From assembly GCA_029962745.1 (NCBI GenBank), contig CM057151.1:3840262-3904261 (forward strand): DNA of 64,000 nt. The letters run 5' to 3'. A program made the position numbers and the translations under genes. Source of the stretch: Echinometra lucunter. Taxonomy: Eukaryota > Echinodermata > Echinoidea > Camarodonta > Echinometridae. This document shows positions 1 through 64,000 of the stretch, one piece after another (position 1 is the stretch's first letter; the number at the start of each line of letters is the position of its first letter). Below the pieces are notes generated by a model that made no database searches, was not told the DNA's origin, and worked only from the letters and a program-made list of their open reading frames with translations.

Positions 1-1642
1 GTGAGATTTGGAGAATATTATTTTACTCACTTTCCCCAATATCATTGGCACTTCCACTGCGTACAGAAACGAGTATATGGGATCCATGATGGGACAAAAC
101 ACAAATCAGGCATGACTGTTGGACCAGAACACCACAGCTATTTATTGTCTTATTTCAACTATATATGAGGGCATTTTCAAGAAAAATCCTTTCTAGGGAA
201 CCTTTTTGATAATGATATTCTTCCTAACTGTCATGAAAATAACGAGGAAGCTCACAAAAGTTATTTTTCATCTTTCCCATAACTAAATCTTCTCTTAAAG
301 CTTCAGATTCGCAGAACGAGAAGAATGTATAACGTAAAATAGGAACCCATTAGCGTAAAATAATTGACATTAGTATCCGAGGCATTATTCATAAGTACAT
401 TCCGCAGGGGTTATGTTACCTTCAAGCAAACCACCAAGGGTGTTTAATTGAAAATGAATTTATGAATTTCGCCATGTTCCATTTGCATGTCAGTGGAAAA
501 CGATTCAATCATGCGGTTGTATATAGATGGAGGGACTGTATATGGAATATAATAGAGAAGACGCGTAGAACTGAAAGGGCACATATTTTGTCTGAAAGCG
601 AGCTAGAGGGTGATGGAGACCCTTGGAGAAAAGTTGGTTTGTGGTTTGGCATTTGAAATTCTTGTGATCAAAGAAAGAATGAAGCTTGGTGACAATTTGC
701 TTGCAGAATGAAGTTCAAGGAAGAATGGAAGGGATAATAAAGCAAATGTCTTATGCTGATACTAGAATGTCTGTAACTGGGCCTCGTCCTATATGAAGAG
801 TTGTTATTGATCTGAATCAGTCTATAATCCTGCAGTCAATCAACTTGCAATTGCTTAGCTCTATATCACAGAGCTATATTGATGTCATTCGGCAAATCCC
901 GAGAAGAGAAAGAGGGTTCACGACTAAAAATTACCCACTAAGGTTCTCCGGAGCTCACGATGCGATTGTTGTTTTTGTGGTAGTGGTGGTGGTGGTGGTG
1001 GTGGTGTAGTTAAGGTATGGCCGATTGGATATTTACTCCTTCTCCCTCCCCTATATAGGTTTCAATCAATGTGGATCAATCACACCTCTTCATAATGGGG
1101 TCTGGTACACGAGGAAACGTGTTGACATGTCTGTTATTGTGTTCTATTTGTTTTGTTGTAAACAAGTCCATGTTTGTCTTCATTATTCTATACTGTTTGA
1201 AAGACAACAAAAAGTAGTAATTCAGTCGTGATATTTGAATAAGGTTGTCTTTGATAAGTTTTTTCCATGCTTGTAAATACGCAATATACATTTAATGTCG
1301 AGGGGTTGAGGGTTATCTCATTATTGTTAACTTGTCATTGTGTGTTTGATAACTTATGTTATAAATCATGCTGAAAGATGCAGTATGTGCCTATCGTTTG
1401 AATGGAATTCTTTGCATATATATATTTTTTGACTTATGAGTGAAATTAAGAATGAGTTTAAAGAATTTAATAATTATGTTATAGCTGCAATAATGTGTAA
1501 AAGCCAAAACTACTTGCTTAAAGCTGAAATGTAAGTATATAAAGGTATTGTGCAATCAGACTGACAAACTCTTGTCCATTAAGAAGTATATACTTTTATT
1601 CGAACTTCGTTTTTTAAAAGGCATGGCGGAATGCTCCTGCAT

Positions 1643-1680
<38 letters not shown>

Positions 1681-4663
1681 CTTTGTGATATGACAGAAGT
1701 AAATAATGTAGGATAAAATAAGAGTAAATTTTCTCAAGCAGTATATAACGCGCTTTGTTAGTATACCTTTATTAGAATGCTGTCATGAGATATGTATTTC
1801 CGATTTTTATATGGTAAACTGCATGGTGTGAAGGGAAGTTTGAGCAAATAACCGTAGTCTTCTGAAATGTTATTGAAAGTAGTCTCTTTGTCATTGTCTT
1901 TATTATCGCATTTGTACTAACAACGAAATTATTTTTTGAAGGGTGAATAATATTATCTTATTTTTCTGCCCTTTCAAAAATGCTTCAAAATCCTTAACGT
2001 TTGGAGTGCATGCATGCGCGCAACCCGACATGGGCAGAATCTGATGGAAAAGAAAAGACAGTAAAACTTCATGGCATGAACACTCTAAAGCGCTGAACTT
2101 GTACGCTATAAGTTAGGGGCGATGAATCCATTTCATTTTTATTATCAATTTTTAAAAATCTTGGTTTTCCAGAAAATGAGAGATGAAATGGATATGTTAA
2201 CACACTGAGTTCACATGCAGCAATTCAATGCAATCTTTATTATTGTACATATTTCGCTCGTTCATAATGTAACGATGTGCATGTATATAGTGGCTGATGT
2301 AACTTATTGTTCAACGATAAAATGAAATTTTGTTGTAATAAATCCAAAGACTATGTCCTAGTAATCGTCCAAGAGGAATGCATTTCCAAGATACTGTATG
2401 TAATCGCGTTGCAACGAAATGTACCATTCCAAAAATTGTTACTTTGATTTGATAAAGCGTTTGAGTTCACCATTCGGCAATGTATAAAACAAAAAGAAAC
2501 GAAGGGTGAATTGAGAGCAGAAAAATGAATCCACAACAAGTCATACAAAAATTATTGTAAATGAACGCCAGTGAAGTTCTGCTATTAAGAGAAAGAAATA
2601 CTTCAACAGGCTGAAAACTCATTTAAAATCAGCTTACACTCCAAATAATAATTTTAAAAATGGGTTTACCTCTCGCTTCTTGAGAAAGAATAATGTCAGT
2701 TATCATTAATAAATAATCAATAAATAGTAAACGTACTTTACCATTTCAATGCATTAATGAAATATACATTTTCAGAGAACTTGATGGTAAACGAATCACG
2801 AAAATATATGAATTAATGGATGTGATATATACTGATAAAATAAACTGTGTACGTTAGTAACGTTATATAGACTATGCAAAAGTATTAGCTCATTATTAAA
2901 GAATCAGACACATAAATGAAGTTTTTATCATTAGAGAATGAAAAATGTTATTCAGGAAAGTATACGATGATGTAAGGTCAGCGAACGTTTTTTTTTAAAC
3001 CAGTTATATTAATTTTTATAGAAATATTGTGTAAAAAATTTGTGCCATTTTTTCCAAGTTATCTTTTATGATGTTTTTGCAACAGACAAAACAACTTACC
3101 GTGTGACACGGTGCTTGTGAATTAAAAATACGCTTTAATAAAATGCGAATTTATTAAAACATACGCCCATTCGTTAATTTTCTGTTTTTATTACACAATG
3201 TTCCAGTGGAAGGTATTGGAATCAGTAATCGATGTCCGTATTTCCCAGTGAATGCATCTAATCAATATGGTCCTTCCTCCCCCTCCTGGGAAATCGAAAG
3301 AGATTATATCATGTATATGGACGCATGATGATCATCGTTACCCTATAGATGATCGATCATGGATTGAGCAAGCTATTGATTACGATGGAAGGCAAGGAGA
3401 GTCGATATTTTCGTTCAGTATGTGAATAGAACTCAATCAAATTCAGAATTAAGAGTTAAATTGAAGAAAATAGGAATAAAAATATTTGAAAATTGTATTG
3501 ATGATATATATTTTTCTTGAAGTTTGCAGTTTCATATATATAACACGTCGCTGTTAGGTATAATGCATTGAGTATAATCTATAAGCATATGCGTTGGGAG
3601 AATCTAGTATCGGCTCCCTTGGAGTGCTCTCGTGCTCATGATAGGAAAGCTGGGAAAATTTAATTCACTAAGACACCGTAAGAAGACACATAACACCCGG
3701 TTTCAAGAAAGTGATAGAGAGATAGAAAGAGATATATATACAGTGGGAATTAAGACAGAGAGAGTGGAGGGAAAGAGAGGAAACAAGTTGGAGAGAGAAA
3801 GAGAGGAAATAAATGCAGGCAAGTTCACGGATCCAATCGTTTGATCAAATCCCCCGAGATAGAATTCGTCTTCGGGCCTTTCACTTTTCTTCAATATTTG
3901 AAGAGCTTTCCTCATCACTGAGCTCCATCTTCCTGTACTATAATGTAAGGTCAGTTCAGACTCATATGCCTTCTTTGACATCTATCCAAAATTGCCTCTT
4001 TTTGATACTAGTAACCTCGAATATTGAAGCTTTCATTTCCGCAGGGCGAATGCAAGTATTGCGCCAAACACATTTTCTCCTAAATTCAGTTGGCCCAATT
4101 AGATAACAGACATTGAGCTATGAGCCTTTGCGCAGCATTATAATATTCTTTCTTGGGATGAAATTTAACATTGTCCCTTTCAAATTCGTTTGTTCACTAT
4201 TTACTCGTTCCTTACATACTTAAAATAATGAGAAAAAAAATTGAAAAAAAAAACTTTAAAAGAGTAATATTTAGTAATACATGTACTAACGCATGTCGGA
4301 ATTCACAGGAGACTGGCCATTTACTATGACAAATCCACATCCAAAGTGATCCAAAAAGAAGGGTCATGAAAGAACTAGGTCAGTTCTATACCACCTCAGT
4401 TTGCGTCTACGTCATCAATGGGACGTCGCGTAGCATTGACGTCATCAATACATATTCGCGTATAGGACGCGCTGTCACTCAAGCGCTCTCTCTGCTGCAT
4501 GACCTACATTTTATTTGTTGACATATCAAATTTGACAACAACACAGCAACACAAGCATTAACTTAAGCTGCCGTGCGTGTAGTAAAATCATTTGCAGCCC
4601 GAAAACGTAGTAAAAAAGTGGGCTATGTGGGCTTAGAAAGTGGATCAGTCCCATCTTAGAATC
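1..4663. other. Region upstream of the first gene; no gene supported
   Basis: I see no exon chain, conserved protein or RNA gene here. The open frames present are short and low in complexity. It holds a (GGT)n run at about 978-1006, a T-homopolymer at 1646-1677 and scattered AT-rich simple sequence. The last 200 bases or so probably include the 5' untranslated region and promoter of the gene starting at 4664, because an in-frame TAG lies about 10 codons upstream of that ATG. An exon of a gene extending in from the left cannot be excluded. Confidence 0.5.
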
Positions 4664-7600
4664 ATGCTTTACCATAAATTGGCAATTGGACTCGGTTCTT
4701 TAGCGATCTTACATCCAGTATTGAAACTATTAGGTTTGAACTCGGAGCCAGCAACGGTAGACATAGACGTCATCACAGCTGCACAAGACGACGAAATGAG
4801 GTAGATTCTCGATTCTTATTTTGATTTCAACTTAAGATTTTGCATTTGATTGTGATATCCATTTCTTTCCATCAATTGCAATGCCGCTTTTTTGTATTGT
4901 TTAAAAGAGGAGAGGTGGGATAGAAAGTGTGTGTGTGAGAGAGAGAGAGAGGGGGGGGGGGGGGCGGGGGAGAGGAAAAAAAACTGTGGAGGGACAGACG
5001 GGGAGAGAAAAAATGTTTCCTGCCTTTACTTTAAGATGAGCTATTCTGCAAAAGAAAGAGAAAGAAAGGGAAGAGATCAGCGCAATATCCAAAATAAGAG
5101 GCTACTGAAGAAGAAGAAGCAGAAGAAGAAGAAGAAGAAGAAGAAGAAGAAGAAGAAGAAGAAGAAGAAGAAGAAGAAGAAGAAGAAGAAGAAGAAGAAG
5201 AAAAAAAAAAAAAAAAAAAAAAAAACCAAGCGCCTCCCCGACCCACATCTATTTTCTAGTTTACTTAATTCACGACTAAAGTTCAATGTTAATGTTAAAG
5301 CTGAGTATGGATACGACACATCAGCCATGCCTCTTTAGAGAAATGTAATGACTTGGCGGCTTCTTGCAAGGACTCGTCACTTTTTTTTCTTAATCAGTCG
5401 GTTAAAATTGGGGCGCTCATTTCAAGTGATGCATGTTGTTCAGGCATGTTAGGAGTGTGACTTCAAATCGGTGTGATCTTGGTAATGAATGAATGAAGAT
5501 ATCACGGAGAAATTGTGCTCGCTCGTGTGTACTGTGTGTGGCGTAGGGTGGGGAGGGGGGGGGGATGAGTGATGTTGCCAATAGTTCGGATTTTTCGAAC
5601 GTGAAAATATACAGCTTTGTTCTGACATCCATCTCTGTATATTCCTACAAGAAAGTAGAATAATTGTTTTGTAGGATGTAGGTAGATTAGGGTTTCTGCT
5701 GCAAGTGCCCAGAGCCAAGATATGTAAGCGGCTTCTCAAAGCAAGTGAGGCCGGATCTGGAGTTTTTCTCCATGCTATATTTTTACTTATTCATGCAAGT
5801 AGGAAATGTCATGAAAAAGACGACAGGTGGGGAAGAGTGAGGACGTTCAAACAACAAAAATAAGGGAGGAAGGAGCTTCATTACAGAGAATGAACAAAGC
5901 AGTGCGTAGTAGTTAAGAAAACAGTTGAACTTTAACCGAAAATTTTCTTCATAAGATGTAGGCTGAAGATTTGAAAGGACTGGAAACCTCCCAAAATCTC
6001 CAGCTCAATAATTTCTTTGTACACGCACTTGTAAGACAGCTCAGTGATTAAAGGTTATGGGCATGATTCTTTTTAAATTAAGACTCGGTTATTCCCCTTG
6101 ATAACAGAGGTTTCAAGACATAAACTCTTGTAATGGTGGTGGTTGTTATTGTTTTCTACCAGTACCAACGTCTACCACAATGGGGTCCTTTTTGGTTTTT
6201 GGATAGCTGGGGTAGCAATCGCATTAGGTCGTCTTTTCTCCTACGCAATCTGTGGAGGGACAGGAAAGAAGCGAACTGATGTAGAAATACAGGTAAGAAT
6301 ACCTATACACCAGTTTTATCTCTTTGTAAACCAAATATTCCATTTACGGTAATCAGTGGCGTATCTAGGGGGTGCAAGAGGGCAAGTGCCCCGGGCGGCA
6401 CTTTGAGGGGGCGTAAAAAAACGCAAAAGAGAGAAAGAAAAAAGGGGGAAATGAGGGGGGAAAAAACCCATAATCCATAAGGATTATGCGCCCCATCGCG
6501 GCAGTGTGAATGGCAGTACATATACAGTTTTTGACGGTTTAAAATGCAAGAAAAAAATCTTAAGCTCGGTTGCTTTGCTCCCTCGCATAATAATTTACTT
6601 TCAGGATCTCGTAATTTCGAGCCCCCAGTATATAGTTCTTAAACAACTTTTTTCAAGGGTTCCAAATTTGAAAAATTAAGATATATTTGTCACGATGCAT
6701 AAAACAGTATTTGCAGAGGTTCAACATTTAAACGAAATCTCAACTTTCAATTATGCCCCCCCCCCCCCCGTCGACAGGGTAAATGCACTAGAAATACAGT
6801 TTTTTAGGATTGAGAATGCGAACAATTTCTAATGCTCGGTCGCTGTGCTCCCTCGCATAATTAGCTGCAGCACAGGACCTCCTAATTTTGTCCTCCCCCA
6901 GTATACCGTATAGTTGTACATGTACATGTATAAAGATGTAATTGTCGTTTATTTGCCTGCAGGCTATCATGGAAGTTTTCTCTCCCTCTCAATATTGTGC
7001 CCAAAATATATAATAAAGTGCATAAAACAGCATTTGAGAAATTCAACATTTACAACTTTCAGCCGAAATTCGTCGATAAGGCCTATTTCTCAAGGGTTTT
7101 CGTTCTATTTCACTCCCAATTTTAGAAGGGAGTGAATGGAAAACCGTTTATCAACGTACAAACTTCGAACTTCTCAACAGCTCGATTGCAATGGTCAGAT
7201 GCAAAATTTCCTGGGTAAAATGCGCAAGAAATGGCTTCCTCAATAAAGTAGATAGGTTTGGGCACTTGGGCGGGGGAGGGGGGGGGGAGCGCCCTGTATT
7301 GTTTGCCCCGGGCGCCATGATCCCTAGATACGCCACTAACGGTAATCAACCTTTCATATCAAGTGTCCCTGATTTGAAGTAGACAAGTCAGAGAAAGAAG
7401 ATTAGGGAATGTTTGAGGGGTAATTTGGGCAGAGAATTTAAGTCAGTTAACCCACTCTGTAAAAATCGAAGACCAATGTCAAGGGAAGAAATACGAAATG
7501 ATCGCATTGCTAGTGCATAGGTTTCCTTATTATTCCTGGTTTCAACTTTTAAAATTTCAATTACTTTTTGCTTGTCTAAATGTGTCAAACTATCATGAAT

Positions 7601-10600
7601 AGGGTTTTTTTTCTTCACCCACAGTTTATCCAGGCGACATTGTTTGCTTACCGTTTATAAGAATGACATTTATTTAGTAATGAAAAGGGAAAGTTTGCCG
7701 CTCATTAGCATAAATGGATTTGTATTATGTCAGAATACATATGAAGACTGATAACTGATTTAAAGAGAGTATTGAATCTGCGAAGATAAACCGTAATGAA
7801 CCGTGAACGTGAGAGTCAGTCCAGTTAATATATGAGCTTTTGTAAATCATGGATCTATAAGAAATTAACATAAATATAAGCTACCAAAAGTAAATATCAT
7901 TTTGAAGAAGGTGCCTTATTTTTGACAATTACTTCCTGATTGTGTTTCCAAAGCCTCCGTTGTCATTTATATTTGTTTATAGCAGATAATCATTCACAAT
8001 TTCATGCATGCATGAAATGGAAAAGTATACACCAATATATTTCACTTCGAGTAGATACTTATTTCCGATATACTAGTTTCTGGGTTGAATAAATGAAATT
8101 CTAGAATAAAATGAAATCTTATCTGATGTATTTTATTTACATATTTAGACTGACCCTGAGATAAAAGAGGAAAAGACTAGCCAAGTAACTGAAGTGGAAG
8201 AAGTGAAGGAAATTAAAGTTATCAATCAGGTAAAGCCAGCTTAAATATAATCGAATCCTAATTACCATGTAAACAAAATCAAACAAAAACAATAAATGAA
8301 AACTGAAATCGTTAACATTCCACCTGGAAAGGTTGAACTGATAATGTTATGTTTTGATTACCCAGCTAGCTGTTACTACCCAAACTTGGCAGAATTTTGT
8401 GTCCAGGATTAAAATTTTATTCTTTTCATTAAGATGCCCATGCCAATTATTTTGAAAGCATAATTGTATAAGATGCATCAATGCAAGAAGGCAATGTAGA
8501 GTTCAGATAGATTTGGTTACTATCAATAATTGATGATTAATGAGCTCACATGGCCTACGTCATCACCTCATTCATTCAAGATCATAATTAACTGTTTAAT
8601 ATCTTTGCAGGAATCCTACACAAAAGTTACGGCTGTGAAACAGGAGGTCGAGGAGGTTGTGGAGGAACCCATCAAAGTTGAAGAACTTGGAAGCCTACCG
8701 AATGAAGAAGAACCAATCCCAATCGAAGAAATTTCTAAAGATGGGAAAGGTGAAGGTTCAAACATTGAAACAAAACCAGACGAAAAAGAAGATAAAGAAG
8801 TGAAACCAGACGAAACAGAAGATAAAGAAGTGAAAACTGAAATGAAAATCTCAGTTTACAAACTGCCAGCAATTAAGCGCCACCATTTTATGGTAAGTGT
8901 GACATTCAAGGTCACGAGTAGGTGTGTTAAAGCATCATGTAAACGAGGAAATAAATATTGGTCGTATTTCGGAAAATATCAACTATCATAAATCCATAGT
9001 TGAAAGATGAATTATTACTATGGAGTTATAAGAAGCAATGAACTGTGAAGTAATGTACAAGTATGATTGGTTCAATAATGTAAAGACTTACTGATTTAGG
9101 ATGTTCAACACTGAATACTGAATGTTTGTTATCAAATTTGTTGACATATACATATATGGATATTGGAGAGTAGGCCTTTAAACATGGTAAATTCATCAAG
9201 AGAAAGGAAAAGGGAAACGTGAAAAATAGAAAATAAGGACTTCTTTTAAGTGAGGGGGGGGGGGGGGGAGGAGAAAGGATCTTATACATCACAGATTTTC
9301 AACTCAATTCAAACCTTTCATATGTAATTTATATGTAGATTCTTCAAGATGGAATGAAAGTGTTGAGGCAGTCCGTTCAAGGAAAACTCAGTCTAGAAAA
9401 AATCACTCTTGATGGCGTCAGAAATTTCATCTTTATTGTCGCGAAAGGTGGGCAACTACATGTACATGTACTGATGAACTAAGAAACAAAAAATGACAAT
9501 ACGGTACATCATTAGTATAACTTGAATACCATAATATAATCAGTATGCAAAAATCATCAAAAGCAAACATTTCATTTAATGAAGAAAATACGGTAATTCC
9601 ATCATCCAATGCCAAAAAGTCAGTAGTTGTTTAGAAAGATGACAGCGATCGGTTCAAGACTTACAAAAAATCATTTTATGCACTAGGAAGGGCTAATTAA
9701 TAAACAGTGGAACATTCTATGTCATCATGTCAGCATAATCTATTCTCTTTTTGAAACTTTACGTTCGTTTGCTTGCTTTCAATGGTAAATAAATTAACTT
9801 TTTCTTCATCTATTTTTTGAATAAAAGATGGTACATGATGAAAAAAGATTTTTTTTGCTGGTCTTATCTCTCTATATTCTTTTTTTTTTACCCCGGATAT
9901 AACAAGACAGATGATACAGACATTATATCTCATCGTCCCAAGATCCTTGATAAAATCCTGTCTCCCCTGTACAATATTCAAATGCTCCCTTATTTCAAAG
10001 TTCATAGTACCAAGGAAGCAGGGAAGTTCAATGATATCTTGTCAGTAGAGGGTTTAAAGCCAGAGCGAACTGGCACCCTTGTATGGGATTTTTCAATAGC
10101 GCCCTCTCAGTCCTAAACTACTGATTTTGTCCCCTTTTTGCTCCCTGCATGCTCTTTTCTGATCAATGAGAGCTTTATTTTTTGAGTAACATCTGTTAAA
10201 ATGTATTTGTATTCATACTAAGGAAATTCACGTGAAGCCACAAAGGATATAATGTTTCTAAGAGTCTCTGGTTTTGAGTAGCCGTAAGTTGGCGCTGTTG
10301 TAAATACATAATAATAAGGGTCAGTTCACTGTTGCTTTAAGCGTTTTGTGACATATCTGAATTTATAATAAAAATACAAAATGCATGGAAACTACTTTGA
10401 TCCTTTCTTTTTTATTTTTCCCTAATTAGGCACCCCCTCTCAACTGAGTGAGCTAGAGTCAAAGGTCAAAGCTGATTTCCGCTGGTTGACTCCTGTTCGT
10501 GACCCCTCATCCAAGCTGACTGGAGTTCAACCCAACCAAGAACCTAAATGGGTCTCAAGCCCCAACGTAAATGATATTTCAAGAATCCCAACCAGGTCCA

Positions 10601-10683
10601 ACATCAGTCCTAGGGCCAGGTCTCCAGCTCTTAGACCTGGTCTTGCTCACAAGACACCAAACCCTAACAAGAGCCAAAAGTAG
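4664..10683 (+). CDS. Unrecognised six-exon gene, 330 aa, two N-terminal hydrophobic segments
   Basis: Exons are 4664-4800, 6163-6292, 8149-8229, 8611-8892, 9339-9447 and 10430-10683. All introns are GT-AG, phases agree, and the sum is 993 nt including TAG. The ATG is the first in frame after an upstream stop. Residues about 5-27 and 52-72 are hydrophobic and could be a signal anchor and a membrane helix. After the second segment comes a Lys/Arg patch (GGTGKKR), which suggests the rest faces the cytosol. Residues about 90-180 are very acidic and Lys/Glu-rich, with a short internal repeat (KPDEKEDKEV, KPDETEDKEV). A compact hydrophobic block follows (TLDGVRNFIFIVAKG), then a basic Pro/Ser-rich tail. 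I do not recognise the family and assign no function. A 985-bp transposon sits in intron 2. The gene converges on XPC. The exon model is firm; the biology is unknown. Confidence 0.72.
4925..5226. repeat. Compound microsatellite: (GT)(GA), G-run, (AAG)n, A-run
   Basis: A short GT/GA tract runs into a G homopolymer near 4951-4972. A purine stretch follows, then about 30 AAG units (5107-5200) ending in an A-homopolymer (5201-5225). It lies in intron 1 of the first gene. The lysine-rich and serine-rich open frames here are translations of the repeat, not genes. Confidence 0.95.
6354..7338. mobile_element. hAT-like non-autonomous DNA transposon with 8-bp target duplication
   Basis: The left end reads CAGTGGCGTATCTAGGG. 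The reverse complement of the right end is TAGTGGCGTATCTAGGG, so the termini are about 17-bp inverted repeats. The element is flanked on both sides by the exact 8-mer ACGGTAAT (6346-6353 and 7339-7346), read as the target-site duplication. Length 985 bp with no transposase reading frame. Eight-base duplications and a terminal CAG-type repeat fit the hAT superfamily. It is inserted in intron 2 of the unrecognised gene, 61 bp after the exon 2 donor. Confidence 0.85.
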
Positions 10684-12546
10684 ACAACATAATGGGCAAA
10701 ATGATTCTGAAATAAGTATTATGTAACTGAAGAGATGGAATTATCGAAGCAAAATTCATAATTATCAACAAGCTTTATAATATTGAAAGTCAAAATTCAA
10801 TCTTCACATGTGCAAGCACGTAAATGATTGACTGTCATGCATCATAGTATATGATTTTAATTCAGAATCATTGACACTGTAACCTTTTCAACAAATAAGG
10901 AATTAGACTTTTTCTAGTGAAACTTTTAGTTATGCTGGAAGGAAAGCTGGAATCCATTCAGTGGGTCTTTAAAGTGATGTAATTATGAGCTATCTAGATA
11001 GTAGTAATGAAAGAATTACACTAGATGGAGTAACAGAAAACATCATTTCACAATTAAAGTGTTTACCTTGGTTTTAAAAGCATAGTCTACTATAAGCATA
11101 GTCTACTATAAAGCAAAAGCAAAAGCAAAACTAATGGTTATTATAACTTACAGCAACTTTCTGCATGAATGAAAAAACATGGATAAATTGTGCAATAACC
11201 AAAGAGAAGAAAAATCAGTGACTCTTAAGAGAGAACATAGTAAATGATTGGAAATATTTATATGGAGAGGATGACAAATAAATCACTTTTCCAAGCTCAT
11301 AAAATGAATGTAGTACTTTTCATTACTACTTCTTTTGTTTGTTTAAAAGATGACAACTGTGAATAGTTGAAAGCATGCATGAAGTACACAGACTACTTCA
11401 AATAAAAATGATTACCAGTACTAATTCATTGTTTAAAAATGAATCACCTACATAAAGCCCCTATCATTAATGCATTATGCAATAATGCATAATCATCTTA
11501 AAGACCATCATGATTATCAAGAATACATACATTTACAGATGAACCACACGTCAACTGTGTAACTTGAAATTATTATTTACATTTACTTTTAAATATATTT
11601 TGGCACCTTTGGCATACAAATAAGCTGATATACATGTAAAAAAGTAATGATGACAAGGGAAGGACTGACCAAGTTCCCATACTCTTTCATGTACACAGTA
11701 CCTTATAGGTATCTTCTTCAAGGCATCTTCTATAAAATGCTATGCAGCAAGTATTTGGTAATATCACGTATCAAACAATCTTCATAATCAATAGATATAT
11801 CATGTAAAAAAAATATTGTATATTGTTCTGTGTTAACTAAATAAGGCTAAATATTTTTTTTATTTGCATTGCAGGTATATACATATTTCAAAAATATTTA
11901 CAAAACACAGACAACCCTTTTAAGAAGATGCTTACAAAATACCTGATTTTTAGTACTTGATGACTAAGGTAATATTGATTTGCTTCAGAGATAATCCATA
12001 TGAAATTTGCTTGTGTTAAACCTGTTGAATACTAGGTTTGAGATAACTCGGAATACTAAGCCTGAGTTAACTCGGGCTGCAGTCTATGGAAAATGTGTGT
12101 TATAATGAAATCAAATAGTGCTCAACAGGTTAACATCATCAATCAAAATACTGTTTAAATCATTTCAAATAAGCACCCTATGATGATCAGTCATCATCCA
12201 TTCAAATAACTGGATAACATACATTTCCTTTTTACCAAAATCTAACTAAAGGCCTTTTCTTTAAAACCATTTACCAGTTTCATAAAGTTTCATATCTGAA
12301 AAATCTTTTATTTTATATCTGCAAAACTTGATTATTTAATATACAAGTCTTTGGACTTCACTAACACTCATATTAAAAATGTACCTGGTAAATGTGATAC
12401 TTGTAGCCATTAAATATTAGTAAGGAGATGTATCTACGAATTTCACAAAAATTTCAGATTCTGAGCAAAAATACAATTTCAATATAATCTTTGACCAAAA
12501 AAAAAGCAATTTGAGGAAACTGCAGCTGAAATGAGAACAACAAAAA
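10684..12546. other. Tail-to-tail spacer between gene 1 and XPC, with poly(A) signals
   Basis: No coding exon seen. Candidate AATAAA signals for the left gene are at 11277-11282 and 11401-11406. For XPC, read on the minus strand, one is at 12307-12312 (TTTATT on plus). A 16-bp direct duplication (AGCATAGTCTACTATA twice) lies near 11083-11115, followed by a short AAGCAA repeat. The rest looks like ordinary AT-rich 3' untranslated and spacer sequence. Confidence 0.6.
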
Positions 12547-15500
12547 TCATCGCTTTTTCTTCATTTTCTTAGTTTTCTTCTCAAAAGGAAGAAGATTTCC
12601 CTCATCTCCTGTGAATGCAGTCATCTTGTTCTCTGGCCATGAAGCCTTCACTGGACTGGTACCCTTTCTTCCATCCTTCTCAGACTGTTGAGATGTACCA
12701 GCAGATGCAGAGTTGGGATCATACCTCTCTTTGAGTCTTTCCCTGATAAGAAGACTTTTGATGAAGAGTTTCCAGTGGTTCATTGCTCTTGCTTCTCTTT
12801 TCTGAACACAGAGTTTAAAAAAGGAAGAAAGAAATAAATACTATTTGCAAACAAACATAGAAGAAAAGGATGAAAGATATTTAGAAAACTGGAAAGAAAC
12901 ATAGAGGAAAGATTAAAACATAATAGTTACAAAATAGATACAATATACTTTAAAAATGTAAAGAGCTATGAATTTTCAACACTTAATACCTATACCTCTT
13001 ATTTTCTTCCTCTGAAATATACTAATTACTATAGGCTTTCAGTCTGTTCAGATAAATTTCCACTGTTTATCAGTAACTCACTTTTCATCCAACATTATTT
13101 TTTCAAAAGTCATAGAGAAATCGTAACAAATGGCTTATGTATTGCATAATCAGTGTTATACATGTATGGATACATCTACATGTATAACAGCTATTTTATT
13201 CATTAATTATAGATTCTAAGTTAAATTTGGGGTAAAAAAAAACCCGTTTAAATGAAAGGATTATGATACTGCATACAACGTTGGAAGGAAACAAATAAAA
13301 GTAAACAATTTCTGATCAATAGATTATATTGACATCTTAGAGCTACATGCATTCTGTTTTCATTCACTGAACAGGAACGTTTGATTTCCTCACAGGACAA
13401 AAGCTTGTATGGATAAATCTACAAGCATATATTACATTCAGATTAAAGAAATAAAGCAGAATATTTTATATCTTACCTCTTTTTCTTTCTTCTCTTGTTC
13501 TGCTTTATCTTCCTCCCAAGCAGCTACTAAGACCTCAGCATGCTCCTCACAGACAACAAACCCATCCATTCTATATCATCATGGAAACAACAACAAACAG
13601 CATCAGTATATAAGTGGAAGGACTAATACCAATTCCTGTCCATAAATTATCAAACAAGCCCTAATACTTGTGAAGGTGTTCCCACTGTCATTTCATCCAA
13701 CAATAATCACTGATAACCCTTTTGATGAAAATAACCTTCAGGTCTTCATATCCTAATTCTGATGCCAGATATGAGTGCTACACAATAAGTAATACAGAAC
13801 GTTACCTCATTCTATATCGGAAGCAAAATAAAGTCCTATCTTGCCATGCTGTGCTAATAACTGACAAAGATGTATATTGGTTTAAATGAATCTCTTCAAA
13901 CAAGTTCCATGGAGCAAATATACAGAAGTATCATCTCAAGAAGTTCTACTGGGATATCTGCTTATGAAAGTAAAAGACTTACACTGGATGGATGTAGCCT
14001 GAATGGAAGTCCCATCCCATCATGGCAGGCGCACAATCTATGTCAAGCTTACGAGCAATCTTGTTCAATCCAGGAACTAATATTATTGATTCAAAACAAA
14101 ATGGAGAAAGAGATAACAAATTTGAAAGAATGTCCAGACTTACATAGGGTGGTTAATTCCAGAGTGAAAGTCCCAGCCAGTCATAGCTGGAGCACAATCG
14201 ATGTTCAGCTTGCGAGCCACTCTGTTTAGACCTGGAACTAAGGGAAAAACAGAAATTTCAGGTTGGAATTAGCAATAATTAAACTGCCACTCATTTGAAA
14301 CAAAGCTCAATACTGACCTTCTCTAATACTAAAATGATCCAACCAGATTTCAAAAGAATGAAATTAAGTAAATTGACTATCAACAGATAAAAATAATTTT
14401 GGCTAATAAACATGCATGCATAGAAAACATCACAGCATTCATCTACAATAATTAAAAAAAAAATATAAAAAAAGGGAATCTCTTTGGAAACAAGGTCAAA
14501 ATCAAGCCAAGGTAAATGGTGACTGTTAACTATCGAAAGTATCTACATAAAGCAATGGGTGTCCATATTTATACAGAATCAAATCATTGCAGTAAAACGA
14601 TAAAATACTTTGAATTTACATGGAATTTATCAGATGCTTCCTCAAGTGTTCCAACATGCATTACAAATCTGCCATCTATGGCGCAGCGAAGGGTGTGATC
14701 TTTAACTTGCCATCCCCCAAACTCTCAGCACACCAGCTCAAATCCAGCCTATCCAATCCCCCTCCTACCACCTCTCTTACAAGGTCTTAATCTAGAATAT
14801 TAGAAACAGCACTACTTACTCTTAAGATGCACAGTGCCAGCTGGAAGCATGGTAGGCTTGAAGAGTTCTACATTGCCATACTCACTACGAGGTACCTTCC
14901 CATCTACAGCAGGAGGTGGGATGTAATCTTCTACTTGCCAAACCCCAAATATCCCAAGGGTGGCCTCTTCTGTTTTGATCACACCTACTCCTTTTTTCTG
15001 TGGAAGCCAATAACAGTATGAAACCTCCATGACCTACCACACCTTCCATGATGTAAAGCAGTTAATATTAATGACATACCACTTCATATCTATAGCTAAA
15101 ACTAATTCACTTGCTAGGAATATTCACAAGTCATGTTAATGGAACAATGTCAGTGTTTTTAAATTCTAATTCATATGAGACATCTTTCAGGGGCCTGTTT
15201 CTCGAAACCGTCATAAGTCAACTTCTCAGCTAAGATCGCCGCTAGTTGGCTAGTTGTCAGCAACTTGTTTCACAAAGCCGTGTTTGCCAAGATCAACACC
15301 AACATCCCGACTAAGAACTTATTACGCCTCTGACTATGTCATATCTTTTTTCGTTGATATGCAGCGCCATCACATGTCACTAATTTGGTAGATTATGGCT
15401 GGCCAAAATAAAAGCTACATAGATTTAAAAATAATTCAAATCTATCTTTTCTTCGGGTTCCTGAAATCAGTAATTCATCCTTGCTTATATATATAAATAT

Positions 15501-18500
15501 TATATTTCATGTTTCATATGAAATGATCTGCAAAAAAAATTTCCTAGGGGGTTTCTCCCGTGATTGTGACATCTCACAAAAGAACGCAATTCTGCCACGT
15601 CGGGCAAGGCATAGTCAAAGGGATAGTCTGTAGATTTCAGACCCATATCTATTTAAATATTGTGGATTTTTAAACAAAATACCTTTTAAGACATATATTT
15701 TAGCTTGTAATTTGCCAAAATTGTGCATATCAACGTTTTGGTGAAGCCATGATGCTGGATAAACATCTAATTTGCCTCCTTTTTACGATCATGAACGTAA
15801 GTATTTATTTTGAAAATCTAGTGTCCCGGGGATACCCATCTTATGTTCAAAACGACATGAAAACTTAATTACTAAAAACAGAATTTTATAACTTTTTCTT
15901 TGGTGTAATCTGCTTAATATGAAAAACATCTTGTATCTATAACCCCTTGCTACTTTTTCTAATCTTTGCACTCACTAGTTCACTCAAATAATTGCAGTTT
16001 TGATAAAATTCTTTTACAAAATATATTTGTTACTGTGATCAAGGCTATGTGTTGTCACGTTTCCTCATCGATTCACAAGATATTTAGCTAGCATGCTCTT
16101 CGTGAAACGGTTTAGCAAGATCAGAGTCATCTCCGTAGTTGGCGGACAAAGATATGACTAACTTGGCGTTGGTTTGCAGACACAGGCCCCAGGCAACTAC
16201 AGAAACTGTCACCTCAATATCCTACTTGATGAATATCATGTTTACATACCAATCCTACATGATATCTGAAATGAAATGTAAGATGGCAATGTGCAGAAAC
16301 AAAAGATAACAAGATATCCTACAATGGGAGAATATGCACTCATAACCACATTGAACCAATCAAAGATGTTACTTTGATAATGCAAGCAATCTCCTTACCC
16401 ATTTTGGTCTTGGTTTCACCATCTTGTAAGGTTTTTCACCGATTCGGATGGCTTTCCCTTCCTTCATCCATGTCTCTCTTGTGTGTAACTAGGAGCAGAA
16501 AATAAATATGAAGATAAATGTCTGTGTAGACAATCATCTGAACTTAATGATTCTTTTTTAATGAATTTGGATAATGACACCCGATTAAATTTACATGGCT
16601 GCAGTACGCTTGGAAAAGCCTAAGGATGAATATGTGGTTCAGATAAAAGGGGCCTAAAGGGCCATGTGCCCTCTCCCCATACCATAAATGACAAAAAAAA
16701 AAAGAAATCATAAAAAGAAGAGGGCAGTAGAGAAAGAAATAGAAAAGGTGAAAGGATGATGAAAAAATGAAATGAGTCTATCCATCCACCTTCCATAATA
16801 TACACAGATCTCATTATGCCTATGGAACCTAGAAGAAAGCTTCCCAGGAAAGTTGGAAATTGTATATTACCAATTCAACAGAATTTCTTATATTCAGCTT
16901 TGACAAAATGAGACAAGAATCACTACTTACTGTATGTACGCATTCTCTGGAATATACAGCCTCTCCTCTGCAATATCCTATAATGGCTGCAGACTCAGGA
17001 TACAAAGCTTCAAATTTCAGTAAATGTCTCTTCAAAGCATACCTTCACAAAAGATATCAAAATAAGTGATATTTATGAAGAAATATCTAACATCACACAA
17101 TGAAAATACTGGCAGTTTGGAATGTTAAACGCTACAGTGATATTTGTCATAATTCCTTTCCTCCACTCCATGAATCTATTCTGTGATTTCCTTCACTGAT
17201 ACATGTACTTGCTCAAATTTTAATACTCTTCAGTCACTGCATTCACAAAGGTTCATCAAATTAAGGAATAACAAAAGAATCTAGTATCAATTAATAATGA
17301 AACACTCCTGCACAATTTACAGACATACATACACAAAGTAAAGACTACACTTAAAGTCAACAACATGTCACTAGTGGTATGTCTTACATTTTAACTGCAA
17401 AGATTCATCGAATTTCTTGCGATACCTATCCAATTTTAAAAATTGACATGCGGGTAGGAGTCTGTTCAATGACTTACAGAGGGTGGTTCTTGTATTCTGA
17501 TACAGATGTTGGAAGTGGCTTGCTTGTAAGGTTACCTGACAAAGAAAGGAAAAGAGCAAAATTCCACAACTTTCATCAAGAATACCTTATTTCTTTTAAA
17601 TATGTGTTAGACTCATCATCAAGTTTTAATTAAAGCAGGGCTGCACTCTAACTTCTTAGTAGGGAGCCAGAATGAAATGTCTAAAGTCTGTGTGCAAATC
17701 TGAACACTACATGTATAAGGGTCAGGTTAAAATTTGAGGCCTATGTGCATTTGATGCCGGTTAGTTGAACCTTTTCTAACAGAAAGCTTATCCCCCATAA
17801 TACAAAACTTTCATCAAATAGAGTCCATAAATAAAATTTGTTAAAAACAAAAAAATCACACACACCAACAACTCAACCTACTCTGAGTATCTGAGTCTTC
17901 TTTCCTGTCTCTCTCTTTATTGCTACAGTATGGCTTCAAGGTTTCTTCCCACCACTCATCAACAGGTCTCAGTTTGTGTGTCTCTGTCATCCATTTGGAG
18001 GCATATCTTCTTGTAAGGTCTTTCACACAGCCATCTATACAATAAACAGAATGGTGCATAATCGAAATAAACCAAATTAAATTATTCTGTAAAACTATGA
18101 TACATTAACATCATTTAGAATTATGGCAAAAGTAGTTTGCAGCAATTATAAATGAAGAGGTGCTGAAAAGCAAACTGTGTTTTTCCTTTGCTCTATTATC
18201 AAACTTTCTACTGAACTCTGAGCAACAAAGTCATTCAAGTCAAATTTCAATCTCTGCATTGCATTGGCAACATTTTCCTCATGTGTTTGGATAGTTTGAT
18301 GTGCTACAGTAAAACACAATTATCAACATAATACAGGATGGGTGAGTTTAACATTAATAAATTTTCTGAAGTCTCCTCCCTAAATTAATCACCACACTAC
18401 CCCCTCCCCCTCAAAGAAGGAAAAGGAAGAAAAAAAAAAAAGAAAATGTTTAGGAGATGAGGTATATTCTTACCATTCTCCACACCAATGACATATGTGA

Positions 18501-21500
18501 TAGGTTTGGTAGCTTGTTTCTCACACATTTCAGGTTTGTTGATCAGGGATCTTACACAATCCACACATACCCAACGCTTTTCAGAAGACAGATATACCTC
18601 AAGCCAACAATCAGAACCTATATGAACAATATGAAGTATCCAATGAAGTTTTTAAAATAATTTTTTAGCTGCACATTTTCAAAACTTGCCAACACAAATT
18701 ACATGATAATCAGAGTCATATTTCATAATCAAACAATTCTTCTCATTAATCTAAAGATAGCAGGCACTGGTAGTAGACTAAGGTGTAAAAACAGCCATGA
18801 TCATTTTTCCTGAGAGATTGTTATAAGTTTTTCCTCATTCTACTGATGAGCTTTCCATAATACATCCCATAATACATTGCAAAAAGCTTCGATCATGTCA
18901 TAGAATCAAAGTACGATTAAATTTGTTTCTCTGTTAAAAAAATTCCATTCACATAATTGGCTTGTGATAGGTAGCAGCAATATCTGATAATTTGGGAGAA
19001 AGCAAGTGTAAAATCAACTTGTTATCACAAAGATACATACCTGGGTCTAAGACATCTACTAGCATCACAGTATCTTCTGAAGAATCAGAGGACAAAATCT
19101 TCCTCGAGGCTTTCTTCTTGTTTCCATTCATCTTTGTTTCAGTCTTCCTTGGGTGCTTGGTAAAAATCACGACTTTCTCTTCAAAGTCACTGTCAGATGA
19201 CAACTCCTCAATGCTGGACACTGATGATGAAGCCAATTTGGATTTCTTTGCGGACCCCTTGGTAGAAGACATCATAGACTTTCTTTTTGATGCAGATTTT
19301 CTCTTAGATGCAGATTTCCTCAGTTCTTCCTCATAGTCACTATAGTCATCATCATCCCATGCGTCTTCTTCAACCTCCTCCTCATCATCATCGCTCTGGG
19401 ACACCTTAGATGCTACTGCTCTTCTGGAGTTGTTCTTTGCCCTCAGAGTTCTCTTCTGAATTTGTCCTTGGCTGGATGCTATTTGTTTTTTCTCTCCTTC
19501 CTTCATAACACTGCGCTCACTCCTTTCACTTCTCGTTGTGCTCTCCGGTGTCTTCTTTGCTGCTGCCTTTTTCTCCTTTACGGCTTTCCCAATGGGTGTT
19601 CTATCTTTTCCTCGAGTACTATCAGCTTTAGAAGATGTAGTCTTGGAGTCTGATGATGTGGACTGTGTCTTTGCAGCAGATTGTGAAGGAGTCATCTTTG
19701 TGTTTGAAGATGTGGACTTCACCTTTGGAGCACTAGTTGATGACTTGTTTGATGAAGATTTGCTGGGTGACTGAACAGATTTTGAAGATGAGCCATCACT
19801 ACAAGAACTGGACTGCTTTGGATGCTCTTTCTTCTGTACCTGTGGCAGCTTCTTGATTGGTGCTTCTTTATTAGCATTCTCTGACTTGAATTTCTGCACA
19901 GTTAGATAAAAGTGGAAAACATTTTTTTTTAAATGCACAAGGGTATGACTTCACATATATCACTCAAATTTTAAATAAACATTCACATCTCACATACTCC
20001 TTTGTTTTCATAAAAGGCCAGGAACAACATTCTGCACAACAACTGATCTTATATAGTCTCTGAATCCACAGTATGTTTTCAGCAAATATCCAATTATGCC
20101 AAATCAAGGAATAACTGGTTACCTTGGTGAGCTTCTTGGCCTTAAAGGTCAATGGCTGAAGAGAGAATATGAGACGTACATCTGTTCCTAGGCACCGCAT
20201 GATGATTGCAAACATCTGTGGAGAGGTAGATAAAGACATTTGTCTAAATCATGTTCATTTTTAAATCAGTGATTATGTATAAGAGTCAATCTCACTAACT
20301 GATATTGTGGATGAAATAAGTCAAATAACAGGAGACAATGACAAAGTGAAGGAAATCTATGGAAAGATTGACTAGCTAAAGAATCATAATTTTTATTACA
20401 GAGCATGTCCTACACTTGAAGCCCCATACCCAATTGATATGTGATAACTTGCCTACAGTTTCATTTAAAATCAAACACCCAGTTATTATTTTCACAGTAA
20501 TTTCTCCAATTCCTTAACTTGCAAGTGCTTTCTTAATGAAATTTTCTTCAATGTGCCATTACATATGTGCAATTTATACTTGTGGTCTGAGAATCTGTAT
20601 ATTTAAAGTCTGAGGAAATGGAGAAAAGGGAATCAATTTCATAAAATTGAGCACAATGAGACCCTATTACACCATAATCTGAACACATTGGTTACAATCT
20701 ACTTCAACTCACATGAACTAGTTCTCTCTCTGAAGCAGCTTGTTTCTTTTCAAACATGGCAGGCAGGATGCGGTCTAAAGATGATGTCATATCTTCCTTC
20801 AGATCGGTTCTGATTTTAAAGCAGTTCTTGAACCTTTCAACAAAATATGACATATCATACACAGAATCTTGAAACATGTCCATCTTTATGCAACTGCATA
20901 CATGTTTTTGTGAAAATGTGTATAGAAAAACCATGTGTCCTCCAAGTCCAAACAAATAAAAGATAATTTTGATGACAACAGATCAAATATGTTGCTAGAG
21001 TTCAGTTGCTTTCTTCACAGTAAAATAACAGCTGTCCTACACTCTAAAATCTAAAAGGTGCTTAAGTGAGTTTTATCATTCCTAATGTAGAAAATATTCT
21101 GGGAGCAGAGTATAAGTGCAATATCTAAAAACTTCCTTTTTTATATATATATGGATCACCATAAAAAAGTATAAATATATCCATACAGGCCTATTTGTGA
21201 TGGGAAAGTCATCCACAAGAAATGGATAACATAGCAATCAAAGAAAAACTTGTGCACATTCAAATTGAACTAGGAATAGAAAAATTCAAATGAATTACAC
21301 AGGTGATGCAAAAAAAAATATATTGTGGAGAAGGGGTATACTTCATCAAAAACATGTCTTCTTCTTATCGGATCACTGCGCCTCAACAAGGTACATGTGG
21401 GCTTAGAATGTCCCAGTCCAGTGATGGATGCATTGCTTTGCACAGGGGAGTCAGAGCTGCCAGATCTTCTTGGGTGCAAGGCGCTGGTAGAAGGGGGCAG

Positions 21501-24500
21501 ACAAGGAGATGTTGCATAGTCTGCTCCTCTCCACACAGGCAGGTGGTGTCGTTATTTTCACTATACCCTCACTTTGCTAGGTTGGTTCTGCAGCGGCTGG
21601 CAGCAGTTCTTAGTCGGTTGCAGCATGACCAGAAAGGCCATTGAAGGAGCGTTCACGTCGTGGTCCCTGTCAGGTTTTTCACTTGCGAATCCTTCAACTA
21701 CACTACGCTATCAACAATTATCAAAAACATGTACTGGCATAGTATTACTGTAATCACTGGTAAAATGATACTCTGTGAACTTACCAGCCAAGAATTTTGG
21801 TGAGATAGTTGATATTAAGTTGTTTTGGTCTCTTAGAGAGAATGTCTGCTGGTATGACAGACAGGGCCAAGCACTGAAGCTCCATCTTGTTGCATATCTT
21901 GTTACTATGGAAACCACTGGCAAGAAGCAGGACCAGATGAGCCTGTACAACAAGTTGAATTGCTTTTAAAACAGGTTTTAACATGTAACAAGTCATTTAC
22001 AGAGAGTTCATTCATATGCTTTTTTTATGGTAGTGTCTATAGATTCTGCTGAAGAGTATTTTGCTCTGATTGAAATCAGCTGACAAGAATCTTAGAATAT
22101 AAGTGATACCTTACAAAAACAATACAAATCTTTGATAATCTTACTTTCATCTTATCCACCGTAAAAAATGATAGGGGTTCCATTGTAACAATCATTAAAT
22201 TCATTAAGTTTCATCCACAAATTTGTGCTAATTTCTAAAAAGTGTATTTTTACCTTGTGTAGCAGTAGTTGTCTTTCCTTGTTATATTTGTTGACTTGCC
22301 ACTGGAAATAATTTGCCCAGTTATATTCTCTCTTCCTGATTATAAGAAGGAATAAAATATAAAATAAAAACAGACATGAATTCTAGATCTATGCAGCATA
22401 ATATCTATTCCTATTATAAAATCCATGTACATGTACCCTTTAAACATTATTAAAATATAGATCTTCAGTATTTCATTCCATCACATGAATAGATTGGATG
22501 ATTCACATCAAGTATCATAAAACAGAATCACAGAAATTTAAGCAAATTTAAGCAAAGGGATAAGATTCCAAACATGTATGGATAGTTATTTGATATTTGT
22601 TTACACTATTAGAATGCCATATAGCCCTTTACTTCAAGTTCACTGATTATGATTAATATGGAATGAACAATTTGCACATTATAATGATTGTGAGTATTAT
22701 TTCCTTGTTGATCATTCTACCATTAATCATACTCTTACTTCTTCTTTCCTGCTTTTGATGTTCCTGGTAGATCAATATCAATCTCAAGGGACATCTCCTC
22801 TGCCTTTGCTTCCTTCTTGGGGGTCAATGTAGGTTCTCCTAATTCATTCATTGGAGTGTCTGGGGGAAAAAAAAATACAGGGACAAAATCAATACAAATT
22901 CATATTGTTAAAATGTCATATATGTATATTAGAATAATAGTATTGTAACTTTTATGGTTTCTTGATGAAGTGTATCTTGTTCACATCCAGACCAGGTCAA
23001 TGGCACCTTTACTATTAAACACATATCAAAGAGACAAATATGTCATGTACTTCATGGGATTAATTAAACTTGTGCAAGGGCTTCAATTAAAAATTCAATG
23101 CAGCAAACCTAATTGAAAAAAAAAAACAAAACAAAACAAAATGACAAACAAACAATCATTAGCAATTTAAAAAGTGGTATGTCATAATGACAATCTACAT
23201 GTATTATTAAAGTGTAAGTTTCACTGAGGTTCAATTTTTCCCTTCAGACTATTTGATCTGATCATCATTGTAAATCTTTATCAATCATTCATCTTACCTT
23301 CCACTTCCTCCCAGTCTGAATGGCTGTCATCAGATGACATATCAGCATCCTCCTCCTTGACATCAACCTCCATCTTCTCTATTTCCATCTTGGTCTTTTT
23401 CTTTCCTTTGGTCTTTCCTCTTTCAAATTTCTTGATGGGAGCATCCTCTTCCTTCTTCAAATCAGTCTCCATCTTATTTGTTTCTTTCTTGGTATCCTTC
23501 CTTCCCCGGCTCTTTCCTTTTCCAACTTTCTTCAGAGTATCAGCATCCTTCTCCTTCATATCAACTTCCAGCTTTACACTGGCCTTTCTTCTTCCAGCTT
23601 TCTTGATAGTACCAGTATCTTTTTCCTTCAGATCAACCACCATCAAATCCACCTCCATCTTGGTCTCCATCATGGTCTCTTTTCTTCCCTTGGCAATATC
23701 CATCTGATCTGTATCTGTCTTGGTTTCTTCCTTTCCCTGGGTCTTTCTTCTTCCAGATTTCTTCACAGTCTTAGCATCCTTCTCCTTCACATCAATGTCC
23801 ATCTGATCTGTATCTGTCTTTGTTTCTTCCTTTCCATGAGGCTTTCTTCTTCCAGCTTTCTTCACAGTCTTAGCATCCTTCTCCTTCACATCGATGTCCA
23901 TCTGATCTGTATCTGTCTTTGTTTCTTCCTTTCCCTGGGTCTTTCTTCTTCCAGATTTCTTCACATTCTCAGCATCCTTCTCCTTCACATCAATGTCCAT
24001 CTGATCTGCATTTGTCTTGGCCTCTTTGTTTCTGTTTGTCTTTCCCCTACCAGCTTTCTTGACAGTATTGGCATTCTCCTTCACATCAGTCTCCTCATAT
24101 ATCTCCGTATTTGTTTCCTTCTTTCCCTTGGCCTTTCCTCTTGCTGTTTTCTTGACATAATCAGCATCTTCCTTCACATCAACCTCTATCTTATCCACCT
24201 CCACCTTGGTTTCGTTCCTCCCCTTGGCCTTTCCTCTTCCAGATTTCTTGTTAGTATCTGCTGCTAAATTTTTCATTTGGGTGGGGAAAAGTTTCCTTTT
24301 CTTTGCTGGACTTTCAATACCATCTTCCATGTCATGTTGACCTCCTTTTCCTCCTCTTTTCATGTTTTCTGTTTTCAACAGAGATGTTTCTGATATGGTG
24401 GGCTGGCTTATGGCTCTTTCTCTTTTCTTAGAGGTAGGAGGGAAGGTAGTGGCATGATCCCCTTTCTTAGTTTGTTTTTCATTTGTTGTTTCCTTGATTT

Positions 24501-25626
24501 TGGCAGCTTGTTTGCTATCTTTTGTTGATCTCTTTCTTATTTTTTCCTTGGATTTCATAGCAGGAGTTTCTTCAAATTCATTTTCATCTTCTTCCAGCTT
24601 TTCACTTCCATCAGAGAGGGTAGATTTAACAGTCAGTCTTGCATCATTCAGTCTGATCTTCTCCTTCAGGGTTCTCCCTGTCTTAAGATTATTATGGTCA
24701 GGGGTTCCAGGCTCATTAGAATTACCTTTTGAAAAATACTGTGATGTCACAACTGGTTTTACATCAGTCTCTTCTTCACTTATTTCTCCTTGATCACTTT
24801 CTTGGTCGACATCATCAAACAAGGACTTCGTGCATCCTTTAACCTTTCCATGCTGAGAACTTTCAAGATCTGGTATATCATCCAAGTCATCAAACAGTGA
24901 CTTTGGTGCTGGCTTTAGAGGAGATGATTCAGTCAATTCCTTTCTTGTCTTTATCATCTCTGATTTATCAGCTGCGACTAAAGTGGCACTGGCAGTTTTA
25001 GATTTATCTGTGAATGACTTTGATGATGAGTGTTTCACCTTGCTAGAATCTTTGATGTCTTCATCTTCTGAAGAAGAGTCACTTTCACTCAATGAAAGAA
25101 ACTGTTCTTGCGAAGCCTGACAAAGGTATCTTTCCTCAACCTTTTTCTCCTGTTTAACCTCAGCGGTCAAACCCTCTCCAAGTTTTTGGTTTGTATCTTG
25201 TGATCTGAATTTTCCCTTGACGAGACGTTTCTGCTGTTTGTTGGCTCCCTTCCATGTTGAAAGTGTTGCTTCAAAATCATCTTCATCTTCTTCATCATTC
25301 TCATCCTCATCATATTCTAAATCAAGGCTAACATCATCTCCGTCATCATAGTCATCTGTTGTTTTGATATCTTCCTGCATGTTGGCCATTTTCTTCACTG
25401 CCTGTAATTTGGCACTCCTGCCCCTCCGTCTCTCTGTTCCATTTGAAGTGACTTCAGCAGGTACCAACTCTTCATCTTGGACTGCAGACTTCATAACATC
25501 TATCGCCTTTGAATGTGGCTTCTTTTTTTGTTTGGTCTGTTTCTTCTTGACTTGAGGTTCTGAATTTGTATGTCTGTTGCTTCCCTTGCATGCCATTAAA
25601 GAACCAGAAACCTTACGTTTTGCCAT
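12547..25626 (-). CDS. XPC: XPC, DNA damage recognition subunit of nucleotide excision repair (1644 aa)
   Basis: XPC (Rad4 family) with its RAD23/centrin partners finds helix distortions in chromatin and recruits TFIIH. Coding exons in transcript order: 25626-23298, 22859-22739, 22335-22254, 21942-21785, 20833-20713, 20215-20123, 19893-19041, 18617-18474, 18034-17882, 17535-17478, 17042-16931, 16488-16399, 14997-14820, then one of 14237-14144 or 14076-13983, then 13570-13477 and 12801-12547. Phases agree throughout (4935 nt). An acceptor at 25657-25658 places a 5' untranslated intron before the ATG exon. The split transglutaminase-like fold covers about 820-970 and 1253-1370 ([22 protein letters not shown]). 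Beta-hairpin domains follow: BHD1 with [12 protein letters not shown] and [20 protein letters not shown]2 with [20 protein letters not shown]3 with [11 protein letters not shown]. The C-terminus [20 protein letters not shown] is the conserved tail. It is much longer than human XPC (940 aa), mainly from a repeat-bearing 777-residue first coding exon. Confidence 0.96.
13983..14076 (-). CDS. XPC: XPC alternative exon B: BHD3 hairpin, version [11 protein letters not shown]
   Basis: Second 94-nt copy of the hairpin exon, 67 nt downstream of exon A in the transcript, with the same phases and a GTAAGTCTT donor. Its acceptor (AATCAATAATATTAG) has a much weaker pyrimidine tract than that of A. It encodes [16 protein letters not shown] then [14 protein letters not shown] and joins as [10 protein letters not shown]. 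It is slightly closer to the vertebrate form, which also has Asp in KLDID and Tyr-x-His-Pro-Val after the glycines. It differs from A at 6 of 30 complete codons' residues and about 29 of 94 bases. Confidence 0.88.
14144..14237 (-). CDS. XPC: XPC alternative exon A: BHD3 hairpin, version [11 protein letters not shown]
   Basis: 94-nt exon, phase 1 in and phase 2 out. Its acceptor has a pyrimidine-rich tract (TTTTTCCCTTAG) and its donor is GTAAGTCTGG. After the split first codon it encodes [16 protein letters not shown] then [14 protein letters not shown]. It joins upstream to LK|I and downstream to [10 protein letters not shown]. The segment aligns with the BHD3 hairpin of Rad4/XPC, whose two aromatic residues enter the lesion site; here they are Trp and Phe. 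Compared with exon B, it has Thr before the GWDF motif and Ile-Asn after the glycine. Confidence 0.88.
15190..16190. mobile_element. About 1-kb inverted-repeat element, family shared with 60862-61870
   Basis: The left end GGGGCCTGTTTCTCGAAACC is matched imperfectly by the right end, whose reverse complement starts GGGGCCTGTGTCTGC and continues with CGTTTCACGAA-type sequence. The interior has short shared blocks (TCATATCTTTTT, GCCATCACA-GTCAC) with the RAD18 intron 1 element. No transposase frame and no clear target duplication were found. It is in an XPC intron, between 14997 and 16399. Confidence 0.65.
21383..21640 (-). pseudogene. LINE retrotransposon ORF2 3' fragment, broken
   Basis: On the minus strand a frame reads [17 protein letters not shown], stop, [10 protein letters not shown], then [18 protein letters not shown], and ends in a stop at 21383-21385. 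The Cys-x-Cys-Gly...Gln-Thr-x-x-His...Cys-Pro pattern is the C-terminal zinc-knuckle-like region following the reverse transcriptase in several LINE clades. The internal TGA (21569-21571) sits where a Trp is usual (LAKWGYS), so this copy is dead. No reverse transcriptase core remains; it is a truncated insertion in an XPC intron. Confidence 0.7.
23340..24252 (-). repeat. XPC: 99-bp tandem coding repeat in XPC, about nine copies
   Basis: The string CTGATCTG recurs at 23704, 23803, 23902 and 24001, exactly 99 bp apart. The protein unit is 33 residues: KK[AS][16 protein letters not shown], then [12 protein letters not shown]. Four central copies are nearly identical. Outer copies are degenerate ([30 protein letters not shown]) and vary in length. 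Each unit alternates a basic block with an acidic block, and the array ends just before the conserved DWEEVE motif. The frame is kept throughout, so it is coding, and the central copies look recently homogenised. Confidence 0.9.
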
Positions 25627-26696
25627 GATGCTCCCGATCCAATTCTGCTGCTAGATCTGTAAAAAAAATATACAAGATCGATGAAAACAAAATGGTTGTG
25701 CATTAATATAAAACTAATCATAGCTAAAATCAGACATATACAGTGTTAACAAAGTCACGCAAATATTATCTTGAGAACTTTGTCAATAAAAAAATGAATA
25801 CAAAATTATTGTAGTGCCAGAATTTTTAAAAATGAAAGATTTAAGTCTACCAAATAAATATAAAATGATCATACTGAAAAGAAGCACAACACAAAGCACT
25901 GCAGTCAGGGTCAATTCAACTCATCAATCATTATAACTCGTATTTGACTTTAAACAAAACAGAAATGTTACAAAACATTCAGACTCAGAGCCTTAAATGA
26001 TTCGCATGACTCATCAAATTCAGACTCAATAAAAACACAATCATGTCAATACTGCTGGATCATGAAGTCTATCGGGCAACCAGGATCTGGACACAGAGGC
26101 ATCACTATAGTGAATACCTTAAGTAAGTGTATAAATAGTGTATAAATAGTGTATAAATATACTCACTCACTTAGATTCAAAATTGCAATGCTGACGTCTG
26201 TTTCAGTGTTTGATTGTTGTGATTACTCTGTCTCTTCAAAACCTACATGTACTGCTCATTGATGATTGATGAAGATCAAATTCTCAAACAACCAATCTTG
26301 GATCGACTCAAGTTTCACTTTCAGTTTTCAGCCTCAGATACCTTATATCAGGCTCAGAATCATATTTTAGATTTGGAGCTTTCCCAGGACAGGCCTCATT
26401 GACAGCTTAATGTAAACAATGCCTACCATGTGCCAGTGTTGCATAATTCAGTTTGTTAGCCTTACTCAAGTATCCTTCAAAGTGAGTTTAATACATCACT
26501 ACATATTAATATGAACATTACAAAAAAAATGTCAGCTTCAGTCACTTTTCGAAAAACAAATTACCTGATGTTGAATGTAATGTAGATTTTAAAAGAATAA
26601 AACTGGAAATACAAAACCAAAGTTTTACAATCACAGTAAAATCATAATAAAAAATGCCTTGATAAAGAATAGTAAAATAGGGTGGAAGTGAGCAGA
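25627..26696. promoter_or_regulatory. XPC-LSM3 divergent promoter interval
   Basis: The XPC (minus) and LSM3 (plus) start codons are 1070 bp apart and point away from each other. An acceptor at 25657-25658 implies that an XPC 5' untranslated exon lies further right. A CAG|GTAATT donor near 26563 on the minus strand is one candidate, which would put both transcription starts within roughly 150 bp. A direct array AGTGTATAAAT occurs three times at 11-bp spacing (26126-26158). No other element is certain. Confidence 0.55.
26126..26158 (+). repeat. Three 11-bp repeats carrying TATAAATA
   Basis: TATAAATA starts at 26130, 26141 and 26152, so the motif repeats roughly once per helical turn. It faces LSM3 but lies about 540 bp before its start codon. 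It may be chance simple sequence inside an XPC 5' intron, or a core-promoter-like array. Confidence 0.5.
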
Positions 26697-29600
26697 ATGG
26701 CGGAAGAATCAGAAGCAGTAAGTTAAGTTGTACTTGTAGACTATATTTATCATTATTGACAACATAAGCTTTTCTACTTGAAGTGGGATGTTCGCATTAA
26801 TAAAAAAATCCATGTGTTGATTCCCAGTTATAAGTTTTCATGTGTGGAAATATGAAAGAAAACAACATTGAGTTTGGACTTTAACTTAGTACATGAATGG
26901 ATGGGCATGTTGTTGATGGCAGTAGTCGGTCATGTGAATTTGAGGCTTTGAGCCTGTGCTGTGCCAGTGCCAATGCGCGTCATTTTTTTTTCCCAGGTGA
27001 GATCAGGGCTAAGGGTTTGTCACATGCGCAATGGTTACTATGGTTATTTAGTAAAGGATATAGAATCTAACATTGTGTAAGTTACGCGGATTCCTCAAGT
27101 GATGTTGTGTGGTCTAACGTACAGTTAGACTACTGATAGTGTGGTTGCCCTGATCTCGCCTAGGAAAAAAAAATTACACTGCCAGTGCCATGCTCAGTGA
27201 TGCTGCGCAGCCATGCTGAGAGCTTGATCTTAAGACCTAGGTCCAAGTCCAGATCCCAAGCTTTGCAATATTTTGACAGATTTTTGGGCCTTAAAGGCAA
27301 AGTCCACCCAGAAGTTTCTCTGTTTCAATAAAAGGAGTTAAATTTGAACAGCATTTTGAAAAAGAAATGAGCAAAATTGGTCAAAGAATAAGAAAATTAC
27401 ACTCATTTACATTTTCTAGTAAATTACTCTCGGCTCTGCAAATTGGCAACACGAATGACATCATATGCGAGCAGCTCTCCATTCACTTTGTACATGAAAT
27501 TTCACATTTTTTCAATTTTCTTGGAAGTTACACATTTTCTACCCCCCAGAGTCAATACATGTATGTTCAGAAGAATTGCTTTTTACATAACGTACTTTGA
27601 CTATGGGGTGAGAAAATGTTTAACTTCCAAGAAAATTGAGAAAATGTGAAATTTCATGTACAAAGTGAATGGAGAGCTGCTCGCATATGATGTCATCAGT
27701 GTTGCCAATTTGCAGAACCGAGAGTAATTTATTAGGAACTGTAAATGAGTGTAATTTTCTTATTCTTTGACCAATTTTGCTCATTTCTTTTTTAAAATGC
27801 AGTTCAAATTTAACTCCTTTTATTTAAACAGTGAAACTTCTGGGGTGGACTTTCCCTTTGATATCAACAAGTTTATCAGTGTAACATTAGGGTCTGTATG
27901 CACACAAGGTTCTTGGCATCAGCCATCATGTCCATTGCAGTTGCTGATGCAGTAATTGAATAAACTGCTGCTTACATGTAGACAGAAATATCCATTTGGT
28001 ATAGCGAATTTTTAAATAATCTGACATTTGCAATTTTTCCTAAATCCAGGGGACATTTCTTGCACTCGTTATTTGTGTAAAAATACGTTCTCTACACACA
28101 TGACTAGCGTTCATTTATGGAGAGGATAAGCGCTTTTTGTGCCAGCGCTTCCAGGTTTGATTCATATGTGTTGGGCTCATTTGCAGTTATTCATTAACCT
28201 TGTTTATTTTATTGTTAAACATAAATCTGAGTGAAATTATTCAATAAAAGTATTTTTTCTAATTTCCATAATATATTTTTGCCTTATTTACAATTTGAAA
28301 GCACTTCAGAGTTTTTTCTGTCAATAATGGAAAAAGCGAACTTGAAAAATTATTAATTGATTTGTGGAGATTTTGGATCCTCCTCAACACCTCAAGTGAC
28401 AGGGTAAAAAACTAAGGACAATCGCATCGTTTAAATCACTTAGTGTCGGTGATGGATTGTTTCAATGTAGATGATTCTCACATTATGATAAAGAATGCAA
28501 ACACAAACAAACACATTTAGAACAAGTTAATTCACTATTATTTACAGTTAAAAGAAAACAATCTTTTAAAAAAAAAAGTTGGGAGGAAATAGATTCAGGC
28601 AAGCATATTACATATGTATCTTCATAATCGAATTAAAAAAAAAAGATGATAATTGTATTGTACTGTTAAGATTAGTTATGTATATGTATGTTTTTCCTAT
28701 GTTATGTACAGGGCCTCTTAGGATAACAGCTTATTGCTGAAAGAGCCACCCTGTTAATTTAAAACAAAACGAATAAATTTAAAAAAAAAAATCACCAATG
28801 TAATGTTTCATAAAAAATTAACCAACAAAAGGAAACATGCAAATCAAAAATTCTTTTGTCATTCATTATTATTGATGGTGTTCAAATGTGTTTTATGATG
28901 CATTTATGTGCTATGTGAGGTTGTAAGTAAGGTTGTTATATGTTCACCTCATACAACCTGTCTGTAAAGACCACCTGTCTATAAAGACTGCTTTTGGCAT
29001 TTCCCTTGAACAATCTTTAAGACAAGTTTGACTGTATTTAGGATTGAAAAGAGGGTTTTATGTCTGTGGTTATGCATTTTTTCCCCATTTCCCCTTTTTG
29101 TAAAAAAAAAAAAAAAAGGTTTTTGTTTTGTTTTGTTTGTATTTGTTTCTAGTTTTCTTCTTTTTTTCTTTTTTTCTTTTTTTTTTTGAGTGCATGAGAC
29201 TGATGAGTGATAACCATGAGTTATGCCTTAACTTGCACATTGTAAACCCATTAGAGAGCTACATCAATCATTTTCAGACACTGCACTCTTTTTGTTATGG
29301 GGCTAGGATAAATGCCTTTTGTGCTTTTCATCATAGTGTAATGTTGACGAGTAAATTTCAAGTTCTTAACTATTGTATTGGATATTGACTTATTTATTTT
29401 ACTTGATTATATTTTATTTTTTTCAGCCCAGCCAACCAGCCAATACTGTGGAAGAACCACTAGATCTGATCAGACTTAGTCTTGATGAAAGGATCTATGT
29501 CAAGATGAGAAATGATAGGGAACTCAAGGGCAGACTTCATGTGAGGAGATTATTGCTTTGTATTTCTCAAATTTTTTTTTACTCCTTCTTGACTCCCTTG

Positions 29601-31331
29601 CAATTAATTTTGTCACTTTGCATCTCAGACTTAATTTTATTGATATTATTGTTCATAGTGTGTATGATTATTTGCTTATCACATAATTTTAGGATAATGC
29701 ATCTTCCTGTATTTTATAAACATTTGTGAATATCTACATTCTAGTGTATTTAGATTAGGAAAATCATATGTCATACGCTGTTGGTCCTGTTTGTATGTTG
29801 ATCATTGAAATAAATTGTGCTCATTAAGCTTCAAATATCAGTTCTATAAGATATTGCAAGTTCAAATATACCCTCAATCCATTCTTTACAGGAATTATTT
29901 GAAGCTTTGGTTGATCTCATCCTCTTCAAATTGACAACACCAGTTCTTTTCTTTTATTGCCAATTTAAGGATTTTAGTGCTTAGTTTCATTTTAAACCAT
30001 TTCAGCACCAAATGACAAATACTGGCACAATCAAAATTGCCACCATATGTGTAGATTCTTTTTTCTTTATGCTCATTGTATTTGATATGATTTTGGAGGA
30101 TCTACATCAAAATGTGGACCCTCTCTTACAAATGGGTTATATAATCAAGCAGTATCGAACTGTCATTTAATTCCGGTCTAGGGTTTTCCTGTATTTTCTT
30201 CAAACTCCTTAAACTGTTAACCCCTAGAATGTCAGGTAAGTTTTTTAGGGGAGAAGGGGTATTTTAAAGGTACATGTACTAGCTGTGGAAAAAATTATAT
30301 TTTCAAGCGATTGGTACACTTTAAAGTCATTCAGTAAGCACTTTGTTTTGTCTTTCTGTGATCAGGCTTATGACCAACATCTCAACATGATCCTTGGTGA
30401 TGTCGAAGAGACGGTGACAACTGTAGAGATTGATGAAGAAACATATGAAGAAATATACAAGGTACATTGAAATGATATTGTTCATTTAATCCATTGTGTT
30501 TTCTTTTTTGTTCAAAGATGACTGGAAAGGAAAGAAAAAAGAAGTATGGTCATTGATAGTACAATGAAGGAATTTTGAAAATGAATAAGATATCCATGAA
30601 ATTATATCAGTTACTACTTAAGGAACTATTTTATTATTTATGCCTCTGCCCACTCTGCCCACTGGAGATGTGAAGGGACATGTTTTCAAATTCAGTGATG
30701 TACATCCAGGAATATTCCAAAGAACACACATGCACAGAATTATGTGCAACACACACCACAAGCACCCATATGGGTACAAATGCTGATCCGGACACATTTT
30801 CTGGCCCAGTACACATGATCAGTATGGTATCTGACCCTCGTAAATTTCTCAAGATTTCCAAAAATTCGTAAATTGGATCCCTACCTTTAAATCTTCCTTT
30901 AAAACCTGCCATGCACGCAGATTACAATTGGATGACATTTTTAGTATATACAGTATCCAACAAAAGTGAGTACACCCTTGAGGTTGTGCTTACCTTTAGT
31001 TGCCACAAATTTAAACAAAATCCTTCAGATATTACATTATTGTTGTGGAAGAGATAATTCCAATCAATACACCAGTCACAGAATTGTTCTTCTCTATCAT
31101 AATTGTAATACATTTATGTAAGAATTTACATTTGAATTTTAACATTTTGTAAAGGGTGTACTCACTTCAGTTGGATACTGTATGTCTGCTGTTTTATTGT
31201 GTTCATGCCCATCTACGTTCCCATGTTTTCTTGTTTTATTTCAGAGTACTAAAAGGACAATCCCGATGCTGTTTGTCAGAGGTGATGGGGTGATTCTTGT
31301 CTCTCCTCCATTGAGATCAGGGACATTATAG
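26697..31331 (+). CDS. LSM3: LSM3, U6 snRNA-associated Sm-like protein (105 aa)
   Basis: LSM3 is a subunit of the nuclear Lsm2-8 ring that binds the U6 snRNA 3' end and of the cytoplasmic Lsm1-7 ring that acts in mRNA decapping. Coding exons are 26697-26717, 29427-29540, 30366-30461 and 31245-31331, all phase 0 with GT-AG borders. The first exon gives only MAEESEA. The Sm1 motif covers about residues 26-58 ([19 protein letters not shown], then [12 protein letters not shown], with Asn52 at the RNA-contact position). The Sm2 motif is MLFVRGDGV, about 85-93. Length is within three residues of the human protein. It is head to head with XPC. Intron 1 is 2.7 kb and contains two fold-back elements; introns 2 and 3 each contain one small transposon. 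Confidence 0.97.
26959..27192. mobile_element. Short inverted-repeat (MITE-like) element in LSM3 intron 1
   Basis: The left arm has TGCCAGTGCCAATGCGCGTC, then a T-run and CCAGGTGAGATCAGGGC. The right arm, reversed, has CACTGGCAGTGTAA, then a T-run and CCTAGGCGAGATCAGGGC. The arms pair over about 40 bp with a few mismatches, enclosing about 150 bp with no reading frame. Ends are approximate and no target duplication could be fixed. Confidence 0.6.
27291..27861. mobile_element. 571-bp fold-back element with about 250-bp arms
   Basis: The whole element is an imperfect palindrome. The left end AAAGGCAAAGTCCACCC pairs with the right end GGGTGGACTTTCCCTTT. Matching continues inward through GGAGTTAAATTTGAAC, GAGCAAAATTGGTCAAAGAA, CATATGCGAGCAGCTCTCC and ATGAAATTTCACATTTT. 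The loop is around 27545-27605. Transcribed, this intronic sequence would form a very long hairpin. The open frames inside it are by-products of the palindrome. Confidence 0.85.
29891..30142 (+). mobile_element. Diverged copy of the piggyBac-like MITE (see 42074-42481)
   Basis: It shares AGGAATTATTT, TTCAAATTG-CAACACCA, CAATTTAAGGATTTTA-TGCTTA and the right end TACAAATGGGTTA with the better preserved copies, in the same order. It is degraded and shortened, and the left terminus is lost. It is in LSM3 intron 2. Confidence 0.6.
30951..31180. mobile_element. Tc1/mariner-like MITE, 230 bp, TA-flanked
   Basis: The left end CAGTATCCAACAAAAGTGAG continues into TACACCCTT. The reverse complement of the right end is CAGTATCCAACTGAAGTGAG, continuing TACACCCTTT. 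That makes a nearly perfect 28-30 bp terminal inverted repeat. Both sides are bordered by TA, the Tc1/mariner target. No transposase frame. It lies in LSM3 intron 3. Confidence 0.85.
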
Positions 31332-31806
31332 CATTCAACACATCAATATGTGATCACCATTCACTATGTTGTGTACATGTATGAAAGGATGTATAAAATG
31401 TATTCTTATGTTCTAAACATTAATCATGTGTAACTGAAGATGAAACTTCTTTTTTTTTTTTTTTTGCATCAGCTGCAGAAAGATAGGACTTGAAAGATGA
31501 ATTCATTTTTTGCTGTCAAAACAGTTTTTCAAATTGAGCTGAGGACTATTTTTTTGCCGGATTCCATGTGTATGAAGACTGCTAGAAGAGGTATTGTTGA
31601 TGGTACCTAAAAGAAACAAGAGCATCAAAGTTAGGTATTGTTTGCAAATGTCAAATTTCCAAGCAGGTCACAGAAAATGAATTCATATAGATCTGCCTTG
31701 ATGACAGTTTTAAAGCAGCGCTCTTTGAATTAAACCTTCTTTTCCCCTGTAATTGAAATGTGACATTTATTTCTCAGAAGTGAATTTGGAACCCCCCCCC
31801 CCCCCC

Positions 31807-31838
<32 letters not shown>

Positions 31839-34005
31839 TAGAGACTCTTTATGTAGAGTTGTTTATTATGCCATAGGTTTTTATTTTTATTTTTTATACT
31901 TTGTTTTTATGACCAGCAACATCTGTAAATGTACAACAAATTTGTACTGGGAATCATATTCACCCTAAATGACTGGTTACATTTGTACCATAGATACTTA
32001 AATGCAAATTGGCCATTAGGACTTGGCTCAATGTTCTTTTGTTGCTTATTACTACTGTTATCCACTTTCGAACAGTCATTGAGATAACATGATTTTCTTC
32101 TAAAGACTAAATGTCGATGTCGATTCCTGTGATAACCAGAAGTAAGATTACCTATCAAGTCATCAAATCACTCCTTTTGTGAATTGAAAATAAAGTTACT
32201 AGGTCATTACTGACTGGAAAGCACATAATGTGCTAATAATTACGACATGTACATAATGTTCTACAATCTCTAATTTTGTCATTCTACCAATCTTTAATGG
32301 ATCATCTTACTTTACATTCATGTACTGAACTTGTGCTTGAGTTGGAATTAGCATTTTAGTTCTTGTAAGTTGACTTTATGTATTACAGAACATCCTACAA
32401 AGTAGGCTTCTGGTATTATGTCCCTTTTCATGGAAACTTTTCCTTTGTACATATCTTTTAAAATAAAACCATGTGAAATCAATTATCAGAAATCTTGCAT
32501 TTCTTTTGTTTAGATATGGTACACACATGTACCAACATCAAGGATCTACACTTCCATATGAACCCCCCAAATTTGTAATATTGCTTGGCAACCAAGATGA
32601 ACATTACTTGTTTCCTTGTTGGGGGGGGGGGGGGTGGGGTAGCCTGTTGGGAATCGAAACAAAGTGAGATTGAATTGCTTGCTCAAGTTTGCTTCTATTG
32701 TTGGAGAAAGAGCATGAGTACTCTGAGATTTCAAGTGACTGATGGTGATGATAAAATGTGTGAACTTACAGAGTACTTAATTTGCCATACATGTATTGTG
32801 GGTTTTTTTCTCTCTTCCATGCAGAGGAGTATTAAAAAAAAAAAAGGACTGCAAGGGAATCCACACTCTTCACTAATAGAAATAGAATGGTCCAAGAGCT
32901 TTGAAAGCTGAAACATTTCAAGCTCTAGTCTAACATTAGAGTTTGTCTGAAGAGCTTCAGCCAGAAAGTAGTATGGACAGCCTAATTGGTTAACAGTAAT
33001 ATTTTTGTCCAACTGTGACATTGATCAAATATGGATTCTAGTTTACCAACAGGGAAACCAAATTTTATAGAATTTCAACTCCTTTAGTGATGTCCTTGAC
33101 AATGAAATGTAAGATAATTCAACACATTTCACAGGCCTTCAAACTTACAAAATTTTGCCTAATCCGTCCGTGACAAACTGGTCAAGTTCGATGTTGGAAA
33201 AGATAATTAGTTCACATCAGGTACATATCAAGGGTTTAGCACAACAATGGGCTGTCTGTGTTTTGGGCCATTTTGAGAAAACTTGCAATGAAGATATGTT
33301 GTAAACACTGGTTTAATGCAGCTGGCTATACCTATTTCAGGTAGAGAATACAAGGGATTTAACAGGAGGAAAGATTTGACAAATGATTTTCACACCCTGG
33401 CATGCAGAGGAGAAAGATAAAACACAAGAGAGACATTTTATCAGAGTTTTGATGACCCTGTAGAGGCATGGAAGTTTGGCAAATGAAAATAATGACCTGA
33501 CAAAATGTACCCCAAATCCTTCCTTGCATAGCCTCCCCCCCCCCCCCCCCATCCCTTCTCTCTCTTTCTCTCTCCCCCTCTCTCTCTCTGCTCTTCTGGT
33601 TACTATCTCCAATACTTCTCTCCGTCTTTTATCTTTACATGTTCCCCAATACAACAGGAAGTCAAAGTATGTCCAAGAGTTTTATCGAAAACTGGATATC
33701 TGTCTAATTTGAAACTCCTACTACAGTGTATGACAATCTTTTTTTTTTTTCTTCTAAATATAGGTCTTCAGCCAATACTGTAAACAAACTACACAGAAAT
33801 ATAAGCTAATATATTTATACAAATTTATATTAGGATTGAACAAGTATGTTTATTAAAAAAAATAAGGGTGAAGTTTATTCAGCTGCCCCGTTTTCCTTTT
33901 TTTCCTTCCAATGTTACTATTCCTCTAAATGTTTACGTTAAAAAAAAAAAATCCACTTTCAACATCTACAGTTGCCATCTATGGTCCATAATGCAGATCA
34001 ATTTA
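31332..34005. other. Tail-to-tail spacer between LSM3 and DUS4L
   Basis: No coding exon seen. AATAAA for LSM3 is at 32189-32194 and 32462-32467. On the minus strand for DUS4L it is at 33874-33879 and 33849-33854 (TTTATT on plus). It holds a C-run followed by an A-run (31793-31833), a G-run near 32622-32637 and a C-run followed by CT-rich sequence (33534-33591). Confidence 0.6.
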
Positions 34006-37000
34006 TCACCTTTCCTCTGCACACTCATCAATAAACTTTTCAAAATAAGTATTCCCTTTAGTTCTGTTATTTCCATTGGAATGGCACACAAGGTCCTGCT
34101 TGTTCCTGGCATAAAAGTTTGTGTTTGGGTTCCAAGCAATGCCAAAGTTTGTTTGTAGGTAATCCAGTATGGCTGTTGTGCTGGTCAGGGAATTGAAGTT
34201 AATCTTCTCTGCTCCAGGTAAGTATTGGTCCAACATTTGAATAAGATGATGATGAAAGTAGGTTAAATGCGTTCCTAGACTCAAAGATATGTCCACCTGT
34301 AAAGAAGGGAAAATGGTTAACTCTGTCACTTTTACTTGAGTCTAGACCAAAAATGAGAGGTGGAAATAGGTTTGTGTTGATGCACATTAGGAATAAAATC
34401 AGTGGTTTCTAATGGCATTACATCAACATCTTACTCGTTTAGAATACATAGGTATATGATTTCTATGACAAATGCATACTAGTAGATGATTTCTGGGACA
34501 GATTTTGCTAAGATCATTATCATCTTGCTCTCCAATATAGTAAGGCATAACAACATTATTTCCAATGAAATTAAATATCACACATTTAGCTTTCTTTCAT
34601 TTAAGGAAAGTTATAAATGTCATTTATGTAAACAAAGGGAAAAATAGTCTTACCCAGTCCTGGATGCACTGATATGGTGTATCATCATATCCTGCATACA
34701 TCGCTGGGTTCCGCATAATACCTCGGGCTGCCATGACTCCTACAAAAGACAGAAATGAAAAGTACCTTTAGGGCAATCTACTTTGTGTCTGGAGAATGCC
34801 ATTTCACATCTGAAACACAATTAGGGAACTTATATTTGCTTTGATTATAGCAAAATGCCTTATAAACAGAAAACAGAGTTCCTCTAGATTCCTGTAAATT
34901 TCTCCTCAATGATATTTATTTCTGTAATTTTATTATTCAAAGCTCAAAAAATCTTAAAAGAAGGTGCTCAAATTTTTTTCCAAAAATTATTTTTACCCAC
35001 AGGCAATTATCATGTTTAGCCAGGCAAGTAAATTGAGAAAGCAACCTGCAATTTCTAGTAAAATATTTCTCTTGGTCCTGGACAGATTCTCATCTGGTCA
35101 AATGATGGTATTGTTCACGAATGTATCAAAAGTCAACGAGTCTTACCATCCACACCAGTCTGCTCCACCACTCTCCTCACATCCTCCATTGATTTGATGT
35201 CACCATTAGCAACCACCGGTACACCTACACTGTCCTTGATGATGCGAATAGCATCATGGTTAGCTGGTTCTCCGCGCTGCTCTTTGGTGCGTCCATGAAC
35301 TGTGATCCAAGATACCCCTGCATGTTCTGCTCTTCGGCACAGCTCTACTGTCTCTCTGACAGTAAGATGGACAATTCAAGAACACAAGAATTGATTTAAC
35401 TTGAAGTGAAGCTTTTTATTCCTCACATCATTAATCTTATTCATTAATCTTATCTTGTTTCTGACAATTTACCATCATGACATGAAAATAATCCTCCAGG
35501 GACATAACAACATAACATAAAGAGCTCTAAAAAATATAACAATCTCAACATTATATCAAACAGTTACCCTTTTGTTACATGTATCAGTAATCAAAATGTA
35601 TACTAGTAATCCCCCTTATCTATTCTGCTAGAAAGTTTGCATGCAAATTTAATTCTGTTGCAGTAATTAGTAAGCCTAGTAGTTAATGTACAAGAAAGTG
35701 AAATGCAGCATAGCTACTGCTCATTATCACCATAATTTAACTCCTTGCATTTTGAGGGAAAAATAATGACAATTTTTTTTTTTCCATTTATTTCAAATTC
35801 TACTTCCCTAAGTGTGGTATTGATACTGGTAATTATTCTGTAGATATCACTTAAGCACACTAGCTATTTTTTTTTTTTTTTTTTTTTAGTCTACTGGTAC
35901 AGTGGTTAAGGAAATGGCTACATATTATGACTGTTCAATTTAATTGTACGAATGTGCACTAATGCAAAAAAAACGCTCAAGGAGTTCATGAATGAAAGTC
36001 TGTGGTTCTCCTACAACACTCCAGTAAAAATGGAAAACTAATCTAAAATGTCACACTAAAGCAAAATACACTCACTTGACATCTTTATGCAGCCTTATTT
36101 TGATAGATGTTGTGAAGTCTGAACTGTCAATCCTGTTGATTGTCTGTCTCACCATGTCTCTGATCAAGTCTGGATGTTTGATAAGACATGCACCATATCC
36201 TTCTGCCATGGCCCATCTGTAATGCAGTATGAAGAGCATAAAATGAGAATGATAATGCAGGTATAATCAATTGACCAAAAGTGAATTATTTGCTGAAAAG
36301 AAATGTCAAACTCAAATTTCAAAATGAGAGTAAATTTCTTGTTCCTAGTTATATCAAATAAATAGGCTTCTCAAACTTACAATATGATCTTCTGATCTTT
36401 TACATTATATTTCAATATCAAAACCTCATGGGATTCATATATTATAAATATGAAAAAAAAAAAGAAGGAAACCTGTGACAGCAACACAAATGAAATATAA
36501 AATCATATTTACAAAAATAGTATATCTTCTGGAAATTGTGTTGAATTCCAGCAATATGAAGTTTCCCCTTACCGTTGAGGACATCCACAATTAAGATCTA
36601 CACCATCAGCATATCTGAAAAATACAACATCAAATATTCAAATAAAGCAACTGTTCAAATTCAAGTAAAAAATTTTAAAAATTCATTAAGTAACTAACAT
36701 GTACATTTTTACAATACAAAAATCAGAAATACATACATCATATTGAGACTCCCCCCCCCATCTCTCTCCCTCTCTCTCTCTCTCTCTCCCTCTCTCTCTC
36801 TTTCTTTCTATCCCACTCATTCTTTCCCTTTCTCTCTCCCTCTCTTCTCTCCTTTGTCCTTCAAGCTTTTTGATGTGAGATAGAAAGTCTAAAGAAAGTA
36901 ATAATAAATTAAGACCTACGGAGCAACTAATTCGGCAGCATCGGCAAGGTCCTTGGCATTACTTGCTGCAAACTGGACAATCAAGGGCCTGTCACCTAAA

Positions 37001-39410
37001 AGAGAATAAAGAAATAACATGGTGATAAGAGCAAGCCCCTTTCTTATTTTCATGTAAGTACTGATATTTTGACAATATCAAACATATATTACTTATCTAG
37101 AGAACAGCAACTAATCGTAAGAACTCTGCTGAAAATGACAACAACAAAATCATGAAAACAGAGAATTTGTAAAATCTATGTTTTCTTTCTTCAGAAAAAA
37201 GATAAGTGGACACATGATATACATGTACATGTATTGTGAAATAAATAAAATAAAATATTATCAATGTCAGAGAAAGAAAACAGATATGACACAGATATAT
37301 GAAATTTGAAATGAAAAACCAAGTGAAAAATTTATGGTACCTTCATTTGTAGTAAATTCACTGTCTCTTGCTTTGGCAGATTTGACAAATGATTCAGAGA
37401 TAATCATTGGTGTGAATGTCAGATCACAATCATAACTGTAAGGAAGAAGAAGACACTTAGTCTAACATCACTGGCATAAATATATCAAATTTATCAATAT
37501 GTGCTTACATAATATATGAGGGTAAATTGAGAGATTATTATCCTCTATTCAGCACAACACTTCAGGATAGACTCAAGATCATTGGCGTAAATCCAGGGGG
37601 GGGGGGGGAATGGGGCGATATATCCCCCCCCCCCCCACTTTTTAAGGAAGAAATGATATTTGAATTAATCAATTAATAAAATTTTTAATAATCTGTCATA
37701 AACAACCATATTTTAGAATTTCTATTTAAAAATGCAATTTAAAACCAGAAAAATGCTCGCTCATCATATTTTAGAATTTTCATTTGAAAATATGACTAAA
37801 AACCAGAAAAGCGCTTCTTTTTGGCTTGCTCGCTCATCATATTAAAGAATTTTTAATTTGAAAATGAGATTGCAAACCAGAAAAGTGGTAATTTTTGGCT
37901 CGCTCGCTTCGCTCGCTCGCAAGATAAAAATTAAAATGTGTGTAAGGGGGTCCGTGCAGGTGGGTGAGGGCGTGTGTTTATACTTAAGTGTGAGTTTGAC
38001 AGAAAAAAAAAAATCGGCAAAAACGTTGATCATCCCCCCCCCCCCCCCCCCCCCCCTCAAAGTGGATTTACGCCAGTGCTCAAGATATATAATTAAAGCC
38101 TAATTTATCAAGATTAAAAAAACATAATGATAACTTATAAGGCAACTACTAAATAAAATACAAAACATTGCATTATTCTATTTTTGCACTTTATTGAATG
38201 TTTATATCGGAAATGTTTTCTATCAAAATCCCAAACTTCTGATAGCTCACAAAATACACTGCTTCATTATGTTTTAAAAAAAGAAAATGTAATTCGAATT
38301 GAAGGAACTTAGTATTCCTCCTCTTCATCTATAAATTAGGAAATAAGAATGAAATTCAACTTACCTTCGAACTAGGGTCCTGAATGCCAACCTAATTATG
38401 TAAATATGATAATGAAATGGTGAAAATTGAAAAGAAAAGAAAGCGAAAAGGGTTAGGGAAGGGATAGGCAATCAATATCTAGAAATACTAATTTTGAGAG
38501 AATAAATCAATTTCTAAACAAGTTCTGTAAAAGAACAAGGAATCTAACTAACAACAGTGGAACTATTTTCAGAAAAGACAGAAGGGGTGGGGGAATAGAA
38601 AACAAGTCTACATCTACTTATGATAAGGAGCAAATTCACACATGTACAAGTCTTATAGACTAAATTCCATCGAGAATACTTGGTAAAATTAATCCCTGTC
38701 CCCCCCCCCCCCCCCCCCCCCCCCCACTCAGCTCAATATTCTAACACTAACTGTTAGGCCTAAGGCCTTACATTTATGTGCATTTAATTCTGCAATGATT
38801 TCTAAAATCCAGAAAGTTTTTATGAAAACTTCAAATAAAATTCAGTGCATTAATTGATCAGCCTTAGCCCATGGGAGACTATTTTGAATGAAATGTACAG
38901 TAAATGTAAGGACTAAAGTGAAATTCATCCAAAAACACTGTATGAGTTTTAGTGGTCTTAAATTATATTTTTAAAAAACTAACATCAAAAACCCAGCTTT
39001 GAAAGTTTGACTCTGTCTCTGTTCAAACTTCAAGTAATGCTCAAGTTGACTAGACCCTACATAAAAACTGACCCCACTTAACATACTTATATTGTACAAG
39101 CTTATCTGAAGATGAAGCTTTTACTCCAGTTCCACAATAGCTATTATGGGTGAATACCAAAGTAGGCTCCAATACTAGCTTTTTTTTTTTTAATTGTGTA
39201 GACCTAGGCCTGTATCAGCGGGCCTTTTTCCAGTCTATCAAATAATAGTCAGTCATAAAAATCATCATGTGAGAGGAAAATTAAAATTTCACTTTATGCA
39301 TTTACTTCTAGATTTACTTACTTGGAATACCTAACCATAGGAGCACACATCTTGACAGGTTCCTTTGACTGAAAGAGCTGCAATGGTGAAACATGTGTCT
39401 TCTCTTCCAT
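34006..39410 (-). CDS. DUS4L: DUS4L, tRNA dihydrouridine(20a/20b) synthase-like (351 aa)
   Basis: An FMN enzyme that uses NADPH to reduce uridines in the D-loop of tRNA. Exons in transcript order: 39410-39322, 38391-38365, 37435-37341, 36995-36920, 36614-36573, 36216-36076, 35355-35147, 34739-34654 and 34296-34006. They sum to 1056 nt, with consistent phases and GT-AG borders, including a 27-nt microexon. Visible family motifs are CAPMVRYSKLAFRTLVR near the N-terminus, FTPMIISESF, GDRPLIVQFAA, the active-site block DGVDLNCGCPQRWAMAEGYG (catalytic Cys107), SIKIRLHKDV, GVSWITVHGRT, PVVANGDIKS and GVMAARGIMRNPAMYAGY. The last four build the FMN-binding TIM barrel. It is slightly longer than the human protein (317 aa) because of an extended, unconserved C-terminus. 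It is head to head with PRPF18 (151 bp between start codons) and tail to tail with LSM3. Confidence 0.96.
36752..36850. repeat. (CT)n microsatellite in a DUS4L intron
   Basis: A C-run is followed by interrupted CT dinucleotide repeats with CCCT interruptions. Intronic, between the exons at 36573-36614 and 36920-36995. Confidence 0.9.
37580..38079. mobile_element. hAT-like MITE, 500 bp, with exact 8-bp target duplication
   Basis: The left end is CATTGGCGTAAATCCA and the reverse complement of the right end is CACTGGCGTAAATCCA. It is flanked by CTCAAGAT at 37572-37579 and 38080-38087. G and C homopolymers lie just inside both ends. The interior repeats a block about 60-80 bp long three times (AACCAGAAAA, CTCGCTCATCATATT, then TTGAAAAT). 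Non-autonomous, in the DUS4L intron between 37435 and 38365. Confidence 0.87.
38699..38726. repeat. C-homopolymer, about 26 bases
   Basis: An almost uninterrupted C-run in a DUS4L intron, one of several long G/C homopolymers in this window. Exact length is likely to be uncertain in the assembly. Confidence 0.9.
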
Positions 39411-39561
39411 GATGATTATCCAGGTGATTGTTCCTGCTCCTTTGCAAATTGTGATTAGTACGACAATACACAAATCTCAGTGTATGGGACCCTGTGACGT
39501 GTATTTGCAGCGAGTTAGTGGATTGGACAACGTCAAAAGAAGCCTAGGAGACGATCACAAT
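39411..39561. promoter_or_regulatory. Bidirectional DUS4L-PRPF18 promoter, 151 bp
   Basis: All sequence between the two divergent start codons is 151 bp, so both 5' untranslated regions and the promoter must fit here or overlap the first exons. There is no TATA box. Possible elements are TTTGCAAAT (about 39440-39448) and GTGACGTG (39494-39501), which resembles a CRE half-site. No splice acceptor suggesting an upstream exon stands out. Confidence 0.7.
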
Positions 39562-42500
39562 ATGGATTTCTTGAAAGCTGAAATTGCAAGAAAGAAAAAA
39601 CAACTGGAAAAGACAAACCTTGTTGGTGGTGTAAGTAAAAAAAAGGTCTTATGTAAGATTGGTTATGCGTGGTATTGGAAACCACTCCGAACTCGTTTGT
39701 TTTAAAGTTAATTGCAAAGGGCTGAATGCAGAGCCAGAGCGTGTAACCCATCTATTCACTTTTGTGTAGGTCTATAGTTAAGCAACATTTGCCTATAGAT
39801 CTACCATGGCATGGACCTACAAATGTAAATCTAAGTAGGAAGACCAAAAGTAACCTAGATCTAAACTGAATTAAATACAGCATGGTGTGGCCTTATCGTG
39901 GTTTAGGAAACCACTCGTTCATGTGACGCGGGCGCGCACTGTGTACAAAGAGAATGGAGGTGGAAATAGGAAACCAATGCGTGTGACTGAATAAAGCGCT
40001 GCTGTACAAAGTGAACGGTGGTTTCCTATTTCACGATAATGCCCATGTTGTCATGATCCAAGTCCCCCTCATTCACTCTGCACAGTAGCGATTTATCGCG
40101 TCAGTAAATAGGCCTACGGAGCTAGACTTCTTTCCACCACAATTAGACTTGTCTTGACTTTAACAATAACATTAACATACTAACAGTTATACACGGCTTT
40201 TACTAAACACTCGGGTCGCGTCACGCTGGAAAACGCTCGGGTCGCGGCTCGCTGGGTATGGTACGCCAAGTGTTAATTAGGTTATTCGGTCCAAAACTAG
40301 TCAGTGTACAGTAAAACCAAAATCCTCATAGCCACGCCCACAAGCATCTTCTGGTAAACTGATCCTCCCGCCCTCTGCTATGCACAAAGTGTTTGTAACG
40401 AAACAAAGTCAATGCCCGGGCGAAGTAAATATAGCAGGCTTAATGAGAGATCATAATTATAAATCCTGTCTGTTTATTCATATTGGTGGGAGGTTCTTGT
40501 TGCAAAATCGTCTGTTGCATTTCATTTTGTAACAAAATGGTTCACTGTTCGTGAATTCTATAAAGAAAAAAGTTTTGAGTGAACTTTTGACACTAAATTG
40601 TGCAGTTTTGGACCAAATAACTTAGTTAAAACTTGGCGCCCCATACCCAGCGAGCCGCGACCCGAGTGTTTAGTAAAAGCCTTATACACAGCGCTGTATA
40701 ACCAGCATTCAAAATTTTTGAGAACTCATCACGGAAAAAATGTAATTACATCGCATATGTGATGTAGCACTAGGGTATCATCACTGAAAGTTACATTATC
40801 TTAAAATTAAATAATTAGAATACTTTACCTTTTTCTAATTCTAAAGTTAGTACTTAAATTTATTTTGACATTTTACCCCCAAACGATGATTTATTGCTTC
40901 ATGTGCACTAGGAAATTTTGTTCTCTCCGCTGAGGTCAACCGTATGCAGCGCGTGATTACCTTCCGGGTTACCGAACGGGGTCTCCAAGATTTTGTGTGT
41001 GTGGGTCAGGCTAACATTACATGTGAATCACATCTGTTACTGTAAAAATGGAAATTTTCAAGCAATCAAATTTTTCATGATCAGCAAAATTGAACACAAT
41101 CGTGCATTTTTAAGCAATCGAATTTTTCATGATCAGCAAAATTGAACACAATCGTGCATTTTTAATTTCGTGGCAGTTAGGATAAGTGTATTCACATGCA
41201 TAGTACACAAAATATTTGTGTGGTTTTATTTTCACGCAAGTGTCGTGCTGCGCGAAATGCGTGAAAATTTCAACACTGCGAAATATTCCACGTTTACAGC
41301 ACCTGTTACCTGTTATGCCTTATTACCATTTGCGTCCATTCTTTTCTAGGAGACTGGAAAAAAGACATTTAAGCGAGCTGATTTGAGAGCAAAGCAGGAG
41401 GAAGAATATTGGAAGAAACACAAAGTAAGTAATCAATTCACAAAGATCATTCCTGTCTTGCACAGCTCTCTTTCATTTGCAGAGTCTATATTGCTTTTTT
41501 TCCCCATAGACTTGTAATTGAACTTTCATGTACAATCTCTATCGTGTTAAATCTGCTTAACATGTTACCACTGGCTCATTTTCAAGCATGTCTTAAATGA
41601 AGTTCTATTAATTTGCTTTTTGCAGAGATATTGAAAAAGTATATAATGTGGTTGTGGTTTCTGGTGTTTTTTTTTCTCCCTACTTAGACTGAGACTGATG
41701 ATGGAGTTGGTAGCAGTAAGAAAGCAAGGACTGAAAGGCTTTCCAGTGACTCTATGGCAGATGATCCCAATCTTGTGACACTATCCAGACAAGAGGTGAA
41801 TAGAGACCAGACAGATGGAGAAATGCATGCTATTTCATTTACTTATCGGGATGTTCCTATCATAAGGAAGAAATTTAGGAAGGATGGAATGATTAGTATC
41901 ATTACCTTAATAAAAGCCTAATGAAGAGACTTTGTTTCTCAAAGGATAGGATAAATTAGGAAAATTGAACGGATTCTGTTTTATGACAAGGCATTGTCTT
42001 CCATTCATTCATTGCTGTATTTTCCATCTAGAGTATTTTCCTGTCAAGCACATTGGGAAAGACTTTATATTAACCCATTCGTGACAGGAATTATTTAAAA
42101 TCTAATTTGATCAGCTTTTATTCTTCAAATTGGCAACACCAACATTTTTATTTTATTGCTACATTTTTCTTATAAAACGTCATGTATCTGAAATGAATAT
42201 AAATTGACAGAAATTATGATGAGAAGTCAAAAAGTTGCCAATTTGCAGGGGAAAACGGTGATTTTAAACTTTCTATCACATTGCCAATTTAAGGATTTTA
42301 ATGCTTATTTTCCTTTAAAAAATTTTCAGCATCAAATAACGAATACTGACGCAACCAAAATGGGCACAGTTTGTGTAGAATTTTTTGCTCTTTCTGCTCA
42401 TGTATTTGGTATGATTCTTAGGGCTTTACCTCAAAAGATATTAGGCCAAACCACAAAATGTGGACCTCTGTCACGAATGGGTTAAACTTTAATAATCAAC

Positions 42501-45500
42501 TTTCTCCCATATCATTGCGTATGTGTTTGTAGGTAGTAAGAAGACTGAGAGAAAGATCAGAGCCAATAAGGTTATTCGGGGAGACAGACACAGAAGCCTT
42601 CTTCAGACTGAGGAAAATTGAGATGCTTGCCCCAGAAATCAACAAGGTAAGATAAGAGCAAATACATGACAAAGGTAGATCCTTATTCTGTTTGTGCTTG
42701 TTATTGGTTTCAAATAGATCCACATTGTCTTCTGACTCTCTTGATGCTTTCTATTCTGTCTTGATACCTCAGAGATTCTCTCTCCCTCACTCTCTTACTC
42801 ACTCTCTCACTTACTCTCTCAATGTATGTCTGCTAATCAAGGGTCGCTACACGTATTTCTCTTAATCTGTCACGTTCTGTCTCGATCCTCTCTTTTCATC
42901 TCCTTCTTTCTCTATTACTCTTTATGTCTCTCATTGTGATGAAGCTTTCAATCTGTTCTTAGAAATCTATGCACATTTGGTACCAATACTTTGTAAACCT
43001 CAGCACTTGATGATGGATATCTAGAAGATGCAAATATCAAAAGTGTCCATGATAAAAATATGGCATTATCAGTAATAGTAATAGTGATAATAGACTTAGT
43101 ATGATATGAAATAATAAAGCTCAAAAAGCCAAAACCTTCCAATCAAGGTGCCACAGCATAGAGCAAACAAAGACTAAAATATTAAACATGATATCCCTGT
43201 AATCCTAAAGCATATTTTATATATTGTAAAGAAAAAAGAGCTAAAATTAGTTTTTATCTTTTTCCCCTTCAGGGACTTAGGAATGACTTCAAGGAAGCGA
43301 TGGACAAAGTTGATCAGCAATACTTAGAGGAATTGGTCAAAGCTCAGGGAGAAGATGTACCTACAAGTGCTTATGACATGAAATATGATGATGATGGACA
43401 TACCATAGACTCCATCTTGGAGATGGCCAAAGGGATGGGCAAAGGAGATGAGGAGGTGGATAATAGAGTCATCCTCATCTATATCAAGGTACTTATATAT
43501 AAAGTGATAATTGTCTCCTTATTGGCATGTATTATTCATATTAATAAAAAGTTATTTGATCTTTAGCCTATTTTCAAAATTTAATATCTCTTCTTCCAAA
43601 GTACACACTTGGTCCTTCATCAGGGAAATACATATGATAAATTATTGTGATATCATTGCAATATAAGTAATGTCACAAATTCATCAGTATCATATTAGGA
43701 ATTATAGTTACCTGAGTATGTACATTTCAATAATGCAGTTGTTGTTCAATTATAACTCAAGTTGACCTGGTGGCTTGTGCCAAGGTTTCTTTATCACCTT
43801 TACAAAATTCACACTTGTAGTTCATTTTAATGGAAAAAAAATAATCCCCATAGCATAACAAAGTATTTCATTACTTGAATTTTTTTTTGTAATTTTTTTT
43901 TCTAGTTTTTGCTGAAAGGCTGGGCTCAGGACTTGAATCGTAGACCAGAAGACCTCAAGAGAAGTATGAAAGGCAGATTACAGAGTGCAACCTACAGTCA
44001 GACAGAGGCATATCTCAAACCACTTTTCAACAAATTGAAGAAAAGGGTATATGTTGATGATTCCCTTCACTTCTGTAAATATAATTCTGTATGCAACAGG
44101 AGTTTGAAATTAAATGATCTTTCTAATATTTCAAACCATTCTGGTCTACCATTTTTTTTTTTATAGGAATTACAAGTTTGCCTATAGTAACTGACATTGT
44201 GTTCTTCATTTGTGTAAATTTTTTTAAAAACAAAATATTTGATACCACTTGATATTTCTCAAGGATTGCAATGAATATTTTCTTATCAGTGAGATGGAGA
44301 ATTCATTTTTAGTTGCTGCTGCTGCCCCCCCCCCCCCTCACTCATTTTCTGTCTCTTCCTTTTGTTTCCTTTATTACATGTAAAAGAAATGTGTCTCTTC
44401 TGTGAGTGATATTGAACATGATCTCTCTTTCTTTCTTTTTTTCTAATTTAGTCTCTTTCTGCAGATATTTTAGACAGTCTGGTGGAGATCATCAAGTTCA
44501 TGTTGGATAGAGAATATGTAAAAGTAAGTCAACATGTATATTTAAGTGATTACTGCTGTGATTTTAAGACGCTCGGTCGTGGGCTTTCATGGGGAATTCG
44601 ACATTATGGGTGCTTACCCAGTAACAGGTGTTGTCCATCACTATGAGTTTTATGACCAACAGACCTTATGTAATGCTCTGTATATTAAACCCTTTGCTCT
44701 ATATGGCAAAGTCCTTATCTCACTTTCCCTGGCCCGAGAATGCCCGGAGCAGGCCGAAGAATGTTTGTGGTGGGACAGCTTGTTTTGCTGTGCTCCAGAA
44801 ATGTAGCTCTATTACAGTTATTTCCAGTGATTTTCACAAAGGCTGGTGTCAGCCAATTATGATCCATTCCCCATGAAAGCCCATGACTGAATGTCTTTAA
44901 TATCTCATTCTGCTCATAATTCAGTATTCCGCAAGTGTAATTTTTGTATAATGTTCGTTGTAAGGGCCGCGTTGCATAAAACTTACCATTAATGGTAACT
45001 CTGCCATCAATGGTAAATACCATGGTTACATTGCTCAACAGCCAATCAAATTCAAGGTTTACATGGAAATTGCCATTGATGGCAAAGTTACCATCAACGG
45101 TAAGTTTTTGCAACGGGGCCCAGGTTATGAGGAAAATGGAGATTCGCATGACTGAGCAAAATATCAAACGTAAACATGCTCACTTATTTGTTCATCCAGT
45201 GAGGATTGCTTTCAGAAATGGGAACAGAATCTGTGCTTTGAAAAGTATGACAATATATTTGTGATTAAGGAACACTAATGCATTGTTTTCCTTCACACTT
45301 TTGTATCATACAGGCAAATGATGCATATCTTCAGATGGCCATCGGGAATGCTCCCTGGCCCATTGGAGTTACTATGGTTGGTATTCACGTCCGTACAGGA
45401 AGAGAAAAGATCTTTTCCAAGAATGTTGCTCGTATCCTTTTCTTAGCATTCACTTGAATGGAGTGTCAGGGGGTGTTGTTTTGTTGCTCTTTAAAATTTA

Positions 45501-46257
45501 CAAACTCAAGATTTTGTGTTACTATATGAAATACAAGACATTTTGAATATATTCACATAGTTGATATAAAACTGAGTCTGTATTCATAATACACTTAGAT
45601 ATTTCATTTTGATAATGAATCCATATGAAGTGCAAGTCTACTTCTTCATTTCCTTTGGACAAGCATGTGAACAAAAAATAATTCATCCTAAAACAAATGT
45701 CGATCTGATAGCAAGTAATGGTAATAAACTTTAGGGCCATATACTAAATCTTGTGTTTGTGTTCCTTAATTATAGCATTCCTATAGATGTTTTGAATGAT
45801 GAGACACAACGAAAATACATCCAGGTTTGTATTCACTCTATTCCATTCATGGATGATATGGGTATATGGTTATCTACATATTGAATTTTTCTTGAAATTG
45901 TTCCTCAGTGGATATTCACCAAGGTTCATCCTTCCAAGTGTAGTGATTTAGTCTGTCTCGCATATAAGGTTCTTTTATGAAGAAAATTGTTATACTTCAA
46001 TTCTTGAAATTCGTCTATAGAGTTGCTTAATATTTTGTTACATCAAACATTTTGAACGTGGCAATGAGAATGAGCATAGATATCATTTTTGTGAATATAG
46101 GCGTTGCCGAGGAAAGGTGATTAATTAAGTAATTGGCTCTTTTCCTCTTATTTTTGTATGTAATCAGGCACTGAAGAGACTGATGACTCTTTGTCAGAGG
46201 CACTATCCTACAGATCCATCAAAGAGTGTTGAGTATCAAGGAGTTAATTTGTTCTGA
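39562..46257 (+). CDS. PRPF18: PRPF18, pre-mRNA splicing factor 18 (346 aa)
   Basis: PRPF18 associates with the spliceosome for the second transesterification step, with SLU7, and stabilises U5-exon contacts. Exons are 39562-39630, 41350-41424, 41688-41795, 42533-42646, 43273-43488, 43906-44046, 44452-44523, 45314-45431, 45787-45824 and 46168-46257 (1041 nt, all phases agree). The N-terminus [15 protein letters not shown] and the PRP4-like motif [20 protein letters not shown] (about 82-101) are conserved. The C-terminal helical Prp18 domain runs from about residue 190, with the conserved loop segment [20 protein letters not shown] followed by [20 protein letters not shown]. Length matches human (342 aa). 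It is the only gene of the six whose introns carry four identifiable small transposons. The upstream neighbour DUS4L is divergent; the downstream neighbour RAD18 is convergent. Confidence 0.97.
40195..40681. mobile_element. 487-bp inverted-repeat element with exact 8-bp target duplication
   Basis: The ends match over about 80 bp in inverted orientation, starting GGCTTTTACTAAACACTCGG and continuing through GCTCGCTGGGTATGG to GGTCCAAAAC. The flanks are TTATACAC at 40187-40194 and 40682-40689. The left arm has an extra 26-bp partial duplication (CGCTGGAAAACGCTCGGGTC) that the right arm lacks. No reading frame. PRPF18 intron 1. Confidence 0.88.
41060..41163. repeat. 52-bp tandem duplication, two copies
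   Basis: AAGCAATC[AG]AATTTTTCATG and the next 33 bases are repeated once, with a single visible base difference. Copies start at 41060 and 41112. PRPF18 intron 1; a recent slippage or unequal-exchange event. Confidence 0.9.
42074..42481. mobile_element. piggyBac-like MITE, 408 bp, flanked by TTAA
   Basis: The left end is CCCATTCGTGACAGG and the right end is CCTCTGTCACGAATGGG, so the inverted termini match over about 14 bp. They are bordered by TTAA on both sides (42070-42073, 42482-42485). TTAA targets with CCC...GGG termini are the hallmark of piggyBac elements. No transposase; the longest frame is incidental. It is in PRPF18 intron 3. Copies of the same family are at 53517-53920 (inverted) and 29891-30142. 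Confidence 0.87.
44566..44897. mobile_element. Inverted-repeat element in PRPF18 intron 7
   Basis: The left end AAGACGCTCGGTCGTGGGCT continues TTCATGGGG. The reverse complement of the right end is AAGACATTCAGTCATGGGCT, continuing TTCATGGGG, so 29-bp termini with four mismatches. About 330 bp, no transposase. Target duplication not resolved. Confidence 0.75.
44964..45123. mobile_element. 160-bp MITE in PRPF18 intron 7
   Basis: Near-palindromic: the left GGGCCGCGTTGCATAAAACT continues TACCATTAATGGTAAC, and the right reversed GGGCCCCGTTGCAAAAACTT continues ACCGTTGATGGTAAC. Internal sub-palindromes (GGTAAATACC, GCCATTGATGGC) add further folding. It lies only 66 bp after the previous element. Confidence 0.8.
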
Positions 46258-49200
46258 GAGGAAACTGAATGAGTGAAGAACTGGACATTTCATTTGAATG
46301 GACTAGATGGTCGGTTTGAAGACACATTCTGCCATTCAGCCACTTGTGGCTGTAACATATTGCATCTCAAGTGCAGTTTAGATACGTATGATAAGCGCAT
46401 GCTAGCAAGAGATATGTGAGGAGACCTTGAACCGCTAGTGGACTCCCACCATGGAAAACTGGTGTTAGGTGGATACACATGTATGTAAAGATAGCAGACA
46501 TGTTCATCAGTGATTTGTACGAGGCAGCAAAGAAGAACCCTGTTTTGAAACTGTAAGATCAGTTTCCTGAGCGACGAAATGCCAGGAACTCTTTAAAAGT
46601 GCTTTCAAGTAAAATTTGCGGGGGGAAATCTGATAGTTTTGTTTTTAAGGGAGTTGGTATGAATACACAACATTTGTTTTGGTAAGAATTTGTTAACATT
46701 GAGACAAAGAAATGTAAGCCTGACAATACAGAATTTCTAAGCAATTCCTGTTCTTTTCAGAATTATTCTTGTCTGTCGAGTGTCAGCTCTATTATGTAGT
46801 GCACTGTGTACATGTATCAAAGTAAAATTATCAGCCTAAGTTCAAACTTATTCCAGATGAAATATTTCAGGAAATCCAGGTTTGTTGTAATGCAGTTACT
46901 CCACATTCTTGCAAATTGCAATTGCTGTGTCACATATCCTTCCTTGCAGAAAAGCATGAAAGAACAATTTTTTTTCTGCTTTCTGTGTATGTGTACATAG
47001 GAATATATGGTAACCTGTAGGAATTTTTTTTTTTTTTTTGGGGGGGGAAGACTTTAGTGTAATATTGTTTGACAGTCCCTGAAATCTTTACAAATGGAAA
47101 ACAAATGAATACCAGTAATGTGATTGAAACCTTAATATGATTTCTTCCCACCTCATTCTGCTTTTTTCATATGTCAGAAATACAGTCTGCATAACATGTG
47201 GACTAGTGCTTTTGATCACTCTCCGAAATGTGTAGTTCATATGGTTTTGAGAACGATCTTGAAGATGAACAGATTGATACAGAAAACACACCATAGCTAT
47301 CAAGATGTGGAGTAATCAATCAATGATGGCACATCTATAGAGACATTAACATTTCTTGAATTTTTTTAAGTGTTGCTTTTATTATGAATGTAATGTGAAC
47401 ACAAAAGATAAGTTCATGATAAAGAATAGCTTCTATGTTATAAAAAACATAATTGCTTAAGATGTTACTAATGATGTCATCACTACCTATATACATGTCA
47501 TTTTCCTTTAAGGAAGGAGACTCGAGTCTGAGAACACTTAGGATTCTATCAATTTGAAATGCTGTATCACAATTCAGTTGTCTCCGGTGGGTTTCTGTAA
47601 AGTTTAACCTGTATTACAAGTGTAAATTTCTAATCTACTGCAAGGTGTCCTATATCCTATAATCCTGAGATACATGTACGGTACAAGTCATGATGCCTAT
47701 CATATTGAAGCGTGGTAAAAAAACAGTGTACATGCATTTTATGTCCTTGCGACGACTTGGTTCATTTTCATGAGAAATGCACACAACTGTACAAACAAGA
47801 GTAATATTAAACTATTTTATGAGAAAATTCCTTGCCTGTGAGCTAATATTGTCATTTACAAGTGCATCACTTTCTTAAGACTTTTTAGAGAACATATTTA
47901 GCCGCTGATCTCTACCACTGGATATGTCGACACCCTCCATTGTTGATACAAGTGGTTACCAGGATAGTAATTACACAACAGTTTCACATTTCTAGATTTA
48001 TAGAATCAAATCATTCAGCATTGTGAAATCTGTTACAGCAATTAATTGTACAGATGATATAATACAATCTAATGCACTATTATAGGGCTTATTCCAGTAA
48101 CCATGGATACTTAGTTCAATTTTTCCATCAGGTGCCCCAAAGGCCCCCTTGTGCACACCTTATGGATTTGATGTAAGTACATTGGCCACTGTGCTTAGCA
48201 TACCATCTTTTGGAGCAAGCTTGATTCCAGCAGTGGAGATCAATGATTTCAGCAGTTGTCCATACCATCAGAATTTATTGACTACGCTAAGAAAAATGCA
48301 CATAATGCAGTATTTTTTTCCTTTACAAGTTACTACCAAATCTTATGAGACAACTGCAACTACAAGATAAGATTTTTTGCACTATTCATTGCATCAAAAC
48401 TGAATTCTAAGTTGACACTGTTCAGCTGGTGGATCTTTCTTGTGGCAGCCAATAAAATTCAAATCTGACAAAATTATCAGTCCAGATTTCCGCAAATTTA
48501 CAATGAATGCCACCTCACAAAATTGTGAGAGATAAAGTTTGTTGACGGCTGTGCAAATGAAAATGCCAATAAACATTCACGATTCATGCAATTACTTTGA
48601 ATGTGCCCATTCATGTGAAAATGATGACAGATGCAACAAACACTCGAAAAATTTACATTTGTAAGCATTCCTTTCACTAAGTGAAGATATATAGACATAA
48701 TTAGAAAAGTTCTGGGTAGAGATTATTGCCACGAAGTATCGATATGTCATCTCCTTATATGACAATATCAATACATGTATATATACAGTGATTGTACCAT
48801 TAAAGCAAGACATCATTAACAGGAGTTCAACCTGCACCATCAAAAAGAAAGATGCTAAGAAGTACCGAGTACTGATTTGTCAATTAACTGTGAGCAATGA
48901 GTTTCCTTGTGTAAGGAGAATCAATGGGCAAGTCCAAGATATCTTTTGCTTGTAATCATGCAACTGTGAACATAACTTGACATAAAAATACCATTTTCCT
49001 TGATATTTTGTCTGATTCAAGATTTCTTTAGCATGATCAGCTTGATACAGTAGTAGCATGTATTTGGTAATGAATGGAACTAAATAACATGGACTTGCCC
49101 CATTACATAAAGCACCACACTCCAGCATGCACTATAATATCTATGAACTTCACTTTCATTCACTTTTTTTAAAGTCCTATGATTGGTAAAGTACTAAAAT

Positions 49201-49679
49201 AATCAAAGAAATCAATCATAAATGTATAGTAATGCAATAATAATGCCACTTAGTATGAAAATAAGGTAACAGAACAAAATAATCTGATTAACATGAATTA
49301 AGACATACTGTATTATATAGAGTACTAACTAAAAATGGAAGGAAAAAATATAATACCATCATGAGTCAATGGCTGCAGCCATCATACAATACATGTTTAT
49401 TGTAAAATGAAAGTTTTAAGCAAGGAAATAATAGAGTCATTTACCTAGAATTTACATTCATGGGATAAATTGCTAAAATGTGAAAATTAATGGTTTGGCA
49501 CAAATAAGGTGATCCTTTTTTCAAGGAACTGAACATTTTTTTCAAAATGCTTATGTGACAAGTCATGCAATAGGTCTACCCTTCAGTAAATGATCATTTC
49601 CATTTAGGATCAGCAAATAATTAGTAAAAATGACAAGCTGATACACCATGACAACCTAAGAGGACATGAAAAAAAGGAA
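46258..49679. other. Tail-to-tail spacer between PRPF18 and RAD18
   Basis: No conserved coding exon is visible in 3.4 kb. The PRPF18 3' untranslated region must begin here, but no single AATAAA is obvious close to the stop. For RAD18 a minus-strand AATAAA is at 49396-49401, 280 bp past its stop. A T-run followed by a G-run lies at 47024-47047. Otherwise AT-rich unique sequence. Confidence 0.55.
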
Positions 49680-52600
49680 CTAGTCTGCTGAGGTTTTTCC
49701 CCTCTTTCTTGACCTCGTCAACCTGGTCTCCTTCCCTGCTCCGCTCCCATCACCCTCTGGGACGACCTCTGGTTTGCGCTTCCTGCGACCAATGCCCTTT
49801 GGTTTCTTGGCTTTTACTGCCTCTGGGCTGCATCAAAAACAAATCCAAATACACAAATTAATGTAAAGCTAAGTATATCAGTCAAAATTGGTTCACAAGC
49901 ATCACATATGGAATGAAATGACCTGTACATGCAATGCAAATGCAATCAACAATGATACACATACATTGATTTTAACCTAATTGAACACTGAATTTTCTAA
50001 TTCCGATGAGCTTAATACTGGGACCACTTCAGTCAAGTTAGTGTAGTTAAAAATTATGTTTTAAAGATGTACAGATCAAAACTGCACTATTTATCTATTT
50101 CTAATGGTAAATATATTTTGAATTATATGTATTGCACCTTGAGCACTCCACAGAGTGGATGCGGCACTATATAAGTTACATTTATTATCATTATTATCAT
50201 TATCATTATTATCATTATTCATTATTATTATTATTGTGATCATCAGTTTCGTTGCTCATTCAATGTAATTTTGAAGGATTTCTTAAATGGGGGGAATTCT
50301 TCAAACTAAAAGCATATGAGATATGAAATGCACAATTTTTCGGAGGTTGCTTTGAAATGAGCAAAAATTTTCCCGCTCACCCCAACTGAACATATCAAAT
50401 TATCAGTATCATATATTCATGAGAGTTTTTTTCTTTCAAGTATAATACAGATATGAATAAACTCTAAAAGACCCAATCTTTTGGGTTAGCAGATAGATGT
50501 ATAAATTTTCAAGAGCCCATTGACACATTTTTTTGTACTTGAAATTTACTTACCTCTCTGGTATACAATTGAATTCCCCTGGAGAAGGCACATCTCCATG
50601 ACTACCAGCATCACTGAAGGACTGAAGATAAGGATCAAACAAGGGTGACACAATTAATGGACTGGTTCTATTGCACATTCACTGCACTCAATTTCTTATA
50701 CTAATCAATTTTCTTTCTTCTCTTGGCAGACTTTTCATTATGTTTTCTTCATTCTAACTCAGAGTAGAGGAATGATTTCTCATTATCCACAATCCAAGTA
50801 TAATCTTGGTGATGTTATTTTGTGTAAAAGCCAGTCCATTAAGTGACCAATTCACATAATGATGTTAACATCACACAATGGTTTTAAATTTGAGGATGTG
50901 GTTCAGGAACTGTTTAGCTATGAAGCCATGGACTGGAGTGGTATACTTCCAGTCATAGATTCTGGAAAGATTACAGTACAATTGGTATATACCGGTGCAT
51001 GGAATAATGTGGGACCAGCATAATTCTGTTCTCACAATTAAATTTGTTAACCCTTCACAATTTAATTTGTTTGAGCAGTAGCATTGTTGGGAGCTCTGTT
51101 ACACCATAGTGCAGTAGAGTATATTTACATAGTGACTGCGCTATATAAATGGTCTAATTATTATTATTATTTTAAAAAATAAAAAAAAAAGACATTGGAT
51201 TTTACTCTTTACTATTACTATTTCTACGAAACAGATGTAGACCTGCTTTAGGATACTTTGTTGAATACCAGTTACTGATGCATGCAAGAAGAAAATATAT
51301 CCAATGGGAGAAGGAAAAGAAGGAATTACCTCTAAAGTAACCAGACTGCTTCCTTCTGAGACTGTATCAATATCTTTGAGTAGCATAGCATTGGGAGGAG
51401 AAGGCACAGAGCTGGATGGAGCAGATTCTTTTTCTTTATCTACCTTCATTGTATCTATTCCTAATGTAAGAACACAGAGAAAACAAATTAAAATGCAATA
51501 CTCATACATGTAAATGCATAATGGATATCAGGGGAGCGTTTCATGAAGAGTTTTGTCGGTGAAAATCACCGACAAATGTTATAAGCTACTGAAAATACTC
51601 GCATCTGATTGGCTGAAAGCAAATTAGTCAGTGAAAACCACCGACTAATTGTTTCATGAACTGCGTCCCAGAATTCTATTACCAAGCTCAGAGAAATAAA
51701 AACTGTATAACCATGATTTTGCTACAGAGAAATAACAATTTGACAATATAAATCTAAATGATCTCTCATACAAGGGCATTCTAAATGCAACAGATATGAC
51801 TTAATAATGGGAATTAAATGGACAAGTTAAAAGCAAAGTAACTTGAAAAACTTTTTGTTGCAACAACCACAACAAATGAGCACACTTCATGTTAATCAAG
51901 TTCAGTAAAGTGGATCATATGTCATTTTGTCAGTATGATTAAAGTTGAAGCAAATAAGAACAGGTGTATTACCATCACTCTCTGTCTGCATGGTAGATGG
52001 ACCCGAGCGAGCCTTTCCGCTACTGCTTCCAACAGAGCACTGACCAAAGACAGGGCTCACCTCATCCTCAGTTATATCCATCTGTTCCTCAGAGTTCTCA
52101 TCCATTTTGATTGCCATGACAAAATTCTCATCCAATGGAATCTCCTCCCTATTCTCATTTTGTGTTTTCTCGACATTGGTTTCATCCTCACTCTGAGACA
52201 AGACCCCTTTATCTGTGGTATTACTGGTAATGTCTTTGGTAGAGTCAGCAAAGTATTTGCTTTTCTTCAGTTTGAGTCTGCACATTTTACGACCATCTAG
52301 TTTCCTAGCAACCATATCACTGTCTTCTGTTGGCATGTCATTTTCCACTGGGACTGCATCAGAGTCATTTGTGTTGTCAGCTTGATCAAATGGTGCTTCA
52401 TTTTGCTTCACGTTCACAGTTACTTCTTTAAAACTTGATTGTTCCTTCTGGTCTGAATGACCCCCAGTCATATCATCACACACAGTATCCTTTCCTACTG
52501 TCTCAACTCCGCTGATGGTTATAGATGTTCCTGGCATAGTCTCATCTGCAGGTACTTGAGCTACATTGTTTACTAAAGGAAGTTTAGGGCCTGACTGTTC

Positions 52601-55600
52601 TTTTTCTTCTGCTTTCCCTGCCTTCTTGGATTTCTGGATGCATTCTTTGGTGTTTTTGATAAGGTCACGGAAATGTGAACCATGTGATTTCACTGAAAAA
52701 AAGGGAGAAAGGAATTCAATGGAATACAGCTGCAAATACTTCGAATAGTGAAATCTCATTTTGTCGTTTAAAAATTGAACGTAAGATAAAGTGTTCATCA
52801 ATTAGAGCAAGCCATTAGCCATGCAGTCACTGAAATCTCCATCTCCATCAGTTGCAGTTTAATACAGGAGCATTACTGGGGATGACAAAATATACATACC
52901 CAGGCTTTCCAAATTAAAATAAGCATAAAAAATGGATCATCACCATCATTAGGTTTAGATTTATTTTGGAACAGCTTTATGAATAACAATGAGTAAAGAG
53001 TTATTTTGGATATTCTCAATTTACTGGAAATCTGCCAACATAACATCAAGTCAAGAGTGTTTAACTACAGGGGTGGATTCAGTACAATACATGTGAAAAT
53101 GCTGAGGACTCTTTATTCAGGTAAAACAGACACCAGAAAAAGCTTACCCCCCCCCCTCCCCCTTTGAAATTCTGGATCTGGCCCTGAACTAGTTTAATTT
53201 ACAATTAGGATATAGAACCCTTCCAAAAGAAAGAGAGCGAGAGAGAGAGAGAGAGACAGAAAGAATTTTGTTATTACATTTACATTCATCACTCACATAC
53301 ATGACTTATGCCAAACAATCCCAAATACTCACTATACTCCTCCTGTGCTTTGGCTATTTCATCTTCGGGAAGTGATCTTGTTACTTTCAATCTCTGGGAG
53401 ATGGAATGAAATGAAGTATTGAACATTTTATTTTCATCACTTCTCGGCTCTCCATTTTCCTGTAATATTACACCGTAACTGCAACTAATATTATCATATT
53501 ACCATGAGATATAATACCCATTCGTGACAGAGGTCCACATTTTGTGGTTTGGCCTAATATCTTTTGATGCAAGCCCTAAAAATCATACCAAATACATGAG
53601 CAGAAAGAGCAAAAAATTCGACACAAACTGTGCCCATTTTGGTTGCATCAATATTCGTTGTTTGATGCTGAAAATTTTTTAAAGGAAAATAAGCATTAAA
53701 ATCCTTAAATTGGCAATGTGATAGAAAGTCTAAAATCACCGTTTTCCCCTGCAAATTGGCAACTTTTTGACTTCTCATAATTTCTGTCAAGTTTTATACA
53801 TTGCAGATACATGACGTTTTATAAGAAAAATGTAGCAATAAAATAAAAATGTTGGTGTTGCCAATTTGAAGAATAAAAGCTGATCAAATTAGGCTTTAAA
53901 TAATTCCTGTCACAAATAGGTTAAGTTGCTGGAAGGGCACAATCACTATCAATAGCAGTTTGCAAGGCTATATCTTTCTACAGTACCACTTATCACATAT
54001 ATAAATGTAAATTGTGAATAAAACTGGAACAAAGAACTGAGGACCATACATAATTATTCTACTACAGTACTGACATAAAGGTCTTTTTGTCAAAGTAACT
54101 TCCACAACCTACACCTTAGTACAAAAAAAAAAATTACTGAGAATCTACCCATTTCATTACTTCATGGCAATTGTTCGTAAATGGAAGTCACGAAACAAAC
54201 CCTATTCAAATTCCCCGTAATAATGTATTTGAGCGTTACAAAACTGACAAAGAATTTGGGGTCCAAAAACGACATGGAAAGCCAGATCATAAGTTTGTTC
54301 TTATAGAGCACATTTAATGACCACAGGCACTCTTCATGCACTAATCCTTTTTTTTTAAATAAATGGCACAAAACAAGGTTATGGAGTAAGGACTACCATA
54401 CTATTGAGACCCATACTTGTACAAAAAAGAGCAGTTCAGTCCTGCATGAGTTTAAAAAAACATAAAGAAAATTTACCATTATCTTGAAAACATAACACCC
54501 TTGGGGCATCCAAGGATTGCAGATGCATAAAAAAAACATTTTAACAGGATGACCCACCTGCTCAGTATGGATAGGATTAGGTTGTGACTTGAGTTTATCA
54601 ATCTTGTTGAATTCCTTCACAATGGTGTCAACAGGCATTGGATTACTTGAATCACATTGGGCATTGTACATCAAGGTGAACTCCAAGAGACGCTTGTTCA
54701 GAACCTGTGGGTTAGAATGAGTTAAAAATTTATTTTCAATTCATTTGCAGATATGAAACCTTTAAAAAAAAGTTAATGAATCATATTACAATAACAGATG
54801 TTATTTATATTAGCATGGTTATGGTACAATCAGGCTAATTTGATAATATTAAACTTGATTGCGGGGATTCCCAGGTACTGCAACTTTCACATTTCTGGTA
54901 ATTGTGATGTAAGCTCCCTTTGTAACATAAATCCTTCATCATCACAAATGCCAGCCAAAAACAAAATAAACATAGCAGTTTACATTATGTTAAATAACAG
55001 CTACTGGGATCTTCTTTTGTTTACAAGTACTTTATGCAACTTACATTTAAAAAACGAGAAGAGAATATTGATTCATACATTTGCTTTTCTTGTTAAATAG
55101 CATCTACATGTACTCTGACTTTTCTTTTTTATATAACTTTATGCACTATATGTTCACATAAAACGAACAGAATATTGATTCATATCAATGAAATTCAATA
55201 AATACAATACTATGATACATGCACCGAGACAAAATAAAACCCTCCAATCAACATTATTTACAGGGATTATCTCTTACCGATCTGTTTCCCTGAGTATTAA
55301 GTCCATGTTCTCTAAGCTTCTTTCTCATCTCCTTATCTGACAGCAAACTGGACACAATCTTAGGGAGAGGCTTCCGTTTAGGGATTCTGTTCATACAAAT
55401 TCAATTGAAGAAATAGTAAAAAATAACCTTAACCAAACACTATACCAAACCTGTGGGGGGTGGGTGGGAGGTTACACACCTAATTAAGGTATATCGGGGT
55501 GTGCCGCTCTAATGGGTTGCTTTTTTGCAAGAAATCCCTAAACATGGGGTATGGTTTGTGCCGGAAAATCTCTAAACATGCCCCCACTTTTTTAAACATG

Positions 55601-56630
55601 GCTAACTTTATTGTTCAGAATGATATTGTCACTAAAGTACACACCCGAGAAGCAAACCTTAACTCTAACCCAAACCCTAACCTAATCACCTATCAGAACC
55701 ATGAACATAAATGACCCTATCTTTGACTAATGCCAAAGCCTATGTCACCAGCAAGTTCTATGCTATGAAGGCTCTACCAAGATTGACATAAATACCATAC
55801 TATACACCAACATATAGAAATTAATTCATGTCATCCAATTCAAAAACAATTTTTAATTGATGCAGACTGGGTTTACATCATGTAGGTCCAGTCGGAATTT
55901 TTAAAAAATATTTTGTTTTGATGCAGATTGAGTTCACATCATCAAAGTTACATTGGAAAACAATTTTCTTTGTTTGTTGATGCAGATTGAGTTCAGATAA
56001 TTAAGGTCAATTCAGAGCTATAGACAAGAAATTATTCTATTTCTATCAAAATGACGGAGAGTAATACTTCTCTTTTCTAACCTTCTTTTGGCTTCTTTCT
56101 CTTCACTCTTGGTGAGACAGGAATCAAGATGAACATTGATGTGCTTGGATGAAATAGGAACTCCACATACTGGACAGTCCACTGTTCATATTCGAATAAA
56201 AAAAAATGACAAGACATAGTACAGGAATAGGGAATGTCAGCTGTGTGTGTACAAAATAAAATTTATTTAGCATAAATTTTCCACATATGAAAACCAATGC
56301 ACATGAGCACCAAAAATAAGAATAAGATTTGACCTTTGGAGTAGTTTATCTTTACTTGGTTATGAACTATAAAATGACTAGGATCCAGTATGTAGTTAAA
56401 ACGATGGTGTTAATCCTCATGCTTTGTTAGTAGCTCTACACTGAGGTAGTGGTCATGTTTTAGGATTTGTTCAAAACTTTTCTTAAAGAAAATGTGAGTT
56501 ATCAGATTACCAATTCCTTGAATTTGCTCTCTCCTTGTTTTACGTCATTGAATCCATATTAGTACAGTTCAAAATCTATTATCATTATTATTATGATTAT
56601 CATCATCATCATTACCATTATCATAATGAG

Positions 56631-56663
<33 letters not shown>

Positions 56664-59600
56664 CATCATTAGCATTATTATTAGCATCATCATTATTATT
56701 AAGCATTTGGCATCACCAGGGGAAAAGCGAACTTATTTACTGTGACCCTCAGGTCTCTCCTCCCAACATAAGTAATTCGGACAACAGATACTGCACAAAG
56801 TATCCACCAGAAAAGGGGCGCTCAAGGCACTTATATAAACTTTCTACATACAAAAACAAAAATATGCAAACGCTATTTCTCCACTCATTTTCTTACATAC
56901 CCTTTTCACTGCGTGTGACAGGTGTAACGCTCTTGTTGCCTGCTGGTTCCACACTTGGAGTTCCATGACTTGTTGAAGGCTTGGATGGTGTTACCGTGGA
57001 GAAAACATCTTCATCGCTGTGATCACCATCATCTGGTACCTGATATGTAGGATCAATGTTCTCCTCATTGGATCGGTTGAGTGCTGAAGATGAGCTAGCC
57101 CCAGTGGACGATTCAGACTGCATCGGTGGATCTTCTTCACTTGACGAGGCATGGGAGGAAATCTTATCAATGGTTTTCTGGTAGTTTGACCTTCTCTGTG
57201 GGAGTGTAGGAGAAGTAGGATACCAAAACATATTAGAATTCACACATGTACATCTAGTAATCCCAATTTCCTTCCAATCAGCACAACTGGTTGTTCATCT
57301 GATTCACACAGACTACGTGGTGTAAATTACATCTCTAGGTTTTAATGAAAAATTTGTTTGGCGATAGCAACAGGCTAACAATCGCTCGCCTTTCCTTCAT
57401 CGTACACTAACTTTCCTTCACATTAAGAATCTACTCAAATGTTTTTGTAACAGGTTTACTTTTGATATGTAGATTGTCAATGTCATGTGCACTTTTAGCA
57501 CAAAATAAAAAAACAAATAAAAAACACCTATTGAACAACATCACCTGTGCTTGTCTCCTAGGTGTCTCAACACTTGCTGTTTCTCCGGATTCCACTGTAA
57601 AGTCTTCATCACCAACACTGCTGAATTCCTTGAAGAAGGGGCTGCTTTTCTTCATCTTCTTTCCTCCTGACTGTTCCCTAGGAGGGCTCAGAATGGTCTC
57701 CTTGACAGTTTGCTTTCGTCCAGATGGTTCACTTTGTGGACTTAGTATAATACCTTTGTCAGATTTCTTGGCCTCTTCTTTACACAGTTTCAAAATCATA
57801 GGTCTGCAAAAGTGGAAATTAATATTTTTAAAACTAGCTATGGCATGTCTGAAATTTTCAAATACTAGTACCTATACCTAACAAGACACAAGATCTGTAC
57901 ATTCTCACACACACAAAAAAAGGTAGATGACTACATGGCATTGAATATTTGTACAACTTCCTTATTTCAATCGCATTTTAGTCTATGCTGTTATACAGTG
58001 CATAACAAAAGAGTATATCCCACCTTGACAACTTCTAATCTATAAAAGTATTATCTGTGTGACCCTGAAATTTGTGTCATAGTAAGGAGTGCCTAATATA
58101 CCGTCCGATTATTCCTTATTCATTAACTGTGCAGCCACAAATGACTGAATAGCAGGATTTCCAAAACATATTGTAAAAATCCTCTTGTATCAAGTTTGGG
58201 ATGAAGCAAATGAGCAATGAACATTAGTGAATTTAAGCCCTTATGTATTGTTATTTCAGTCTGAAAGCTACTGTGAGTTATTTAATTTCATTTTGTGCAC
58301 TTAGGTGGAAAACATGTAAGTGACATCTCAAATTCATGAAAATGTCTATTACAAGCAAAATTTATGATTCACTTTGTCATAAGACAAGCACAGCTTCATA
58401 AGCATCCCTTGTTTAAGGAAGGCTTGTTTATTGGAGTCTTCAAAATGGAGAAAGTTTATTTGTGAAGAAATCTTTTCATGGAAATTCTGGTTTCTTACAT
58501 TGGTTATCAATCCATATATCCTTCCCTGCATTTCCTAATTTTGTCAGGTCAGGAATCCTTTGAGTCATTCTGATTTAATATGAGAATGCACTTTAGGCAA
58601 GAGAATGGTGAAATGACTAATGAGCAGCATGTTTTAGATACATGTACTGTGATTCAAGAAATTATCAGGCTGTTTGAAATGAATTAACCTGTTCCATACG
58701 GGAACCCGGTGGCCCCTGTATTAAGTCTATGGGAATTACAGAATTCAGTAGTCAATGGGTTAACAATGATTAAGCTTAAAGATTATCCTATGAAATAAAA
58801 CATGGTCTCGTGAAAGCTCAGATAAATTGGGATACTTCAAACAATGAAATATGGGAATACAAAGCACAATTCAACTTTTGGGAGGATTTGAGACTATGAG
58901 TACACACGCATTTAGCTTGAACCGTATTTACCGCATCAGCCCAAACTTCGTATAAGCAGCATTTAATGACACTTTTTAAATGTCTGGTGCTCGGTCATAT
59001 GTGACAGGAAAGATATGAATATGGTATCTGTAGACAAAAAGCAAGTTACTATGCAATAAATCTAAAGGTCATATTCATCGCATATCTTTAAGCTGTAATC
59101 CTCTGTATTCCTACCTGACAGCTTTAAAATTGGTGACAAGCTCATCAAGAGTTCTGTTGTTACATAACTGTGATGCTTCGGCAGGTGTATTGCATGTGGG
59201 ACACTGGCTTTTGTAGTTCAAGAAACGACGGATGCACATGGAACAATCTGATTGAAAGACAATAATGAATTTTAACTATATTGTAGGGCTGGGCACATCG
59301 GGTATGTTTGAAATTCGGGTACCTGTCCCAATCTTGGGCGGGAACCCCATTTCCCGAAAATAAATGACACAGAAAATACATGATCTAAATCAGGGGTGGC
59401 CAACCTGCAGTCAGCGAGCAAGGGCATTCGTAATTCATTGATATTATTTAGCCGCTTAAAATTTGACAATTTGGGCATGTTTGTAGGGACACTTGGATCA
59501 TGTGTTTTCGGTTGTATCCTTTTCCTATCCTACCCATTTTCTGTGGCTCTCGGGCGGGACCCAGGTACCCGGGATTTAGTCACAGCCCTACTATATTGTT

Positions 59601-62600
59601 TTCTACATTTATGTTTAATAATTATGTTGACGTTGGAAGGAGGGAAGAGCATCCATCCTCCAACTGGCTGGAAAGTTTTATTCCCCCCCCCCCCCAATAA
59701 TTATAAAGTTGTGCCTTGTGGTGTACATACCTGGGAATGAAATATTAACTAATGTCTATCCATATTCCAATTATGAATAAATGTTTACCGGTATGTAAAA
59801 AATATGGAATAATAAAAAACAATTACACTAACAAATTAATATTCATTCCATATTCTTGTGTCAAGATGAATACTTACAATTATGAGAGCATTTTGGAAGG
59901 ATCATAGCTATGTCAAAGAACTCATAGCAGATGCCACATCTGAGCAGAGTGTCTATTGTCTGAAACAAAAAATAAATAGGAAAAATGTGAAAAATCATAC
60001 AGTGGATGCTGTCTGATTGCAAAGTACAATATTTTGAGAACTTGACCTATTCACAGCTAAAGTTTTTAACATTCAGACATGTGTCTTCTGATGAAAGCAG
60101 TCAGTAAACTTTAGTGGGGCTGCTTCATTGATGGCCACAAGGCCTATTACATGCAGAAGAAAAGATGCAAAAATAATGAGCAAAAATCAAGAAATGCCTG
60201 CCTCTTTAATATTTCAACAAAGTAACATGCATTTTCCCTCAATTTTGCATAGCATTCTGATCTATTATTTACTTCTGCAAAACAGAAATCAACCATAGAC
60301 AAGGCTGACACAACAAAACATATGGGTGTATTACCTGTATCTGGGTTTAAAGAGATATATTTATCGTCTACTAGTACTGTCTGAGGCTATATTCATTAGG
60401 TTAGATTGATAAACCTCGTACTATGCACTGGCATGGGGAGGGGGAAACATTGAGAGGAAAAGGAAATAATGGAACTGCTAGTTTTAAAAATTATATGTTT
60501 ATCATAAAATGGTGAATGCAACTCAGTACATGCATTAGAAGCAGGACCAAGGCCAAGGACAGTTGATATTTGAGGAAGAGACATCATGCATCAGCCCCCT
60601 CAAAATTTTTGGCTCATTATGCCACTGGCACTAAGAAGATTGAACAAGATCAAATTGCTTTCTTAGTCAGCTGGCACAAATCATCACAAATTATGGAGGA
60701 GATGAAGAATGAGAAGGGGAAGAGAAAAAGAAAGATCAATCATAAGTCTCGAGTGTTAAGTTAAAAAAAAAAATGTAACATACAAGTTAGACCCCTGTAC
60801 TCACACCCGACTAACGTTACTTTTCTTTTACAAAGATGATGCTAAAAGAAATTAAGGAACAGGGGCGCGTTTCATGAAACCGTCATAACTACAAGATCAA
60901 CGACATCTCGGAGTTGTCGGTCATCTTGTCTGCTAAGTGTTTCACAAAGCTGTCTTTGCCAAGACCAGCGACAACTTCCCCGACAAATGACTTGTCGCTC
61001 CTCCGAACGTGTCATATCTTTTTAGCACGCCATCACAGGTCACCATTTGGTCAGCTATGGGCAGCTCGCGGGCAGCGAAAAACAAGGAATCTTTATTTAT
61101 TAAATACAAATATTTCTTGAGTTCCAGACTCTCATTCCATAGCCAGTTATTACTGATGTTGATATAAAAGTATAAGTGAAATAACCTACATGTCTTAACG
61201 ACGTTTTAACCTTCCAGCAAGTAATTGTGATTAATATTGATTATCCTCCCATCAGTTTCCCATAGAAAACGGAGCAGTCTGTATTTACAGGCCCGTAAGT
61301 ACGATGACAATTCAACACGTATGAACTTCTTCCATATTTCCCTTTTTACAACTACAATATTTTTTTAAATCATATAAAATTTATTCTTTAATGAATTAAT
61401 GTCAAAATTTTGATCGCAGAATATACAAATTCAGTATCTTTCAAAAATTAAAACAAAATATGGGTCTGCTTTCAACAATTTGTCAATTACGGTGTTCTCT
61501 TAATTACAAATCTAAATTCGCAACGCGCAACAGCAGCTTTTCGTTTATTAATTTTAGAAATTCTCAAATGTCACAATTAATATATTTTTCATGTGAATGC
61601 AACGTTTGTATTATGTTTATAAAATCCCATTGATATTTTCTATACTTTTCCAACAATTAGAGCAAAGTTGAGTCTAAATTGTGTTCGAATGATTGATAAT
61701 AAATCCAGTGATTTGTGATCAAGGCTATCTTTTTCAGCCGATAGTATCGATATCTTGGATTTGTGAGATGTCAGGCTTTCATGAAACACTTTGTCAGGTT
61801 CTTGACATCTCCGTTGATCTTCGACAAGAGATATGACTGTCATGGAGATGGTTTCATGAAACGCACCCCAGTGTAACAAATGTCAATGATAATAACAAAA
61901 CAACTGTGATTTATCATCCATTACGGAGAGAACTTGGTGGGCAGTTCATCAGAAAAGAGAAACAAAAGTTAAAACAGACAACCTCGATTCATCTGTCACT
62001 CAGTGAATAGTATTAAGTTAGTAGCATAATTCCATATATAATCGCGATCGAGCAGTAACTGGGTGATCCTGGGTTTTAGGGGTATAAATTATTTGCACTT
62101 ACATTCGATCGCTAACTTCAGCACACCTCTACCTGACAACCCAGCTGACCCCTATCCTGACCCGCCCAAACTCCCGGGGGATATGTCTCATTGAGGCCTG
62201 CACATCATCCGCGTAAATCAGTTCCTGAAAAGCACCCTAAACGGGGATTAAAGAAGGACGGAAATAATGATTTTTTTACCCTTAACAAGGATTTTATGCA
62301 AGGATTGAATCATTATCTCCTAATTAAGTTAAAATTTTCGCGGATTTTCCTGATTTTGATACCCTTAACTGGATCACCGGGTTCCCTGCCCGGTGCTGAA
62401 AAACGACCCCCCCCTTTTTTTTTTTTTTTTTGTTTACACGGATGATGTACAGGCTTTAATGAGACATATCCCCCCGGGGCCCAACCCTATGGAGCACCGA
62501 GGTGATATACATGTTCGTCACAAAAAACTTTTTTGGAATTTCAGAATTTCGGATACCAAAGTCTCGATGGAGCATGATGCCGGAAAAACATCCACAGCCC

Positions 62601-63192
62601 AAATTTTATGGGAATCGGCTCATGGAGACCCGATATGAGGTCACATGAATATCTACTTAGCCCCATTGAAATCAGTGTAAATTGGCCTGGTTCTAAACAG
62701 TTATCAATCAGGCCAGTTTACACTGATTTCAGTGGGGATAATTAGGCATTCATGTGGCCATACCTTGGGCCACTGTAAACCGATTCACGTCAAATTTGGT
62801 GTGTGGAGGTTTTTCATCATGCTCTGCCGTAATATAGATCTAGTCATGAAAATGCTCAAATGCAAAAAAAAAACAAAATATGATGACGTCACACTTCGGT
62901 ACTCTATACTTAATCCTAATCCTAATCCTAACCCTATCCTAACCATAATCCACACGACAGTCTGTGTTGTATGTGGTGTGCTGAAGTTAGCGATTAAATA
63001 TAAGTGCAAATAATTTATACCCCTAAAACCCAGGATTACCAGTAACTGTTAAACTAACTGTAATTTCAATTAAGTTATGTAGATTCTACTAACCTTTTCA
63101 CATTTAAAAAAATGAAAGTGTACCGAATTTACCTTTAATTCCGGCATACTTGATGGCCAGTCCGATGGGTCAGTGATGGTAAAGAATTCCAT
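49680..63192 (-). CDS. RAD18: RAD18, E3 ubiquitin ligase for PCNA in translesion synthesis (770 aa)
   Basis: RAD18 with RAD6 monoubiquitinates PCNA at stalled forks. Exons in transcript order: 63192-63133, 59959-59878, 59247-59115, 57803-57545, 57195-56901, 56181-56082, 55386-55278, 54704-54558, 53393-53333, 52692-51973, 51460-51330, 50621-50554 and 49827-49680 (2313 nt, phases agree). The RING finger is residues 28-66 with all ligands visible: Cys28, Cys31, Cys44, His46, Cys49, Cys52, Cys63, Cys66. The UBZ4 zinc finger is VDCPVCGVPISSKHINVHLD then SC (Cys279, Cys282, His294, Cys298). The SAP DNA-binding domain is about 319-363 (LLSDKEMRKKLREHGLNTQG, MYNAQCD). A RAD6-binding-like segment follows (LPEDEIAKAQEEY). 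It is longer than human RAD18 (495 aa) because of acidic Ser/Thr-rich stretches, chiefly the 720-nt exon and residues 120-275. The C-terminus is basic (GIGRRKRK, TRSRKRGK), like a nuclear localisation signal. Confidence 0.96.
50135..50240 (+). mobile_element. LINE/SINE 3' tail with (ATT/ATC)n
   Basis: CACCTTGAGCACTCCACAGA continues into GTGGATGCGGCACTATATAAG and an ATT/ATC microsatellite. This CCTTGAGCAC...GCGCTATATAA...(ATT)n arrangement is typical of L2/CR1-type LINE 3' ends and of SINEs borrowing them. Only the tail is present. RAD18 intron 12. Confidence 0.6.
51060..51180 (+). mobile_element. Second LINE/SINE 3' tail remnant
   Basis: GACTGCGCTATATAAATGGTC followed by ATTATTATTATT and an A-rich end. 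The CTATATAA...(ATT)n pattern is the same as at 50135-50240, with the upstream part diverged. RAD18 intron 11. Confidence 0.45.
51531..51671. mobile_element. 140-bp MITE with GCGTTTCATGAA ends
   Basis: The left GGGGAGCGTTTCATGAAGAG and the reversed right GGGACGCAGTTCATGAAACA are imperfect inverted termini. Two internal hairpins (TTGTCGGTGAAAATCACCGA and ATTAGTCAGTG...CACCGACTAAT) lie just inside. The ends resemble those of the 1-kb element at 60862-61870, and this may be a short derivative. RAD18 intron 10. Confidence 0.65.
53517..53920. mobile_element. piggyBac-like MITE, 404 bp, inverted copy of 42074-42481
   Basis: It reads as the reverse complement of the PRPF18 intron 3 element over its full length, with scattered differences. 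The right flank keeps TTAA (53921-53924); the left flank is mutated (AATA). RAD18 intron 8. Confidence 0.85.
56578..56702. repeat. (ATT/ATC)n microsatellite
   Basis: About 125 bp of ATT, ATC and ATG trinucleotides with interruptions, in RAD18 intron 5. No transposon tail could be recognised next to it. Confidence 0.9.
60862..61870. mobile_element. 1009-bp inverted-repeat element, same family as 15190-16190
   Basis: The left end GGGGCGCGTTTCATGAAACC pairs with the right end, whose reverse complement is GGGGTGCGTTTCATGAAACC. Subterminal blocks (CGACATCTCGGAGTTGTCGG, TTTCACAAAGCTGTCTTTGC, TCATATCTTTTT) resemble the XPC-intron element. No transposase frame. RAD18 intron 1. Confidence 0.72.
62053..63048. 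mobile_element. 996-bp element with about 75-bp terminal inverted repeats
   Basis: The left end CAGTAACTGGGTGATCCTGG continues through GTTTTAGGGGTATAAATTAT and TTGCACTTA to GCTAACTTCAGCACACC. The right end repeats this in inverse with few changes. Inside is a second hairpin at 62639-62762 (CACATGAATATCTACTTAG, then CCCCATTGAAATCAGTGTAAA, pairing with TTTACACTGATTTCAGTGGGG) and a telomere-like run (TAATCC/AACCCT) at about 62908-62950. RAD18 intron 1, ending 85 bp from the first coding exon. Confidence 0.78.
62639..62762. repeat. Nested hairpin with about 55-bp arms
   Basis: The arms pair from TCACATGAATATCTACTTAG to CAATTTACACTGATTT-type sequence around a roughly 20-bp loop (GGTTCTAAACAGTTATCAAT). 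It sits inside the element 62053-63048 and may be an independent, older insertion. Confidence 0.75.
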
Positions 63193-64000
63193 CAATTCAG
63201 AATTTCTTTCGAATAAAAGTGGGCAGGTCTTCAAAATCTGATTCGGTTTTCAGCATATGGGACTAAAGAGATGCCCCTCGCTCACAGCAGCATCATGTGC
63301 AGAGTCAGCTGTTCGTGGCGGGAATGCGAGGTTGAACTCCGCGCGTAAACTCGAAGCGATGCTCTTAACGGTGACGACAGTTTCGATTTACGAATAATAT
63401 GGTTAACGCTAGCGCTGTTCAAATTATGTTTTTATTTTGATCCAGGGTAACGGTCTCAATAAGTGGATCAGTACTTGTGAGCATGATTAAAACTCATCTG
63501 CTAATGGAAGTTAAAGGGTTTTTTTATGCACGTTGTTTTCTTATTCCAGAAACTGGAAACTGATCTTTAAAATGGATTTGATGACCCTCCCCCCCCCCCC
63601 CCCCGCAACGTATAGCATGTATTGTGTGTCCCCTAGATCCACGCCTGAGCAGAGGCCATCAAGGGGTGGGTGTGGGAGGGGGGTTCCCCTCCCCACAGTG
63701 TGGAGTTTTTCCATTTTTCATCATTAAATGGTGCAATTTGGTGCATATATACTTTGGGTATTTTTGTACATTCCTTAAAAAAAAAAATACTTGGCAAAAA
63801 GGGGGCCTAAGCCCTCATCTGCCCCCCCCCCCCCCTCTCTGGATCCGGCTCTGCTATAGATAATTATATAATGAAATAAGGAAGGTTTTTTTTTATATTT
63901 GTATGTTTTATTGCATCATAAAACCAAAATTAGGAAAAATTACAATATTTACAAATAATTACAACAGATCAGGATATTGTAACAAACAAAACAAGATAGA
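63193..64000. other. Region upstream of RAD18
   Basis: Contains the RAD18 promoter and probable 5' untranslated sequence near 63193-63420. Further out are C-homopolymers (63587-63604, 63820-63835), a G-run, and fragments such as CCCTAGATCCACGCCTGAG and CTGGATCCGGCTCTG that look like ends of decayed hAT-like repeats. No gene recognised up to the window edge. Confidence 0.5.

Follow-up and report, generated by a model that had tools for sequence, protein, structure and literature searches.

A predicted pair of mutually exclusive exons encodes two versions of the BHD3 helix and hairpin in an echinoid XPC gene

Global-genome nucleotide excision repair begins with XPC, which is believed to sense the distortion at every kind of lesion in the same way, with its single BHD3 finger. 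Human Phe797 and Phe799 act in flipping out nucleotides of the undamaged strand (PMC4713717). In yeast Rad4, the stretch that enters the DNA comprises tip residues 599-605 (PMC4354021), and a deletion of the same stretch is used in PMC7708039. Simulations of a Rad4 mutant without hairpin 2 indicated that Arg601 and Ser603 in the tip hydrogen-bond with the partner guanine (PMC7708039). Filamentous fungi carry Rad4A and Rad4B as separate gene paralogs, and Rad4B was reported to be functionally redundant (PMC9961694).

Tandem mutually exclusive exons have been described systematically. The WebScipio criteria are agreement in length, phase and splice sites together with homology, and on the Drosophila X chromosome only 90 of the 16180 exons not spliced exclusively share these features (PMC3228551). 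In a human survey, exon length is not divisible by three in 377 of 629 clusters, and a donor-to-branch distance below 50 nt, the steric criterion, flags 57 of the 629 (PMC5740500). Neither paper uses the term XPC in its main text. Among the matches listed from the open-licence literature, we found neither an XPC hairpin switch nor mutually exclusive XPC exons.

Domain and database matches indicate that the minus-strand coding gene at 12547..25626 of the window, the whole 64,000-nucleotide stretch of Echinometra lucunter DNA that was analysed, is a member of the XPC/Rad4 family. In a PDB search, its C-terminal 260 residues matched human XPC over the whole length of the query (E=1.3e-104). Yeast Rad4 was matched by the same query, with a best E of 1.3e-22 among the 14 PDB sequences listed. 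The gene contains a pair of similar exons, A and B, and two isoforms were analysed that use one or the other. Pfam BHD_1, BHD_2 and BHD_3 are clearly above their cut-offs in both, BHD_3 at 97.7 bits with A and 94.9 bits with B (cut-off 27). Pfam Rad4 barely passes its threshold in both (27.1 vs 27 bits), the query holding only the end of this domain. The domain order in each is Rad4-BHD1-BHD2-BHD3. The Pfam BHD domains and the match to human XPC bear out the sequence-only reading, a first interpretation of this DNA, in which the gene was named XPC.

The gene model has 17 coding exons including A and B, with borders set by eye from GT-AG splice borders and the open frame alone. Both isoforms are open frames of 1645 codons. 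The predicted protein of 1645 residues is larger than human XPC (940 residues), partly because of a repeat array in the large first exon. This imperfect tandem array of ~99-nt units is located at 23340-24258 on the minus strand, with 5.7 copies at 23694-24249 and more copies on both sides, and encodes protein repeats. Antisense to XPC, in its fourth intron, a sequence at 21624-21696 on the plus strand matches the CPEB3/HDV-like self-cleaving ribozyme over its full length (Rfam RF00622, 45.7 bits, cut-off 35, E=4e-9). It is adjoined on the minus strand, at roughly 21620-21380, by an apparent 3'-end fragment of what we take to be a LINE. A long palindrome upstream of XPC (27293-27859), with a 91% match to its own reverse complement in a 574-column alignment, looks like a mobile element. 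Elsewhere in the window, a GAA microsatellite is found at 5107-5202 (96 bases, 32 copies, 97% match), and five other ORFs matched no Pfam family.

Exons A (14144..14237) and B (13983..14076) are both 94 nt long and lie on the minus strand. They are flanked by a constant exon on the 5' side (14820..14997) and a constant exon on the 3' side (13477..13570), which encodes the rest of BHD3. The latter is also 94 nt long, yet it gives no match to A or B in tblastn, and its length is apparently a coincidence. AG immediately precedes each of A and B, and the donor GTAAGTCT immediately follows each. Their phases are equal. The first codon takes one base from the upstream exon, which ends at 14820, and both A and B leave two bases of a codon that is finished by the downstream exon, which starts at 13570. 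When A and B are joined, eight codons (SWIEQDCS) are followed by TAA. When both are skipped, the frame shifts and stops are met. The first interpretation had described two 94-nt exons with equal phases (1 in, 2 out), AG/GTAAGTCT borders and a frame broken by joint inclusion, with TAA after eight codons, or by double skipping, and inspection of the sequence and translation confirmed all of this. Its statement that exactly one exon must be used per productive message also holds: since both-in and both-out break the frame, the pair is built as mutually exclusive.

A and B are identical at 65 of 94 bases and, when the split codon at either end is included, at 25 of 32 residues. The 32 codons comprise nine that are identical, 16 that differ silently and seven that change the residue. 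For the 31 codons ahead of the junction codon the figures are 9, 16 and 6, and the junction codon itself, ATA in A and GTA in B, provides the seventh residue difference (I/V). A recount reproduced the base identity, the 16 silent codons and the approximately seven residue changes given originally. The homology of the pair stands as well, whereas the original figure of 24/30 identical residues does not; it becomes 25/31 when the split first codon is counted.

Several trivial origins of this similarity were considered. The local alignment of A and B scores 56 and the best of 1000 shuffles scores 28; in tblastn the two exons find each other with E values of 6e-16 and 1.5e-15. Chance similarity was rejected on these grounds. 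A haplotype or assembly echo was rejected on the 31% base divergence and on introns that lack similarity beyond the shared donor. Three comparisons of the introns around the pair, with 300 shuffles each, detected no similarity beyond this donor (P 0.35-0.83), so the exons alone have been preserved; if the duplication included flanking intron, no intron similarity remains. No third copy of the exon was seen in the window by tblastn, where all other matches have E of 0.37 or worse. Nor did tblastn, with the low-complexity filter on for the whole-protein query, reveal other duplicated XPC exons in the window besides the first-exon repeat array. Mutually exclusive exons are recognized by equal length (here 94/94 nt), compatible splice sites, the same phase and homologous translations, and A and B show all four. 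Very probably, then, they are a tandemly duplicated, mutually exclusive XPC exon pair that gives rise to two full-length isoforms.

Alignment to human XPC places the exon at residues 776-807, in the middle of BHD3. This region includes the hairpin, as had been claimed at the outset; more exactly, it is the helix-plus-hairpin part of the domain. A and B differ at positions 781, 782, 787, 795, 803, 804 and 807 in human numbering. Residues 803-804 are I-N in A and Y-I in B, and residue 795 is T in A and M in B. The human residue is kept by A at 781, 782 and 795, and by B at 787 (D), 803 (Y) and 807 (V), while A, B and human all differ at 804. A and B have the core GWDFHSG, including the two aromatics, in common; W and F (W-D-F) occupy the positions of human F797 and F799 in both exons. 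Rad4 F597/F599 were set against human F797/F799 by eye on the aromatic-x-aromatic motif, with the Rad4 stretch and numbering agreeing with the PDB chain. In this alignment, which is approximate as yeast is one residue longer here, 803 and 804 fall inside the tip. The claim of two different damage-recognition tips is therefore retained for residues 803-804 and dropped for the aromatic pair: the aromatics are the same in A and B, so they are not what is switched. From the tip residues we infer that the lesion preference of the two isoforms may differ.

Both copies have been constrained at the protein level over the long term. Nei-Gojobori counts between A and B give Sd 20.0 over 21.8 synonymous sites, which is beyond correction, and Nd 9.0 over 74.2 nonsynonymous sites. 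We simulated the divergence of sequence pairs starting from A or from B, at four divergence times with 600 runs apiece, under a simple model (GC 0.36, kappa 2, hand-set omegas) that averages over time. With one copy neutral, none of the 2400 runs had seven or fewer residue differences. With one copy at omega 0.5, such runs made up 6% of 600 at t 0.4 and were missing at the three longer times, and 0 of 2400 matched both this measure and the observed Sd. With one copy at omega 0.3, the fraction with seven or fewer differences was 41% at t 0.4, 3% at t 0.7 and zero at the other two times, and both measures were matched in 2, 1, 0 and 0 of 600 runs at the four times. When both copies evolved at omega 0.05, 34-99.5% of runs had seven or fewer differences and 1-14% also reached the observed Sd, the latter fraction being small because the observed Sd is extreme. 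The corresponding values for both copies at omega 0.1 are 0.2-87% and 0-2.7%.

The codon-substitution test of A against B that the sequence-only reading had proposed thus indicates purifying selection on the protein in both copies. Synonymous sites are saturated, protein changes are few and none of the 2400 runs with one neutral copy had so few residue differences, so through most of their history selection has acted on the protein encoded by both copies. Under the simulated model, neutrality of one copy is excluded for the history as a whole, and relaxation by half is nearly excluded; a milder relaxation of one copy is less firmly excluded. The pairwise comparison averages over this history and leaves room for a recent loss of one copy.

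The duplication is old, but it probably took place after this lineage and that of human had separated. Each copy has 12 of its 32 residues different from human XPC, and the two copies differ at 7. Relative to human, eight changes are common to A and B, three are found in A only and three in B only, and one position is different in all three. A and B are a closer pair than either is with human in 1895 of 2000 site resamplings. Their protein distance is ~0.53 of the distance to human, with a 95% interval (0.21-1.07) that just takes in equality. This estimate uses human as the sole outgroup and 32 sites, which is little data. Prokaryote and viral contig collections, searched for relatives in the hope of host contamination, gave 102 and 1 pattern matches, respectively, none of which was confirmed, in line with expectation for an animal gene.

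Splice signals suggest how joint use of the two exons may be avoided. The intron between A and B (14077..14143, minus strand) measures 67 nt and is the shortest among the 16 introns of the model, the others ranging from 229 to 1401 nt. Its candidate branch A's, ranked best first with approximate, hand-set weights, lie at distances of 21, 53, 30 and 57 nt from its donor. Branch sites usually precede the pyrimidine tract, and the candidates at 21 and 30 nt do so. The intron upstream of A (14238..14819, minus strand, 582 nt) carries CTAAT, which resembles a branch site, 31 nt upstream of its 3' end, and has a pyrimidine-rich acceptor; the intron downstream of B (13571..13982, minus strand) is 412 nt long. 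In a small matrix built from the other 14 acceptors of the XPC gene, which themselves score -1.4 to 9.4, the acceptor of A scores 6.2 and that of B -11.1. The donors are alike (A 8.1, B 9.4). Intron-intron pairing was assessed in four comparisons with 200 shuffles each, and the fractions of shuffles with pairing as strong were 0.025, 0.56, 0.99 and 0.965; none of the four provides a convincing competing RNA structure of the docking/selector kind.

These signals suggest that the 67-nt spacing may help to exclude joint use. The tight spacing would disfavor splicing from A to B, and nonsense-mediated decay would clear any A+B products. With its good branch-like site, pyrimidine tract and acceptor, A would be the default exon. 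The weak acceptor of B and the 67-nt intron in front of it suggest that B would be used conditionally, when recognition of this poor acceptor receives help.

In the explanation that we favor, each productive mRNA would carry exactly one of A and B, and the two full-length XPC proteins would be the same except for the BHD3 helix and hairpin. Judged from the sequence, the species probably has two XPC damage sensors that differ slightly. The changed tip (803-804) and residue 795 would tune how easily the finger enters opened DNA and remains there; the W/F pair, which handles flipped-out bases of the undamaged strand, would be kept in both isoforms. A bolder reading, to which we assign a probability of about 0.35, is that an old, clade-wide splicing switch swaps the XPC finger tip. 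It would yield two sensors that differ in insertion strength or lesion range, for example between CPD and bulky adducts or between embryo and adult, and XPC would perhaps be the first repair sensor retuned by exon choice.

It is also possible, and we hold this view just as tentatively, that A and B are mutually exclusive but functionally equivalent, and that the duplicate is kept as a spare exon for different splicing environments without a tip-based lesion preference. This explanation shares the splicing part of the favored one and denies the retuning. The identical GWDFHSG core with both aromatics is consistent with it, as is the conservative nature of three of the seven differences (R/K, V/I, I/V). 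However, two adjacent tip positions change class (I-N vs Y-I), and 795 changes from T to M inside a segment that is otherwise tightly held. Of the seven positions that differ, six have the human residue in one of the two copies and 804 is a three-way difference, which also speaks against equivalence.

Another explanation is that joint inclusion lowers XPC levels through a frameshifted, decay-prone mRNA, so that only one protein matters. The stop in the A+B product falls inside B, with two exon junctions downstream (13983/13570 and 13477/12801), and such an mRNA is a predicted target of nonsense-mediated decay. A poison exon needs no conserved protein, however, whereas both copies are strongly constrained with saturated synonymous sites, and within a 67-nt intron steric hindrance may stand in the way of joining A to B. 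We consider this explanation unlikely. It is very unlikely that one copy, with B the likeliest candidate, was under constraint until a short time ago and is now a silenced relic, for although the B acceptor is weak just before the AG and pairwise tests cannot date a recent loss, B has an open frame, an intact AG, a donor that scores above that of A (9.4 vs 8.1) and D787, Y803 and V807 as in human.

Two natural fingers on a protein that is otherwise the same would be a ready-made experiment, able to reveal which tip residues set the balance of scanning, opening and lesion choice. The pair could also show whether animals adjust repair through splicing. If the isoforms are equivalent, it is still a clean case of an old, constrained exon duplication in a repair gene.

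Compared with known systems, A and B resemble the pairs defined by WebScipio in being neighbors in one gene with similar length, the same phase and splice-site type, and homologous sequence (PMC3228551). Unlike those pairs, they are here predicted from sequence. They resemble the human clusters in having a length that is not a multiple of three and a position within a folded domain, and possibly share with 57 of the 629 a short donor-to-branch distance (PMC5740500). As in filamentous fungi with Rad4A and Rad4B (PMC9961694), two Rad4/XPC versions are encoded in one organism; unlike the fungal paralogs, a single gene here swaps the probing finger only. The protein shares with human XPC and yeast Rad4 the BHD1-BHD2-BHD3 arrangement after the Rad4 domain and the aromatic-x-aromatic base of the hairpin, but F797 of human XPC is replaced by W in both A and B. 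Among the PDB entries listed, human and yeast have one hairpin version each, engineered deletions aside, whereas the tip of the XPC described here exists in two versions. Mutually exclusive exons are a known kind of arrangement, and their predicted occurrence in XPC would come as a surprise to a specialist.
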